The notes under the pieces were generated by a model. That model was given only the letters and a program-made list of their open reading frames with translations, did no database searches and was not told the DNA's origin. Positions 1 to 64,000 of a stretch of 64,000 nucleotides of DNA are shown piece by piece (positions within the stretch are counted from its first letter, which is position 1; each line of letters begins with the position of its first letter). This DNA comes from Lentisphaerae bacterium RIFOXYA12_64_32 (GTDB taxonomy: Bacteria > Verrucomicrobiota > Lentisphaeria > Oligosphaerales > YB12-FULL-65-16): NCBI GenBank assembly GCA_001803235.1, contig MHBL01000055.1, positions 2,415 through 66,414 on the forward strand. Reading direction: 5' to 3'. Both the position numbers and the translations under genes were made by a program.

Positions 1-12
1 GGGGCGGGGGGG

Positions 13-38
13 GGGGCGGCCTGAGGACAGGCCGCCCC
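13..38. repeat. Perfect GC hairpin at left edge
   Basis: A 10-bp perfect stem (GGGGCGGCCT with AGGCCGCCCC) encloses a 6-nt loop, just after a G-run at 1-16. It has no T-tract, so it could be a dispersed palindromic repeat or the end of a gene left of the window. The rest of 39-207 shows nothing I can name. Confidence 0.6.
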
Positions 39-207
39 TACCGGGTGTGCGCGGAGGCGTGGCCTTCCGAGACGTGGTGCCAGATCTTGAAACAGCCCTG
101 ACGTGTCCGTGGTCCCCCTTGCCTTCACGGTGCACGCGAGGCATATTCTCTCTGGCAGGTGGGCGACGAGTCCGGGCGCTGTCTGCCCCGCCCGCCCGGT
201 TCGGTCC

Positions 208-249
208 CGAACACCGAACACCGAACACTGAACACCGAACCCTGAACGC
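208..249. repeat. Degenerate heptamer tandem array (CGAACAC)
   Basis: Six consecutive 7-bp units read CGAACAC three times, then TGAACAC, CGAACCC and TGAACGC. The array ends 35 bp before the lipoprotein start codon. A reverse-complement relative (GTGTTCG) opens the array at 27382. Confidence 0.85.
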
Positions 250-284
250 CACGTCCCCCATCCCCCCATCCGAAGGAGACGAAG

Positions 285-803
285 ATGAAAACTCTCGCCC
301 CGGTCCTGGTCCTGGCTCTGGTCCTGATCAGCGGCTGTGTTTACGAGGTGCCCGTGACGGCCGACCACACCATTCCCATCGACCCGGCCGTGCTCGGGCT
401 CTGGCAGGAGGCGTCAGACGCCGCCGCGGCCAACAAGGAGCCGAACCTCGACGAGCAACTGCTCGCGCTGAAGTACTCGGACACGGAGTACCTGATCCGG
501 TACCCGTCGGGGAAGAACGCGATGTACTTCCGCGGCTATCCGGTCAAAGTGGGGGACTCGGTGTTCGTCCAAGTCCAGCTTCTCGGCGCCAACGGCCAAC
601 CGGTGAAGGACAGCGACCGCAAGTACCACGTCGTGGCCTACCAACTGGCGGACGGCGTCTTGGAGCTGAAGACGCTGAACACCGATCTGGTTCCGGGGAC
701 GCTGACCAGCAGCGCGGAGTTGGTGAAGGCCATTCAGGCGAACCTCGCCAACCCGGAGCTCTTCAAAGACCCCGGCAAGTTCAGGAAAGTCGCCAAGGAA
801 TAG
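285..803 (+). CDS. Small lipoprotein, unknown function
   Basis: A 172-residue protein that begins with a lipoprotein signal: Lys at position 2, a hydrophobic stretch LAPVLVLALVLISG, and a lipobox ISGC with the lipidated Cys near residue 18. The mature part is hydrophilic and has no domain I recognise. The start is supported by AAGGAG at 273-278, six bases before the ATG. Family knowledge says such proteins are anchored to a membrane through the N-terminal Cys. It stands alone: the gene to the right is convergent. Nonamer repeats begin just after its stop codon. The function is not deducible from sequence. Confidence 0.85.
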   Translation: MKTLAPVLVLALVLISGCVYEVPVTADHTIPIDPAVLGLWQEASDAAAANKEPNLDEQLLALKYSDTEYLIRYPSGKNAMYFRGYPVKVGDSVFVQVQLLGANGQPVKDSDRKYHVVAYQLADGVLELKTLNTDLVPGTLTSSAELVKAIQANLANPELFKDPGKFRKVAKE

Positions 804-804
804 C

Positions 805-831
805 CACAGAGAACGCAAAGGCCGCAGAGAT
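805..831. repeat. Nonamer tandem array (CRCARAGRN)
   Basis: Three 9-bp units (CACAGAGAA, CGCAAAGGC, CGCAGAGAT) start two bases after the lipoprotein stop codon. Confidence 0.65.
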
Positions 832-863
832 CGGCAGATGCGGTTGCGGAATCCGCGCCGTCG

Positions 864-890
864 GTCCGTTGCGTCCGTTGTGTCCGTTTC
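864..890. repeat. Nonamer tandem array (GTCCGTTGY)
   Basis: Three 9-bp units read GTCCGTTGC, GTCCGTTGT and GTCCGTTTC. The same nonamer type recurs at 13692-13718. The array lies in the short gap between the convergent lipoprotein and URO-D-like genes. Confidence 0.8.
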
Positions 891-913
891 TTCTCCGGCC
901 GGCGCCCCCCCCC

Positions 914-2116
914 TCAGTACTTCCCGAACTCTTTGCCCGCCTCGTAGAGCGCGAGGATGTTCTCGACCGGGGTGCAGGGCGCCAGGTTATTGGCGGCGAT
1001 GAGGAGGAAGCGCCGCCCTTCCATCACGCCCGACTGGCAGATGCGCTTCGTCTCGGCGCGGATGGCGTCGGGCTTCCCGGCCTGCAGCAGCATGATGGTC
1101 GGGCCGCCGTTGATCTGGATGTCGGGGCCGAGAACCTGCCGCAGCTTGCCGTGGTTGACGGGGAACCCGGTGTCGAAGCTCTTTACGTTGAACTGCTTGG
1201 CGAGGAACGGGAAGTGGTGCGTGGCGTCGCCGCACAGGTGGAAGTGCGAGCCGCTGCCGTCGTGGAATTCGTCGAACAGCCGCTGCATGTACGGCAGCAC
1301 GAACTCCTTGAACTGGTCCGGTGAGAGCATGGCGATCGAGTCGTCGGCGTGCGAGAAGCCGCCGCGGTGCTTGCGGTCACCCTTGTAGTTCGGGTCGTGG
1401 TCCCAGGCCCACTCGCGGTGCGCTTTGATCCGCGCAATGCTGGTCCGCGTGATGTAGTCCATGAGGTCGTGGAAGTACTTGGGGTTCTCGTACATGTCGG
1501 TCATGGTCTCGACCGTGCCGCGCAGTTTCAGCGCCACGGTGAACAGGCCGTCCGTGCCGCCGCAGGGGAAGCGCGTGGGCGGCAGTACCGGGCGGCCGTG
1601 AAACTCCAAGCCGCCGTCGCACTTCGCCTTGATCCCCTGGTACATGTCCATGGCGTGCTTCATGAAATCGCCGCGGCCCCAGAACGCGTCGGGCTCGCCC
1701 CACTTGTAGAGCGCCTCCGGATCGTCCTTGAGGACTTCGACGGTGTCGGGCACATCGGTGTCGCCGAAGAACAGGAACGGGCAGCCGAACCAGGCCTGAT
1801 CGTGCGAGTTCTGGAAATCGAGCGACAGGTTCCAGCCGTTCTTCGGCAGACCCATCTCGCGGTCGCAGACCACATGGTGCCGGACGTAGTGCTGATACTC
1901 GAGTTGGCAGGCGACCTGCGCTTCAGCTTTGACGAAGAAATCCTTGAAGGTGTACCCGGTCCGGTTCAGTTCCGGGTTGCTGAGCAGGTTGCGAATACTG
2001 CCGTTGATGCTGACCGGCACGCGCGCCTGGCACCGCTTGCCGTAGTCCTGCCACAACTGCGCGACCGCCGCATTGTGCGTCTCGAAATCAACCGCTTGCG
2101 GGAGATGGTAAGCCAC
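914..2116 (-). CDS. Uroporphyrinogen decarboxylase (URO-D) family protein
   Basis: The reading frame stays open to 2317, but the best start is a GTG at 2116, preceded by a perfect AGGAGG (2123-2128) six bases away. This gives 400 residues and drops a low-complexity extension encoded by palindromic DNA. The C-terminal half has the HxCG feature (HLCGDATHHF) and the INGGP segment typical of URO-D/MtaA-like methyltransferases. In that superfamily, members outside haem synthesis usually move methyl groups between corrinoid or methylated substrates and thiols. No corrinoid protein is adjacent, so the substrate is unknown. No signal peptide is seen, so it is probably cytoplasmic. It lies downstream of two exported-protein genes on the same strand. 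Confidence 0.8.
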   Translation of the reverse strand: MAYHLPQAVDFETHNAAVAQLWQDYGKRCQARVPVSINGSIRNLLSNPELNRTGYTFKDFFVKAEAQVACQLEYQHYVRHHVVCDREMGLPKNGWNLSLDFQNSHDQAWFGCPFLFFGDTDVPDTVEVLKDDPEALYKWGEPDAFWGRGDFMKHAMDMYQGIKAKCDGGLEFHGRPVLPPTRFPCGGTDGLFTVALKLRGTVETMTDMYENPKYFHDLMDYITRTSIARIKAHREWAWDHDPNYKGDRKHRGGFSHADDSIAMLSPDQFKEFVLPYMQRLFDEFHDGSGSHFHLCGDATHHFPFLAKQFNVKSFDTGFPVNHGKLRQVLGPDIQINGGPTIMLLQAGKPDAIRAETKRICQSGVMEGRRFLLIAANNLAPCTPVENILALYEAGKEFGKY

Positions 2117-2122
2117 GTGTAT

Positions 2123-2128
2123 CCTCCT
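2123..2128 (-). promoter_or_regulatory. Ribosome binding site fixing a GTG start
   Basis: AGGAGG on the minus strand, six bases before the GTG at 2116. It decides the start of the URO-D-like gene against an upstream extension of 67 codons. Confidence 0.8.
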
Positions 2129-2171
2129 GTGTCCTGACGCGCTGGGCGTGGGCTCTGCCCCCGCGCCCCCG

Positions 2172-2300
2172 CCGGGAAGGACCATTGGCCCTTCCCGGAC
2201 CCATCCCGGTTCATCATCCGGCGATTGCGCGGCGCAATCGCCGGATGGACGGCATTCGCGGGTTGGGCCGGCGGGTCCCCGCCCGGCCCAACCCGCGAAT
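2172..2300. repeat. Cluster of three strong palindromes
   Basis: Three adjacent hairpins: 9-bp arms at 2172-2180 and 2190-2198; 15-bp arms at 2216-2230 and 2232-2246 with only one base between them; and 18-bp arms at 2254-2271 and 2283-2300 with an 11-nt loop. All arms are perfect. They fill most of the 384-bp gap between the GH20-fold gene and the URO-D-like gene. Possible roles are a REP/MITE-like element or a processing/termination signal in the minus-strand transcript. A short CCCCGAA heptamer doublet lies at 2439-2452. Confidence 0.8.
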
Positions 2301-2500
2301 AGAGACCGGGGAGCCAACCCCGGCCGTTTGTCATCGCCCTGCGCCGTGGCTCCTTGTTCGTTCGGCTACGGCCCCCGGCCACACCAGGCGTTCCGCGGTT
2401 CCTCTGTCCCAGGGCCGACCACAAGACAGAGCCCTCTTCCCCGAACCCCGAACCCGAGCACCTGCGGTGTTCCTCGTCGCCGTTCGCGAGTGGCCCAGGC

Positions 2501-5500
2501 CTAATGGCTCTCGCCGGCCCACCGCACCGCGTTCTCCAACAGTGTGCCTTCGTCGGGCGTCGGGGCGCAGTCCTTGTCATCCCCGACGTTGATGCAGACT
2601 CCCAACCCACAGGCGACATACCGCCCCTTGCCCGCCGCGCCGCAGACGACCACCGGCTCGCCCGCTGCCACGCCTTGCGCCACCACGGTTGCGGCTGGAC
2701 CGGGCTGCAGCGTAATGTAGTCGTAGTAACTCTCCTTGAGCGCCTGGCCCTGGGGAAGGCCTTTGGTGATCGGGTGGTCGCCAGGCACCTTGAACGTGCC
2801 GTCCCGGACATTGTTGACGCCCTTGGCGCAGATCTCGGGGAGGAGAACCGGCAGGCCCTTGAACCCGACCGAGTTGTGGGTGGTGATCACCCCGCCGCCG
2901 TTCTGCACGAACTGGGTCAGGAGCGTCGCCACCTGCGGAGTGAAGGTTTCCGGCGCATACGGCTGGGCCAGGATCAGCACTTGGCAGGTCTTGAAATACT
3001 GCGCCCCGGCCAGGAAGACGGGCTGCGTGTCCAGCCCGTCCTTGCCCTGCAGAAAACGGAGCATCGCCTCCGCGCCGTAGCCGCCCTGGATGACGCCCAC
3101 GCGCAGGCCGCCCTTGGCGAAGGTCGGGCCGGCGTAGCGGGACTTCTCGGCGTCTGACATGGGCAGCAGCGGCAGATCCTGGACCGCCTCGCCGGGCGGA
3201 CGGACCTTCCACAGGTTGAAGATTCCGTTGCAGCCCCGACGGTTCTCCGGCTTGTCGCTGGATTTGGTGCCGTTGATGTCGGCGACGATGAAGTACCCGA
3301 GATTCTCGTCATACGCCGGCAGTTGCAGTGTGTACAGGTCGTCCTTGGGTTGCGCGCCGCTGAAGGCCGTGTGTTTGTCCTCCGCGACAACGGTGAGCGG
3401 TTCGGACTGCCCCTTCGGAGCGGTGGCCAGCGCCACGCGCCCCGTGTTCAGCCCGTTCCAGCCTTTGGTGTAGACGGGACGGACCTGGTACGTGCCCGGC
3501 CCCAGAACGGACTGCGTCACCTCCCACGTCTTGGTGATCGCCTGCTTCTCCTCGAAGTCGCGGTCCTGCCACGTGCCGATCTGCTTGACCAGGAACGGGA
3601 ACAGCGGGTTGCGCACGCCGAACGGCGCGAGGGCGTCGCTGACCGCCGCGACCGTCTTGTCGGTGATGTCCAAGGTGTCCCCGAGCCGCGAGCCGCCGCT
3701 GCCGGCGAGGCACGCGTCGGCCCAGGCGCTAAGACCCGCCGACGTCTGCGCCCCGGCGGTGGCAAACGCGGTGAGCATGCGCTGCAGTTCCATCCGCTCC
3801 GCATCGCTCGGCAACGTGGTACGGGAGACGAAACCGGCGATGCGGTACATCTCGCTGATCATGGTCATGTAGCCGCGGATGACCTGCGTCTCGGCGGTGA
3901 TCTCGGGGAAGTTCAGCTCTGCCGCCAGGCCGGCGGCCTTCTGGCACGCCTGTACCCCCGCCTCAAGCTTTGCTTCGCTGTCGAAGTACCGGTACATGCC
4001 TTTGCCCAGGACCGGCTTGGCGCGGTCATGGATCATGCGCGCCGCATTGCCAAAGAAGTGCGGGTAGGGCACGCCCGAGCCGTAGACATCCCAGCCCACG
4101 TCGCCGAGCGTCAGCGCCCACTCGGCGGCTTTGGCGGGGTCGCTGAGGCCGCGGCGTGTCGCCCAGGCGGTGGCGAACTGGCGCTCGTCGCGGCCGTGCG
4201 CATTCCAAGACCACTCCGCCGCCGCGGTAACGGTGAAGTCATACAGCCGGTTGTTCGGCGTGGCATAGCCACACAGGTTGGTGAGCTTCTTGTCCACGAA
4301 CTCGGTCATGCGGTACTTGACGAACTGCGGGGCACTCCACGGGCACACGACGCGCCAGGCGGAGATGAGCTGCGGGTAGACGCCGAGCCAGCGGCCGCCT
4401 TTCGCGAAGTTCTCCAGCAGCGGGTAGATCATCGGGTCGCGCGAGGAATCGTAGGTGCGGCCACCGTCGTAGTAGCTGATGTTGACCTCGGGCGGCGCCG
4501 CGGCCAGGACCTGGTCGTTGACCGCGTACGTGCCCTGGGTCAGCAGCAGCCGCAGTTTCATGCCGGGGTTGACCTTACACGCCTCGCGCCAGGCCGCAAT
4601 GCAGGCCTTCGCTTCGAGCACATGCTGCGGCGTCTTCGCGGCCGCGCACTGCTCGCATGCGCACTGCCCGGGGTCTTCGCTCAGCCATACACACAGGTCG
4701 GTCACATGCGGTTGCTGGGCCAACTCGGTCATCCACTGGCCCAGCAGTTTCGCGGACTGCGGCTTGGAATAGCAGATACTCTGCAGGCTGTCGGAGAGCC
4801 GCGCCTTCGGCCCCACACCGCGCAGGTCAGGGAAGACACGGAAGATGTCCGTCCCCTCGAGTTGATCCAGGTGATGAATGATCGGGACCATCTTGAGCGC
4901 GTGCAGCCGCCCCGCTTCGATCAGTTCCTGCTTGAAGACGGCGTGGCCATTGCCGTCCGGGGCGACGCTGGGCTGGCAGTGCACTTCGGCCAGGTTCAGT
5001 TTGTGCGCGGACATCCATTCGGTGTCGGTGGGCGCGTTCCCGCCCCACAAGCCGCGCTCGGCCAGGTCCGGCCAGTCCATGACGGCGGCCAGGGGGATCG
5101 TCACCTTGCCGTCCGCAAACTTGCTTTCCAGGAGCTGGCACAGCGTCAGGGCGGCATAGTAAACGCCGCGTTCGTCGAGCGCGGTGAGCACGAGCCGGTT
5201 CTCGCCGACGGGCCGAATGAGGTAGGCCTGCTCGGCGTTCGGCAGCTTGGTCAACTGCGCCGCATCAGCCACCGTCACATCCGCGACCTTGCCTTGGGCG
5301 TCGCAGGCCCCAATCAGGATTTCGAAACCGCCCTTGCTGCCGTCAACGCCGGCCTTCGCCTTGAGCAGTGACAGGACTTCGGCGGCCGCACTCTGTTCGA
5401 CGTCGCCGGCGTTCTGCCGCAACGTCACCTTGACCTCGGACGCGGGTAGCTCGACCTTGCTGCCGATGGCAATCTGCTTCGGCAACGGAATCACCCAGTT

Positions 5501-5614
5501 CAGCCACTGCGCCTGTTCCGGCCCGGAAACCGGCACGGGCGCCGGGACGTTCTGCGCGGCCGCACTCCACACCAGAGACGACACGACGAGCGATAGAGCG
5601 GTGCGACGTTGCAT
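2501..5614 (-). CDS. Secreted GH20-fold glycosidase-like protein with C-terminal ThuA-like domain
   Basis: A protein of 1037 residues. The ATG at 5614 is preferred to the GTG at 5635 because AGGAG lies about nine bases upstream of it. It opens with a signal peptide (MQRRTALSLVVSSLVWSAAA). Residues about 35-190 match the zincin-like N-terminal fold of GH20-type enzymes (PLPKQIAIG..., ending in GVYYAALTLCQLL and the linker MDWPDLAERG). A TIM-barrel-like middle follows with WLSEDPGQCACEQC, the acidic/Cys-rich motif common in DUF4838/GH20-like proteins. The last ~230 residues (GVIQGGYGAEAMLRF to GKGRYVACGLG) look like a ThuA/glutamine-amidotransferase-like fold. The likely role is glycan hydrolysis outside the cytoplasm; the exact substrate is unknown. 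It is 162 bp downstream of the 1980-residue gene on the same strand. Confidence 0.75.
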   Translation of the reverse strand: MQRRTALSLVVSSLVWSAAAQNVPAPVPVSGPEQAQWLNWVIPLPKQIAIGSKVELPASEVKVTLRQNAGDVEQSAAAEVLSLLKAKAGVDGSKGGFEILIGACDAQGKVADVTVADAAQLTKLPNAEQAYLIRPVGENRLVLTALDERGVYYAALTLCQLLESKFADGKVTIPLAAVMDWPDLAERGLWGGNAPTDTEWMSAHKLNLAEVHCQPSVAPDGNGHAVFKQELIEAGRLHALKMVPIIHHLDQLEGTDIFRVFPDLRGVGPKARLSDSLQSICYSKPQSAKLLGQWMTELAQQPHVTDLCVWLSEDPGQCACEQCAAAKTPQHVLEAKACIAAWREACKVNPGMKLRLLLTQGTYAVNDQVLAAAPPEVNISYYDGGRTYDSSRDPMIYPLLENFAKGGRWLGVYPQLISAWRVVCPWSAPQFVKYRMTEFVDKKLTNLCGYATPNNRLYDFTVTAAAEWSWNAHGRDERQFATAWATRRGLSDPAKAAEWALTLGDVGWDVYGSGVPYPHFFGNAARMIHDRAKPVLGKGMYRYFDSEAKLEAGVQACQKAAGLAAELNFPEITAETQVIRGYMTMISEMYRIAGFVSRTTLPSDAERMELQRMLTAFATAGAQTSAGLSAWADACLAGSGGSRLGDTLDITDKTVAAVSDALAPFGVRNPLFPFLVKQIGTWQDRDFEEKQAITKTWEVTQSVLGPGTYQVRPVYTKGWNGLNTGRVALATAPKGQSEPLTVVAEDKHTAFSGAQPKDDLYTLQLPAYDENLGYFIVADINGTKSSDKPENRRGCNGIFNLWKVRPPGEAVQDLPLLPMSDAEKSRYAGPTFAKGGLRVGVIQGGYGAEAMLRFLQGKDGLDTQPVFLAGAQYFKTCQVLILAQPYAPETFTPQVATLLTQFVQNGGGVITTHNSVGFKGLPVLLPEICAKGVNNVRDGTFKVPGDHPITKGLPQGQALKESYYDYITLQPGPAATVVAQGVAAGEPVVVCGAAGKGRYVACGLGVCINVGDDKDCAPTPDEGTLLENAVRWAGESH

Positions 5615-5652
5615 TTGCCTCTTCTCCTTTGTCACCTGGAGTCACGTTGGTG

Positions 5653-5706
5653 GAGCGTATCGATTCATCTCCAAAGAGACGTCAGTTTCGGGCTCGCGAT
5701 ACGCTC
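5653..5706. repeat. Inverted repeat between two minus-strand genes
   Basis: Perfect 10-bp arms (GAGCGTATCG at 5653-5662, CGATACGCTC at 5697-5706) enclose 34 nt in the gap between the 1980-residue gene and the GH20-fold gene. It could attenuate read-through from the upstream gene; there is no T-tract. Confidence 0.5.
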
Positions 5707-5776
5707 GCGCTCCAAGTCCCGAGCACGCCTTTCGCCCCGTCCTGAAGCGCGAACGTCCTCATGAGTCGTCCCCCAC

Positions 5777-8700
5777 TCACTTCGGGAACGGCATCCAGAA
5801 CGGGATCGACAGGTTGCCAGCCTTGTCCTTGGCCTGGCACATGAGCCAGCTCTTGCCGTCAGCGCGAGCGCGGAGCGGGCGCAGGTCGAGTTCGCGTTCG
5901 GTGCGGCTCTCTTTCCATGGGACTTGGTCGGCCTCATTATAGCAGGCGATGTCGAGCGCGGCCACACCGCTGGCATCGTACGGCTGCCACTTGAGCGTGT
6001 CCGGCGCGTTGCCGGGCACGGTCGTCGTGTGCAGGAAGAAATCGTCCACCCAGAGCGCCTGCTGATGTGTGGCGTTGGTGCGGCGGAATCCGACCGCCTG
6101 TACGACCGTGCCGTTGATCGTATTCTGATCCACACCGGCGGCAGCCAGGAGCGCGGGGACGTTGAAGCTGAGGCGCTTCCATTCGTCCGGTTGCCACTTG
6201 ATCTCGACACTGCGGTTCAGTTCGGTCACATCCTGGGCCGGATGAATGAGCGACAGGCTGTAGACCTTGCCGTCGGCGCACTTGAGCATGAGGTGCAGAG
6301 TCAACGCACTGTCCGGCTTGTACCCGGGCATGCAGAGGCGGAATGACGCCCACGGGTGCTGTGCCGGTCGCCATTCGACATTGCGCCAGATCTCGCCGTT
6401 GGCGTAGTAGGTCAGGGTTTGCAGGAACGGCGACTGCCCGGCGTTGGCAATGACGCTGATCGCGTTGTTCGACCCGGGCGCAAAAGCGGCCGTTTGGTTG
6501 CAGCAACCGTCCCAGTTCCAGAACCAGTTTACGGACGCACCAAAACTGGTGGCGTACCAGGCTGGCCCGGTCTTGTCCGAGGCGTAGTCGACTTTCAGCG
6601 GGCAGGCGACGCGCGGGCTTGGGTTCCCGGCGCCGTCCGTGATGTTGTCAATGGCGAGTTCGAGCGTGTCGCCGTTCTTTGCCTTGTCGAGGAAATCACG
6701 GAGAATGAACGGGTAATTGAGAATGAGCGTATCGCTGTCCTGCGCATGTCGGAAGAGGCTGGTCCAGGCGGGCAGCGGACTGCAAGCCTGGCCACACGTG
6801 AAGAAGTTGGCTTTGCCGATCTGCCACGGCGCGCCGCCGTCATTGGCGAAGGTGACGCGGAGTTGCACGCCGTTCGACGCCGGGTCGGCCATGGGTTCGA
6901 CGCCGTGCGAACACAGCAACGGCTTAGTGTCGAGCAGGAACGGCACGTCGGTGACCGCGGACTCCACGCCGCGCGTGTCCACCGCTTTCATCAGCAGGTG
7001 ATGCACCCCGTCGGCGAGGCTGGTCATCGCGGGCGTGAGCGGTTTGGCAGGTTCGCATCGAGTCCAGGCGAGTGCCTGTCGGGCGGCGTCCGCGAGGTCC
7101 GCAAAGCATGCCGGGCCGGCACTGACCGCGACGACCACCGTCGCCACGCCGTCCGCGTCCCAGTACTGCGGCGTGAACTGCAGTTGCTCGGCGGCGCGGA
7201 CGGCTGGACCGAAGACGAGGTCGTCCAGGTTCCAGTGAGAGTAGCGCCCCGTCTGGTCCGGACTGCCCCACGAGGCCAGACGCAGGCCGTCGGGGTCAAA
7301 GCGACTGGTGGCGAACGGCTCGGTCGTGAAGGCGTCGCTGGCGAACCCGAGCCAGGAGTGCCAGGCTTCGTCGAACTTCAGGTCATTTCCGAAGCGGACG
7401 GCGACGGCCGGACCGTAATCATCGCTCAGTCGCACGTAGTGTCCGTTGGTGAACATCGCCGTTATGTATGTCATGTCGAAGGCGCGGTAGCGGAACTGCA
7501 TGAGCGGGTACGCCGCGATCGAGAACCGGGCCGTGTAGTCGGTGGCCAGGCGCTGCTCGTATTCGCGGTTCCGCGTCAGCAAGTAACGGCCTTGAGTGGC
7601 ATCGTAAGACTGCGCAGTCATGCGACCGTCCTGGGTCATGCGCACCCGCTCGCCTGGCGTGTCCGGCTCGAAGGTTTCGCAGAAGGGCGTCAGACCCTCG
7701 ACGCGCAGCAGCACGGGGGGCAGGTTGGGTTTGCGGTCGCGCCAGCGCAAACGTCCGGGTTCGGCGCCGCTGCCTGGATCCGCGGAGAAGGTCAATTCCG
7801 GTGCCACGCTGGCCAGGTACTCCGGCGTCCGCGGGATTGCTGCCTGCCGTATTTCGTCGTTGGTCGCGGTCAACGGCAGCGCTTTGCCGTCCAGCAGGAT
7901 CGCAGCCGCGGCGAAGCGGCGATCCGGATAGTCCGCCAGTGCGCGGAGTTGCACGGTGTCGGCAAGCGTCGGGTGCCACTTGAACTCGGTCGCCACCTTC
8001 TCCGGGAGCCGGATCCAGGCCAGTTCATGGACGGCGGCGCGGCCGTCCGGGTCGGTGACGCGAAGCCAGGCCGTGTTCAGTCCGCGCCGGCCGCAGTTCC
8101 GCAGGAATGTATTGACTGCACCGGGGTCTTCGGCGCGATAGAGCAGGGGCCCGCCGAGGCGGCGACGCACGGCCAAGTGGACGGCCGGTGCCGTGGGGTC
8201 CTTCAGCGCCAGCGGCGGTGCGTCGTAGAAGACCGGAACCAATTCGCGAACGGCAAACGTGTCTCCTGGGAACGCTCCGCCGATGCCGCAGGCGATGTTG
8301 TCCGGTTGCAGGTTGCCGAGCCCTTCGATCCGGACGTGAGCGTTCCGGTCGAACAGGGCGCGAACTCGGGAGGGAATCCAGACTTGTACCAGGTCCCAGT
8401 CGCCCCCGAGCTTGTCCGCGTCTCGACAGGCGCGCAGCGGGGTGCGGCCGGTCAGCTCGTACTCACCTTGCGAGAAATCACTGCCGTTGATCTGGTGGAA
8501 GAACTGCTGCTGCGCCGAATAGTTGCCGGCCGAGTCCGCAACGCCGATGCTGTAGTGGAAGTTCAGTCGTGCGCGAGGCGACCGTTTCATGTACACCCGC
8601 CACCCGGCCACGGACTCCAGCGGCAGCGACGGCAGGCGGCTGGCCAGGTACATCGAGCCCGAGCCGAGCTGGTCGGTGATGCGCACTCCGGCGGTGTTCA

Positions 8701-11700
8701 TGCGGAACGGGGTCAGACGTGCGTGCCCGACGTCGTCCGAGACGGACCACCACGCCCCGTCCAACGCATCCAGAGGCATCGCCTGGACGCGCAGGTTGGC
8801 GGCGGGCGGCCCGAGCGGCGCCACGGTTGGCGCCGGCGCGGCGGTTCCCGCGGCCGGGGTCGGGGGCAGGGCGGGTTCCGCCTCGGGTTCAGGCGGCAGC
8901 AGGTGGAAGGCGAATGGCCGTGGGCGCAGGTGGTCAAAGGTGATCTTGACCTGGGCCAGGGTCATGGAGTTCATGAACGTCCAGACTCCGACCAAGCCCG
9001 CGGGGATCGGATCGGAATCCTCCCACGAGAACACCTTCTCGTAGTCGAACCAATACTCGATCTTGTGCCCTACGCGCCGGAACTTGATGTAGTACCAGGC
9101 GCCGTGGATGGGGCGGCCTTCGGCGATCAGCGGGCTCTGCAGCTTGCGCACGTTGCCCTTGCGGTGTCGCGGCACCAGGTACTTGTCGCTGTGGTCGATG
9201 CGTGCGCCGCGCCGGTACAGCGTGGACCCGTTCTGCGAGTGGTTATAGTCCCACTCCGTGCAGGTGACCGTGTAGCCGGAGTCCGGCGCGGTGGTCGATG
9301 CCATCATCGTCGAATTGATGTCGCCGGCACGCGTGTAATAGCCCTGGCGCATGCCGGCGTAAAACTCCAGCGTGAGGTCGCCTTCGAACACGTACTTGCT
9401 CCACAGTGCGCCCATGGACTGGGGCGCCTCGCCGATCATGTGCGACCAACTCGGTGTGCACTGGAAGCGGTTCACCACCTGCCAAGTGCCGCCGTTGATG
9501 ATCCAGGACGAGGGCGCGGTGTTAAAGGAGTCATCGATGACGTGCTCGCGCGTTGCGCGACTGTTGGCCATGTTCTCAAGCGTGTAGTTGCCGGTGCGCA
9601 GGCGCGTGCCGATGAGCGGCTCGGTCATGCGTTGCCGAAGTATGACACCGCCATCCACCGTGACCCAGGTCCAATAGCCGGCACAGTGCAGCGTGTACGA
9701 CAGAGCGGCCAGGCCGCCCGTCGCGGGCACGGGCAATGCGGCGACGGTCTCGGTCGCGTGCTCCGCGCCAGGCTCCTGGTAGCGCAGCGACAGGCGGCCC
9801 TCCTTGAGCGTTAGCCGCAACGGCCCCTCTGTCTTGCCGTCCTCGATGCCGGCGTGCACTTCGCCGCCCTCCAGGTACGGGAGCTGCAGTCCAAAATCAC
9901 CCAGGAAGTCGCCGACGTGCCACAGCCCGCCGTCACCGGCCACCCATTGTCCCTCGGGTGCGGACCAGTGCCGCATGAAGCTGTCCTTGCGGAACGCCTC
10001 CACCGGCTGGAGTTGCTCCAAGTGCCGGTCGGGACGGTCAAAGTCGTAGTCGAGATTCCGGACCGTGGTTGCGGTGTCCGGTCCGACGTACAGGCCGGCG
10101 GCGCCGGTCTCGAACGCGTCCGAATGGTGCACCAGCACCAGGCGGTGGTCACGGTAGAACCGCAGTTCGCCCGGTGTCGAACCGTCCACGGTCAGGGTGA
10201 CCGGCCCGGCTGCGGGCGGGCGCGGAGTCTGCCACGCCTCCAGAATGCTCTCCGCGTCCGGATCGACGCGGATCAGACTGTAGATCTCGCTGTTGTTCGT
10301 GCGCCGGACGGTGAAGCGCAGTGCGGGTTGCGTGGGGCCCCGGTAGCCGGTGTAGAGGCCGATCTCGAACGTTGGACGGCGCGGCGTGAACTCAGCACGA
10401 AAGGCGGTGTTCTGGTGGTGCGTCCGGCCGAGCATCAGCCACTGGGCCCGGCCTAAAACGTAGGGCCGCAGCTCGGTCTGCTCGGGCGGCGTTCCCCGGT
10501 GCCAGGGCCGTTCGGGCCGCACGAACGTCCCGGCCATGGCCAGCGTCTGGAAGTGGATGGCCGCGACGGTCTCAAGCGGCAGGCGGCGCAGACCGCGCAG
10601 GATGACATCGTCGAACCGTACCGGTGTGGCTGAGTCGGAGTACAAACCGATGCTGCCGCTCGGGGGCAGGTCCTCCTCGACGACGGCGACCTCGACGCCG
10701 TCCAGGAGGCAGCGGATCCGATCCGGCTCGACTCGGACCATGGGCCGGTACCACTGGTCGATGAACAGGTCGGTGGCGATGCGCGCCAGGACGGTGCGGA
10801 CCCCATCACGGACACGCCACAGTACCAGCATGCCGCCTTCTGTCGGCGGCGGTTGCACCCGGAGCGTGAAGCCGTAGTAGTTGCGGGCGTCGCGGTGGTA
10901 GAAGATCAATCCGCCCTCGCCGTTGTTGACCTGCACGGCGGCGGAGTACTCGTACTCGTCGAAGAAGTCGTAGCCCGTGACAATGATGCCCGGTGTGCCG
11001 TGACCCTTGAGGCTGTAGAAGTTTGGGCTCTTGTCCGCTGTCAACGGCACCTGCTTGACGCGGTTCTTGTCCGTTTCGGGCCGGGCCATGGCATCGTCCA
11101 GGGCGGTGTGAATCGCCCAGTCGCCCGTCTCGACCCGCCACGGGTACAAGGGATTGGGGGCGCCTTCCTCGACCATGAAATCGGACTGGAAGTTCTCCTG
11201 CGTGACCGGCTGGAACTTGGTTTCGTCGGTGACCAGGGGTTCGGCCCCCGCGGGGTGGTAGTAGACGGTGGCTGGCGGGAGGAAGGGCGCCGCGATGCGG
11301 CCAACCAGTTGGTTCTCGACGTACACCGCCCACTCCGACTCGCGGAACTTGATCAGCAGCGCGGCGCTCCGGGTGGGGCGCTGGAACCATGACCCGAGAT
11401 GCACTCGGAGCGCGGCGGCGGACCTCGTCGCTTCGTCTCCCTGCGAGAGCGTGGCGGCGAACCGCGTCCCGGAGATATCGAAGACCACGCTCTCGCCGGT
11501 CTCGCGTTTCTCGATCCGCAGTCGCACGCCCGTGTCCGGATTCCACCGCACCGCGGTCGACAGGTTTCCCTCCGGCTTGCGCAGATAGCACAGCGACGTC
11601 CAGCCGTCCGTTGCCGCTGCCGTGCCGCCTGGCCGGGTGCGCGCGAAGGCCGGCACCGATGCCAGCAGCGCCAGCATCAAGACGACGAGCAGTAGTCTGT

Positions 11701-11719
11701 GTAAATAGGCGACGGCCAT
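5777..11719 (-). CDS. Giant exported multi-module (LamG/concanavalin-like) protein
   Basis: A protein of 1980 residues with a clear signal peptide (LHRLLLVVLMLALLASVPAFA). The mature part is a chain of beta-rich modules. Several modules resemble the DUF1080/LamG concanavalin-like fold, with recurring W..GDW/GTW..., G.GLIFYHRD and GSIGLYSDS-type segments followed by V.FDDV/VRNLDYDF strand ends, around residues 200-375, 400-570 and 710-925. A Pro/Ala-rich linker (about 930-975) separates these from a C-terminal half of further beta domains ending WMPFPK. I see no catalytic motif. Such proteins are usually taken as glycan-binding or surface-scaffold proteins; this is inference. No strong ribosome binding site precedes the ATG, so the start is less certain. 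It is the first gene of the minus-strand group. Confidence 0.8.
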   Translation of the reverse strand: MAVAYLHRLLLVVLMLALLASVPAFARTRPGGTAAATDGWTSLCYLRKPEGNLSTAVRWNPDTGVRLRIEKRETGESVVFDISGTRFAATLSQGDEATRSAAALRVHLGSWFQRPTRSAALLIKFRESEWAVYVENQLVGRIAAPFLPPATVYYHPAGAEPLVTDETKFQPVTQENFQSDFMVEEGAPNPLYPWRVETGDWAIHTALDDAMARPETDKNRVKQVPLTADKSPNFYSLKGHGTPGIIVTGYDFFDEYEYSAAVQVNNGEGGLIFYHRDARNYYGFTLRVQPPPTEGGMLVLWRVRDGVRTVLARIATDLFIDQWYRPMVRVEPDRIRCLLDGVEVAVVEEDLPPSGSIGLYSDSATPVRFDDVILRGLRRLPLETVAAIHFQTLAMAGTFVRPERPWHRGTPPEQTELRPYVLGRAQWLMLGRTHHQNTAFRAEFTPRRPTFEIGLYTGYRGPTQPALRFTVRRTNNSEIYSLIRVDPDAESILEAWQTPRPPAAGPVTLTVDGSTPGELRFYRDHRLVLVHHSDAFETGAAGLYVGPDTATTVRNLDYDFDRPDRHLEQLQPVEAFRKDSFMRHWSAPEGQWVAGDGGLWHVGDFLGDFGLQLPYLEGGEVHAGIEDGKTEGPLRLTLKEGRLSLRYQEPGAEHATETVAALPVPATGGLAALSYTLHCAGYWTWVTVDGGVILRQRMTEPLIGTRLRTGNYTLENMANSRATREHVIDDSFNTAPSSWIINGGTWQVVNRFQCTPSWSHMIGEAPQSMGALWSKYVFEGDLTLEFYAGMRQGYYTRAGDINSTMMASTTAPDSGYTVTCTEWDYNHSQNGSTLYRRGARIDHSDKYLVPRHRKGNVRKLQSPLIAEGRPIHGAWYYIKFRRVGHKIEYWFDYEKVFSWEDSDPIPAGLVGVWTFMNSMTLAQVKITFDHLRPRPFAFHLLPPEPEAEPALPPTPAAGTAAPAPTVAPLGPPAANLRVQAMPLDALDGAWWSVSDDVGHARLTPFRMNTAGVRITDQLGSGSMYLASRLPSLPLESVAGWRVYMKRSPRARLNFHYSIGVADSAGNYSAQQQFFHQINGSDFSQGEYELTGRTPLRACRDADKLGGDWDLVQVWIPSRVRALFDRNAHVRIEGLGNLQPDNIACGIGGAFPGDTFAVRELVPVFYDAPPLALKDPTAPAVHLAVRRRLGGPLLYRAEDPGAVNTFLRNCGRRGLNTAWLRVTDPDGRAAVHELAWIRLPEKVATEFKWHPTLADTVQLRALADYPDRRFAAAAILLDGKALPLTATNDEIRQAAIPRTPEYLASVAPELTFSADPGSGAEPGRLRWRDRKPNLPPVLLRVEGLTPFCETFEPDTPGERVRMTQDGRMTAQSYDATQGRYLLTRNREYEQRLATDYTARFSIAAYPLMQFRYRAFDMTYITAMFTNGHYVRLSDDYGPAVAVRFGNDLKFDEAWHSWLGFASDAFTTEPFATSRFDPDGLRLASWGSPDQTGRYSHWNLDDLVFGPAVRAAEQLQFTPQYWDADGVATVVVAVSAGPACFADLADAARQALAWTRCEPAKPLTPAMTSLADGVHHLLMKAVDTRGVESAVTDVPFLLDTKPLLCSHGVEPMADPASNGVQLRVTFANDGGAPWQIGKANFFTCGQACSPLPAWTSLFRHAQDSDTLILNYPFILRDFLDKAKNGDTLELAIDNITDGAGNPSPRVACPLKVDYASDKTGPAWYATSFGASVNWFWNWDGCCNQTAAFAPGSNNAISVIANAGQSPFLQTLTYYANGEIWRNVEWRPAQHPWASFRLCMPGYKPDSALTLHLMLKCADGKVYSLSLIHPAQDVTELNRSVEIKWQPDEWKRLSFNVPALLAAAGVDQNTINGTVVQAVGFRRTNATHQQALWVDDFFLHTTTVPGNAPDTLKWQPYDASGVAALDIACYNEADQVPWKESRTERELDLRPLRARADGKSWLMCQAKDKAGNLSIPFWMPFPK

Positions 11720-12166
11720 ATCTTGTGGTTCTCTGTCGGCGCCAACGCGCGTTAACGCTAAGATAGCCGGATGCGCACGTCCTTTCTACAGGATGCGCGT
11801 GGTAACCGACGTGTGATGCGTCCGTGATCGGTGCGGTGTAGTAGCCAACGAACCCGTTCACCTGCCACACAAGGTGGCAGGGGTCCATGCTTCACCCTTC
11901 ACTGGTATGATACCGCCGCCAGTTGTCCATAGGCACCGGCGAGAATGGGCCGTCAAGCTCGTCGGAGCCGGAGCATGGGCCTGTGGACAACTGGCTGACG
12001 GCGGTGGTATTGGGATTGGGGGGGGGCGGGGGTACGGGGGTACAACCGTCCGCTGACGCATTACGGTCGCCGTCTCAGCGGTCGTTGACAGGCATGGCCC
12101 TCAGCACTATACTCTCGACCTTTTCGGAACGGAACTCATCGACTGCGTCCCCGAGGAGCGTCCTTC
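11720..12166. other. Divergent intergenic region with long inverted repeat
   Basis: This 447-bp gap separates the minus-strand 1980-residue gene from the plus-strand DUF4340-like gene, so it should carry both promoters, although I cannot point to convincing -35/-10 pairs. It holds a hairpin with 8-bp arms (CCTGCCAC 11861-11868, GTGGCAGG 11874-11881), a long inverted repeat (next entry) and a G-rich tract near 12018-12040. Confidence 0.7.
11910..12010. repeat. Long imperfect inverted repeat
   Basis: The left arm 11910-11934 (core CCAGTTGTCCATAGGC) and right arm 11979-12010 (core GCCTGTGGACAACTGG) are complementary apart from one mismatch in the core and small gaps outside it. About 45 bp lie between them. 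It sits in a divergent promoter gap, so it could be a regulator-binding region or a small mobile remnant. Confidence 0.7.
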
Positions 12167-13603
12167 ATGCCCCGGTTGAAGACTTGGTTGCGGCTGATCG
12201 CGGTTGTGGCGATTTTTTACGGTTACTTCGAATTGGCGCCGCGCCTCGAACCGCAGAGCGGCGGCACGGCGTTGCGGGTCGTGCCTGCCGATGTGACGTC
12301 GATCCGGGTGACCGGACTGACGGACGGGCCCGTCGATCTGAACCGCGGCGGCGAGGGGCGCTGGGCCTTTGCCGGACGGCGGGGGGTTGAGGCCGATCCG
12401 ATCCTGATCGGGCAGTTCCTGGCCGGCCTGGCCATGGCGTCGTTCGAGCCTGGCGCTGCGGGCGCCGCCATTCCCGCCGGCGTTCCTTCCGTCATGGTGA
12501 CCACGCGCGGCGGCCGGCGCCTGACGGTTGAACTCGGCCCGCGGTTGGCTCCGTTCCAGCGCCAGCAGGTGCGGGTGGACGGCGTTGCCGGTGCGATCGG
12601 CATGGACGTCAGTGCCAGTTTGGGTTTCTGGCAGTGCGAAGCGTCGCCCTCCAGCGAGCAGTTCCTGCAGAAGACCCTCGTCAACATCGACGGCGATCTC
12701 ATCGACTGGATCGAGGTCCGGAACCCGGTGGCGACCTACGAGTTTGTGCGCACGTCGCAGGAAATGCCGGTCGAGAAGGAAGGCGGTGCGGAGATTGGTT
12801 ACCGCTGGCGCTCGCAGGGCGAGCACGCGTCGCTGGCCGCCTCGTCGATCGGACTGCACGAGTATGCCAAGGCCCTTTCGGTCCTCGGCGTGCGGCGACT
12901 CGCCACCGCGATGGAGGCCGCCAACGCCGGGAGCATGCCGCTCGAGATCCGGTTCCGCACCGCGAAACGCAAGACTTACACCGTTGCGGTCAGCGGCGTG
13001 CCGACGCCGGAGAATATGCGGCTGTTGCGCATGGTCGAACCGCAGGAGTCGGACCTGTTCGCCATCGACGCGCTGCTCTGTGGCCGTCTCCTCCCGGCTG
13101 CAGGGATGCTCTTTGACGGGTTGGCGCCCGTCGCAACGGGTGCGGAGTCCGCACTCGAAGTCCGGTACGAGCGTGGCGAGCATCGCTGCATCCTGGTGCG
13201 GGACGGCGCCGGGGTCTGGGGCATGCACACGCCGCCGGCGCCGTTCGCGATCTGGACGCCGCCGCCGGAACCGGGCGGCAAGCCCGCAAACATGGTCGAG
13301 AAGTACCTCCAGGGCCTGGCGCAGATCGGCTTCTCGCAGGTGTTCCTGGCGAACACCGCCGAACGCACAAACATGGCGCGGACCGCCCTGGCCCAGCCCG
13401 CGGCACGGGTCACGTTGGTCACGCCGGGCAGCAAAGACGTGGTCATTGCGCTGTCGGCACCCATCCCCGAAACGGACTTGGCTTTCGTCTCGATCGACGG
13501 CACCCTTGGCGTGATCAGCTTCGGAAGCGTGGAGACCCTGGCGCCGGACATCGCCTTCTTCTTCGACCCCGAGCAGGTGAAGGACACGCAGGTCCAGTGG
13601 TAG
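12167..13603 (+). CDS. DUF4340-like membrane-anchored protein
   Basis: A 478-residue protein with one N-terminal membrane segment (about residues 8-26, LRLIAVVAIFYGYFELAP). What follows is a beta-rich extracytoplasmic region in which short units of the form 'I.VTG..., ...W.F....V.ADP..I...L.GL' resemble the DUF4340 family. DUF4340 proteins are usually encoded next to gliding/ABC-type exporter genes (GldG-like), and none is visible here. The start is supported by GAGGAG at 12153-12158, eight bases upstream. The gene is followed by an octamer array that begins eight bases after its stop. The family call rests on pattern recognition and is moderate. Confidence 0.6.
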   Translation: MPRLKTWLRLIAVVAIFYGYFELAPRLEPQSGGTALRVVPADVTSIRVTGLTDGPVDLNRGGEGRWAFAGRRGVEADPILIGQFLAGLAMASFEPGAAGAAIPAGVPSVMVTTRGGRRLTVELGPRLAPFQRQQVRVDGVAGAIGMDVSASLGFWQCEASPSSEQFLQKTLVNIDGDLIDWIEVRNPVATYEFVRTSQEMPVEKEGGAEIGYRWRSQGEHASLAASSIGLHEYAKALSVLGVRRLATAMEAANAGSMPLEIRFRTAKRKTYTVAVSGVPTPENMRLLRMVEPQESDLFAIDALLCGRLLPAAGMLFDGLAPVATGAESALEVRYERGEHRCILVRDGAGVWGMHTPPAPFAIWTPPPEPGGKPANMVEKYLQGLAQIGFSQVFLANTAERTNMARTALAQPAARVTLVTPGSKDVVIALSAPIPETDLAFVSIDGTLGVISFGSVETLAPDIAFFFDPEQVKDTQVQW

Positions 13604-13610
13604 TGTGTAT

Positions 13611-13687
13611 GGGTGTGTGGGTGTGTGGGTGTGTGGGTGTGTGGGTGTGTGGGTGTGTGGGTGTGTGGGTGTGTGGGTGTGTGGGTG
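13611..13687. repeat. Octamer microsatellite (GGGTGTGT)n
   Basis: About 9.6 near-perfect copies of an 8-bp unit start 8 bp after the DUF4340-like stop codon. Because 8 is not a multiple of 3, copy-number change would shift any reading frame across it. The frame of the next gene is in fact open through the whole array. Confidence 0.95.
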
Positions 13688-13691
13688 GCCC

Positions 13692-13718
13692 GTCCGATGT
13701 GTCCGTTTGGTCCGTTGG
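13692..13718. repeat. Nonamer tandem array (GTCCGTTGG)
   Basis: Three units (GTCCGATGT, GTCCGTTTG, GTCCGTTGG) lie directly behind the octamer array. They are the same nonamer type as at 864-890. Confidence 0.8.
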
Positions 13719-13754
13719 CCGCCTGCAACCTGTGACGCGAGTTTGGAGAAACCG

Positions 13755-14357
13755 ATGAGCCCCGTCTCGAATCTGAAGCCCCCGCCGGCGCCCGACTACT
13801 TCGGGCCGCCGGCGGCAGTCCTGTTCGTTGCCTGCCTGGCTCTGGTCGGGTTTGACCTGTACCAGGGCATCATGTTTCGGCGCGACTTGATCCTGGCGAT
13901 GAACGAGGCCGTGACGTTGAGCAACAACGGTCGTCCACAACAGGCGCTGGCGCGGTTGACGGCCATTCAACTGGAGTGGGCGGGGCGCCGGTGCAGCGGT
14001 TCGGAAGCGGTGTTGCAGCGGTTTATGCCCTTCGCCACGGAGGCCGGGCAGCGGTTCAGTGTGGTGCACCGGAATCTGGCCACGGAGTACGCGGCGGCGC
14101 AGATGCCGGACCTGGCGGTGCGGCACTACGCTCTGGGACTGTGCGCCTACCCCCGTGCACCCGAAGTTCCGGCTGAGGTCGCACAGGAGTGTTTCCGGGT
14201 CAAGAATTACGAACTCGGCTGGATCAGCACCAAGCTGGCCCAGGCAAGCGGCAGTACGGTGGCGATCCTCCCCTCGTTACTGCGCTTCTTCGAGAAGCAC
14301 TACACCGGACCGAAATACACGCTGCCCGGTGCGGCGCCGGCGTCCGCCGTGCCGTGA
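13755..14357 (+). CDS. Single-pass membrane protein, TPR-like, unknown
   Basis: About 200 residues from the ATG at 13755, which has GGAG a few bases upstream (13745-13748). The open frame extends 50 codons further left, but only through the octamer repeat, so I reject that extension. The protein has a Pro-rich N-terminus, one transmembrane helix (PPAAVLFVACLALVGFDLYQG, about residues 18-38) and a helical region with TPR-like spacing (SNNGRPQQALARLTAIQLEW; LATEYAAAQMPDLAVRHYALGL). It is probably anchored in the inner membrane with the helical part outside. No named family is recognised. It lies 151 bp downstream of the DUF4340-like gene and may be cotranscribed with it. Confidence 0.7.
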   Translation: MSPVSNLKPPPAPDYFGPPAAVLFVACLALVGFDLYQGIMFRRDLILAMNEAVTLSNNGRPQQALARLTAIQLEWAGRRCSGSEAVLQRFMPFATEAGQRFSVVHRNLATEYAAAQMPDLAVRHYALGLCAYPRAPEVPAEVAQECFRVKNYELGWISTKLAQASGSTVAILPSLLRFFEKHYTGPKYTLPGAAPASAVP

Positions 14358-14385
14358 GGCGGGCAACGCGGGACGGCGAAGAAGA

Positions 14386-14510
14386 GCGACCTGTGCGGGT
14401 AAATCCAGCCTCGGGTGGACAGGCCTCGCGGTCCCGCTCGTAGTGGTGTCGCAGTCCCGGCGGCAGTCCGCCGGGCAAGACACCATCCCCGGGCCATGCC
14501 GCCGCAACAC
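14386..14510 (-). repeat. Dispersed repeat R1, copy A (structured)
   Basis: Read on the minus strand, this segment matches 61301-61420. Shared blocks include GGGGATGGTGTCTTGCCCGG, CCGGGACTGCGACACCAC and GGATTTACCCGCACAGGTCG. The central part folds into a long stem (GGTGTC...GACACC outside, GCCCGGCGG...CCGCCGGG inside). A perfect 9-bp inverted pair GACCTGTGC (14388-14396) / GCACAGGTC (14652-14660) brackets this copy and the sequence to its left-hand neighbour gene. No protein is encoded in 14358-14722. Confidence 0.8.
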
Positions 14511-14671
14511 GCCCGGCTCCGCAGAGAGACTTCGCCGTGACACGCCAGATGGGCTCTTGGCGCTCCACCTCGTTCCGCGCACTGCGAGCCCACTACGAAC
14601 GGCGTCATCCCGGCACCTGCCGCACCGCGCTTTCGCTCTGTGGTCTTGCCTGCACAGGTCTGAAGAACGAA

Positions 14672-14703
14672 ACGCCCCCGCGGAACGAACTCCGCGGGGG
14701 CGT
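14672..14703 (-). terminator. Rho-independent-type terminator of the Cys-rich gene
   Basis: A perfect 13-bp stem (14672-14684 with 14691-14703) has a 6-nt loop and lies 19 bp after the minus-strand stop codon. The minus strand then reads a T-rich stretch (TTTCGTTCTTC). Confidence 0.8.
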
Positions 14704-14722
14704 CAACAGACAACTCGAAACG

Positions 14723-15133
14723 TCAGTCCTTCTTCTCTTCAGCGTCAGCCTTCTTCTCGCCCTGGGCTTCGGTTTTCACCGCGCAGCACTTGCACTTGCC
14801 ATCGGCGACGAACTGCTTGCAGGTCGGGCAGTACTCGGCGGCCTCGCCCTTCTCCTTGGCCGCGGCCGGGAACTTGCAGCAGCCCACCGAGCCCTTGTCC
14901 AGACCGCACTTCTCGCACTTGACCGCGTCGGCCTTGCAGCACTTGTCGCCACCCTTCTCCTCACCGCACTTCGGGCAGATCTGGCAGGTGGCAGCCTTCA
15001 CTCCGCATGTCGCGCCTGCCTTCATGGGGCAGGCTGCGCCTGCTTTTCGGTTGCAGGTCTGCGCGCCCGCGAAATTGCCCATCAGGACCACGCCCAGAAC
15101 CAATCCGACGATCACCCACAGACTTCGCTTCAT
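14723..15133 (-). CDS. Exported cysteine-rich protein (17 Cys)
   Basis: A 136-residue protein with a signal peptide (KRSLWVIVGLVLGVVLMGNFAGA). The mature part has 17 cysteines in CxxC and CC arrangements (CQICPKC, KCCKADAVKCEKC, GCC, YCPTC, CKCC) and ends in a charged Lys/Glu tail. The pattern suggests metal binding or repeated zinc-ribbon-like knuckles outside the cytoplasm, but I know no named family for it. The start is backed by AGGAG six bases upstream on the minus strand. It is a single-gene unit: a terminator follows and the divergent LacI-type gene lies 306 bp away. Confidence 0.8.
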   Translation of the reverse strand: MKRSLWVIVGLVLGVVLMGNFAGAQTCNRKAGAACPMKAGATCGVKAATCQICPKCGEEKGGDKCCKADAVKCEKCGLDKGSVGCCKFPAAAKEKGEAAEYCPTCKQFVADGKCKCCAVKTEAQGEKKADAEEKKD

Positions 15134-15439
15134 CGCTTTCTCCTCAGTTTTCCTGTTTCCGCTGCACGTTGTCGTTCGGACCGTCCGAGCGACTTACTCT
15201 TAGTTAGACGTCAGACGGCGGCGGTTTGTTCGACGTCCCTTACCATAAATTCGGGGGCGCTACATACAAGACGGCCGACCGTGCCCCGTGGCCGGAGATC
15301 CACACTGCTCCCCGGAATGGAACCGGCGCGCACGCAGGTTTGGCAAGTGCCGACAGCTTGCACTGCCCCCGATGGCATGATATCTTGACTGCAACATGTT
15401 GCAGTTGGGTATGGAGCGACTGTCGGGTGAGGGTGCATC
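15134..15439. other. Divergent promoter region, Cys-rich gene and LacI-type gene
   Basis: A 306-bp gap that must hold both promoters. On the LacI side a TTGACT hexamer (15385-15390) overlaps the palindromic operator candidate, and TATGGA at 15410-15415 is a weak -10 candidate at 19-bp spacing. The remainder shows no gene. Confidence 0.5.
15388..15405. promoter_or_regulatory. Candidate LacI-type operator
   Basis: ACTGCAACATGTTGCAGT is a perfect 18-bp palindrome located 35 bp before the regulator's start codon. It overlaps a possible -35 hexamer. Its position fits autoregulation by the adjacent LacI-family protein. The centre is CATG rather than the CG often found in LacI-family sites. Confidence 0.65.
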
Positions 15440-16711
15440 GTGGCGGATGAGCGGAACAGCAGGAAGACGCCGTCGATCCGGGACATTGCCCGGGCGGCGG
15501 ACGTCGCGCCCAGCACGGTCAGCCGCGTCCTGAACAACCGCGCCACCGATGTCGCCGTGACCGAGGCGACGCGGAAACGGATCTGGATGGCGTGCAGCGA
15601 GTTGCGGTACCACCCGAACGTCCACGCCAAGCGCCTGTTCGGGCGCCGCAGCCAGACGATTGCCGTGGTGGTGCCGCCGCTTGGGCGCGTGACGCCGTCC
15701 GTGCCGGACCTGGCCGACCCGAACCTGGCGAACACGCTGTCGGGAATCGTTGCCGCGGCGACCGAGCGCGGTCAGGACGTGCTGCTGGTGCGCGGCGACG
15801 CCAAGTTTGCGAGCAGTCGCAAGCACCTGAGCCTGTTCCGCGGCGGCACCGTCGACGGGATGCTCATCTGGGGCGCCGTGCGGAGCGACGAGGCGTACAT
15901 CCGGGAATTGCGCGCGGAGGGCTGGCCCGTGGTTCCGATGAACGGGTTTGTCGGTGACGAAACCGCCCCGCACCTGCTCGTCGACAACCGGCAGGGCGCG
16001 GCAGGGTTGGCCAGGCATCTGATCAGCCTGGGACACCGGCGTGTCGCGATTCTGCGCGGGCCGGACACGGCACCGGCCGCCGTGGGACGAGGTGACGGGG
16101 CGATCGCCACCTGCCGCGATGCGGGGGTGGCGTTTAGGGCTTACCCGGGCGAGTTCAGTTTCGGGTCGGGCTTTGAGCGGGCGCAGCGGATCCTGCGCGG
16201 CAAGTCGCGCCCGACGGCACTGCTCTGCGTCAACGACAGTACGGCCCTGGGTGCGATCGAGGCGGCCACCGAGGCCGGACTGCGCGTGCCCGAAGACCTG
16301 TCTGTTACCGGCGCGGACGACGCGTTTCCGTATTACCGGCCGCGTCTGACGACGTTCCGCGCGCCGATGTACGAGATGGGCGCGTTGGGCCTGGCACTGT
16401 TGCTGGACTGCCTCGATGGCCCGGTGATGTGGAACGAACTGAGGGCGTCCAAGAGCCACATTTTCGCGGCCGAACTGAAGCTGGGCGGCACCACGGCCCC
16501 GCCGCCGGTCGGGAAGCGTGAAGAGTGGCGGTGGCGCGGGACCTCTGGGACCGCCGCAGAGTGCCCTTGTGTCCGTCCCGGCCCGAGGCCCTCGGCCGGG
16601 GATCCGTCTTCGCGCCAGCAGCGTCGCCGGACAGAGTCGGCCGAAGCGGGGTGCGATCGGTCGCATCCCAGCCCGGCAAACTGCATTTCTGCGGAGTCGG
16701 AGCGCGAGTAG
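15440..16711 (+). CDS. LacI-family transcriptional regulator with repeat-derived tail
   Basis: A 423-residue protein starting at a GTG. The N-terminal helix-turn-helix (PSIRDIARAADVAPSTVSRV, residues 11-30) and hinge are classic LacI family. A periplasmic-binding-protein-like sensor domain follows (RSQTIAVVVPP... VDGMLIWGAV... GHRRVAILRG... PTALLCVNDSTALGAIEA... VTGADDAFPYYRPRLTT). Family members repress catabolic operons until a sugar-type ligand binds. The sensor domain ends around residue 355. The last ~60 residues (from about WRWRGTSG) are Pro/Arg/Ser-rich and are encoded by dispersed repeat R2, so the native C-terminus has probably been replaced. It lies 25 bp upstream of a sulfatase gene, which it may control. 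Confidence 0.9.
   Translation: MADERNSRKTPSIRDIARAADVAPSTVSRVLNNRATDVAVTEATRKRIWMACSELRYHPNVHAKRLFGRRSQTIAVVVPPLGRVTPSVPDLADPNLANTLSGIVAAATERGQDVLLVRGDAKFASSRKHLSLFRGGTVDGMLIWGAVRSDEAYIRELRAEGWPVVPMNGFVGDETAPHLLVDNRQGAAGLARHLISLGHRRVAILRGPDTAPAAVGRGDGAIATCRDAGVAFRAYPGEFSFGSGFERAQRILRGKSRPTALLCVNDSTALGAIEAATEAGLRVPEDLSVTGADDAFPYYRPRLTTFRAPMYEMGALGLALLLDCLDGPVMWNELRASKSHIFAAELKLGGTTAPPPVGKREEWRWRGTSGTAAECPCVRPGPRPSAGDPSSRQQRRRTESAEAGCDRSHPSPANCISAESERE
16531..16645 (+). repeat. Dispersed repeat R2, copy A (inside the LacI-type gene)
   Basis: Matches 39895-40006 in the same orientation. Shared blocks include GTGGCGCGGGACCTC, GAGGCCCTCGGCCGGGGATC and TCGCCGGACAGAG. It contains a GC-rich hairpin around CGAGGCCCTCG. 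It supplies the 3' coding end of the regulator gene. Confidence 0.85.
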
Positions 16712-16736
16712 GAGCAGGCAGGTAGGAGCAACCATC

Positions 16737-18305
16737 ATGGCCACCAAGCGTCGAACGGGCACGCGCCCGAACATTCTGCTCCTGTTCACCGACATGCAGC
16801 GGTTCGACACCATCCGGGCGCTGGGCAACCCGGTCATCAAGACGCCGAACCTGGACCGGCTCTGTGAGAACGGTGTTGCGTTCACCAACGCCTTTTCACC
16901 CTCGCCGGTCTGCGTCTCGGCGCGTTGCTCGATGATCTACGGGCAGTACCCGCACCGCACCGGCTGCTACGGCAACGAGCGCATGCCGGTGGACGACCGC
17001 CGCACGTTCATGGGCGCGCTGACGGACGCCGGGTACCGCACACACGGCGTCGGCAAGTGCCACTTCACTCCGGACGGCAATGCTCTGCGCGGTTTCCAGA
17101 CGCGCGAGCGCCAGACGGAAGGCGGCGGTCGCAGCCTGGAGAACTTCCCGTACCTGCAACTGCTGCTCGACAAGGGGTACCGGCACGTCTGCGAAGTGCA
17201 CGGGGTGCGTGGTGAGATGTACTACGTGCCGCAGGTCTCGCAACTCCCGGCCGAACTGCACCCCAGCCAGTGGATTGCCGACCGTTCGATGGCCTTTCTC
17301 CATGAGCAGGCGAAGGGCGGTGCGCCGTGGTACCTGTTCTCGAGTTTCATCCACCCGCACCCGCCGTTCACGCCGCCCACGCCGTGGCACAAGCTCTATC
17401 GCCCGACGCTGATGCCGCAGCCGAACGTGCCGCAGGACGTCGAGTCGCTGCAGACCTACGTCAACCTGATGCAGAACCGCTACAAGTACCGCGACCAGGG
17501 CCTGGACTTCAACCTCATCCGCGCCATGAAAGCCTACTACTACGCCTGCATCTCATTCGTCGATTTCCAGGTCGGGCGCATTCTGCAGGCGCTGGAGGAG
17601 ACGAAGCAACTCGACAACACCCTGGTCCTGTTCACCTCGGATCATGGCGAGCACCTGGGCGACTACAACTGTTTCGGCAAGCGCAGCATGCACGACTCCT
17701 GCGCGCGGGTCCCGTTCATTGTCAGCCAGCCTGGCCGGTTCGAGGGTGGCAAGCGCTGCGACGCGCCGGTCAGTCTGGTGGACGTGGCGCCCACATTCCT
17801 GGCGGCTGCTGGGACGGCACTCGGCACGCACGAGAGCGACGGCGTCGACCTGGCGCAGGTGGTCGGCGGCACGGCGGACCGCAAGGCCGTGTTCTCGCAG
17901 TGTGCGGAAGTCTGGCTGCGGCCGGAGACGCTGCCGGGCGTGGACCTCAAGGACCCGGTCGCGCTGCGCGCGCTGATGTCGCAGTACATGGCGGTGTCGC
18001 GCGAGTGGAAATACGTCTACAGCGCCCCGGACGGCAAGGAATTTCTGTTCGACCGGGTGCGCGACCCGCTCGAGACGCGGAACCGCGCCAGCGTCCAGTT
18101 CTGTCGCCATGCCAAGGGCGAGATGCAGAAGGTCCTGATCCAGTTCCTGCGCCAGGGCGGTGAAACCGCCGGGCTTGACGGTGAGGGCTGGCGCCTATTC
18201 CCCAAGTGTGAAGCGCCCGCCGACCCGGACGCCTGGCTGCTCATCCAGGATGGTTACACGCCGTGGACTGACACGCGCATTCCCGGCTACACTGACGCGT
18301 CATGA
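16737..18305 (+). CDS. Sulfatase, type I (formylglycine-dependent)
   Basis: A 522-residue protein from the ATG at 16737 (AGGAG at 16724-16728). The frame is open further upstream into the regulator gene, but without a ribosome binding site. Typical sulfatase features: RPNILLLFTDMQRFD with metal-binding Asp near the N-terminus; SPVCVSARCSMIYGQYPHR, in which Cys59 would be converted to formylglycine; GVGKCHF; FTSDHGEHLGDY (Asp302, His303). The motif reads C-V-S-A-R, with Ser where the usual pattern has Pro or Ala. No signal peptide is seen, so it is cytoplasmic or exported by other means. Its role would be removal of sulfate esters from glycans or derived sugars. It lies between the LacI-type regulator and pseudopilin 1, close enough for one transcript. 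Confidence 0.92.
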   Translation: MATKRRTGTRPNILLLFTDMQRFDTIRALGNPVIKTPNLDRLCENGVAFTNAFSPSPVCVSARCSMIYGQYPHRTGCYGNERMPVDDRRTFMGALTDAGYRTHGVGKCHFTPDGNALRGFQTRERQTEGGGRSLENFPYLQLLLDKGYRHVCEVHGVRGEMYYVPQVSQLPAELHPSQWIADRSMAFLHEQAKGGAPWYLFSSFIHPHPPFTPPTPWHKLYRPTLMPQPNVPQDVESLQTYVNLMQNRYKYRDQGLDFNLIRAMKAYYYACISFVDFQVGRILQALEETKQLDNTLVLFTSDHGEHLGDYNCFGKRSMHDSCARVPFIVSQPGRFEGGKRCDAPVSLVDVAPTFLAAAGTALGTHESDGVDLAQVVGGTADRKAVFSQCAEVWLRPETLPGVDLKDPVALRALMSQYMAVSREWKYVYSAPDGKEFLFDRVRDPLETRNRASVQFCRHAKGEMQKVLIQFLRQGGETAGLDGEGWRLFPKCEAPADPDAWLLIQDGYTPWTDTRIPGYTDAS

Positions 18306-18350
18306 CGGGCAGAGCGGAGAACCGATCCAGCCAGTGAGGAGGCTTCGGCG

Positions 18351-19037
18351 ATGCAGCAGGAAGTTCACATGCGGCGAGAGTTCACCTTGATCGAGCTGCT
18401 GGTGGTGATCGCGATCATCGCGATCTTGGCGTCCATGCTGTTGCCGTCGCTGCAACAGGCGAAGCTCAAGGCCAAGCAAGCCCAGTGCACGACCAACCTG
18501 AAGCAACTGCACCTCGGCGTGGAGATGTATGCCGACGAGAAAGACGAATGGCTTATCGTTGGCGGCGGCGGGGCCCAGTACATCAACACGCTTTGGCCGT
18601 ATGTGCATCCGGAACTCGCGAGTGCCGTTGGCGGAATGACGGAGTGGAACGCGCGCGTGTACCTCTGCTCGCCGGCGCGGGATACGGCCTTCCGTTGCCC
18701 CGCGCTGCCGGCGAGTTTGTCGACAGGACAGCCGTTTGGCGGGTTTGGGTGGAACTACTACTACCTCGGTTACCTCGAAGTCTCGTTTGCGCCGCGCATC
18801 AAGCGGCAGCAAATCGAGCAGCCGTCCGAAACGCTCATGATGGGGGACACGAAAGACGTGTTCGATGCGGCCCTCTGGTTCCAGAACTGCCATCTGTACG
18901 CCACAGGGATCGCCACCATCGGCCCCGGGGATCGGCATAACCGCGGGATTAACGTCGTCTACGCGGACGGGCATACCGCCTGGCACACCCGGGTTTTCCT
19001 GCTCGGTCATGAGCGGCTGTACTGGCGGGACAAGTGA
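18351..19037 (+). CDS. Pseudopilin 1 (prepilin cleavage site, H-X9-DG)
   Basis: A 228-residue type IV pilin-like protein. A short leader precedes the prepilin peptidase motif [20 protein letters not shown], then an alpha-helical spine with the [13 protein letters not shown] segment and C..NLKQL. The C-terminal motif [12 protein letters not shown] gives H-X9-DG. AGGAGG (18337-18342) supports the ATG at 18351; an ATG at 18369 is also possible. Proteins of this family are processed by PilD-type peptidase and form part of type II secretion-like pseudopili. The gene sits 45 bp after the sulfatase and 113 bp before an exported lipoprotein. Confidence 0.9.
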
Positions 19038-19150
19038 GAGGCGATGCGGCCGCGTGAACGACGAAGGGGAACGTGCCCACGGAGTCCCGAAATGACCGAG
19101 GGTGTCCCCGGATGCGGATCGGGTGTCATTCCAGCGGAAAGGCATAGGTC

Positions 19151-20563
19151 ATGTCAGAAAAACGTCTATCACGATGCATTGGCAAAGGCGTGGCGCTGAG
19201 CCCCTTACTGCTCATGGCGGCCAGTTGTGTTGTTGAACAAGGGGAGCGCGGCCAACGGGCCTCTTCGCGAACGGCCGCGGAGGGCGGGCCGGTCATCACC
19301 TGCATTCTGGGCAGCGTTCTCCATCTCGAACAGCAGGAGATGAACGACGAGTTCCTCCGCGTCCGGCTGGCGGAACTGAAAGGCCAGGGTTTTTCGATGT
19401 CGTGGGAGGCTGCGCCGCCGACGTGGTACGGTGATTTACTCGAAAACCCGTCACGGACCGCCTTTCTTCGCAAGAAAGCCGGGATGATGCTTGAAAACGG
19501 GGTAGCCAGTGCTTTTGGATTCCACTGGCTGCAGATTTTTCCGAAGAAGAACGAGCCGGATTACCGCGAAACCCTGCTGGGGGTGACGCTGGACCCCGAG
19601 ACCGGCGGCTTTGTGCGGACGGCTGAGGACATCATTCACAACGATCCCAAGGCAAAGGTTGCGCACCGGAATACCTGGGACTTCGGCAGCGAGGAAGCCC
19701 TGAGAGTCTTCGCCCAACGCGCCCATAGACTGTTTGAGCAGATGGGGCCGATGGAGATGTTCTACGTCGACGAGGTGCTGATCGCCTCTCCGGGCAAGAA
19801 CTGGCTGGCCACCGCCAGCACCTACTGGACAAGTCCGACCTATAGCGAGGAATCGCTGGCATCCTTCCGGAAGTATCTCCGCGATAGGGGCTATCCACTT
19901 GCCGATCAGGCGAAGTTCCCGGTGACCACGACTAATGTGCCGCCCGGTTTGGCCAGTGACGGCCTGCCCGCGATCAGGATTGACGACACCAATCGTGAGC
20001 GCCTGATCGAGGATAACGAGTGGCCCAAGGGCCCGCTTTGGTCGTACTGGTACGACTGGCGGGAAGACCTCTATGCGCGCTGGGTGGATGCCGTCACGTC
20101 AGCGGCGTTTGACGTGTGGGGCAAGTTGCCCCACTGGCAAGGATGCATGGTTTCGCATCCGGTGCATTGGTTCTGTCCGGCGCTCGGCCCGAATCCCGAC
20201 AAACTCGGCGCCTTGCCCCATGTGGATTATCTGGTGGCCGGGTATACGTCGGGACTCCGCTACGCAACCGTCAAGGACGCCGCTTTGCGGCATGGCAAGA
20301 AATGGGGTGGCATGGTGGAACTGCATCGCTACGGCCAAGAGGAAGGCATGGATCCCGACGGGATATTGAAGTCTTTCCAGACCCAGGTCAACGCGGGTGC
20401 CTCTTTCATGCTTGTGTACCCGGGCACGGCTTTTCGCCAGGATCGCCCGGGGCCTCGCAAGGACGGCCTGTCGTACTCGCCGGCCCAGGTCGAGGCGTGG
20501 CGCAAATGCATCGCGTGGCTGGAACAGGGCCGCACCTACAAGCGGATCGTGCCCGCACCGTAG
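19151..20563 (+). CDS. Exported lipoprotein, possible TIM-barrel glycosidase-like
   Basis: A 470-residue protein with a lipoprotein-type signal (ALSPLLLMAASC, lipobox Cys near residue 26). The body carries alternating hydrophobic strands and helices suggestive of a (beta/alpha)8 barrel, with acidic strand ends such as MEMFYVDEVLIA and GGMVELHRYGQEE that could hold catalytic carboxylates. I cannot assign it to a glycoside hydrolase family. Its place between pseudopilin 1 and a giant GH20-like gene suggests a role in glycan breakdown at the cell surface (inference). Confidence 0.65.
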   Translation: MSEKRLSRCIGKGVALSPLLLMAASCVVEQGERGQRASSRTAAEGGPVITCILGSVLHLEQQEMNDEFLRVRLAELKGQGFSMSWEAAPPTWYGDLLENPSRTAFLRKKAGMMLENGVASAFGFHWLQIFPKKNEPDYRETLLGVTLDPETGGFVRTAEDIIHNDPKAKVAHRNTWDFGSEEALRVFAQRAHRLFEQMGPMEMFYVDEVLIASPGKNWLATASTYWTSPTYSEESLASFRKYLRDRGYPLADQAKFPVTTTNVPPGLASDGLPAIRIDDTNRERLIEDNEWPKGPLWSYWYDWREDLYARWVDAVTSAAFDVWGKLPHWQGCMVSHPVHWFCPALGPNPDKLGALPHVDYLVAGYTSGLRYATVKDAALRHGKKWGGMVELHRYGQEEGMDPDGILKSFQTQVNAGASFMLVYPGTAFRQDRPGPRKDGLSYSPAQVEAWRKCIAWLEQGRTYKRIVPAP

Positions 20564-20615
20564 CAAGGCGCATCCCGACGCTGCCGCGGCACGGAACAGA
20601 AAGGGTCCGGGAAAG

Positions 20616-23600
20616 ATGGCCAGGGAAACAGAACGTCACATTCCAGTGACTGAACCGATACGCCTCGTGGGTGTTTGTTCCAAGACTCACCGTGACGCGC
20701 AAGATGAACTCCTGCGCGTGACGGGGGACGCGGCTCACGAGGCCGTTCACCCTCCAGGGCAAGCATCAGGCTTGCCGCGGGGATTCAGCTTGCGGGGCAC
20801 GCGTGGTCACCATGGAGAGGTCCGGTTTCCCGCCGGTATCATATCGCGACTGCTTGTGGTGGCGGGCGTGTTGTGGGCCGGCGTGGGCGCCGGCGCTGAG
20901 CCGCTGGCGTCGGTACGGCGGGGCGAGATGGCCTTTGGCATTTCGACGGACGGTCACTTCAGCTTGGACTACAAGGGCCTGCCGATTGTGCGCGACGGCT
21001 TCCTCTCCTTCGCCAATGCCGGCTGGAAGACCAGGGAGTGGGAGGCCGGCGCGCGATACACCATCCAGCCTGTTGCGGGCGAGGCGCGAGACGACGGGCG
21101 GATCGAGGTGGTGGCGGCTGAGAACGCCATGTGTGCCGGTACGCAAGGCTTTGTGCTGACACCGGATTCATTGACCTGCGACACCGAATATGAAGTCAAA
21201 CCGGAAACGTCCACGCGTTTTGCCTTCTTTGAACTGTTTCTCAACCGTGACCTTGTTGCGGGCGCCGCATACGAGGCGGAGGCGGGGGCGGCGGCTGACA
21301 GCGTCCGCACGGTCTCCGGCGTCTTGACCGTAGACGACACCAGGCCAGGCGCTTTGCCCGTCATCCCCAATCTCGTGAAGGCCACTCTGAACACGGACCT
21401 TGGGGAGATCATGCTGACCATGACCTCGCAATCCTTGACCGATGGGGTCGCCGATCCCAAGTGGCTGCTGCGCAGCACGTACGGCCAGACCTGGAGACCT
21501 GTCCCGCTGCAAACCTTCTCACTCTTTCATCTTGTCGATCCCGTACCCGATTCGGGGGTGAAGTGCCGCCTTTCGTTCTCGCTGCGGTTTCATCCCGCCG
21601 CGGACCTGGACACCCGTCTTCTTGTCCGGGACCTGGAGCAGGGGTTGAAGTCCGTCGTCGGCGCGGCTGAGGCGGAAGCTCTCCTGGGCAAACTGCCCGC
21701 GGTCCCCGCGAACCGCGTCCAAGCCCTGCAAACAGCCCTGGACGAGGCCTGTCGCCAGTGGCAGGCGGAGCGGCAGCGGCAGGCGCGGTCGCCAGCGCAA
21801 CCCTACATCATCCCGCAACCGCAAGAGATGGCGCTTGGGGCTGGGCATTTCGTGGTCACGCCGGGCGTGGTGATTCTGGCACCGCCCGATCTCTCGGCTC
21901 GCGAGCGGACGGGGGTGGACACGCTGGTCCAGGAACTGCGGGAACGTTTCGGAATCGTCGCCAGCGTCCGAACGGTGACGCCGGCCGATTCGGCGCTGGG
22001 GGCGATCGTTCTGGGCGAGCCCGTGCGCAATCCGCTGGCCGCCGCATGCTTGAAGCGGTGGAATCTTGATGTCACTCCCGCCTCGCCTGGTCCCGAAGGA
22101 TATGTGTTGCATTCAACGCCCGACGGGGTGGTGGTCGCGGGCAGCGATGCGGCAGGAACATTCTATGGGATTCAGTCCCTGATTCAACTTCTCCGGCGAG
22201 ATGCGAACGGGACGGTCACCGTGCCTGAAACGACCATCCGCGATTGGCCGGACATGAAATGGCGGGGCGTCCATCTCAGGTGGGCCACGGCCAACGCCAC
22301 GACCGAAGACCTGCGACGGGTCATTCGCCAGGTCGCGGCGCGCTATAAACTGAATTGTGTGATGTTCGGGGGCTGGCACGATCTTTTTCAGTGGAAGAGC
22401 CACCCGGAAATGACGCCGTCCGGCAAAGGGGTGACCATGGATGAGCTGGGGCGGACCGCCCAATACGCCCGCGACCACTTTCTGGAGTTCGTTCCCTCTT
22501 TTCAGGCCTTCGGGCATGTCAGCGACTTGCGGAAGGTGCATCCTGAGATTGCCGAGCCAACGGATGCCAACAGCCACTGGAACGACTCCTATTGTCCCTC
22601 GAATCCCGCCACCTATGCGCTCCTCTTCGACATGTGGCAGGAGGTCATCGATGCCACCCGGCCGCGCTATTTCCACATCGGGCACGACGAGACCGGCCCC
22701 ATCGGGGTCTGTGACCGGTGCAAGGGAAAGTCTCACAAGCAACTGTTTGCCGATGATGTGATTCTTATCCACGACTGGCTGAAGGCCCGGGACGTGCAGA
22801 CGATCATGTGGGGCGACATGCTCCTCCACACGGACTGGCGCACCAAAGGGCCATTCTTCAACTACGCCGAAGGGACTACGACCGCGGACAATCCCGACGG
22901 GACCGACAAGGCCATCGACCTCATCCCCAAAGACATCATCGTCGCCGATTGGCAATACGGTCCATTGCCGCCGAAGACCGCCGTGCCGGCTGCCGTGCTC
23001 GGCGGCGCCGTCGCGTTTCCGACAGTCAGCTATTTTGTGGGCAAAGGGTTTCGCGTCCTGGGCTGTCCCTGGTACGACAGCATCAACAACTACTACCTGG
23101 CCGAAACAGTGAAGACCTCCGGGGCGCTGGGCATGATGGTCACCGACTGGGGGCTCGCGTACACGATGTCCGTGGCGGCCACCTCGGTGCTGGGCGCCGA
23201 ATACGCCTGGACCCCCGGCCGTCCGGCGCTCGACCGATTGCCCTATGTCCCAGCCCGGGTCCTGGCGAACCAGTTCCGGCCCCGCCGTCCGTCCGACGCG
23301 TTGGACGCGGTCTTCACACCGTTGGATATTGCCGCTCAGGCCAACCGTCGCGTGACCTGCACGGACGACAAGGACCGGACAAGCTGGTTCGGGGAGGGAC
23401 CGGCGCATGACCTGCGGATGCTTCGTGGCGGGAAGCAGACTCTCTCGGGAATGGACTTCCTTCTTCCTGCCGCCCCGGACGGGTCGGGCAAATGCATCCT
23501 TCTGGGAGCGCCAGGCGGCACCGATGTGCCAGCCGATGCCAGCATCGCCATCGGCCAGTGTGCCGGCAGTCTGCTGATCTTGACGGCGCTGACGGTAAGC

Positions 23601-26060
23601 AAGCCGGCGGTGGCGCTTGTCGCCGTCGCCCGAATGACGGCGCGTTACCAGGACGGCGCCAGCACCACAATGGAACTGAAAGAAAACCTTCATGTCACCG
23701 ACTGGCGCACCTACAAACCTCGGTTGAACGCCTGGCACTGGCGCGAGGGATACGACGAGCTCTTCGGCGCCAGGCCCGCGTTCCGCGGCCTGACGCGATC
23801 CGGCGAGGCCGTGAACCTGCAAGCCTGCGAATGGGTGAACCCTCATCCCAACAAGACCGTCGTTTCCCTGGAACTGGCGGTCACGCGCCGGGACCCAGGA
23901 CTGCGGCTGGCGATCCTGGGCGTAACGGCGGTTGCCGCGGCCACAGAGCCGGCGCCGCGCCACAGCCCCTTCGGCGTGCGTGCGTTCCATGTGAGCCTCC
24001 ACCCGGAATCGCGATCCATGGACTGGTATCACGAACTGATCGACGATCTGGCCAGGCGGGGGTACACCATGCTCGTGATCGGTCTGGGTGGCGAGTATGC
24101 GCCGTACACGATTCCGACCCCGGGTTTGGTGGCCTTGAAGAGGTGTACTGACGAGGAACTCAAGCAACTCTTCGTGCATGCACGGCGGGTCGGGCTGGAG
24201 CCGGTCATGGAAATCAAGATCCTCGCCAAACAGCAGCGCATCCTCGCGCAACTGGCCGAGCAGCACCCGGGACTACTCGTGCCTGGCACCCGCTTCAGGG
24301 CCGGACTGCTCAATGCCGGATACAAGTTTCCCGATGGGCGCGAGGCGTTTGCGGCGATCGATCTGGCGATGATCCAGTGGGGCCTGGACCTGATCGCTGA
24401 AATCCGGCCCCGGTACTGGTTGCTGGGCTGCGACGAAATTCCCGTCGATCAACTTGCCGCCGCCGCCAAACCCATGGGGCTGACCGCAGCGGAGTTGCTG
24501 GCCCAGTGCCTGAATCGCGCCACTGACCTGCTGCTGGAGCGGGGCATCACCCCGATCATCTGGGGCGACATGTTGCTCTCGCCGCGACTGGCCCAGCCGG
24601 GACACGGGGTGGTCGGGTTCGATCACGATCCGAGGTTCGCCCGGCTGGCCCCCACGACCAATCCCCTATACGCCGAATTCCTCGGCGAGACTGGAGTCAG
24701 CACCGTCACCGCCATGAACCACCTGCGTCACCGCGAACAGATTGTTGTCGCCGACTGGTACTACGGCCCGCAAGAGGACGGCGAATTTCCATCGGTGGAT
24801 TACTTTCAGGCGATGGGTTTCAAGGATGTCTGGGGCGCCACATGGTTCACCGAGGAGAACATTGCCCAGTTCAGCCGCTATGCCGCGGCGCGGAAATGCG
24901 GCGGCATGATGGCAACCAGTTGGCATACGTCCTTTTCGTCGCCCGTGAGGCACTTGTTCTACCGCATCGTCAACTCGATCGTCTACTTCTCGAACCCAGA
25001 ATTCAAACCACCCGCCATTGCGGTGAGTTACCGGATGACGGGGCGCGCGACAGATCGCGCCGGCGACGAGCAGCACGCCGGCGTCTTTCAGGCCCCGGCG
25101 GATCATATCGTGCTTGAGGCGCCAATTCCGCCTGATGTCGTGCCCGAGCATGCCGTGGCGCGCGTCGTGCCAAACGGCGGCGGCGCCGAGTTGTCCAGCC
25201 CCCTGAACTTTGATGTCCAAAGCCGTTCTCTACGGGGCGAGATTCGGATTCCGGGCAACCTAGGCGAGTGGCCGCAGATGTTCGATCTGGATGTCCATTA
25301 CGAGATCAAAGAGAACGGGTACCTGGTACAGAACCTCCAGCGGGGCGCCTTGGTCATCGCGGCCGCCCCGCCGCCCGTTGCGGGCGATACGGCGACTACG
25401 GCGTTGTACCTCGCCGACTTCTCGAAAGCCACCCCGCAAGACATGGCGGGGCGCCTGTTCACCGCCCCCGGACGCTACGGCGGCACGATCTTCCTCCGGG
25501 GCCCGACGGCGACCCAAGAACCGGTCGCCGGGGCGCTGGACTGTACTTGGGCCAACGCAGTCTATGGCTATCCGGCCCCCGGGCTGTGGGATGCCATCCA
25601 AGCCGAGGGTGTGGATCTCGCGGTAGAGTTCCAGGTCGACGGCGCCATTGCGCAGGACAAGTGGGCCGTCCTGTTGGGCTACGGTCACGTCGTGTCCGGG
25701 TTCCGGGTCTTGATGGACACTCAGCGGCGGATCGCCTTGTTCGGCAAGACCGTCGCGGACGGCAAGCCGTTCTGTATCGTATCCCCGCGGCCCGTCGCCC
25801 CAGGACAATGGCACGCGGCCAAGATCGCGTTCTCGCCCCCGAACCTGCAGGGGAAACGCACCGCCTCTATCCAGGTCAACGACGACAAGCCGGTGACGAC
25901 CACGCTGAGCAGCAAGCTCGTGCTGCCGGATCTGCCCATCGGTTTCGGCATACAGTTTGCCCCGCACCTGGACACCGGTGTCAGGGAGTGGCTCGCTTTT
26001 CCCGGGTCGATCCGCAAGATCGAGGTCACGCAGCAGACAGGGGCAGCGCCGGGCCGTTAA
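20616..26060 (+). CDS. Giant exported protein with two GH20-like halves and LamG-like tail
   Basis: About 1814 residues from the ATG at 20616. The start is uncertain: a signal-peptide-like stretch (IISRLLVVAGVLWAGVGAGA) begins only at about 20840, and a TTG at 20790 with GGGGA upstream would place it properly. After a ~250-residue N-terminal domain comes a GH20-type zincin-like domain (YIIPQPQEMALG...) and a catalytic barrel with HIGHDE (Asp/Glu near residues 690-691) and IMWGDMLL. A second barrel near residues 1125-1380 repeats this layout, with LLGCDEIPVDQ (near 1272) and IIWGDMLL. The last ~210 residues are LamG/concanavalin-like. GH20 enzymes use the Asp-Glu pair to release N-acetylhexosamine. 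The protein just after pseudopilin 2 is a single-barrel relative. Confidence 0.85.
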   Translation: MARETERHIPVTEPIRLVGVCSKTHRDAQDELLRVTGDAAHEAVHPPGQASGLPRGFSLRGTRGHHGEVRFPAGIISRLLVVAGVLWAGVGAGAEPLASVRRGEMAFGISTDGHFSLDYKGLPIVRDGFLSFANAGWKTREWEAGARYTIQPVAGEARDDGRIEVVAAENAMCAGTQGFVLTPDSLTCDTEYEVKPETSTRFAFFELFLNRDLVAGAAYEAEAGAAADSVRTVSGVLTVDDTRPGALPVIPNLVKATLNTDLGEIMLTMTSQSLTDGVADPKWLLRSTYGQTWRPVPLQTFSLFHLVDPVPDSGVKCRLSFSLRFHPAADLDTRLLVRDLEQGLKSVVGAAEAEALLGKLPAVPANRVQALQTALDEACRQWQAERQRQARSPAQPYIIPQPQEMALGAGHFVVTPGVVILAPPDLSARERTGVDTLVQELRERFGIVASVRTVTPADSALGAIVLGEPVRNPLAAACLKRWNLDVTPASPGPEGYVLHSTPDGVVVAGSDAAGTFYGIQSLIQLLRRDANGTVTVPETTIRDWPDMKWRGVHLRWATANATTEDLRRVIRQVAARYKLNCVMFGGWHDLFQWKSHPEMTPSGKGVTMDELGRTAQYARDHFLEFVPSFQAFGHVSDLRKVHPEIAEPTDANSHWNDSYCPSNPATYALLFDMWQEVIDATRPRYFHIGHDETGPIGVCDRCKGKSHKQLFADDVILIHDWLKARDVQTIMWGDMLLHTDWRTKGPFFNYAEGTTTADNPDGTDKAIDLIPKDIIVADWQYGPLPPKTAVPAAVLGGAVAFPTVSYFVGKGFRVLGCPWYDSINNYYLAETVKTSGALGMMVTDWGLAYTMSVAATSVLGAEYAWTPGRPALDRLPYVPARVLANQFRPRRPSDALDAVFTPLDIAAQANRRVTCTDDKDRTSWFGEGPAHDLRMLRGGKQTLSGMDFLLPAAPDGSGKCILLGAPGGTDVPADASIAIGQCAGSLLILTALTVSKPAVALVAVARMTARYQDGASTTMELKENLHVTDWRTYKPRLNAWHWREGYDELFGARPAFRGLTRSGEAVNLQACEWVNPHPNKTVVSLELAVTRRDPGLRLAILGVTAVAAATEPAPRHSPFGVRAFHVSLHPESRSMDWYHELIDDLARRGYTMLVIGLGGEYAPYTIPTPGLVALKRCTDEELKQLFVHARRVGLEPVMEIKILAKQQRILAQLAEQHPGLLVPGTRFRAGLLNAGYKFPDGREAFAAIDLAMIQWGLDLIAEIRPRYWLLGCDEIPVDQLAAAAKPMGLTAAELLAQCLNRATDLLLERGITPIIWGDMLLSPRLAQPGHGVVGFDHDPRFARLAPTTNPLYAEFLGETGVSTVTAMNHLRHREQIVVADWYYGPQEDGEFPSVDYFQAMGFKDVWGATWFTEENIAQFSRYAAARKCGGMMATSWHTSFSSPVRHLFYRIVNSIVYFSNPEFKPPAIAVSYRMTGRATDRAGDEQHAGVFQAPADHIVLEAPIPPDVVPEHAVARVVPNGGGAELSSPLNFDVQSRSLRGEIRIPGNLGEWPQMFDLDVHYEIKENGYLVQNLQRGALVIAAAPPPVAGDTATTALYLADFSKATPQDMAGRLFTAPGRYGGTIFLRGPTATQEPVAGALDCTWANAVYGYPAPGLWDAIQAEGVDLAVEFQVDGAIAQDKWAVLLGYGHVVSGFRVLMDTQRRIALFGKTVADGKPFCIVSPRPVAPGQWHAAKIAFSPPNLQGKRTASIQVNDDKPVTTTLSSKLVLPDLPIGFGIQFAPHLDTGVREWLAFPGSIRKIEVTQQTGAAPGR

Positions 26061-26152
26061 CAAGTGGGGGTCGCCCGGCGCGCACCCCGCAACCGACAGC
26101 CGCGCCGGGCGAGTATGCGGAAAATGCCGCCGAGTGGCCGAGGAGGACCGGG

Positions 26153-27334
26153 ATGAAATCGAACTGTTGCAGCAAGAAGTGGCTGATGGCTCTCGGTCTC
26201 GCATGGCTCGTGAGCCTGACGTCGCGGAGTTTGGCGGCCCCGCCGCTGCCACGCCTTCCTGAGCCCGTGTCAAACCTGCTCGGAGCACCACTGCCCAACG
26301 TGGGCCACGGGCCGGGAATCCAGGTTCACCGGGACCAGGACGGCGCGGGGATAAGCGCAACACTGATGGCCGGCATCAAGGAAGAGAAAGTATGGTTCGG
26401 TCCGGTCAGCCTTCCGCCTGACGCCGGCACGCTCCGGTTCACCGCCGCCCTCACACTCATCGGCAAGCCCGGATGTCAGGTCTCCGCGGTATTCACATCC
26501 GGAGGCGTGGCCCACGAGCCGCGTCCGATCCCCTTCTCGCGCCATGCCGCGCTGATCGGCAACGTGTTTCAGGACCTCTTCATCGCCGTACCTCCGCAAG
26601 CGGAAAGCATAAGACTTGAATTCCACTTCAGCGTCGTGGATGCCGAAGCGGAGGGGGGCTTGCGCCTGCGGTATCCGTGCCTCACCGCCGTGGCGCCAGC
26701 GGCCATCGAGCAGACTCCGGCCGAGGAGCATGTCATCTTCCGAAACCGATTCTCCCGGCCCGATGTCAGTGCGGATCTGATCAGAGGTGCGCCGGCGCCC
26801 TGGCCAGCCTGGTCCTGCCTCGAGCCCACGACGGAAGGGAAGGCCGGGCCGGGCCTGCGAACCGAGCAACCGCAAGACGCCGTCTCTTTCGTCCTGCCGT
26901 CACAACAGCTCGTCGCACGTGGAACGGTCGCGTTGTGGCTGCAACCGCTCTGGTCCCAAGGCGATGCGCGCCCGGCGGACATTCTCAAACTGACCCAGGG
27001 CAAGGGCGCAATCCTGATCCGAAAGAACCATGGTTGGTCGTTCCTCTTTGTCCTCTGGGATGCTGAACGCCGGACGCACGCCGTGTCCTGTGACCTGAAG
27101 ACTTTCACCCGCGGGCAGTGGACGCGAATCGAAGCGGCGTGGGACGCCGAGAAGGGCATGGGCCTGAGCGTGAACGGCGTGAAGCTGGCAACCGAGGATT
27201 GCACTTGGTCCGCACCGCCGCCGGAGCCGCTGGAACTGCGCCTGGGTCAGGGGCAGGACGGCGAAGGCCAGAGGGCGCCGTACGTTCTCGATGACGTGGA
27301 AATCCTGGTCGACACAAGACAGGGAGCGCTCTGA
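26153..27334 (+). CDS. Exported LamG-domain protein
   Basis: About 393 residues from the ATG at 26153, with AGGAGG (26141-26146) six bases upstream. The signal peptide is KKWLMALGLAWLVSLTSRSLA. The C-terminal ~190 residues show a LamG/concanavalin-like pattern (GTVALWLQPLW... ILIRKNHGWSFLFVLWD... GQWTRIEAAWDAEKGMGLSVNGVKL... YVLDDVEIL). The N-terminal half is beta-rich and unassigned. It is likely a glycan-binding protein. It follows the double-GH20 gene by about 90 bp. Confidence 0.75.
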   Translation: MKSNCCSKKWLMALGLAWLVSLTSRSLAAPPLPRLPEPVSNLLGAPLPNVGHGPGIQVHRDQDGAGISATLMAGIKEEKVWFGPVSLPPDAGTLRFTAALTLIGKPGCQVSAVFTSGGVAHEPRPIPFSRHAALIGNVFQDLFIAVPPQAESIRLEFHFSVVDAEAEGGLRLRYPCLTAVAPAAIEQTPAEEHVIFRNRFSRPDVSADLIRGAPAPWPAWSCLEPTTEGKAGPGLRTEQPQDAVSFVLPSQQLVARGTVALWLQPLWSQGDARPADILKLTQGKGAILIRKNHGWSFLFVLWDAERRTHAVSCDLKTFTRGQWTRIEAAWDAEKGMGLSVNGVKLATEDCTWSAPPPEPLELRLGQGQDGEGQRAPYVLDDVEILVDTRQGAL

Positions 27335-27381
27335 TGCAAAGTTTCAGGGGTCAAGGTTCAGAGGGCGGGGCTAGGGACCGG

Positions 27382-27451
27382 GTGTTCGGTGTTCAGTTCT
27401 GGATTCAGCATTCATCGTTCAGCATTCATCGTTCAGCATTCATCGTTCAGT
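27382..27451. repeat. Heptamer tandem array (GTTCAGC/ATTCATC)
   Basis: Ten consecutive 7-bp units: GTGTTCG, GTGTTCA, GTTCTGG, then alternating ATTCAGC/ATTCATC/GTTCAGC units. The first units are the reverse complement of the units at 208-249. Confidence 0.9.
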
Positions 27452-27571
27452 CTCAAGCGGGTGTGCAGCGGCCCCGTCATTCGACCCCCACGACCCAGAG
27501 TCGCCGTGCGGCTTGCCACGCCGAAGTTGCCCCGAAACGAAGGCGGGAGCACGCCTCCCACATTCTTCCCC

Positions 27572-27606
27572 CACTCGACACTCGTCACCAGACACTCGAC
27601 GGTCAG
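27572..27606. repeat. Heptamer tandem array (CACTCGA)
   Basis: Five 7-bp units: CACTCGA, CACTCGT, CACCAGA, CACTCGA, CGGTCAG. The array ends 24 bp before the proposed GTG start of the next gene. Confidence 0.75.
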
Positions 27607-27630
27607 CGTCGGGGGCGTGGTGGCCGGTTC

Positions 27631-30600
27631 GTGGCCGCAACGGCCGCCGCATGCCTGCTTCTGGCCGCCGGCCTGACCGCGGCGGAGAAGCCCTTTCCGC
27701 CCGTGCCGCAGTGGGAGAACCTCGGCACGGTCGATATCGTTCCGTGTCCGAAGCGGATCGAGTTCACCGGCGTCCTGACGTGCGGTGCGGAGTCGCCGTC
27801 AATCCTCTTCGTGCCGGACGCGGAACACCATGCCGAAACCGGCGCGGCGGAAATCGCCGCGCGGATCGCCGAACTCGGCGGCGCCGCCGCGCCACCTGTG
27901 TCCGTTCCCGATGCAGCGGCCGCCGTCAATGCGCTGACCGGCCCGGCGGTTCTCATCGGCTATGGTGCGGGCGACCTTCCCATGCCGAACGTCGAGCATG
28001 AGTACCAGGGCGTTAGCGCCTGGGACGAGGAGCAGGGCTACGTCATTGCCCCGTGCCGGTTGAATGGTTGCGACACGGTACTCGTGTGGGGCCGCGAGCC
28101 GCTCGGCGCGCTTTACGGCTGCATCACACTGCGGCATCTGCTGTCGCGCGACGGTGACGCCGTCGTGCTGCGCACGGCTACGGTGGTCGACTGGCCTGAC
28201 TTCAAGCGCCGTATCACCAGCGGCTTCCAAGGCCCGCGCGACGACACGGAGCAATCCGTCGCCACGGCAGTCGAGACGGCAAAGCGGTTTGTTCGGCGCG
28301 CGGCCCTGCTGAAGTGCAACGCGGTCTCTCCCATGCCCTGGCCGCTGACCGACTATCTGCGCGAACGCGAGCTGACAATGCTCGAGCAACTCCTGCCTTA
28401 CGCGAAACGCTACGGGGTCCGCTTTCACATCCTGCACTTCACCAGCGTCGGATGGGAGGCGCGCGACAAACACGACCCCAAGTACGCGACAGTGCCCGCC
28501 ATGCGCGGCTACTACATGTCCTGGTCCCACAACGACCTGATCCGGGAAAGCATGGACCGGCTCAGGAATGAAGTCCGGCGCCTTGGCGGCAACGCGGACT
28601 GGGCCTTCCACTATCCCGACATGTTCGAGGGTGGTTGGCCGCAGAGGTCCGCGCCGTGCCGGGAACGCTGGGGCGACGACCGGGCCGCGGCCGATGCCAG
28701 CTTCGGCAACAGCCTGTACCAGGCCGTCCACGGCGAGTCCGCATCCAGCCGGCTCGACCTGGTCAACTACCCGTACGGTATGAACCTCGACTACCCGGGC
28801 AACGCCAGAACGCGGCAGTACTTCGAGCGGCTCTCCGCCCTGCTGCCGGAGGACGTCCTGTTCTCGCGGCGCGAAGGGACACGCGATGCGTTCGCCTCGT
28901 GGTGGCGCCACATCCGGCAGCCGATTTGCGTGTGGTGGTCGCCCGAAACATTCTGGGGCGCGCGCGCCCTGGCCCCGGACATGGCCTTCGTCAAGAGCGC
29001 GTGGCGCGGCCACGCCGCCGATGCCGTTCTCGACTGCCTCACGGTACACACACGCCCCGTCCTGGATGTCTCCGGCTACACCTTCGCGGAATACGCCTGG
29101 AACGTGGCCGCGCCTGGATCAGGGATCTGGCAGCCCGATCCCGCCGCCGATACCAGCGAGCCCGCGTCGGGCGTGGTGGGCGACTACGTGAGCGACCGCG
29201 TGCTGGCGCCGGACGGCTCGCCGTGGACGCGCTGGACCTACTTGCAGGGGCGCTTCGACCCGCGTGCGTTCAACTACGATCTTGTTGAACGCTGCTGCCG
29301 TCTCATCTACGGTGACGCTGCAGCGCCGGCCCTGGCGGAATCGCTGCGATACGCGCCGCTCGTCGCCGAGCGCTACTGGCCCTCCGATCCGGTCATCGCC
29401 GCCGCGCTTGCGGAGTCCGCGGACCGCTCGTTCCAGGCCCTGGCGCCGTTGTGGGGCCGGAAAGAGCTGTTCCAGAAATCGCCGGGCAGCCAGGTCGACA
29501 CGTACCCGGTGTATGCGCAGATGCTGAAGGTCAACACCGACCTGCGGGCCATCCTCGGCGCACGGGCGGCCAAGCTCGCGGCAGATGCCAAGCTGGAAGA
29601 GGCCAGAAACGCGATCGATCGGGACGTGAAGCGCGTGGCGGCGCAAGCGGCGGCGGAGTCCGCAATCCAGGGCTTGGTTTTGATCGAGAAGCACCGCGAA
29701 AAGCTGCGTGAAGCGTATCAACGGTATGAACTTGAAGGGAAAGGCTGGTACTTGCTGCTCGCGGACGGCTACAAGAGACGCGACGATGTCGAGAAGAAGC
29801 TGGATGCATTCGTGGGCGGTTTCCGGCTCGTTCGTGAAGAGGCCGAGGTCTTGGTGACGACCGCCGCGTCGAGCGCACGCCGTCGCCAGGTTCTCGTTCC
29901 GGAGACAGCTCGCGAGTTCGCCATCGACGGAGACGCCGCCGAGTGGCCACTCCTCAACCCGATTCTCATCACGACAGAGACCTGTGCCGAAAGCGCGGCC
30001 ATCCGGCCCGCGCCTCACGCAGACGCGGCGGCCGTCTGTTACATGGCGTGGGACAAGACATGGCTGTACGTCCTGGCCAAGGTCGTCGATGACGTCGCGC
30101 CCACCGCTGCCCAAGGGACGCGCACCACCGGGGACACACTCCATCTCTGGGTGAACGGCAATCACTACGCGGCGGGAACGGGACCGGATGGCGCGGCGAA
30201 GATCGAAACCTACGCGGGGCTTCCTCCGGCGGGCGCCGCGATCGCCATCCGGCCCGTGGCCGCCCACAGTCTGGCCCCGGACTTCTCCCTGCTCACCCAT
30301 GGACCCGCCGACATGGACGGGAAACCAGGCTACATCGCCGAACTCCGACTGCCATGGGAACCCACGCGCGTTCGCCCTGACCTCGATGCCACGTTCTGCC
30401 TGGCGCTCGGGCTCTGCGACCGGGACGACGGGGAGCAGGAAACGACCGAACTGGTCTTCCCGACGACCTACAAGCCGCTTGCCGCAGGAGGACTGCTCAC
30501 CGATTTCGCCGCCGCGCGACTGGCTGGAACATGCCCGGTCCGCTTCGAACTCGTCGACCTGCGCAAGGAAGACCGCACCATGCAACTGGGCACGGACTCG

Positions 30601-30858
30601 TTCATCCATGCACGTCTGGTCATCAGTGCTCCGGTCGACCTCACAGACTTGCGCGTCCGCTTCGCAGCCTTCGACGACGACGGCAAACCCCTCAAGTCCG
30701 GAACCCTTCCCGGTGTGCCGGGAATTTTGCGTCAGGGCAAGGCGTGGCAATCAGACCCGTTCGAGCTGAACGCCGGCCACGCGAGAGAGAACGTCCCGTT
30801 GGTGTTCACGCTAACCGCCAACGAAGCGGGCACTCGAACCGCAGTAACCGTCAAATAG
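27631..30858 (+). CDS. Exported GH20-fold protein with CBM9-like C-terminus (paralogue 1)
   Basis: About 1075 residues if the GTG at 27631 is used. This puts a signal peptide (AATAAACLLLAAGLTAAE) at the very N-terminus and gives nearly the same length as the 1077-residue paralogue at 32565. The open frame extends 99 codons upstream, but only through repeat DNA. After the signal come PQWENLGTVDIVPCPKRIEF, a zincin-like N-terminal domain (GALYGCITLRHLL, VVDWPDFKRR), and a barrel-like central region. From about residue 760 a CBM9-type module follows (EFAIDGDAAEWPLLN..., AWDKTWLYVLAKVVDD, DTLHLWVNG). No GH20 HDE catalytic motif was found, so the central domain may have another mechanism. It is likely periplasmic or surface glycan processing. 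Confidence 0.75.
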   Translation: MAATAAACLLLAAGLTAAEKPFPPVPQWENLGTVDIVPCPKRIEFTGVLTCGAESPSILFVPDAEHHAETGAAEIAARIAELGGAAAPPVSVPDAAAAVNALTGPAVLIGYGAGDLPMPNVEHEYQGVSAWDEEQGYVIAPCRLNGCDTVLVWGREPLGALYGCITLRHLLSRDGDAVVLRTATVVDWPDFKRRITSGFQGPRDDTEQSVATAVETAKRFVRRAALLKCNAVSPMPWPLTDYLRERELTMLEQLLPYAKRYGVRFHILHFTSVGWEARDKHDPKYATVPAMRGYYMSWSHNDLIRESMDRLRNEVRRLGGNADWAFHYPDMFEGGWPQRSAPCRERWGDDRAAADASFGNSLYQAVHGESASSRLDLVNYPYGMNLDYPGNARTRQYFERLSALLPEDVLFSRREGTRDAFASWWRHIRQPICVWWSPETFWGARALAPDMAFVKSAWRGHAADAVLDCLTVHTRPVLDVSGYTFAEYAWNVAAPGSGIWQPDPAADTSEPASGVVGDYVSDRVLAPDGSPWTRWTYLQGRFDPRAFNYDLVERCCRLIYGDAAAPALAESLRYAPLVAERYWPSDPVIAAALAESADRSFQALAPLWGRKELFQKSPGSQVDTYPVYAQMLKVNTDLRAILGARAAKLAADAKLEEARNAIDRDVKRVAAQAAAESAIQGLVLIEKHREKLREAYQRYELEGKGWYLLLADGYKRRDDVEKKLDAFVGGFRLVREEAEVLVTTAASSARRRQVLVPETAREFAIDGDAAEWPLLNPILITTETCAESAAIRPAPHADAAAVCYMAWDKTWLYVLAKVVDDVAPTAAQGTRTTGDTLHLWVNGNHYAAGTGPDGAAKIETYAGLPPAGAAIAIRPVAAHSLAPDFSLLTHGPADMDGKPGYIAELRLPWEPTRVRPDLDATFCLALGLCDRDDGEQETTELVFPTTYKPLAAGGLLTDFAAARLAGTCPVRFELVDLRKEDRTMQLGTDSFIHARLVISAPVDLTDLRVRFAAFDDDGKPLKSGTLPGVPGILRQGKAWQSDPFELNAGHARENVPLVFTLTANEAGTRTAVTVK

Positions 30859-31016
30859 CAGTCGCCAAGAATGAGAAATGGGCCGAAGCCAAAGGTAGCC
30901 GTGTCCGCCGGGATACTGCGGCTGGACCAGCTCGTCGGCCGTGATGGTAGTGTCAACTTAGGAATGAACGAAGCATGACTGACAAAGGGCAGCATGGGTT
31001 GAGCAGGAGGGTAAAC

Positions 31017-32450
31017 ATGTCTGACTACGTACTGAGAGAACGAAACGTACCACTGGATGATTCCTGGGATGTGATTGTCGTTGGCGGCGGTCCAGCCGGA
31101 TGTGCCGCGGCAACGGCCGCCGCGCGGGAAAACGCTCGGACGTTGCTCCTCGAAGCGACCGGCGTCCTTGGCGGCATGGGAACGTCGGGCCTCGTACCTT
31201 GGTTCTGCGGCTACGACGATCGGGAGAAGATCATCGCCCGCGGCTTGGCGGAGCGTGTTCACTGCGCCCTTCGCGACCAGATGCCGCATCTCAGGGCGGA
31301 GATGGAGAAGAGCCCACTGACCGTTCCGGCCATCGATCCCGAGTTGCTCAAACGAGTCTACGACGAAATGGTCACCGGGGCCGGCGCCAAGGTCCTGTTC
31401 CATTGCCCGCTTTGCACCGTGGAGAAATCGGCTGAAGGAGTGCCGGATGCCATCGTCGTCTCCAGCAAGAGTGGGCTCAGCGCCTACCGGGCAAAGGTGT
31501 ACGTGGATTGCACGGGCGACGGCGACCTTGCCGCGTGGGCTGGCGCCCCATTCGAGAAAGGCGATAAGTCGGGATGTCTGCAGCCGGCAACGCACTGCTT
31601 CATGATTTCGAATGTCGATGAGGCCGCGCTGGCGAAAGGACCGCGGATCCATTTCTACGATCCCGGCAGCCCCGTATGGCAAGCTTTGCGATCGGACAAG
31701 TACCCTCTCATTGTCGAGTTGCACTCGTGCAACATGAAGGTTGCACCCCGCACATTCGGTTTCAACACGGGGCATGTCTTCGATGTGGACAATACGGACC
31801 CCGCCAGCACGTCCAGTGCCCTTCTGCAGGGGCGCCAGATGGCGGCGCAATACCGCAACGCCTTTGCCGAATACCATCCGGCCTTTGCCGATGCGGTACT
31901 CGTCGCCACCGGCAGCCTTCTCGGTGTACGGGAAACTCGGCGCATCATCGGCGACTATGTCTTGACGGTCGATGACTATATCGCCCGCCGCAGTTTCCCG
32001 GATGAGATCTGCCGCAATGCGTACGGCATTGACGTGCATCGTTCCCGGGAAGAGAACCAGGAACTCACCAAGAAGAGTATTGCGGAGTTGAAGGAGTGGA
32101 ACCGAGTCGCCACGCGAGGCCTGAACCGGGGTGAGAGTTTTGGCGTCCCGTATCGGTGCCTTACCCCAAGAGGCCTGATGAACGTGCTGGTCGCCGGACG
32201 TTGCATCTCCACCGACCGCCAAACTAACGGAAGCGTCCGCATCATGGCTTGCTGCCTTAACACAGGTGAGGCCGCGGGCATTGCGGCGGCGATGGCGGCC
32301 GTTGATTCCGGGGATGTGCGCGCTGTGGATACAGACGAACTCCGAAGGAGACTCCAGGCACACGGCGCATTCTTGCCGAACCCTGAGGACAGCCGACCTG
32401 AAGCGTCAGCGGACGCGGAACAAGCCAAAGACCTACGCTCTCGATTGTGA
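31017..32450 (+). CDS. FAD-dependent oxidoreductase (FAD_oxidored type)
   Basis: About 477 residues from the ATG at 31017, with perfect AGGAGG (31005-31010) six bases upstream. The dinucleotide-binding motif VIVVGGGPAGCAAATAA lies near residues 20-36, followed by LLLEATGVLGGMGTSGLV, the pattern of the FAD-dependent oxidoreductases often found in glycan and polyol catabolic loci of PVC bacteria. The C-terminal part has the second FAD contact region (NVLVAGRCISTDRQTNGSVRIM). No signal peptide, so it is cytoplasmic. It probably oxidises a sugar-derived or polyol substrate, which remains unknown. It lies between two related GH20-fold/CBM9 genes and starts a stretch of visibly lower GC content. 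Confidence 0.88.
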   Translation: MSDYVLRERNVPLDDSWDVIVVGGGPAGCAAATAAARENARTLLLEATGVLGGMGTSGLVPWFCGYDDREKIIARGLAERVHCALRDQMPHLRAEMEKSPLTVPAIDPELLKRVYDEMVTGAGAKVLFHCPLCTVEKSAEGVPDAIVVSSKSGLSAYRAKVYVDCTGDGDLAAWAGAPFEKGDKSGCLQPATHCFMISNVDEAALAKGPRIHFYDPGSPVWQALRSDKYPLIVELHSCNMKVAPRTFGFNTGHVFDVDNTDPASTSSALLQGRQMAAQYRNAFAEYHPAFADAVLVATGSLLGVRETRRIIGDYVLTVDDYIARRSFPDEICRNAYGIDVHRSREENQELTKKSIAELKEWNRVATRGLNRGESFGVPYRCLTPRGLMNVLVAGRCISTDRQTNGSVRIMACCLNTGEAAGIAAAMAAVDSGDVRAVDTDELRRRLQAHGAFLPNPEDSRPEASADAEQAKDLRSRL

Positions 32451-32564
32451 TGAACGGTGTGTTCGGATCTCATATTCAGAATGCCGTTTCCGGTGTGGTT
32501 ATGGGCGGTTGTTGGCGACGCGAAGGAAATGCTGCGTGTGGTCAAACTGCAGGAGATGTAACAA

Positions 32565-35500
32565 ATGAGAAACCGGATCTTGATGACTGTTCAAGTGGCG
32601 CTCCTGGCTCTCGGCATATCACATCTGTCGACCGGTGGCGATGAGATATTACCAGACAAGGATTTACCGAAACTGAAAACCAGTGCAGCTCCCGAATGGG
32701 AGAACCTGAGAGACATAGACATCATTCCCTGTCCGAAGCGAATCAGTGTTGATGGCTCGATCATACCGATCAACGGGTCTCTGGCGATTTGCGTTGGGGC
32801 ATCTTCTTCCGAAAGGATAAAGACCGCCGCGCAGGATTTGCAGCAATTCATCAACGACAAGACCACGATCCAGGTGCCTATCATCAATACGGAGGACTCG
32901 ACAAAGAACCTGATCCTCATCGGGACGTTCACCGATGACCCGCGACTACAATCCTATTGCGAAGCGGCAGGAATTGACGTGGCCGGTTTGGAGGCGCAAG
33001 GGTATGCCATTTTTCCACAACGACACGAAGGAATGACCCATGTTGTTCTAGCCGGAAAAGACGAGCAGGGCGCATACTGGGCCGCGATGACTCTCACCTA
33101 TCTGATCACGAACGATTCGGTTCGCATCGCTCGAATCATCGACTGGCCGGACTTCAAGAACCGTGTCTGCGAAACGCTCTACGTCCCGACTGTGATGTTG
33201 CTCGATGCCCGCAGGGATGAAGCAACGCAACAGGCGGCGTGGAAACTCTTCGAGGAAGGCATACGTGAGGCGGCGCGCCTGAAGTATAATCACGCTCGCG
33301 GTTTTGTGGTTCTGAGGACTCAGCCGCTGACCGATTACCCACTGGATTACCGGGCGGACCTGTTGCGACAAATGGGTGAGCTCGCGAATAAGCGGGGTAT
33401 AAAGTTGTACTGCAATATGGTGGTAGCGATGGGAGTCGAGGGCGAGGAAGCCACATTGCCGCAACTCAAGGACTGCTTTGCGTGGCAACATGTGTATACG
33501 ACGTGGAGCGACGACACGCTCATCGATCGCGCCTGCGACAAGATAACCAGAATGGTGCAGATAATCGGGCCACAGGCGTATGACTTCCATTCGCCGGATA
33601 TCCCGCACCTGTGGTCAAAACTGCCGGACAATGACAAGAAGCGTTGGGGTGAAGACATCGCAGCCGCTCAGGCGTACGTAGCAAATCGAGTATGCGCGGC
33701 GGTAAAGGCCGGCAATCCGGAAGCGACGATGATCTACACCCTGCATCCCTACGGCATGGGTGCGATGGAGGATTCACCCGATTACCACGCGAAACTGGCA
33801 ACGGTCGCCCGATTGAATGAGAAGCTGTCCGGCGAGATCCTCCTGCTTTGGCGGGAGGGCTCCATGGAGTCGGCGCAGCGAATCAGGCAAGCGGCGGCCA
33901 ACCGAGCGATGGCGTATTACATACAGAACAGCTCATTCCATAGAAACAGGCTCGTCGGTGCAACCGCCAGAACCGCGAAATCGTTCTTGTTTGAGAACAA
34001 CGACGGTGACTTCTACTACGACAACTGCAACACCTCAACGCACCCGATTCATGGAGTACAGCTAGGCATTTTGGCAGAGTATTCCTGGAATACACAAGCA
34101 CCCGGCAACCAGTTTCTGAGTCAAAGCGACGGCGTGATGTCGGTGAATGGAATCCCGTGGGGTGAGTGGGAGCGAACAAACGACCTCGACGGTCCCGTCG
34201 GCGAGATATTGGTACCGCGGACCTGCCGCCTGTATTTCGGGCCTGAAGTTGGCGATGCACTTGCATTGGCCTATGCCGCCGGCGGAACCTACAACATGGA
34301 CGCGCTTGGCGGACCGGCAACCGTTCCGCCTGACAGACGGGCCAGGAATTCCGCCACCGTGGCGGAGCAATTGAGCAGGGCCAGCGTCGCACTGTCAACT
34401 CTTTGGGGGCGGCCGAATGTTTTCAACGCCAGGTCCTACGGGACATATCAGTCGGTGTTCAAGTATGCATTCGTGTTCCAGCACCTGGAACGCATACACT
34501 CCTGCCTGATGCAATTGTCCTGGATAGCCGAGACCGGCAAGGACGCCGAGAAGGTCGACGGGATTGCGAAGGAATGCAGGACTTGGATAGGGACGGCCAG
34601 GGAGGACATACGGGGGGGATATGATCGGTACGATCTTGCGAAGGTGCCGTTTGCCGCAATATACAGCGCGTCGCTCGGCGATCTGAAGGACGTCTACGGG
34701 AAGATCGACCGCTTGGAAGATGACCTCGAATGTAAGATGAAGCAAATAGAGACGTTTGGCGCCGGCAATATGGCGGCCATGTTGACGACCGTCGGCATCC
34801 CGCCGGGGGAGCGTCCCGTGATCATCGACGGAAAGCTGGACGAATGGGATATGACGATCGCCGACATTCTTGATCACAGCTACTACAACAGAAAGGTCGG
34901 AACGCAGGGCATTAGCGGGACCAAGGATGTAATTGCGTACTGGGCGCCTGCATGGGATTCGGCAGGCCTCACCATTGCGGTCCAGATATTTGACGACAAT
35001 CTCTCATTTGCCAGCGGTGTACTGTATCAGAACGACGCCATCGAACTCTGGATCGACAAGGACCAATTCGTGTTCTCGTTGGACCGGGACGGCATTCCGG
35101 CCGTCGAGTCGTACGGGAGTTACAACAAGGCGAAGATACAATATGCCGCCCGGGTCGGAGACAAACCAGATCCCCTTCACCCTGACATGAAGTATTGGAC
35201 CGCGGAGATTAAGGTTCCGATCGAATGCCTGAAGACCAGCGCGGCGGTGGGAAACGGCTTCCACATGGCCATCGGTGTCGATGATGTCGATTCCGGAGAG
35301 AAAGCGAGTCAGTTGTTCTTCCCGGAGACCTATCGACATCTAGCCATGACGGTTGGCGCAACGGCGGAGAAGAATTTCGCGCGCGCGCTTTTCCAGAAGA
35401 AGGCCGATATTGGCGTCGCTCTAGTTGCAGGCAAAGTACATGATGACGCCAAAGCTGACGGAATGCATACGTGCATCGATGTGCAGTTTTCACTCAAGAC

Positions 35501-35798
35501 AACGGAGAAGGTAAGCGGAGTATCCGGCGAGTTACGGATCTGGGGCAAGGACGGGATCCATCGAAGAGCGGTTATCGCCCCGGTTGTGTTGGAAGGCGAG
35601 TGGAAGAACGCGGCTCCGGAACGGGTCGATACGGGTGAGTATTTTGAGCCCACGTGCGGGATAGATTTGATTGTTCGGGCGCCGGGTTTTCAGAAAAGCG
35701 TCACTATTCGTGATGGGAAGGCCCGATCCGGCTCGCTTGGGTATGTGTTGCGGAGCGCCAGCGGGCGGAGCGGCTTCGCGGCGCCACCGCGTGAGTAA
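32565..35798 (+). CDS. Exported GH20-fold protein with CBM9-like C-terminus (paralogue 2)
   Basis: A 1077-residue paralogue of the gene at 27631 with the same order: a signal peptide (RILMTVQVALLALGISHLSTG), PEWENLRDIDIIPCPKRISV, a zincin-like domain ending AYWAAMTLTYLI and IIDWPDFKNR, a barrel-like centre, and a CBM9-type module from about residue 750 (VIIDGKLDEWDMT, AGLTIAVQIFDD, DAIELWIDKD). AGGAG shortly before the ATG supports the start. Codon use is visibly more AT-rich than most neighbours, suggesting a different origin. The last ~25 residues (from about SGSLGYVL) come from abruptly GC-rich DNA and have no match in the paralogue, so the true 3' end may have been replaced. Confidence 0.78.
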   Translation: MRNRILMTVQVALLALGISHLSTGGDEILPDKDLPKLKTSAAPEWENLRDIDIIPCPKRISVDGSIIPINGSLAICVGASSSERIKTAAQDLQQFINDKTTIQVPIINTEDSTKNLILIGTFTDDPRLQSYCEAAGIDVAGLEAQGYAIFPQRHEGMTHVVLAGKDEQGAYWAAMTLTYLITNDSVRIARIIDWPDFKNRVCETLYVPTVMLLDARRDEATQQAAWKLFEEGIREAARLKYNHARGFVVLRTQPLTDYPLDYRADLLRQMGELANKRGIKLYCNMVVAMGVEGEEATLPQLKDCFAWQHVYTTWSDDTLIDRACDKITRMVQIIGPQAYDFHSPDIPHLWSKLPDNDKKRWGEDIAAAQAYVANRVCAAVKAGNPEATMIYTLHPYGMGAMEDSPDYHAKLATVARLNEKLSGEILLLWREGSMESAQRIRQAAANRAMAYYIQNSSFHRNRLVGATARTAKSFLFENNDGDFYYDNCNTSTHPIHGVQLGILAEYSWNTQAPGNQFLSQSDGVMSVNGIPWGEWERTNDLDGPVGEILVPRTCRLYFGPEVGDALALAYAAGGTYNMDALGGPATVPPDRRARNSATVAEQLSRASVALSTLWGRPNVFNARSYGTYQSVFKYAFVFQHLERIHSCLMQLSWIAETGKDAEKVDGIAKECRTWIGTAREDIRGGYDRYDLAKVPFAAIYSASLGDLKDVYGKIDRLEDDLECKMKQIETFGAGNMAAMLTTVGIPPGERPVIIDGKLDEWDMTIADILDHSYYNRKVGTQGISGTKDVIAYWAPAWDSAGLTIAVQIFDDNLSFASGVLYQNDAIELWIDKDQFVFSLDRDGIPAVESYGSYNKAKIQYAARVGDKPDPLHPDMKYWTAEIKVPIECLKTSAAVGNGFHMAIGVDDVDSGEKASQLFFPETYRHLAMTVGATAEKNFARALFQKKADIGVALVAGKVHDDAKADGMHTCIDVQFSLKTTEKVSGVSGELRIWGKDGIHRRAVIAPVVLEGEWKNAAPERVDTGEYFEPTCGIDLIVRAPGFQKSVTIRDGKARSGSLGYVLRSASGRSGFAAPPRE

Positions 35799-36154
35799 GG
35801 AGAACCTGTGGTGCGAATTGTCGTTCGGCGTCAGCGGTTCCCGGGCGGCGGACCGCCCCATCATTCCGGCATGAAACTCGTGCGTCTTGGCCTGAGTTCC
35901 GCCTTTCAGGCGAAAGCCGCGGCGCGGCTCGATCGAGCGGCCGGGGATCGGCTCGCTCAAGCTCGCCTGCCACTTCCGCCTGAAGGCGGGACTCAGACGT
36001 GGACGGCGCGTCTGCGAAAGGGTCGAGTTCAATGGGAGGAGAAGGCGGCGCGGCCATCGAGAGTCCCGGCGAGGTAGTGCCGTTGGAGACGTCAATGCCG
36101 GCAGAGGGCGTGACGGGTAGGCGTTCATGGAATCAGAAAAAGGAGATTCTGGCG
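35799..36154. other. Gene-free stretch with large stem-loop
   Basis: A 356-bp gap of GC-rich DNA. It contains a small hairpin (GGGCGG 35843-35848 with CCGCCC 35853-35858) and a large inverted repeat (35892-35912 with 35977-35996). Open frames across it look like low-complexity shadow. AGGAG at 36141-36145 belongs to the next gene. Confidence 0.6.
35892..35996. repeat. Inverted repeat with ~20-bp arms
   Basis: Arms CTGAGTTCCGCCTTTCAGGC and GCCTGAAGGCGGGACTCAG are complementary except for one mismatch and one extra base. About 64 bp separate them. It lies between the lower-GC paralogue gene and pseudopilin 2. Confidence 0.7.
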
Positions 36155-36820
36155 ATGAAAAGCGCGGCGCACACGGGGCGGAAGTTCACGTTGATCGAAT
36201 TGTTGGTGGTGATCGCGATCATCGCGATCCTGGCGTCCATGCTGCTGCCGGCGTTACGCCAGGCCAAGGACAAGGCGCGGCAAGTGGAGTGCCTGAACAA
36301 CCTCAAGCAGATGGGATTGGCTATCCTCCACTACGTGGACGACTGGGACGGCCAACTGCCGGCCCACATGGCCGCTTGGAGCGCCGGTCCGCCTGTGGTT
36401 TTCGGGCAACCCTGGTTGCCGCAACTGCTTGCCGGCTACCTGGGCGGTTCCCTGACGGCGGCGCCCCCAGGCAAAATCTGGCACTGCCCGTCGGAAACCA
36501 ACCATCATCCCAACGCCCTTCTAATGGACTACGGCGACAACCTCCATGTCATTCCCAACGTTGCCACGAACAAGAGGGCCCTGTCCCAGTTCAAACGCCC
36601 CGCGGAACTGATGACGAAGTGCGATGCCCGCGTCATTAACGCTGGGGTGCTCCAGGGCAGTTGGTCCATGTCCTGTACGGTTTGCGTACCGGCAAGCGGG
36701 CTATGGGCGCGCCATTCGAACGGAACGGTCTGCCTTTTCCTGGACGGCCATGCCGAGTGGTTGCCCTACGGGGCGATCATGGGGAACAAGGGCGACCTCT
36801 GGGGCCACTCGAGCTGGTGA
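36155..36820 (+). CDS. Pseudopilin 2 (prepilin cleavage site, H-X9-DG)
   Basis: About 221 residues from the ATG at 36155 (AGGAG nine bases upstream). It has the prepilin motif [19 protein letters not shown], the [14 protein letters not shown] helix, C..NLKQMG, and a C-terminal [12 protein letters not shown] (H-X9-DG). Same family and role as pseudopilin 1: processed by prepilin peptidase and built into a type II secretion-like pseudopilus. It is 60 bp upstream of a GH20 gene and likely shares its transcript. Confidence 0.9.
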
Positions 36821-36880
36821 GTGGCGCGGCGGCGGGGTGGGTGCGGAACCGGAGGACGATCGGAGCAAGGGAGTACGGAC

Positions 36881-39871
36881 ATGAAACGAACCAGTCTGCT
36901 TCTCGGCGTCGGAGTGCTGCTTCTGTGCCTGGACGCACGCGCGGTCTGGGTGGAGTCGGGGTACATGGCGGGCGAGTTCCGCCTCCGCAACGAAATGGCG
37001 CTGCTCTGCGGGCCGCAGACGATCATCGAGGGTTTCAGTTTCTATCTCGCGGACAAAGACTGGCACCCGGTGTTCCCGAAGTCGAACGAGCCGGGGTATG
37101 CGGTCTCCGTGTCCGGCACCACGGCAACGATGACGTCGAAGGCGAACCCGGCCGCCAAGGTGGAGCAGGTCTACACCATCACTCCGGACGGCATGCGGGT
37201 TGACATCACTGCCGAAATCCTTCCCAATTCCGGTGCGTGCTACGCCGTGTGTGACATGTTCATCAGCAAGCCGGTATTCGCCGGTGCGCCGGTGAAGCGG
37301 GACGGCCAGGCGCCGCTGGTCCTGGACCCCGCGAAGTGGGCCACGATCGATGTCGACCGTGTCACGCTTGCCACTCCGGACGGGGACTGGGTCTTCACCC
37401 TCACTTCCAGCGGTCCGGGCAAGTGGGGGCTGCGCTCGGTCTGTGACCGCGCCTGGGGCGCGGAGGAGAAGAAGACGTTCTCGTTCCTGAATCAGGCGAG
37501 TGACGTTCCGGCTGAGGGCATGACCGAGAAGCTGTCGATCGAGGTGCGGTTCCTGCCGAAGCCGGATTACGCGGCGAAGATCGACGGCCTGTTCGCCGAG
37601 AAGACGTCGTCCTATCTCACCTCCCTGCTCCGCCGCTATGGTGCCGTGTCTGCCGAAAGTGAGCTGCCCGCCGACCCGGCACAACGCGCCGCCTGGCTGA
37701 CGGGCAAGGTTTGTGACGTCGCGGCAAATCTGGATGAGAATGGGCTTGACCCGCAGGCCGGCGTGGTCATTCCGGCGCCCAAGTCGTACCAGCGAGGGCC
37801 CGGCGTGTTCAGCGTGCCGCAGGCGTTTGACGTCGTGTGCGCCCCCACTCATGACGCGGCCCTCGAAGTCCTGACCGAAGACCTGGCGCGGTTTGGGGTG
37901 AGTGTGGCGCGGACCGACCCGCTGCCTGAGTCCACGGGGCTGCCGGCCGTACTCTCGTTCCTGCACCTGAAGCGTGCGTCGACGCAAGGTTCGGGCAAAC
38001 CGGGTTTGGTGATGGGGGTCTGGTCCCGGGACGCCTTTGTCCGAAACGCCTGCAAGCGTCTGGGGATCGACGTCGAAGAGAAGTCATGCGGCCCCGAGGG
38101 TTACGTGCTGGCGGTCACGCCGACGATGGTGCTCATCGCCGGCGGCGACGATGCGGGCGTTCTGTACGGCGCGCAGACCTTGCGGCAGCTCCTGCGCAAG
38201 GGCGCTGGCGGCGCCGAGATCCCGGCCGTGACGATCAACGACTGGCCGGATATGAAATTCCGCGGTTTCTACGTCGAGGGTGCGGACCGGGTGGCCAACA
38301 CGGAGGAACTGCGGCGGCTCATCCGCAACACCTATTCCTACTTCAAGGCGAACACCGTTGCCTTCGAGGTGCGGTGGTCTCTGCTCCAGTGGAAATCGCA
38401 CCCGGAACTGGCGTCCGACAAGGCGCTGCCGGTTGAGGATCTGGCCGCGATCTCGGCGTATGCGCGTCGGTTCCATCTCGAGGTCATTCCGGCCGTGTTC
38501 ACGTACGGTAAGGTGGGGGACCTGGTCCGGAAGCACCCCGAGATCGCCGAAGTCCCGGACACGGGCAAGAACGAGCCGATGGATCAGTTTGCCTACTGCC
38601 CGAACAAGCCGGAGAGCTATGCACTCGTTTTCGACCTTCTGAACGAAGTCGTCCAGGCGACCCAGTGCCGGCGCCTGCACATTGGGCACGACGAGATCAA
38701 GGGCATGGCATTGTGCCCGACCTGCAAGGCGATGCCGCCGGCCGATCTGTTCGCGAACGACGTCAACAAGATTGCCGGCTGGCTGGCAGAGCGCCATGTC
38801 GAGACGCTGATCTGGGGTGATTTCCTGTTGGACGGAGAACGGTGGAAACCGCTCGGTGTCGATGCGGCCAACAGCGGCAACCCGTACTATGGCGGGCTCG
38901 ATGTCGCGCCCGCGGCCGACAAGATCCGCAAGGATGTGATCATCGCGGACTGGCACTACTGCAACGCCAAGACCTACCCGTCCCTGGCGTATTTTGCGGA
39001 AAAGGGGTTCCGGGTCATCGGCTGTCCCTGGCACAAGACCGGTAACAACTACTGGATCACGCAGGGGATCCACGCCATCAACCAGATGGGCGTCCTGGTC
39101 ACGGACTGGGGGTTCCTGGCGACGCGGTCGCCCGGCGCCGACTCGATGATCAGCGTGGCCTGCGCCTGGGACACGGCTATGCCGGATCCGGACCACCTGA
39201 CGTGGTCGCCTGAGGCCGTGCTGGCTGCGTCGATCATCAGGAAGGACAGGCCATCCGGATTCGCGGGGGCGAACTTCGCACCCGTGAGCCTGGAACCGGC
39301 TGCGAACCGGCCGTTGTCAGGGACCGAAAATGCGTGGTTCGGCGCCAGCATGCGGCACGGCCTGGTCGCACCGCCGGCTGGGGCCAAGCGGCTGTTTGGC
39401 GTCGACTACCAGATCGGCGAGAAGTGCGTGGTGGTCGGCAATGCGAAGACCGGGCAGGGGATCGAAGCGACCAGCGCCAAGATCCCCGTGAACATGACGG
39501 CCCGGAGTCTGGTCTTCCTGCAAGCCTTGGCGGTGGACGAACCGGCCGTAGGGCTGCGAGCCTACGGCCAGTACCACGTGACCTACGCCAGCGGCCAGAC
39601 CGCGGACGTCGCCATCGACGGCCGAAACATCACGCATTGGCTGTCGCGGGCGCCGCGCCAGAACCCGTGGATGCCCTGGCTCTATGGGCAGACCTGGGAC
39701 GCAACCCTGGCCTGGGAGGGTTGTACCAAGTCAGGCGAACCGGTTAACATCCAGGCGTACGAATGGGTCAACCCGCGCCCCGACGACCCGATCGCGTCTG
39801 TGGAGATGACAGCGAAACAGGATGTCGCGGGGCTGAAACTCGGGCTGGTGGCGCTGACCGTGGTGCGGTGA
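36881..39871 (+). CDS. Exported beta-N-acetylhexosaminidase-like GH20 protein
   Basis: A 996-residue protein with the start supported by AGGGAG shortly before the ATG and a signal peptide (RTSLLLGVGVLLLCLDARA). A beta-rich N-terminal domain (about 20-270) precedes the GH20 zincin-like domain (VVIPAPKSYQRGPGVFS..., GVLYGAQTLRQLL) and the GH20 barrel (INDWPDMKFRGFYVEG) with the catalytic Asp-Glu pair in HIGHDEIKG near residue 604, plus TLIWGDFLL. The C-terminal ~200 residues match the equivalent part of the double-GH20 protein (GEPVNIQAYEWVNPRPDD versus GEAVNLQACEWVNPHPNK). Expected activity: removal of terminal N-acetylhexosamine from glycans outside the cytoplasm. It follows pseudopilin 2 by 60 bp. 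Confidence 0.9.
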   Translation: MKRTSLLLGVGVLLLCLDARAVWVESGYMAGEFRLRNEMALLCGPQTIIEGFSFYLADKDWHPVFPKSNEPGYAVSVSGTTATMTSKANPAAKVEQVYTITPDGMRVDITAEILPNSGACYAVCDMFISKPVFAGAPVKRDGQAPLVLDPAKWATIDVDRVTLATPDGDWVFTLTSSGPGKWGLRSVCDRAWGAEEKKTFSFLNQASDVPAEGMTEKLSIEVRFLPKPDYAAKIDGLFAEKTSSYLTSLLRRYGAVSAESELPADPAQRAAWLTGKVCDVAANLDENGLDPQAGVVIPAPKSYQRGPGVFSVPQAFDVVCAPTHDAALEVLTEDLARFGVSVARTDPLPESTGLPAVLSFLHLKRASTQGSGKPGLVMGVWSRDAFVRNACKRLGIDVEEKSCGPEGYVLAVTPTMVLIAGGDDAGVLYGAQTLRQLLRKGAGGAEIPAVTINDWPDMKFRGFYVEGADRVANTEELRRLIRNTYSYFKANTVAFEVRWSLLQWKSHPELASDKALPVEDLAAISAYARRFHLEVIPAVFTYGKVGDLVRKHPEIAEVPDTGKNEPMDQFAYCPNKPESYALVFDLLNEVVQATQCRRLHIGHDEIKGMALCPTCKAMPPADLFANDVNKIAGWLAERHVETLIWGDFLLDGERWKPLGVDAANSGNPYYGGLDVAPAADKIRKDVIIADWHYCNAKTYPSLAYFAEKGFRVIGCPWHKTGNNYWITQGIHAINQMGVLVTDWGFLATRSPGADSMISVACAWDTAMPDPDHLTWSPEAVLAASIIRKDRPSGFAGANFAPVSLEPAANRPLSGTENAWFGASMRHGLVAPPAGAKRLFGVDYQIGEKCVVVGNAKTGQGIEATSAKIPVNMTARSLVFLQALAVDEPAVGLRAYGQYHVTYASGQTADVAIDGRNITHWLSRAPRQNPWMPWLYGQTWDATLAWEGCTKSGEPVNIQAYEWVNPRPDDPIASVEMTAKQDVAGLKLGLVALTVVR

Positions 39872-39894
39872 GGACGGCCCACCGCGGAGCGACA

Positions 39895-40006
39895 GTGGCG
39901 CGGGACCTCCGGGACCGCAGCGGGGTGCGCAGGTCTGTCCCGGACCGAGGCCCTCGGCCGGGGATCCGTCTTCGTCCAGGCAACTTCGCCGGACAGAGCC
40001 GGCCGG
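39895..40006 (+). repeat. Dispersed repeat R2, copy B
   Basis: Intergenic copy of the repeat seen at 16531-16645, same orientation, 24 bp after the GH20 stop codon. The central GC-rich hairpin around CGAGGCCCTCG is conserved. Confidence 0.85.
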
Positions 40007-40117
40007 CGCACCCCAGTTCGGCGCGGGACGCGCCGAGCCACTCCCGTAAGTGGTTCGGCGGCGGTTCCAGAACGAGTTCATATTGCGGCGCGATACCGAC
40101 GCCAACGGAGGATATCG

Positions 40118-41944
40118 ATGGACAATGGCAAACGCACCGTATTCACGCATTTCGGCATGATGCCGACGATGATCACGACCTCGCTGGCGGATGACGCGCA
40201 CTACCGCGTCTGGTCGCGCGGCGAGGTGCGGACGCTCTGGCGCGAACTGCTGTACAAGACGCCGTTCCCCGCCACGGCCCACGCCACGCCGGACGCGGTC
40301 TTCGCCGGCCGGCGTTCGACCGTGACGATCACGCTTGTACCGCAGAAGGCGATCGCCGTGGGCGGGCACGTGACGCTGCTGCTGCCCGAGTTCTGGGGCG
40401 GGATTGCGCAGGAGCGCGACTGCACGACTTTCTTCCTCCGGCACTCGCCGCAGACCTACCCCGGCTACGTGAGCAGTCACATCACCGCGCGTGCCACGGG
40501 CGCGTGCCGTATTGAGGGCACCATCACCACCGCCGGGTCCGTGCACACGGTCATTGATGTGGTGGTGCTGGACGCGCCTCTGGCGCCGGGCGACCAACTC
40601 GCCATCGTCATTGGCGACCCGTGCGGGCAACCCGTCCTGCCGATCGATTACAGCGGCACCTACTTCTTCAACCTGGCGGTCGATGCCGAGGGCAACAAGG
40701 ACTACGCGGCCGTGCTGCCGTTGCCCGCTGTGCGGGTCATGGGCGACACGGCACAGCGCTACCGCGTGACTGTGCCGGCATGCTCCGCGGGAGACGAACT
40801 CGCCGCACGCGTTGTCCCCATCGACGCGGCCCTCAATCGTTCCGAACTGCCGGTGGCAGCCCACGAAGCGACGGAGGACACCGGCGACGGGTTCCGGCGC
40901 GTCGTGGCCACGAACCGCAACGACGGCCTCGCGGGCCGGAGCAATCCCTCGGTCAGAGGCGAGTGGGTGCAGGGCTACAACGTGTACTTCGGCGAAATCC
41001 ACACGCACACGGAGTTGAGCGACGCCATTCGCAGCCTCGACGACGCGTACCTGTTCGCCCGCGACGTGCTCGGCCTGGACTTCGCCGCCATCTCAGACCA
41101 CTTCGAGAAGGGCCAGCCCAGCATGGTGCATCGCGCGTCCGACAAGTGGGCCATGACGAAGGACGCGGCGGCACGGTTCCACAACCCCGGCGCGTTTGTA
41201 ACCCTGCTCGGGTACGAGTGGGGTGGAAAACCGCACATCAACATCTACTATCGCGGCGGCGACGGCCTATGCGTGCCGGCCGATGACCCGCGCGGGCGCA
41301 ACCCTGCCGACCTGTACAAGACCCTGGCGCAGGACGGGAAACCGTTCGTGGCCATTCCGCACCACCCGAAGTACCTGTCCCCCGCCGACTGGTCCGTGAC
41401 CGATGGCCCGGCCCAGCGACTCATCGAGATCTACAGCGGCTGGGGCTCGTCGGAGGACGGCAACGAATCCGCCTACCGTGCATCGCTGGCGCGCGGACTG
41501 CGCATGGGCATCATTGGCGGGACGGACAATCACATCGGGCGGCCTGGCCAGGGTAACCGCACGTTCGAGGGCGGCGGGCTGGCGTGCGTGCTGGCCCCGG
41601 CGCTGACGCGCGAAGCCCTCTTCGATGCGCTCATGGCCCGCCGGTGTTACGGCACAACCGGGGCGCGAATGCTCATCGATCTCCGGGTGAACGACACGTT
41701 GATGGGCGGCGAGACCGCCGCGCGGCCACAGCAGGCCGTATCCGTGCGGGCGATCGGCGAGGCGACGCTTTCAACCGTGGAGATCCTCCGCAACGGCGAG
41801 GTGGTTCACACACAAAAGGTCGCCGCCGATGCCGTCAAACTCGAGTGGGAAGATGCGTCCTCGACAGGTGGCGCCTACTATGCGCGCGTCACCCAGCGCG
41901 ACGGGCACGTGGGCTGGGCCAGCCCGGTTTGGGTCGGCGGCTGA
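40118..41944 (+). CDS. DUF3604/PHP-type putative metallohydrolase 1
   Basis: A 608-residue protein without a signal peptide; GGAGG lies just upstream of the ATG. After an N-terminal beta-rich region (~280 residues) comes a PHP-like metal-binding core: YFGEIHTHTELSD, LDFAAISDH, FVTLLGYEWGG, AIPHHPKY, IEIYSGWGSSE, GIIGGTDNHIGRPG, RRCYGTTGARM. The His/Asp pattern matches PHP-fold metalloenzymes (DUF3604/CehA-like). Substrates in this group are mostly unknown, with ester or phosphoester hydrolysis most often proposed. A C-terminal beta domain ends GHVGWASPVWV. Two paralogues lie at 49185 and 61435. Confidence 0.8.
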   Translation: MDNGKRTVFTHFGMMPTMITTSLADDAHYRVWSRGEVRTLWRELLYKTPFPATAHATPDAVFAGRRSTVTITLVPQKAIAVGGHVTLLLPEFWGGIAQERDCTTFFLRHSPQTYPGYVSSHITARATGACRIEGTITTAGSVHTVIDVVVLDAPLAPGDQLAIVIGDPCGQPVLPIDYSGTYFFNLAVDAEGNKDYAAVLPLPAVRVMGDTAQRYRVTVPACSAGDELAARVVPIDAALNRSELPVAAHEATEDTGDGFRRVVATNRNDGLAGRSNPSVRGEWVQGYNVYFGEIHTHTELSDAIRSLDDAYLFARDVLGLDFAAISDHFEKGQPSMVHRASDKWAMTKDAAARFHNPGAFVTLLGYEWGGKPHINIYYRGGDGLCVPADDPRGRNPADLYKTLAQDGKPFVAIPHHPKYLSPADWSVTDGPAQRLIEIYSGWGSSEDGNESAYRASLARGLRMGIIGGTDNHIGRPGQGNRTFEGGGLACVLAPALTREALFDALMARRCYGTTGARMLIDLRVNDTLMGGETAARPQQAVSVRAIGEATLSTVEILRNGEVVHTQKVAADAVKLEWEDASSTGGAYYARVTQRDGHVGWASPVWVGG

Positions 41945-42005
41945 GACGCTGTGCCCGGTGCCGGCAAAAACCGTTTCGAGTGAGAAGGTGTCAAGAAAGG
42001 AATCC

Positions 42006-42080
42006 ACCTGTGCAATAAACCTGGCGGTCCGCCGAGCCCAGTCGAAGGCGAAGACACGCACAAGCCCTTATTGCACAGGT
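42006..42080. repeat. 75-bp element with perfect 13-bp inverted ends
   Basis: ACCTGTGCAATAA (42006-42018) and TTATTGCACAGGT (42068-42080) are perfect reverse complements 49 bp apart. The core CCTGTGCAATA recurs at 63862. It resembles a tiny MITE-like element or a stem-loop in the gap before the ADP-ribosylglycohydrolase-like gene. Confidence 0.8.
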
Positions 42081-42180
42081 TCTGAGAGACTCGGCGCCCC
42101 TGGACGGGCGGCACCGCCGAAGGCGGAAATGCCCTGATGCCGAATCAGAGTCCATGTCAATCTGAAAGTGAGGTTGCGCA

Positions 42181-44040
42181 ATGTCGAGCATCACGTATGA
42201 CGCGTATCGAACCAAGGTATTCGGTTGCTGGCTGGGCAAGTCCATCGGCGGCACGCTCGGCGGGCCGTGGGAGGGGCGGACTCCGCCGCGCGAACTGACC
42301 TACTACGATCCCGTGCCGACGGCAATGCTCGAGAACGATGACCTAGACCTGCAGCTCGTGTGGCTGGCGCGACTGCGCGAATCGGGGTTCCCCATCACCG
42401 GGACATTGTTCGCGCGTGCGTGGCCCGCGAACATCCAGGCGTGGCCGGACGAGTATGGCGTGTGCATCCGGAACCTTGACCAAGGTCTGCGACCGCCGTT
42501 GAGCGGCGCCTATGACAATGGGTTCACTGCCGGAATGGGTGCGGCCATACGCACTGAGCTCTGGGCTTGCCTGGCCCCGGGCGACCCGGGTCTGGCGCAA
42601 CGCTTTGCCCGCGAGGATGCCCGCTCGGACCACGCCGGCGAAGGCGTGTACGCGGCGGAGTTCCTGGCCACCATCGAGAGTCTCGCGTTCGTCGAGTCGG
42701 ATCGGGAGCGCCTCATCGATGCCGGCCTGCAGGCGATCCCGGCGCAGTGCCGGGTGGCGCGGGCCGTGCGCTTCGTGCGTGAGGAATGGGCGCGCCAGCC
42801 TGAGCGCGCCGCGGTGTTCGAGCGGCTCAACCGGTCGCATGGTCATCAGAACTTCACCGACGTGGCGATCAACCTGGCCATCATCGTGCTCGGCTGGTAC
42901 GCGGGCGGCGGCGACTTCGGGCGCTCGATCCTGGCTGCCGTCAACTGCGGCTACGATGCCGACTGCACGTGCGCCACCCTCGGCGCCATCCTGGGGCTGA
43001 TCAACCCGCAGGGCATCGGCGAGGAGTGGAAGAAGCCCATCGGCGAGAAGATCGCCATCGGCGGCTACATCACGGGCATCGCGGCGCCCGCAACGCTGGA
43101 TGAGCTCACCGACATCACCGGCACTTTGGCGCAGAAGGCGCTGTCATACTACGGCTCGTCGGTACGCCTGGTCAAGGGGCCGAAATCGCGCCTGGCCTGC
43201 CTCGAGCGTTACCCTGCAGCCACCGGACGCGCCCTGCGCACGTTGTCTGTGCCCGACTCGGCAAGTGTGCTGGCCGACTACCCGCTCCACGTCAGGCTCG
43301 ACTACCCGGCCGCGGTGCGGGTCGCACCCGGCCAGCGCGGCCGTTTCCGGCTGGTCGTGACGAACGTAACGAACCGGGCGATCAAGGCGGCCATTGAACT
43401 GCGTGCGCCGCTCGGGTGGCGGCTTGGCGGCCGCACGAAACTGAGCGTCACGGTCAAGCCCAAGGCAACCGTGTCGATGTCGCTCACCGCGATGCCGGAA
43501 GAGCACGCCTGGCGCCCGTATTCGTCCCAGCTCGGCGTGTTGTGCAAGGTGAACGGGGTTGTGCAGGAGTTGACGGCGGGCCTGCTCATGACCATCCCGT
43601 TCAGCGTTTGGGACCTTCGCGAAATCGCCGACAAGGAACCCGTGCGCCCCGCCGCTGCGCAGTGCGTGGAAGCTGCCTCTCACTTCCTCGATCTCGCACC
43701 GTATGCGCGGCAGAACCGCGTGCTCGTGGCGCAGTTCGAATGCAAGGATTTCATTTCGCGGAACTCGAAGCGTCGTTTCGTCATTCAGGCATCGGCTGCG
43801 ACGACGGTGTGGATCAATGGGGAGAAGGTCTTGGCGCACGATGGCGCCTGGCACGTGTCGGCACTGCATCGCGCCAGGAACACCTGCGCGGACGTGGTGG
43901 TCACGTCGCCGGTCCGCGTTACCATCGCGATCAGCGGCGGCACGCCGGGTGAGCTCTTTCATGCGATCGGCGAACCGAGCGGTAACTGCAACCGCTGGAC
44001 CGCGCTCGTGGAGTACCGTGGCCAGTGCCGAAAGGAATGA
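42181..44040 (+). CDS. ADP-ribosylglycohydrolase-family protein with C-terminal beta domains
   Basis: A 619-residue protein with no signal peptide. Residues about 5-330 match the ADP-ribosylglycohydrolase fold: KVFGCWLGKSIGGTLGGPWEG, ENDDLDLQLVWL (metal-binding acidic cluster), DNGFTAGMGAAIR, and CGYDADCTCATLGAILG, the conserved second acidic motif. The remaining ~290 residues carry beta domains (VRVAPGQRGRFRLVVTNVTNRA, then a domain ending GECNRW-like) not usual in the basic family. Some members act on substrates other than ADP-ribose, and the setting suggests a sugar-linked substrate (inference). Its stop codon overlaps an upstream ATG of the next gene (ATGA), and that gene's chosen start is two bases past the stop, so translation is probably coupled. 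Confidence 0.85.
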   Translation: MSSITYDAYRTKVFGCWLGKSIGGTLGGPWEGRTPPRELTYYDPVPTAMLENDDLDLQLVWLARLRESGFPITGTLFARAWPANIQAWPDEYGVCIRNLDQGLRPPLSGAYDNGFTAGMGAAIRTELWACLAPGDPGLAQRFAREDARSDHAGEGVYAAEFLATIESLAFVESDRERLIDAGLQAIPAQCRVARAVRFVREEWARQPERAAVFERLNRSHGHQNFTDVAINLAIIVLGWYAGGGDFGRSILAAVNCGYDADCTCATLGAILGLINPQGIGEEWKKPIGEKIAIGGYITGIAAPATLDELTDITGTLAQKALSYYGSSVRLVKGPKSRLACLERYPAATGRALRTLSVPDSASVLADYPLHVRLDYPAAVRVAPGQRGRFRLVVTNVTNRAIKAAIELRAPLGWRLGGRTKLSVTVKPKATVSMSLTAMPEEHAWRPYSSQLGVLCKVNGVVQELTAGLLMTIPFSVWDLREIADKEPVRPAAAQCVEAASHFLDLAPYARQNRVLVAQFECKDFISRNSKRRFVIQASAATTVWINGEKVLAHDGAWHVSALHRARNTCADVVVTSPVRVTIAISGGTPGELFHAIGEPSGNCNRWTALVEYRGQCRKE

Positions 44041-44042
44041 CG

Positions 44043-47000
44043 ATGAGACGACAACGCCAGGTATGGACGACCGTCGCGGGAAGATTCCTGACTCAGATCG
44101 CGTTGCTGGGGTGGTGCGTCTTCATGCCGTGGGTATCCTGGGCCGCGGATCCCGCGGCCCAGGAGTTCGCGCGCCAGGCGCTGGCGGCCACGGGTGTTCG
44201 GGGCGGCCTGATCGTACACCTCGGCTGTGGCGACGGGCAGGTGACGGCCGTGTTGGGGGAGGGGGACGGGGTTGTCGTGCACGGCCTGGACGCCGACGCG
44301 GCGAATGTCGACAAGGCTCGCGCCCTGTTTCGGTCGCTCGGGATCCACGGCAAGGTCACTGCGGAACGCTGGACAGCGGCCGCGTTGCCGTATGCCGACA
44401 ACCTGGTCAACCTGTTGATCGCGGAGAACCTGGGGGCGGTGACGCAGGACGAGGTGATGCGGGTCCTGTGTCCGAACGGCGTCGCGTATGTGAAGCAGGG
44501 CAAGGATTGGCGGACGTTGATCAAGCCGCGACCGGCGGAACTCGACGAATGGACGCACTACCTGCACGACGCCAGTAACAACGCCGTGGCTCACGACACC
44601 GTGGTCGGGCCGCCGCAACGCCTGCAGTGGCTCGGTGGGCCGGCGTTTGCGCGGCACCACGAGAAGCTCGCCAGCATCAGCGCTGTGGTCTCGGCGGGTG
44701 GACGGATATTCTACATTGCCGACGAAGGCTTGCCGGCGTCGATTCTTTTTCCCGGGCGCTGGTCGCTGGTGGCGCACGACGCGTTCAGCGGCGTGCAACT
44801 CTGGAAACGGCCACTGGAAAGTTGGGCCCCGCACCTGTGGGGGTTCTTTGACGGGCCGCCGGAGATTGCCAGACGCCTGGTCGCGGTGGGGGACAAGGTG
44901 TATGTCACGCTCGGTTATCCCGCACCCCTGGTGGCCCTCGACGCGGCTACCGGCGCTACGGTCATGACCTATGCCGGAACGGAGAACACCGAGGAAGTGC
45001 TGTGGCAGGACGGGACCTTGTTTCTCGTCGTGGGCGATCTGGCGGCAGCACCGCCGGCGCCGGTGAAGAACCGGCCCTGGGCCGTGGTTCGAACCCCGGA
45101 ACCGGCGCGCGGCCTGATGGCCGTCGACGCAGCCACCGGCAACGTGCTGTGGAAGAAGCCCGGTTTGAATATGTTCGCCATGACGCTCGCAGTGACCGGA
45201 CCTCGCGTCTTCTACCAGACGCCGGACGCCGTCATCGGTCTCGACGCCAAGACGGGTGCGGAGCAATGGCAGAGCCCGCGTCCGTCGCCCGCGACGCGTC
45301 CGACATGGTCAGCGCCCACGCTGGTCGCCTACGGTGACGTCGTCCTGAGCGAGGACCGGAATGCGGATGTCGTGCCGCCGCCGCCCGGATCGAAGGTGCA
45401 CAGTCCGACATGGTCGTTGTACTACACCGGCGGGCCGGGCGAGATGATCGCATTCTCGGCCGCCACGGGCGCGCGGCTCTGGTCCTGCAAGAGTTACGAT
45501 ACGCACCGGGCGCCGGGCGACCTGTTCGTGATTGACGGCCTGGTCTGGGTCGGCAGTTCGAAGATCCGCAACACGGAGGATTTCACCCAGGGGCTGGATC
45601 CCATGACCGGCGAGGTCAAGCGCAATCTCTCCACGGCCGCGGCGTTCACGTCCGTGCACCATCACCGCTGCTATCGCAACAAGGCCACGGACAAGTTCAT
45701 CCTCGTGGCCAGGACCGGGACCGAGTTCATCGACATCCAGACGGGGGCTGCGTGTCGGAACAACTGGGCGCGCGGCGAGTGTCAGTATGGCATCATGCCG
45801 TGCAACGGCCTGCTGTACCTGCCGCCGCACCCCTGCGCCTGCTATATCCAGGCGAAGCTGAACGGGTTCATGGCCCTGGCCCCGGCGGTGAATGCCGCTG
45901 CGCCACCCCAGGCGGAGGCGCCCAGACTGGAAACCGGTCCTGCCGCCGCCGCCGACCTCGCATCCGCGAACACAAACGAACAAGACTGGCCCAGCTACCG
46001 CTCCGACCCGGCGCGCAGCGGTAGAGCCAGGACAACGGTGCCGAGTCTGGACTTGAGTCCGGCGTGGCGGACCGTGATCGGCGGGCATCTCAGCAGCCCG
46101 GTCATGGCGGATGGCCGTGTGTTCGTGGCCGCTGTCGACGACCATGCCATTCACGCTCTCGATGCCGCCGATGGGAAGGACGCCTGGCAGTTCACGACCG
46201 GCGGGCGAATCGACTCGCCGCCCACGGTCAGCCAGGGGCGGGTGGTCTTTGGGTGCCGTGATGGCTGGGTCTACTGCCTGCGCGCGACCGATGGCGCACT
46301 GGCCTGGCGCTTCCGCGCTGGCCCTGGCCCGACGGAACGCCGTGTCGTCGACAACGACCGGCTCGAGTCGGCGTGGCCGGTGCATGGCAGCATTCTCGTT
46401 GAGGACGGTGTGGCGTACTGCGTCGCCGGCCGCTCCGCCTACCTGGACGGCGGGTTGCGTCTCTATGCGCTGGATCTGAAGTCCGGGCAGCTCGTTCGCG
46501 AACAGAGCATCACCGGTCAGGAGGATGGAGACAAGTTCACGCCCGGCAAGGACTGGGTGCATGTGGCCCTGATCTGGGACGGCAAGACCGCGACCGGCTA
46601 CATCGATGGCCGCGGCGAGTCGGTAGAGCCAAGCGTTGCCGACGGAAAGTCCACCTACCAAGGCCTGCGTATCGGGCATCAGCTCGACAAGTGGTTCTTC
46701 AAAGGCCCGATCGACAACGTGCGCATCTACCGGCGTGCGCTCTCCCTCGCGGAAGTCAAGGCGATCTACGAGTCTGAGCGGCCAGCAGCGGCAGCACCCG
46801 GTCCGGCACGCGCCGGGGGCGACACGCTGAACGACGGGCTGGCCGTGCACCTGACGTTCGACGAAGGCACGGGTGAGATCGCGCATGACCGCTCGGGCAA
46901 CGGACACGACGGCAAGGTGATCGGCGCCGAATGGGTCCCGAACGGGACGGGACACGCCCTGCAGTTCAACGGCACGGACGCCTGGCTCGAGTGCGGCAGT

Positions 47001-48047
47001 CCGGCCGACCTGAACTTCGCCAGTCCGATCACCCTCTCCGTGTGGGTGCGACCCGAGACCATGCCGAAAGGCGGCAAGGACGCCGTGATGATTCTTGGAA
47101 GCGGTTCCGCGTTCTGGAACGGTCCCTACAGCCTGAGCATCCGCAACGGGCGTTTCTGCGCCGACATCAATGATCCGCAGGCCGGGAAGCGCTACATGTT
47201 CTCCTGGGGTGCGATGGGCGACAGCATCGACATGCCCGGCGGCCTGCCCGACGTGCTGTCTGCTGTCGGTGACATCGTCTACCTCCGCGAGCTCGCGTTC
47301 GACCGCCAGACCCTGGCGCCGCGCGAGGACGGCGAGCGGCACCTGTTCGGGTCGGACGGGTTCCTGCACGATGCGTGGTGGCACCGTGCCTACTGGATCT
47401 ACGGCACGCGGTTCCGGTCCGGCGCCGCAGGCTGGTACCTCTCCGGACGCGAGTTTCCCGCCGGCAAGATCCTGGCCATGGACGACTCCTCCGTATACGG
47501 TTACGGGATGAAGCCCGACAACTACCGCTGGACGGCAGCGCTGACGTACGAGTTGTTCGCGGCCAGCAAGGATGCCGGGTCGACGCCGATCCCCGGCCGT
47601 GAGGGCGGCGCTCAACCGGGCGCGCTGCCGCGTGCGGAGTTCGCACGCCTCTGGACGCAGGATCTGCCGATCCACGTTCGAGCCATGGCATTGACCGATG
47701 GGGCGCTGTTCATTGCCGGGCCGCCGACGGCCATGGACGAGGAGAAAGTCTACGCCCAGCTCAAGCCCGGGCAGCCCGCGCCCCAGGAACTGCTCGATGC
47801 CGAAGCTGCGTTCCTGGGCAAGAAAGGCGGGAGTCTTCTCTCCGTCAAGCCCGGCGACGGGACAACCGCGAAGGAGTACCCGCTCGACTCGCCGCCCGTC
47901 TTCGACGGCCTGATCGCGGCACGCGGGCGGCTCTACCTCGCCGCCATGGACGGCGCCGTGGTCTGTCTCGGCGGACGGGATGCCGCGCACGCACCGGGAG
48001 GGGCCGCCAAAACTCGCTTTGCGGAACCGGCAGCGGGCGCGAAATAG
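44043..48047 (+). CDS. Exported methyltransferase-like / PQQ beta-propeller / LamG fusion
   Basis: A 1334-residue protein. The ATG at 44043 is preferred over 44037 because AAAGGA is correctly spaced for it. A signal peptide-like segment (TQIALLGWCVFMPWVSWA) is followed by a Rossmann methyltransferase-like domain (residues about 55-160: LIVHLGCGDGQVTAVLG, HGLDADAANVDKAR, LPYADNLVNLLIAEN, RVLCPNGVAYVK). PQQ-like beta-propeller repeats follow (LVALDAATGATV, LMAVDAATGNVLWKK, IHALDAADGKDAWQF, VYCLRATDGALAWRF), interrupted near residues 830-1020 by LamG segments (DWVHVALIWDGKTATGYIDG; LAVHLTFDEGTGEIAHDRSG). SAM is not expected outside the cytoplasm, so the methyltransferase domain may only bind something else. 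The role is unknown. Confidence 0.85.
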   Translation: MRRQRQVWTTVAGRFLTQIALLGWCVFMPWVSWAADPAAQEFARQALAATGVRGGLIVHLGCGDGQVTAVLGEGDGVVVHGLDADAANVDKARALFRSLGIHGKVTAERWTAAALPYADNLVNLLIAENLGAVTQDEVMRVLCPNGVAYVKQGKDWRTLIKPRPAELDEWTHYLHDASNNAVAHDTVVGPPQRLQWLGGPAFARHHEKLASISAVVSAGGRIFYIADEGLPASILFPGRWSLVAHDAFSGVQLWKRPLESWAPHLWGFFDGPPEIARRLVAVGDKVYVTLGYPAPLVALDAATGATVMTYAGTENTEEVLWQDGTLFLVVGDLAAAPPAPVKNRPWAVVRTPEPARGLMAVDAATGNVLWKKPGLNMFAMTLAVTGPRVFYQTPDAVIGLDAKTGAEQWQSPRPSPATRPTWSAPTLVAYGDVVLSEDRNADVVPPPPGSKVHSPTWSLYYTGGPGEMIAFSAATGARLWSCKSYDTHRAPGDLFVIDGLVWVGSSKIRNTEDFTQGLDPMTGEVKRNLSTAAAFTSVHHHRCYRNKATDKFILVARTGTEFIDIQTGAACRNNWARGECQYGIMPCNGLLYLPPHPCACYIQAKLNGFMALAPAVNAAAPPQAEAPRLETGPAAAADLASANTNEQDWPSYRSDPARSGRARTTVPSLDLSPAWRTVIGGHLSSPVMADGRVFVAAVDDHAIHALDAADGKDAWQFTTGGRIDSPPTVSQGRVVFGCRDGWVYCLRATDGALAWRFRAGPGPTERRVVDNDRLESAWPVHGSILVEDGVAYCVAGRSAYLDGGLRLYALDLKSGQLVREQSITGQEDGDKFTPGKDWVHVALIWDGKTATGYIDGRGESVEPSVADGKSTYQGLRIGHQLDKWFFKGPIDNVRIYRRALSLAEVKAIYESERPAAAAPGPARAGGDTLNDGLAVHLTFDEGTGEIAHDRSGNGHDGKVIGAEWVPNGTGHALQFNGTDAWLECGSPADLNFASPITLSVWVRPETMPKGGKDAVMILGSGSAFWNGPYSLSIRNGRFCADINDPQAGKRYMFSWGAMGDSIDMPGGLPDVLSAVGDIVYLRELAFDRQTLAPREDGERHLFGSDGFLHDAWWHRAYWIYGTRFRSGAAGWYLSGREFPAGKILAMDDSSVYGYGMKPDNYRWTAALTYELFAASKDAGSTPIPGREGGAQPGALPRAEFARLWTQDLPIHVRAMALTDGALFIAGPPTAMDEEKVYAQLKPGQPAPQELLDAEAAFLGKKGGSLLSVKPGDGTTAKEYPLDSPPVFDGLIAARGRLYLAAMDGAVVCLGGRDAAHAPGGAAKTRFAEPAAGAK

Positions 48048-48295
48048 GATGGCTGCATTTACCTGTGCTGAATCCTCGTGCAGCGTGGTATTGGTGCGCA
48101 ACAAGTGGATAGGGAAAGCAATAATTGTCAATCGCACGCCCCATGAATGACGCATATTGTTGACGTATGGGAATCCATGGAGAGTACCGATTGGGGACCG
48201 GCAGGAACACTCGCTGCCATCCTTAGGGCCCGCGCTCTGCCAGACGCGTATCGAGCGTGCGGCGCCGACGATTCACAAGATGAGGACGCAGCGGG
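48048..48295. other. Intergenic region, more AT-rich
   Basis: A 248-bp gap before the truncated sulfatase. A locally AT-rich part around 48110-48170 contains TTGTCA and TTGACG hexamers that could be promoter elements, but I see no well-spaced -10 box. No gene seen. Confidence 0.4.
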
Positions 48296-48862
48296 ATGGC
48301 AGCACGACCCAACGTACTCTGGATCATGACCGACCAGCATCGCGCCGACTGCCTCGGTTGCATGGGGCATCCGGCGGTGCGGACTCCGCACCTGGACCGG
48401 ATCGCCAGGGAGGGTGTGGTTTTCGAGAATGCCTTCTGTCAGAGCCCGGTCTGCATGGCGTCGCGGGGTTCGGTGTTCACCGGTCGCTATCCTGCCGCGA
48501 TCGGCATTCGCGGCATGGGTATCCTTCCCCCGCAGGAGACGACCACGCCAGAGCTGTTCCAGCGCCATGGCTACCGCACCGGCGCGTTTGGCAAGGTGCA
48601 CCTGACGCCCGAACTCTACACTCGCCGGATTTTGAAATCCGAAACGCCGATCCTGGACTGGCGCGCGTTCGCCGACGCCGCGTGCCTCGCCCCGATCCCG
48701 CCCGACCCGCGCAAGGAACGGTACGGTTTCCAGGACTACGTCGGTTGCGAGGACTGCCTGCAGGGCAGCTTCCGCGAGGTGCGGGATGAGATGCTCTGGC
48801 GGCTGACGCGGCGGTTGACTCGGAATCTGGACCCGTTGCCTCTGGTTCTGTCGCAGTACTGA
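48296..48862 (+). pseudogene. Truncated sulfatase (N-terminal third only)
   Basis: A 188-residue frame starting RPNVLWIMTDQHRADCLG with the active-site motif SPVCMASRGSVFTGRYP (Cys53, C-M-A-S-R, ready for formylglycine formation). It stops after LVLSQY. Normal type I sulfatases are 450-550 residues. The later FTSDHG-type metal site and the C-terminal subdomain are absent, and I find no continuation in any frame of the 322 bp that follow. It is therefore most likely a deletion remnant, although the short protein may still be translated. The neighbour downstream is DUF3604 protein 2. Confidence 0.75.
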
Positions 48863-49184
48863 GGAGCGCGTGGACGATGGACAACGAGAGGGCGAGGAGC
48901 GGTAGGTCTCCGCTCGCTGGGGCGACACGCCCCGGACCGCGTGAACGCGGAACTACGAGCCGACGTCGTACGAAGCCAGGCCTGAGTCGGTGGCATTGGG
49001 CTTCCCTATTGGCGCGCTGCGACCAACCTGTTTGTCGTATTCTGGTCCTCGTCCCATGTCACTGAGTCACTGCGTCACCGAGTCATTGCGTCACAAGTGC
49101 ACCCACGGCGGCGCACCGGGTCTCTCGTCCCGAGCGCCCGTCTTGGCAGGAGCGTAGAACCTCATGTCCTCGCAGGAGCGGTAG
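48863..49184. other. Gene-free stretch after the truncated sulfatase
   Basis: 322 bp with no credible gene. It holds two small perfect hairpins (48919-48933 with 6-bp stem; 48937-48950 with 6-bp stem) that could terminate transcription, and an octamer array at 49058-49094. Confidence 0.6.
49058..49094. repeat. Octamer tandem array (GTCACTGA/GTCACTGC)
   Basis: Four 8-bp units (GTCACTGA, GTCACTGC, GTCACCGA, GTCATTGC) plus a partial GTCAC. Confidence 0.85.
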
Positions 49185-50660
49185 ATGAACCCAGACGGCA
49201 TGCTGTGCATCATTCCCTCCCGGATGGGGGTGGGCGAGGAGTTCGGGCTCAGTGTCAAGCTCACCGGTCCGGTGCGGGCCATCCCGAGTGCGGCGCAGTG
49301 GAACACGCCTAAGCCCGCACTGCGCGGGCCCTTCAACCTGAATGCCGAGCGCCGCATTCAGTATCTCGACAACTGCCTGCCCGAATGGCAGGGAACGCTG
49401 CGGCTCGACGGCGGCGCCGCACTGTCGGGCACCCAAGACATCACCTTCGACGGCCTGCAGCAGGGCGTGTTCCCGGGTGACCGGCGGCCCGTCGGCCGGT
49501 TCGGTGGGTACCGCTGGACCGAGCCCGGGTTCCATTTCCTCAGAGTCATTGACCCAGCCTCCGGGCTCGAGTGCTGGGCCAACCCGGTCTTTGTCACGCC
49601 CGCGCCGCCGGTTGAACGCATCTACTGGGGCGACCCGCACTGGCAAACGTTCTTCAGCGACGGCATCCGCTGTCCAGAGGAACTCTATGCCTTTGCCCGC
49701 GACGAGGCGTTTCTCGACTTCGGCGCCATCAGCGACCACGTCGAGGCCCTGACCGACCGGCAGTGGGACTACTTCATCGCGGTGACCAACGACCACAACT
49801 CCCCCGGCCGGTTCGTCACGCTCGTCGGTCAGGAGTGGACAAACAGCAGGCCGGGCCACCGCAACATCTACTATCGCGCGGACCACGGACCGATCCTGCG
49901 CTGCACGGACCCGCGCTATGACACCTTGCCCAAGCTGTGGGCCGCCTTGGACAACCTGCGCGAGCTCGACCCCATTGCGATCCCGCACCACAGTGCCAAC
50001 AAGGTCATGGGGTGCGATTGGGAGCTGGGCTGGAATCCCACGTACGAGAAGGCCGTCGAGGTGTACTCCGTCTGGGGCAGCAGCGAGTGTCCCGCGGCTC
50101 AAGGCAATCCCCGGCCCATTCGGGCCTGCGACGGGGAGGTGCAGGGCCGGCACGTCATCGACGCGTTGCGGAAGGGCTATCGCTTCGGGTTCGTGGGCGG
50201 CGGCGACATCCACGACGGGCGCCCGGGCGACGATCTGCATGCCCGTCAGTCTGACGTCGCAGGTTACGCGGACCTGTATCCCCAAGGCCTTACCGCATGC
50301 ATCGCACCGTGCTTGATGCGCGACGCCATCTTTGATTCCATCAAGGGCCGCCGAACCTACGCCACGACGCTGAGCCGCATTTACCTGGACACCGAGTGGC
50401 AAGCGCAAGGCGACAAGAAGCGAGGCCGGCTGGCAATCCGCGCCGCGAGCGAAGCGGGGATCCTGAACGTTGCCATCATCGGCAATGAGGGCGAGATTGA
50501 GCGGGTCCAGCCCGAGGCCGACTCGCGACGAATAGAAGCCGTCGTCGACGTGGGCGAACTGGCTCCCGACCGGTTCTGCTACGTCCGCGTCGCGACGAAG
50601 CGCGGGGACATGGCCTGGTCCAGCCCGGCTTGGGGTGCTGAGAACGCCGATGGTCAATAG
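49185..50660 (+). CDS. DUF3604/PHP-type putative metallohydrolase 2 (altered HxH motif)
   Basis: A 491-residue paralogue of the gene at 40118, shorter at the N-terminus, with GGAG upstream of the ATG and no signal peptide. The core motifs are in the same order: IYWGDPHWQTFFSDG, LDFGAISDH, FVTLVGQEWTN, AIPHHSANK, VEVYSVWGSSE, FGFVGGGDIHDGRPG, RRTYATTLSRI. The first metal motif reads H-W-Q where paralogues have H-x-H (HTH, HGH), so one metal ligand seems replaced while the others are kept. Activity may therefore differ or be lost. It follows the truncated sulfatase. Confidence 0.8.
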   Translation: MNPDGMLCIIPSRMGVGEEFGLSVKLTGPVRAIPSAAQWNTPKPALRGPFNLNAERRIQYLDNCLPEWQGTLRLDGGAALSGTQDITFDGLQQGVFPGDRRPVGRFGGYRWTEPGFHFLRVIDPASGLECWANPVFVTPAPPVERIYWGDPHWQTFFSDGIRCPEELYAFARDEAFLDFGAISDHVEALTDRQWDYFIAVTNDHNSPGRFVTLVGQEWTNSRPGHRNIYYRADHGPILRCTDPRYDTLPKLWAALDNLRELDPIAIPHHSANKVMGCDWELGWNPTYEKAVEVYSVWGSSECPAAQGNPRPIRACDGEVQGRHVIDALRKGYRFGFVGGGDIHDGRPGDDLHARQSDVAGYADLYPQGLTACIAPCLMRDAIFDSIKGRRTYATTLSRIYLDTEWQAQGDKKRGRLAIRAASEAGILNVAIIGNEGEIERVQPEADSRRIEAVVDVGELAPDRFCYVRVATKRGDMAWSSPAWGAENADGQ

Positions 50661-50822
50661 CGTGGCCCAAGCCGCTGTGTCCCCGTGCCACGATCTGAGG
50701 CGTCGGCAAGAGCGTCCCGCAAATAGCAATATGTTACCCTTTATCCGCGACAGGAACCGCGTACCTTAGGTTAGGGTGCGCGGTAAGCTATTCCGCCGCG
50801 TTCTGCTACGGGAGGACAAGAC

Positions 50823-51383
50823 ATGAGAAACTGGCCGCTGGGCGTTATGATCGCCGCTGTAATCAGCATGAGTGCGTGGGCTGGAACCGGCACAGATTTC
50901 GCGGACGACTTCTCCACAGGCAAATGGTCGGACTGGAAGGCCGAAGGCGCGCTTGTCACATTCGTGCACAACCAGCAGTTGGGCAACAACGCGCCGGGAT
51001 CTTTGGAGATCGCCGTGGGGCCGGATAATCCGCTCAACGCGGCTTGCTGCTTTCTGCGGCATTTCGCGATCAAACCCGGCCAGACCTACACCGCGCTGGT
51101 ATATGTCAGAGCCAAAGACATGGCCCCGGACAGTGAAATAGCCCTCGGCTTTCAGTGCCAGGATGAAGAGAAACATTTCCTCGGCACCGGCGTACAAAGC
51201 ACCGTCCTCAAGGGTGAGCAGGTGCCAGGCGATGGCTGGAAGAGGATGGTACTTAGCGTGAAGATCCTTGAAACCGGGAAATGGGAGAAGGCCGCACAAC
51301 TGCTCTGTACGCTCGGAGTATCCAACGCCGCATCGGGACAGGCCTTTTTCGACGACTTCGAATTCTTTCAAGCAACGGAGTAA
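50823..51383 (+). CDS. Small exported carbohydrate-binding-module-like protein
   Basis: A 186-residue protein with a signal peptide (NWPLGVMIAAVISMSAWA) followed by a single jelly-roll-like domain: FADDFSTGKWSDW, PGSLEIAVGPDNP, AIKPGQTYTALVYVRAKD, GDGWKRMVLSVKIL, GQAFFDDFEFF. This is the CBM4/9-like pattern, also seen at the C-terminus of the next protein. It is likely a glycan-binding protein. It is separated by only three bases from the gene at 51387, so the two are surely cotranscribed. Confidence 0.8.
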   Translation: MRNWPLGVMIAAVISMSAWAGTGTDFADDFSTGKWSDWKAEGALVTFVHNQQLGNNAPGSLEIAVGPDNPLNAACCFLRHFAIKPGQTYTALVYVRAKDMAPDSEIALGFQCQDEEKHFLGTGVQSTVLKGEQVPGDGWKRMVLSVKILETGKWEKAAQLLCTLGVSNAASGQAFFDDFEFFQATE

Positions 51384-51386
51384 CTC

Positions 51387-54300
51387 ATGCTGAAAGGCCG
51401 TTTGCTCGTGATTCTCCTGGGCATGCCAGTGCTGCTTGGCGCCGCGGGAGTGTATCGGGAAGTCCCGATGGCGGAGAAGCTGAAAGACAAAGACCTGACT
51501 TTTTCCGTGACCTTTGACACACGCGGCGTGAACGCGGATCTTGCCAAGGGGGACCCGATTTCCACCACCATGAAGGACGTGGCATTGGGGCTCCGAGGAT
51601 GCGTCGGCTTCGACACCCAGCAGGGCTTCAAGCCGGAGCCCGGCGAAGACCTGAAGTTTGACGCACTGGGCAACGCCTCGCCCCACGAGGGCAGTATGAC
51701 CCTGTGGGTGAACGCACTGGGGTACACACCCGGCGATGAGACGACCGACGGCCAGAAGCGCGGCAACATTGCCTTGCTCCACATGCTATTCAAGCAGGAC
51801 TCCCGCCATATCGAATACCAGCTCTATGAATATGGCGATACGGTCTATTTTGACTGGCGCAGTTCCGAACCGCCGCAAGGGTGGGGCCAAGTTGGACGGG
51901 TACAGGTCTCCCGGAAAGGGATCAAGAGGAACCAATGGCACCAACTCGCCGTCACGTGGACCGCCAGGAAACTGGCAATCTACCTGAATGGCGAACCTGC
52001 CGGAGAGGCCATGCTGCCGGACAAGGCCGACAAGACCAGCGGACTGATTCCGGACGCGAGGGACTCCTTCATTGGCGTCAAGAGCCGCTTCTATGAAGAC
52101 AACCACACCTGGGACGTCGCGGTCGATGACCTGAAAATCTTCTCCCGGGCCTGCTCGCCGTTGGAGATCAAGAATCAGTATGCGCGACTCCTGCTGGACC
52201 AGTCCGCCGCCACAGTCCAGGCCTATGACGTGAAACTGAATGGAGTGAACACCGGGCCGATTGACAAACTCGATCGGCTGGAAGCCGAACTTGATTTCTC
52301 GGCCTTGCCAGAGGCGGACCTGGCCCTCCTGACTCAGGGCAAGCTGGCCATGGATTACCGCTTGACTCGAGGGGATAAGACCATTGCCAGCGGCCAATGG
52401 ACTTTTTCCCGGAACAGCGAATGCAGAATCATCGAAGGCGTCGACCAGCCGGGAACGTATCGTCTGGAGACCAGTCTGGGCGGAAAGGACAAGGTGAGCG
52501 CTTCCATTGTCCGGCCCGACCTGTCCTTTGCCGGGAACGGCGTTGGCGCCGAGGATGTCGTGCCGGATATCTGGCAGGATTTTGCGGTGCAGGACCACTC
52601 GGTCACGCTCTGGAACCGTGTGTACCAATTCGGGGATGGCCCCCTGCCCACGGAGGTCAGCGCCTACGGCAAGTCATTGCTGGAGGCTTGTCCTCGACTC
52701 ATCGTTGAAACACCCCGGGGCATGGCGGAGATCAGCTACCAGGCCGGGCCGACACACCGCAGCAATTGCACGGTGACCTTCACCGGGACCGGCAAGGCGG
52801 CGGATTTCACGCTGGACTATGCAACCACGGTCGAGTTCGACGGCATGATCAAGTGTGATTTCACCATCAAGGGCAGTCCGGAGATCAAGTCGATGCGGCT
52901 GGACTGGCGTGTTCGGGCGGACGTCTGCCAGTACCTGCTGACGCCGCTCCTGCAGGAGGGCCAGGGTCCGGAATTCGAGTTCCCGTATCCGACCGGCGGC
53001 GGCTGGCTGACGGTTACCCAGCTCTGGCTGGTTTCCGAGGACAAGGGCGGTTTCGCCTATGCCATGCCGCATGACGCCAACTGGGTCTATGACCCGGCGC
53101 GGCCGGTGTTCTTTGTCAACAAGGCCAGCGGGCAGTGCTCGGTCACCATGGTCACGAACGCGGTGAAACTGCCGGAGAGTACGTCCTATCAAGCCCTGTT
53201 CATCGCGACGCCGACCCGGCCGCTGCCGATACGCAACCGCCTCATCCGTTTCGGCGACAGCAGTCGGAGCGATACCCCGCACCTAAGCATGAACGGCGGC
53301 GAAGGCTTGACCGGCGTTTTCACGTATGAGCCGCACGAGTCCGATCTGGCGTGCCGCCTGAAGAGCAAGGTTCCCAACACGGTGTCGGTATACGGTGCCG
53401 CCAACTCGCTGACCGATGCCAGCGATATCGCCGTGTATTTCAGGAAATACTGGGACATTCCGGGAGACTACATCTACAAGATGTCGTATCTCAAACCCTT
53501 GGGCGACGGCAAGTATGAAACGGAATATCACTTCACGGTGCCCGCCTGCAACGCTGGCATGATCAACGATTACTACTTGGGCAACATCAAGAAGCTTCTG
53601 GCGCACCCCTACGGCGACCGCGTCTGGCAGATCTACTACGACCTGTGCGGGTCAAATCTATGCGGCAATGAAACGCACGGCTGCGCTTTCAAGGACAACT
53701 TTGGCCGCACCATCAAGACCTTTGCGCTGCTGAGCAAACGCAAGCTGGTAGAACGCACCGTCCGCTTCTGCCATGCCCAACACCGGACGGTCATGTTGCA
53801 CGCCCAGCGCTCCTACATGCCATTCCTGCATGGCCTGGCGGACTACTTCTTCCCAGGCGAACAGCACAACACCTTGTTACAGCGCAATCCATTCGGGTAT
53901 ACGGACGAACTCTCCGATGCCATCTACCGCAGTGAGTACAACCGCAATGTGCTGGGCACCGGAGTGATCTTCCTGCCCGCCCTGGGGCAGGCGAATGTGG
54001 ACTATTTCAAACCGGCGGCGTTCCCCTATACCGAAGCCATGCTGGCCATGCTCCTGTCCCACGACGTGGAGACGTGCCAGGACTACGCGGCCGGGGCGCC
54101 CGTCCAAACGGTGTGGGACGCCCTGGAGAAGTATGGTGTCCAGTCGCCCGAGACCCGCGTACACCTCTACTACAACCAGCAGGAGATCACCAGTTCCCAG
54201 GCCGACGTCCGCGTCACCTGGTACGAATGCCCGGAAAAGCGGCGCGTGCTGATCTTGGCCAACAAGGACATCCGGCCGCGCAACGCCACCCTTGATGTCG

Positions 54301-54866
54301 GCAGAATCGCGCCGGGTGATTTCGCCGCGCGCGAGGAATATATCGGCGCCGACATCAACGTCGTCGCCGGCAAGTTCAACATCAAGGTCCCGTCGCGGTC
54401 TTTCCGCATCGTGGCCTTCCCGCCGAAAGCCTTCTATCCGGTACAGGACGAGATAGGCACGGTCTGGGGATCGTGGAAAGCGCCCGAGTCCAAGAGCGAG
54501 TTCACGCGCGACGACCAGGTCGGGCGAAGCAGTCCGGGCAGCCTGAAGATGCAGGCACAGGGAAGTTGCTGTTTCACAAAGAGCTTCCCTGCTCAGCCCG
54601 GACGCACGTACCGCGCCACCGTGTACGCGAAGCGGGAGGCCGCCGGTTCGGTTAAGGTCGCATTCCAGGGAAAGAACGACGCGAATGAATTCCTGGTGCC
54701 GCCGCAGAGCGCCCAGGCGGCGGTCGGCGTGGACTGGCAGAAGCTCGAACTGCGCTTTACGGTTCCGAACGCTGAAGCCTGGGCGAAATGCCGCCTCCTG
54801 CTTGTCACCCTGAGCGGCGACGACGGAACCATCTGGTTCGACGATTTCACCATGACGGAGGAGTGA
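51387..54866 (+). CDS. Exported LamG / DUF6067-like / CBM protein
   Basis: A 1159-residue protein with a signal peptide (KGRLLVILLGMPVLLGAAG). Residues about 30-270 are LamG-like (GSMTLWVNALGYTPG, NQWHQLAVTWTARKLAIYLNGEPAG, VDDLKIFSRACSPLEI). The middle (about 370-990) resembles DUF6067-type glycoside-hydrolase-like proteins (DLSFAGNGVGAEDVVPDIW, LWNRVYQFGDGPLPTEVSA, GGGWLTVTQLWLVSEDKGGF). The C-terminal ~135 residues form a CBM-like domain similar to the upstream 186-residue protein (RSSPGSLKMQAQ, PGRTYRATVYAKRE, WFDDFTM). It is probably an extracellular glycan-active enzyme. The catalytic residues are not identifiable by eye. Confidence 0.75.
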   Translation: MLKGRLLVILLGMPVLLGAAGVYREVPMAEKLKDKDLTFSVTFDTRGVNADLAKGDPISTTMKDVALGLRGCVGFDTQQGFKPEPGEDLKFDALGNASPHEGSMTLWVNALGYTPGDETTDGQKRGNIALLHMLFKQDSRHIEYQLYEYGDTVYFDWRSSEPPQGWGQVGRVQVSRKGIKRNQWHQLAVTWTARKLAIYLNGEPAGEAMLPDKADKTSGLIPDARDSFIGVKSRFYEDNHTWDVAVDDLKIFSRACSPLEIKNQYARLLLDQSAATVQAYDVKLNGVNTGPIDKLDRLEAELDFSALPEADLALLTQGKLAMDYRLTRGDKTIASGQWTFSRNSECRIIEGVDQPGTYRLETSLGGKDKVSASIVRPDLSFAGNGVGAEDVVPDIWQDFAVQDHSVTLWNRVYQFGDGPLPTEVSAYGKSLLEACPRLIVETPRGMAEISYQAGPTHRSNCTVTFTGTGKAADFTLDYATTVEFDGMIKCDFTIKGSPEIKSMRLDWRVRADVCQYLLTPLLQEGQGPEFEFPYPTGGGWLTVTQLWLVSEDKGGFAYAMPHDANWVYDPARPVFFVNKASGQCSVTMVTNAVKLPESTSYQALFIATPTRPLPIRNRLIRFGDSSRSDTPHLSMNGGEGLTGVFTYEPHESDLACRLKSKVPNTVSVYGAANSLTDASDIAVYFRKYWDIPGDYIYKMSYLKPLGDGKYETEYHFTVPACNAGMINDYYLGNIKKLLAHPYGDRVWQIYYDLCGSNLCGNETHGCAFKDNFGRTIKTFALLSKRKLVERTVRFCHAQHRTVMLHAQRSYMPFLHGLADYFFPGEQHNTLLQRNPFGYTDELSDAIYRSEYNRNVLGTGVIFLPALGQANVDYFKPAAFPYTEAMLAMLLSHDVETCQDYAAGAPVQTVWDALEKYGVQSPETRVHLYYNQQEITSSQADVRVTWYECPEKRRVLILANKDIRPRNATLDVGRIAPGDFAAREEYIGADINVVAGKFNIKVPSRSFRIVAFPPKAFYPVQDEIGTVWGSWKAPESKSEFTRDDQVGRSSPGSLKMQAQGSCCFTKSFPAQPGRTYRATVYAKREAAGSVKVAFQGKNDANEFLVPPQSAQAAVGVDWQKLELRFTVPNAEAWAKCRLLLVTLSGDDGTIWFDDFTMTEE

Positions 54867-55081
54867 CAGGAAAGGCGACGGCTTTCCGAGCGGAGGAGGG
54901 GGATACCCTCAAGGCAGACAGATATGCGTAAAACCTGGGGTGCGTCGGTAAGGATGGGCACCCGCCCAACCGCGAGTTGCGGCCCCGAATCACGCCCGGC
55001 ATGGGCGTACACCGGCAGGCTCTCAGTCTCGCACTTCGGCGTGTGACCTGCTCGGTGCGCAGCACAAATAGGAGACACCTG

Positions 55082-55984
55082 ATGCCGTCACGGGAAAGTC
55101 GCGAGTACTTACAGGAATTGCGTCGGAGGCCGGCGTTCGGCGCCGTGGGCAACGAGTTCAACCTCGACGGACTGCGCCAGGGCATGGCGACGCGCCAAGC
55201 GCCCGCCAACAGCGACGTCAAATGTATCCAGAGGCAGATTAACGGCATGCTCTGTGAATGGGTCATGGCGCCCGGCGCCGACCCTGATCTGCGGCTTCTG
55301 TATCTGCACGGTGGTGGCTATGTTTCCGGTTCAGGCGCAAGTTACCTTCCCCTGGCTGCCGACATTTCGGCGGCGGCAAAGTGCGCCGTCCTCCTGCCCG
55401 ACTATCGGCTCGCGCCGGAACACCGCTTCCCAGCGGCGATTGAGGATTGCGTCTGCGCCCACGAGTGGATGCTCGCATCCGGGCCGAACGGCCCGGCGCC
55501 TGCCAAGGCAACGTTCATTGCCGGGGATTCGGCCGGCGGCGGCTTGACCCTGGCGACGCTACTGGCGCTGCGAGACCGCCATCGGCCACTGCCGGTAGCG
55601 GCTATGCCCCTGTCGGCTTCGACTGATCTGACGCTGGCCAGTGAATCAATGCGGTCCGAAGACGATCCCATCTGTAGTGCACGGTGCATGCCGGTGTTCG
55701 TGGACCTCTATCTTGGGGGGGCGGATCGCCGCAACCCGCTCGCATCGCCGGTATTTGGCGATTACACCGGCATCCCGCCCCTGCTGATCCAGGTCGGCGA
55801 GCATGAGATGCTTCGTGACGATAGCGTTCGCGTGGCGGCCAAGGCCCGATCTGACGGGGTTGAGGTGACGCTCGAAGTCTGGCCGGGCATGGTCCATGTG
55901 TTTCAGATCCGCGGGCTCCCCGAAAGCCGGGAGGCCATTGAGCACATGGCCGGCTTCATGGAGTCGTGCCTGGCCCGCCGATGA
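55082..55984 (+). CDS. Alpha/beta hydrolase, hormone-sensitive-lipase (HSL) family
   Basis: About 300 residues from the ATG at 55082 with AGGAGA upstream; an ATG-less extension further left is ignored. Family hallmarks are complete: oxyanion-hole motif YLHGGGYVSG, nucleophile elbow AGDSAGGG (Ser), an acidic residue in the LLIQVGEHEMLRDD segment, and His in GMVHVFQI. HSL-family enzymes hydrolyse short acyl esters, such as acetyl groups on sugars. No signal peptide, so it is cytoplasmic. It may deacylate imported glycan fragments (inference). Confidence 0.9.
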   Translation: MPSRESREYLQELRRRPAFGAVGNEFNLDGLRQGMATRQAPANSDVKCIQRQINGMLCEWVMAPGADPDLRLLYLHGGGYVSGSGASYLPLAADISAAAKCAVLLPDYRLAPEHRFPAAIEDCVCAHEWMLASGPNGPAPAKATFIAGDSAGGGLTLATLLALRDRHRPLPVAAMPLSASTDLTLASESMRSEDDPICSARCMPVFVDLYLGGADRRNPLASPVFGDYTGIPPLLIQVGEHEMLRDDSVRVAAKARSDGVEVTLEVWPGMVHVFQIRGLPESREAIEHMAGFMESCLARR

Positions 55985-56099
55985 CGACGAACCGCACACC
56001 TCGCACTTCCTGCGCGATGTCGGCTGCCACGCCCGGGCGTTGAGTATGCGGAGTCCCGCAGAGTGACACGGTGGAACAACCGCCCTACGGAGAGCAAAC

Positions 56100-59000
56100 A
56101 TGAATAGAACCGCAATGGCCTTCATGAACCTGCGCGTCGTCTCAACCCTCCTGGGACTCGCCATTGTCACGGCTCAGGCGGGGGTTATCATCGACGAACC
56201 ATTCAAGACTGACGCGAAACTGCCGAGCCATTGCAGCATCGACGCCGGCGTCCTGAAGATCAGCGCCAATGGGAATGGCGTGTGCACGTACAACGTTGCC
56301 GACAACCTGGTGTGCGCCCGGTTCGTTCTCGCATTCAAGGCCCGGCAGGTGGCCGTCCCGGCTTCCGACCACCATTTCGGCGTGCTCTTGATCGGGGCCA
56401 ACGGAAAGAGGCTGATGCTCTACGCGCGCGCTGACGCCCTGAACCGGTGCCTGCCCGACAGGTACAACGAGACGATCGGCCCGATCTCGCCCGCCCTGAC
56501 GGTCGGGCCTGATGCGCCATGGACGGAGTTCAGAGTCCTCGTCGACGGCCAGTTCGTTGAGGCGAATATCGACGGGAAGCTGGTCGGCAGCTTCACGGCC
56601 GAGGAAGGCGACGTGCCGCCGGTGGCAGGCATCAGCTTCTACAGCCACAATCTGGACATTGAGGTGTCTTCTTGCCGAGCCGAATCCTTGGCCGAGGGGG
56701 CGGGAGAACCGGTCGTCTCGGGAAGCGGCGGACCGCCGGACTTCTACGCCAACTTCGACGGCGCCACAGACGCAAGCTCCGCTGTCGGGGAGGCCATACG
56801 CCCGAGCAAGGAGTCGAGCATTTCTTACGTGGATGGGGTGAAGGGCAGGGCTGTGTTCGCAGGTAATGCAGTGCCGACGGATGCCGACGGGAGGAAGTCG
56901 CCGCCGCTGCTCCAGTACGACGCCGGCACGCTGTTCAGCAGCCAGGGCGGCACCGTCTCCTTCTGGTTCCAGCCCAATCGCGACGGCATGGCGGATCGCG
57001 GCTGGCGCTCGCTGCTCACCGGGCAGAATGCCGACGGCAAGACGAAGCTGAATGTCTGGCTGTGGGAATGGCTTCGGGTCGACCTGCCGCGCAAGGAGAT
57101 GGCCCCGGTGGCGATCAACCGGCGGATGCGCGACTACGCCTTCAAGGGCGACTGGATCCACATCGCGCTTGCCTGGGAAGCCAGCGGCTGGACCCGGCTC
57201 TACGTCGACGGGATCCCGTACCGGCACGGCGGCAGTGCGTGGGAACTGACGTCGCGGTTCACGAACCTCGATCTGGACTGCATCAAGACCGTGTGTGTCG
57301 GCTCGGGTGCGGACATCCCGACGGAGCGAAACGCGGATGGCGCCGTCGACGAACTGAAGATCTACCGGCGCCCCATCGCCGAGGACGAGGTCGTCCGCGA
57401 GTACCGCAGCGTCATGCCCGTGGACGTCATCCTCGACCGCGCGGTCCTGTTCGCCGGGATGGACGAGAAACTCGAACTGCTCCTGGCGCCAGGCGGCACC
57501 TATGCGCGGCCCGCCGTGGGTAGCATTGCCCCGACTCCGGCGACCGTCGCTATCGCGATGGAGTTCTGCGAGAACGAATCCGGGAAGAGCCTGCTCTCGA
57601 ATAACCGCGCCGCGACGGTCAATGCCCCCCAGAAGCTGGAGTTCCCCGTGGGGCGCCTGAACGCGGGCGTTTACCGGCTGAAGTGCAGAGTGTCCCGGGA
57701 CGGCGCTACGGTGCAGAAGTCCTTCCTCGTTTCGGTGTACAACCCGCAGCCGGCCCTGCCGCCGACCGATGCCGGGCTCACGACCGGTGCGCCGCTCTTC
57801 ATTAAGGACTTTGCCGTCGAGGACGACTCGGGCGTGCTGCGCGAAGGACAGTGCACAGTGAAGAGTTCGACCTTGGGACGCTACCTCGAGGCCGGCGCCA
57901 ACAACGGCGACCGGATCGGGTTCGAGATCGCGTTCCCGGAAACCGCACGCAACGGCAAGCCGGTCCTGCTTCAGATCGACTGGCCCGACGACGTGCCCCG
58001 GTCCATGGGTTTGTACATGTACCCGAAGACGACCTCCGCGCAGCACCGGGACCGGCTCGAGGGCGGCATCCAGAGCGGGAACGAATACCCGCTCACGGGA
58101 AAGATGCAGAGCACGAAATACCTGTTCTACCCGGGCTTGGACAGCTACCTGTTCGAGGCCAGGACCATGATCAAGGGTTACCCGGCCGCGCTCGCCAAGG
58201 TCACGATCCTGCCGCTCGACGGCGACCGGTTCCCGAAGCTGAAGATCGAGTACCCGCACGGCATGCCGCACCGGGCCCTGGGGCACATGGACGAGGACCA
58301 GACCGTCGATTTCATGCTCAACTATGACGACGCGAAGGAGCGCGCCAGCATCCAGCGCGTCGAGAAGGTCCTGGACCGGTGGTGCGACTACTTCGACTAC
58401 ACCGGGCAGAATGCGGTGTCGTACCCGATCCTGCGCTACGACTACACGTTCTGCCCCCAGGCCGGAGTCTACGGCAACGGCTGCCTGCCGTTCAGGAACG
58501 GGCAGGTGCCGGCGTTCATCGAGATGCTCAACGCGCGGGGCATGAGCTTCATCGCGATCGTGAACCTTTACACCCTGCCCGACCTGACCAAGACGCCGGA
58601 CCGGAAGGACGAGTTCGTCAGGAAGGACCTCTTCTCGATCAGTTCGGCAGGCAAGCTGCCCCAATCGGCCGAGTGGCCCAAACCGAATCTCCTGAACCCC
58701 GAGGTGAAGGGAATGCTCCTCTGGCACATCACGGACCTGGCCGCGAGGTACGGCACTCTCCCCGGGCTCGACGGCATTGAGATCTGGGCCGGGATCCTAA
58801 GCCTCGGCCTGAACGACGGCTACAGCGACGCCACCGTCGCGAGCTTCACCCAGGAGACGGGTGTTCAGGTTCCCCAAGACCCGGCGGGCAAGTTCAAGTC
58901 GCGCTTCGCGTTCCTGACCGGGCCGGCCAAGGACAAGTGGCTGAGATGGCGTGCAGACAAGACCACCGGACTCATCCGCGAGATCGAAACTGCGGTCCAT

Positions 59001-60566
59001 GCGGTGAACCCCCAATTGAAGCTCTACATCAACATCATGGGCAAGCCGTTGTGCGGCAGCACCGAGGACGAGACCTCGGAGGGCTTGGACACGAAGGCGT
59101 GCGTCTACGAGAACGCCGGACTCGACATCGACGCCATCGCCGCGCTCCCGGACGTGTATGTGGTCCCGACCCGGCACTCGACGAGCTATCGCTGGGAGAT
59201 GTTCTGGGCCCACCCGGAATCCACCGTCGACGAGACCATCTACGACGTTGCGAAGTTCGCGCCGTTCAGCAAGAGCGGCATCGCCTACTCGAACACTTAT
59301 CCCACCTATTACGAGAGCTTTAGGAAGTCCCTCAAGCAGGATGTTTACAATGCGTATTTCCAGAACGCGGACATCAAGCCGTTCGGGCGCTACTTCCTCA
59401 AGGAGTTGGTCTACTCCGTCGCTATTCTTGACTCGCAGCGGATCCTGATCGGCGCACAGCCGCTCGGGTCCTGGGGGCGCGACGAGGAGATGCGCGAGTT
59501 CGCCAAGGCGTACTGCGCCTTGCCGGCGCTCCCGTTCAAGGACGTCGAGGGCATGAGAGACCCGGTCACGGCGCGATACCTCAACACTGCAAACGGCACG
59601 TATGCCTACCTGGCGAACCTGCTGTGGAGCGACGCCAACGCCGGACTGACCCTCGCGCCCACCGCCCAAGTCACAGACCTCTCAACCGGCGAGTCTCTCA
59701 GCGCCGACGCGGAAGGGAGCATCAAGATCGAGTTGAAGCCATACCAGTTGCGCTCGTTCCGGATCGCTGGCGGCGACGTCAAGGTCGCCAAGCAGGTCGT
59801 GTCGATCCCGGACGCCGTGGCCGCCTTCTACAAGACCAAACTGAGCGAACTCCGCACGGCCATGGACGCGGTCGCCAAGTCCGGCGAGGACACGGCCAAG
59901 TACAAGTCGCGCATCGACCAGATCCAGACGGCCCTGGACGCCGGGCAATACGGCGAGGCGCACCGGCTCGCGTTCTCCAAGCGCATGAACTCGCTGCTCA
60001 AGGTCAAGCAGATGGCGGTCGACGGCTTCCTGAAACAGCAGATGACGATGATCGCGGCAAGCCGGTACGCGGTGAAATGCGGCGGCGAGGCGTACGTCTT
60101 CTACCGCTCGAAATCCGGCACGCTGTTCTTCCCGGACCAGAGCTTCGCGAATGGCAACTACGGGTACGACGGCACCCACCAGAACGTCGTGCGCAATGTC
60201 GACAAGGTCAAGAGCGAGGACGATCCTGAGATTTTCAGGACCGAGGCGTACAATCTTGACGCGTACCGATTCAAGGTCAAGCCGGGAAAATACGCCGTGA
60301 GGATGTACTTTAAGGCGGGATACGAGCCCGGGTTCAAGCCGGGTGTGTTCGTGATCAACGTGGACATCGAAAAGACACGGGTCCTGAACGGGTGCGATAT
60401 TGTCGCGGCCTGCAACTCCGATTTCGGCGCCGTACTGGTGAAGGAATTCGGAGGTGTCCAGGTCGACGACGGCGTTCTGGATATCGAATTCTCGATTCCT
60501 GAAGGCGTGGACGCCTCCGCCCGGCTCTGCAACGCGATCGAAGTGATTCCGGAGGACGTCAAATGA
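56100..60566 (+). CDS. Giant exported LamG / barrel / malectin protein
   Basis: A 1488-residue protein with a signal peptide ([18 protein letters not shown]). A concanavalin-like region fills about residues 28-195, a second LamG domain about 215-445 ([49 protein letters not shown]). A barrel-like centre at about 725-1060 ([50 protein letters not shown]) suggests a glycoside hydrolase not assigned to a family. The C-terminal ~160 residues match malectin (GGEAYVF..., [44 protein letters not shown]), a di-glucose-binding fold. Its stop overlaps the start of pseudopilin 3 (ATGA), implying coupled translation. Confidence 0.82.
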
Positions 60567-61291
60567 GGCAGCAAACCGTGAGAGCCATTCAGTTCCCGTC
60601 CCCGTTCGATGCAGGTGGACGTGAGCAACGGGCCGTTCGCGGCACGGCGAGGCTTCGCCGCCGTTTTACGCTCATCGAGTTGCTGGTCGTCATCGCCATC
60701 ATCGGGATCCTTGCATCCCTGCTGCTGCCGGCCCTGGCCAATGCCAAGGACAAGGCGAAGCAGATGACCTGCCTGTCCGGCATGAAGCAACTGGCGGTGG
60801 GGTGCGCCATGTACGAGGACGACAACGGCTACTACCCGGGGACGTGGTGGGATGGGTTGCCGCCGCCGCCCTGGATCGGCACGTGGCGCTACTGGGCGAA
60901 CTACGTCTACCCGCACGTCGGCGACAAGCAGGTGTTCTATTGCCCGAGTTTCACCGCGAAGACTGCACCTACGTATGGCATAGAGAACTCGTACGGCATG
61001 CCCTGGTGGTATTACGGCGCAACCGACGCCTACTTCAAGAAGATGACCTATGGCGTGTCCGGTACCGTGATGATCATGGAGACGTCTTGGGGTGTGCTCG
61101 ATGGGCAGACTTACTTCGCCAGTTGGCTGGCGCCATTCAGTGGCCGGGTCCGGGATCAGCACAATCTCGGCACCAACACGGCGTATGCCGACGGTCACGT
61201 CCAGTGGTCACGGGTGAGCGGTATCCAGCGTCTGGCGTGCGTGCGTTCCGGCACCTGGGGCTGGACCGGCGGCGTACTGCCCGGACCGTGA
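60563..61291 (+). CDS. Pseudopilin 3 (prepilin cleavage site, H-X9-DG)
   Basis: A 242-residue protein whose ATG overlaps the stop codon of the upstream giant gene (ATGA at 60563-60566). The leader is long (~34 residues) before [20 protein letters not shown], then [20 protein letters not shown], and the C-terminal [12 protein letters not shown] (H-X9-DG). Same family as pseudopilins 1 and 2. The overlap strongly ties its expression to one exported protein. If the long leader is real it is unusual for the family; no internal ATG before the motif is obvious. Confidence 0.9.
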
Positions 61292-61300
61292 CGGCAGAGC

Positions 61301-61420
61301 GCTTGCGGCGGTCTGGCGTGGGGATGGTGTCTTGCCCGGCGGATCCCGCCTGTCAGGCGGGACCGGGACTGCGACACCACGACGAACGGTGCCGGGGCCG
61401 GATTTACCCGCACAGGTCGC
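61301..61420 (+). repeat. Dispersed repeat R1, copy B (structured)
   Basis: Second copy of R1, matching the minus strand of 14386-14510. The outer stem GGTGTC...GACACC and the CCCGG...CCGGG step are kept. The tip differs (CCCGCCTG/CAGGCGGG here) yet still pairs perfectly. It ends 14 bp before the DUF3604 protein 3 start codon, so it would lie in that gene's leader. Confidence 0.8.
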
Positions 61421-61434
61421 AAAGGAATCACTTC

Positions 61435-63426
61435 ATGGTCAGGCCGACAGCGCCTCACATGCCGCCCTGGGCGCGGCCTATCCGGATCCCCGAGAGCATC
61501 GAGGTCACGCATGCGGACCCGGCGTTTGCCATTGCCAATGAGTGCGGCACGTGGCGGCTTCCCTTCAGGTTGGCGAAGGATGTGCCGGCGGGGGCTGTAC
61601 TGAAGCTTCAAGTCTGTGGCGGTCGGAACAACAAGGGCAACTTCCCCGGTGCGCAGACCGCGAACCCGAATGGCGACGGCTATCTCTCTGCACGGCTGGA
61701 TGACGGTGCCACGCTGTCTCTGGCGCCGGACACGCATCCCGGCACGTATGTGATCACCGTTCCTGCGGGCGGCCTGCGCAAGGGGCAGACTCTGACGGTT
61801 GTCCTGGGCGATTGCGCCGGTGGCGGCAAGGGCATCAAGGCGTGTCCGGATCGCCTGCTGAACAAGTTCTTTGTTCTCTATGCGTTGGCCCAACAACAGG
61901 CCGAAGGGAAGACGCCGCAGTGGGCCGGAGGCGATGTGTGGGCGGCGGGAACCGCCGAGCGCATAGTGGCTGCCTGCACCATGCATGTCTTGGGCGGGGC
62001 CACAGACCACCTCCGCGTCTTTGCGCCAGCCACGACCCGGCTGGGCGCGCCGGTCACGCTTCTCATCCGGCCGGAAGACGTACTCGGCAATCTCTCGCAT
62101 CAGGCTCCGGGGCCGATCGAGCTGTCCCTCGGCGGGGCGCCGCTCCGTGCGACGACCGAGCAGGTCCTTGACTCGACCTGTGTCCGCGCCGGGGTCGCGC
62201 TGTCGACCGAAGGCGTGCACCGGGTCACGGTGCGGGACACGGCGTCGGGCCGAGAGGCACTGAGCAATCCGACCGTCTGTTCCGAGACGGCGTCGCCCGC
62301 CTACTGGGGCATGATCCACGGCCACACGGAGATGTCCGACGGCACCGGGACGCTCGAGCAGTACTTCCACCAACTCCGGAACGAGGTCGGGCTCGACTTC
62401 GGCGCCACCGGAGATCACGACCACCTGTGGGAAACGTCGGACGAGTACTGGCAGACCACCTGTGCGGCCGTGAAGCGCTGGCACGCGCCGCGCGAGTTTG
62501 TCACGTTCCTCGGCTACGAATGGGCCAAGTGGCGCAAGAACGGCGACGGCGACCGCAATGTCTACTACCTGGACGATGACCAGCCCATGTACCGCTCCGA
62601 CGACACCGAGCATCCGACCCCGCCCGACCTGTTCAAGGCGCTGCGCCGGAACCGGGCCAGGGCCATCGTCATTCCGCACCACACGGGGCACGGCGGCAAC
62701 TTCTGCGACTGGAAGGATCACAGCCCCGAGCACGAACGACTGGTCGAGATCTTCCAGGTCCGCGGGAGCTACGAGTGCTCCAAGGAGGACGGCAACCCGG
62801 TCCCGGAAACAGCGGCGACGCCAGCGCCATACCCGGACGGCACCGTGCAGCGCGCCCTGGCGCTCGGCTGGCGCGTTGGGTTTACGTCCGGCGGCGACGA
62901 CCACAACGGGCACTGGGGCACCGAGGTGCGGTTCGCCTGGGGCTACAAGCAAGGTCTGATGAGCGTCGAGGCCGGCGCACTCACGCGCGAGGCGGTGTTC
63001 GAAGCCTTGTACCAGCGACGTGTCGTGGCCACGACAGGCGCGCGAATGCTGCTGTCCTTCAGCCTTGACGGCAAACCCTTCGGAGCGGAATTATCCCTGC
63101 GCGACAGCCCGGCACTGGCGTCCTGCCGACGTCTGGCGGTCGAGTTCCACGGCACCGCTGCGCTGGCGCGGCTCGACATCATCCGCAACAACCGTGTGGT
63201 GCATTCCATCCCTGGCGCCGGCGAAACCGATATGCGCGCGACGTGGGACGACACCGCGCCGCTCGACAGCATCTGGCTGCCGGCGGCGCCGTTCTGCGCC
63301 CACCCGTTTGCGTTCTACTACGTGCGCGTCATCCAAACCGACGGCGAAGTGGGCTGGGCCAGTCCGGTCTGGATCGATCCGTGGCGGGGCGCAGTCGGCA
63401 CCCCGCCGGCCCCGCCTCAGCCGTAG
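61435..63426 (+). CDS. DUF3604/PHP-type putative metallohydrolase 3
   Basis: About 663 residues from the ATG at 61435 with AAAGGA upstream. The frame is open further left through repeat R1 and the pseudopilin gene, but without a start signal. No signal peptide. N-terminal beta-rich region, then the metal core: YWGMIHGHTEMSDG, LDFGATGDHDH, FVTFLGYEWAK, VIPHHTGHGG, VEIFQVRGSYE, GFTSGGDDHNGHWG, RRVVATTGARM, and a C-terminal beta domain ending EVGWASPVWI. All expected His/Asp ligands are present. It follows pseudopilin 3 by 143 bp filled by repeat R1. Confidence 0.8.
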   Translation: MVRPTAPHMPPWARPIRIPESIEVTHADPAFAIANECGTWRLPFRLAKDVPAGAVLKLQVCGGRNNKGNFPGAQTANPNGDGYLSARLDDGATLSLAPDTHPGTYVITVPAGGLRKGQTLTVVLGDCAGGGKGIKACPDRLLNKFFVLYALAQQQAEGKTPQWAGGDVWAAGTAERIVAACTMHVLGGATDHLRVFAPATTRLGAPVTLLIRPEDVLGNLSHQAPGPIELSLGGAPLRATTEQVLDSTCVRAGVALSTEGVHRVTVRDTASGREALSNPTVCSETASPAYWGMIHGHTEMSDGTGTLEQYFHQLRNEVGLDFGATGDHDHLWETSDEYWQTTCAAVKRWHAPREFVTFLGYEWAKWRKNGDGDRNVYYLDDDQPMYRSDDTEHPTPPDLFKALRRNRARAIVIPHHTGHGGNFCDWKDHSPEHERLVEIFQVRGSYECSKEDGNPVPETAATPAPYPDGTVQRALALGWRVGFTSGGDDHNGHWGTEVRFAWGYKQGLMSVEAGALTREAVFEALYQRRVVATTGARMLLSFSLDGKPFGAELSLRDSPALASCRRLAVEFHGTAALARLDIIRNNRVVHSIPGAGETDMRATWDDTAPLDSIWLPAAPFCAHPFAFYYVRVIQTDGEVGWASPVWIDPWRGAVGTPPAPPQP

Positions 63427-63457
63427 CACCACCGTTGCGCGGCGATCGGCAGTCCCA

Positions 63458-63472
63458 GGCACGAAGCGTGCC
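63458..63472. terminator. Small perfect hairpin after DUF3604 protein 3
   Basis: GGCACG and CGTGCC with a 3-nt loop, 31 bp after the stop codon. No T-tract follows, so it is only a possible terminator. Confidence 0.35.
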
Positions 63473-63545
63473 ACAAACAACCAGGGGATTTTCACGGACA
63501 CACATGCTATGGTATTCCCTAGGCGGGAGTACCGCGGGCAAAAGC

Positions 63546-63872
63546 ATGATCCGAGACACAGACATTCGGGAGTACGTCAGGAAACTGGCCGGGGTGTTTG
63601 GGCCCAGGCAGGTGATCCTTTTCGGGTCGCATGCGCGTGGCGATGCCACCGAGGACAGCGACGTTGACCTGCTGGTCGTGATGGACGACGTCGAGGACGC
63701 CGACGATACCGCGATCAAGATGCGGCTCCAAATTCCCAGGGCTTTTCCTCTCGACCTAATGGTCAAGCGACCCTGCGAGGTCAACCGCCGCGCAGTCGGA
63801 AACGGCGGATTCCTGCGGACGATCTTCGCGGAGGGGCGAATCCTGTATGAAAGAAGACGACCTGTGCAATAG
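63546..63872 (+). CDS. MNT-type nucleotidyltransferase (MNT/HEPN pair member)
   Basis: 108 residues. The minimal nucleotidyltransferase signature GSHARGDATEDSDVDLLV (G-S-X9-D-X-D) is intact, with the third acidic residue likely in PLDLMV. Such small proteins usually act as antitoxins that modify a HEPN-domain toxin encoded just downstream in an overlapping frame. Here an overlapping ATG at 63847 would start such a partner (MKEDDL...), but after a few codons the sequence turns into repeat-like DNA, so the partner looks destroyed. No signal peptide; cytoplasmic. Confidence 0.82.
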   Translation: MIRDTDIREYVRKLAGVFGPRQVILFGSHARGDATEDSDVDLLVVMDDVEDADDTAIKMRLQIPRAFPLDLMVKRPCEVNRRAVGNGGFLRTIFAEGRILYERRRPVQ

Positions 63873-64000
63873 GCCCAGCCGGTTTTCAGCCCCAACGGGG
63901 CGCTACATACCAGCCCAGGGGCAACGCCCTGGGTTACAAGCCCAGCCGCGCATTTGCACCCTGAAGGGGGGCGACATGACCCCGCCTGCAGCGATCGGCG
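63847..64000 (+). pseudogene. Possible HEPN partner start interrupted by repeat DNA
   Basis: An ATG overlapping the end of the nucleotidyltransferase gene opens MKEDDLCN..., the position and beginning expected for a HEPN protein. From about 63870 the frame encodes Pro/Gly/Gln-rich low-complexity peptide and shows no HEPN helices. The frame runs off the window, so its end is unseen. Confidence 0.4.
63873..64000. repeat. Repeat-like GC-rich DNA at right edge
   Basis: The stretch contains short mirrored blocks (AGCCCCAACGGGGCGC; GCCCAGGGGCAACGCCCTGGGT, here cut by a hairpin tip) resembling the dispersed palindromic repeats of GC-rich PVC and related genomes. No gene recognised. The family assignment is from memory and not checked. 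Confidence 0.45.

Follow-up and report, generated by a model that had tools for sequence, protein, structure and literature searches.

The question raised by the open reading frame at 44043-48047 of the window, by which we mean the whole stretch of 64,000 nucleotides analyzed here, is what a methyltransferase-type Rossmann domain is doing behind an apparent signal peptide. Cells make and use SAM in the cytoplasm. A preliminary description of this DNA offered three ways out, namely that the domain works on another ligand, that it has been repurposed, or that the protein stays in the cytoplasm. We favor an exported, repurposed domain with ligand-binding and scaffold functions over an active methyltransferase. 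In the form to which we give an even chance, the gene encodes an exported propeller protein whose repurposed methyltransferase fold holds a small non-SAM ligand in most of the family and acts as a scaffold in the remaining members.

Domain layout and export

The coding sequence begins two bases past the stop of a preceding ADP-ribosylglycohydrolase-like gene. Its features are listed below, with MT standing for the methyltransferase-like domain and P1 and P2 for the two propellers.

44031..44036, + strand, Shine-Dalgarno-like AAAGGA, six bases 5' of ATG 44043
44043..48047, + strand, whole coding sequence, 1334 aa plus stop (ATG at 44043, stop codon ending at 48047)
44043..44144, + strand, Sec-type signal peptide, residues 1-34 (from the sequence and from 98/99 homologues)
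44169..44540, + strand, MT, methyltransferase-like Rossmann domain, residues 43-166 (Pfam, AlphaFold2, Foldseek)
44217..44219, + strand, H59, position of the motif-I acidic residue (His in 98/110 rows; Asp in the PDB alignments)
44223..44237, + strand, glycine loop G61-C-G-D-G65 (G61 kept in 108/110, G63 in 100/110 and G65 in 103/110 rows)
44289..44291, + strand, D83, acidic residue ending strand 2, the ribose-binding position (D in 94 and E in 4 of 110 rows)
44409..44411, + strand, N123, position of the motif-IV Asp (Asn in 109/110 rows)
44544..45950, + strand, propeller P1, residues 168-636 (PQQ_2; model together with MT; Foldseek)
45669..45842, + strand, four invariant P1 cysteines C543, C580, C598 and C600 (87/87 rows)
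45981..46520, + strand, first part of propeller P2, residues 647-826 (PQQ_2 at 674-834; Foldseek to BamB)
46521..47168, + strand, circularly permuted LamG inside P2, residues 827-1042 (same site and order in 2/87 rows)
47169..47978, + strand, second part of propeller P2, residues 1043-1312 (continuous with the first part where homologues lack LamG)

The signal peptide has an n-region with four Arg, a core LTQIALLGWCVF with a mean hydropathy of 1.81, and an SWA|AD-type end. Scored by a hydropathy-based rule rather than by a trained predictor, a basic n-region and hydrophobic core stand directly before MT in 98 of 99 homologues, these 99 being the ones with enough upstream sequence out of 103. 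The sole in-frame starts downstream, TTG 44103 and ATG 44124, have no ribosome site comparable to that of 44043. A start downstream of the signal peptide, which the preliminary description had singled out as the observation that would undo it, is not seen, and both a late start and a frame artifact are ruled out by the ribosome site at 44043 together with the signal peptides of the homologues. A loose twin-arginine-like motif, RRx[FL], occurs in only 5/103 signal regions; Tat export of the family is unsupported, which makes it unlikely that the domain is exported folded and loaded with SAM.

The genome of the window (10.6 Mb in 503 contigs) carries seven genes in the order MT-P1-P2 and, under the heading of class B, eight further paralogues (L016 to L023) in the order P2-MT-P1, which is a permutation of the three-part protein at the level of the gene. 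Seven of these class B paralogues start with a signal peptide followed by P2, and MT-like sequence is met about 400-570 residues further along in frame. L022 retains a Methyltransf_25 match at 2.8e-12, and in some of the others MT is weak or degenerate. From the near-universal signal peptides and the mid-protein position of MT in exported paralogues it follows that a cytoplasmic MT is very unlikely. An ordinary methyltransferase kept in the cytoplasm, either by a downstream start or by an N-out anchor, could make use of the in-frame ATG 44124, which would bypass the signal peptide, but the ribosome site matches 44043, the homologues keep the signal peptide, the positive charge ahead of the hydrophobic core predicts that the C-terminus is out, and the exported class B proteins hold MT in their middle. 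We give this explanation hardly any weight, and the cytoplasmic option of the preliminary description is close to excluded.

The pocket of MT and its changes across the family

Pfam matches residues 57-149 of MT to Methyltransf_25 at 8e-7 (30.1 bits against a cut-off of 27) and to Methyltransf_11 at 2e-4 (22.2 bits against a cut-off of 21.2). The AlphaFold2 model of MT-P1, made with 89 sequences, has a pLDDT of 90.6 and a pTM of 0.92, with pLDDT mostly 93-98 in MT. Foldseek aligns the domain, about 120 residues, to the same Rossmann fold in class I SAM methyltransferases (RebM 3bus, SpnL 7v6h, SpnF 4pne, TleD 5gm2, LahSB 6uak) with E from about 1e-8 to 1e-7, and one of these templates was solved with SAH. 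MT belongs to the Rossmann methyltransferase fold both by its Pfam scores and by Foldseek, and the Rossmann domain with LGCGDG that had been described as lying between signal peptide and propeller is confirmed by Pfam, the export signal and the model. MT and the class I enzymes share the GxGxG loop, the strand-2 acid and an LPY.DN segment. MT differs from them in being exported, in having His in motif I, Asn in motif IV and a variable adenine acid, in being trimmed past strand 5, and in that several family members have lost the loop. That the fold can be repurposed is indicated by SpnF, which the PDB lists as a [4+2]-cyclase.

The positions of the SAM pocket were assigned by alignment with the PDB methyltransferase templates. 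The GCGDG loop of the window's protein is an intact GxGxG; among homologue rows the loop is intact in 76/89 and changed in 13/89. The acid at the end of strand 2 is retained, with D or E at position 83 in 98/110 rows. The motif-I acid is absent, its place being taken by H59, and so is the motif-IV Asp, its place being taken by N123, in each case across nearly all rows. The adenine-binding acid at strand 3 (residue 111) is not conserved, being acidic in only about 30%. Within the 76 loop-intact rows, H59 is kept in 73 and D/E83 in 74. Mean pairwise identity at long range among loop-intact members is 61% for MT, 49% for P1, and 59% and 41% for the two parts of P2, which places MT ahead of the other domains in conservation. 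The spacing from G146 to D168, which leads from strand 5 to P1, is 21 residues in 62/87 rows; the stretch is longer and includes a helix-like part in class B and in some class A paralogues.

The state of the loop, intact or changed, needs ten changes on the P1 tree. In 7 of the 13 loop-changed rows a single glycine of the three is altered, a change which may or may not abolish ligand binding. The closest relative, L025, which is 68% identical, has lost the glycine loop entirely, and its identity is 52% in MT versus 73% in P1. Throughout the loop-changed rows LPY, N123, E137 and R140 are kept (13/13), D/E83 is kept in 4/13 and H59 in 6/13; the association of loop loss with the loss of D83 or H59 is not significant after correction for relatedness (4 versus 1 and 3 versus 1 pairs). 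The simplest reading of this pattern would be that MT has two layers, a dispensable ligand site and an indispensable packing face. Loss of the SAM pocket in homologues, the other observation named in advance as damaging to the preliminary description, is found in a minority through about ten changes, and elsewhere the pocket is kept, making it neither generally lost nor essential.

The pocket is exported, its usual cofactor is expected to be absent, and its loop is kept in several phyla, which suggests that the domain was recruited to serve a different ligand or a scaffolding role. From the family-wide changes to the standard SAM pocket we infer, as the favored step, that the domain is repurposed or serves another ligand, and these are the options of the preliminary description that we retain. 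An active SAM-dependent methyltransferase outside the cytoplasm, supplied with SAM by leakage, by an exporter or by lysed neighbors, seems improbable to us. It would account for the conserved glycine loop and strand-2 acid and for the matches to class I methyltransferases, including the one solved with SAH. The same glycines and acid, kept in most members as SAM binding would also require, are the counterpoint to the explanation that we prefer, and a His in place of the motif-I acid is not enough by itself to exclude SAM. Set against activity are the combined changes of the motif-I acid to His and the motif-IV Asp to Asn with a variable adenine acid, the repeated loss of the loop, the scarcity of twin-arginine-like motifs in the signal regions, and, as weak evidence, that no secreted or periplasmic methyltransferases were found in the literature searched.

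Less improbable than an active enzyme, and still on the unlikely side, is that MT is purely a structural remnant, without any ligand, whose one role is to cap or orient P1. Such a remnant would be consistent with the roughly ten changes of loop state, one of them in the relative closest to the window's protein, with the invariance of structural positions where the loop is lost, and with the trimming of the C-terminal substrate half. What it does not explain is the coherence of the pocket where the loop glycines are intact (76/89), with H59 in 73/76 and D/E83 in 74/76, or that MT is conserved above either propeller, which a pure scaffold would not need across several phyla.

In the preferred explanation, that of an exported domain repurposed for ligand binding and scaffolding, the protein, whose gene lies in a genomic region rich in genes for glycan degradation, would leave by Sec and act in the periplasm or extracellularly. 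MT would have descended from a class I SAM methyltransferase that was cut to strands 1-5 and a short hairpin and joined to P1, and its methylating activity is most likely gone. A pocket for a small ligand available outside the cytoplasm would still be shaped by the glycine loop and strand-2 acid; with acids around it lost, it would accommodate a neutral or anionic ligand more readily than cationic SAM. The face formed by strand 4 and helix E (LPY..N..N, E137, R140) may hold MT in place, probably against the propeller; both the pocket and this packing interface are deduced from sequence. In some lineages the pocket would be lost and MT retained as scaffold only. Binding or catalysis would fall to the propellers, with the permuted LamG contributing an affinity for carbohydrate. 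The sequence and the model establish the fold, the signal for export, the pattern of conservation and the order of the domains. A little more tentatively than the even chance given at the outset, we propose that a Sec-exported class I methyltransferase fold has come to serve, in several phyla, as an extracytoplasmic receptor or cofactor site whose ligand is not SAM, within a family of three-part propeller proteins in the orders MT-P1-P2 and P2-MT-P1. A conserved methyltransferase-type pocket that is exported would be evidence either of an unrecognized ligand for a very common fold or of SAM chemistry outside the cell.

Propellers and the permuted LamG insert

Pfam finds PQQ_2 at 4e-36 and Laminin_G_3 at 1.7e-16 in the open reading frame. 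The best Foldseek match to P1 is tetrathionate hydrolase of Acidithiobacillus ferrooxidans (6l8a, 7cqy; E 1e-15), a PQQ-family propeller, followed by BamB and PQQ dehydrogenases; P2 matches BamB and PQQ dehydrogenases. The identity of P1 to tetrathionate hydrolase is 13-15% over the aligned part, the likeness being one of fold only, and the four invariant cysteines belong to P1's own family. These cysteines sit with HHRC and CxC motifs, have counterparts in those class B paralogues whose P1 is complete, and may form disulfides or a metal site. P1 and P2 resemble BamB/PQQ_2 propellers and PQQ alcohol dehydrogenases in sequence as well as fold, but the open reading frame scores 74 bits against the NCBIfam cut-off of 285.2 for BamB and 47.1 bits against the cut-off of 480.05 for PQQ-dependent alcohol dehydrogenase. 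The vicinal Cys-Cys disulfide of the PQQ alcohol dehydrogenases has no equivalent, with no CC anywhere in the protein.

The LamG insert separates P2 residues that are adjacent in other homologues, and it runs in the order C-half, linker, N-half. As found, it gives two partial Laminin_G_3 matches totaling 62.9 bits; with the halves reordered it gives one match over the full profile, 1-151/151, at 69.7 bits. We read it as a single permuted domain plugged into a loop of P2, differing from Laminin_G_3 (ConA-like) in its C-half-first order and its position in a propeller loop. The preliminary description had spoken of propeller repeats interrupted by LamG modules, of which the interruption stands and the plural gives way to one circularly permuted LamG. 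L025 shares the site and order (hence 2/87 rows), and a sister-genome paralogue, L185 (G114:C165), has a permuted LamG at a different P2 loop. An assembly artifact is ruled out by L025, which is in another genome, and by L185. A recent donor for the LamG was not found in its own genome, where the best matches have 29-44% identity. A structure model of P2 with LamG is good for P2 and poor in the LamG region, with pLDDT <50. A paper on other Verrucomicrobia proteins lists LamG among their carbohydrate-binding modules (PMC5615132). Two contigs of the window's genome (G000 C381 and C165) hold open frames, 6237 and 7045 codons long, in which LamG matches also run C-half, linker, N-half, as expected of tandem LamG.

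Family spread and genomic setting

When bacteria and archaea are scanned with one genome per species, 487 loci are found that encode an MT-P1 relative, distributed over Planctomycetota, Armatimonadota, Verrucomicrobiota and others; the scan pattern was placed in P1, so there was no selection for the methyltransferase loop. The best 80 of the 487, which are biased toward near relatives of the query, have 44-68% identity across about 600 residues and come from Planctomycetota (Phycisphaerae, Pirellulales, Sedimentisphaerales, Brocadiia), Armatimonadota, Poribacteria, Verrucomicrobiota, Kiritimatiellota and Sumerlaeota. Occurrence in the window's own phylum is patchy (11/195 genomes). A comparable set of family genes occurs in a sister genome from the same order, whose best locus is on the same contig as L025 (Kiritimatiellota genome). 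L035, L040 and L058 have three family copies each, and L084 and L091, both from Verrucomicrobia, have three adjacent family genes per locus, with the glycine loop lost in the first of each. A published description of this domain architecture was not found in the literature searched. The family is also a secretome marker in Planctomycetota and related phyla, in which general libraries recognize its members as no more than PQQ_2 or BamB-like propellers.

The window contains sulfatase, GH20, ThuA, 3-keto-disaccharide hydrolase, DUF3604, LamG, malectin and LacI regulator genes, and because it holds sulfatase, GH20 and similar genes, glycan breakdown is the likely context of the open reading frame. 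Near the homologues there is no constant partner, with only Gfo/Idh/MocA (8) and sulfatase (6) recurring among 102 neighbors. The sulfatase open reading frame at 48296-48862, of 188 aa, aligns to no more than the opening third of Pfam's Sulfatase model, includes a CxAxR-type active-site stretch, and looks internally deleted. The open reading frame at 27334-30858, of 1174 aa, has no Pfam match at 1e-5. Three DUF3604 genes are found within 24 kb, at 40118-41944, 49185-50660 and 60802-63426.
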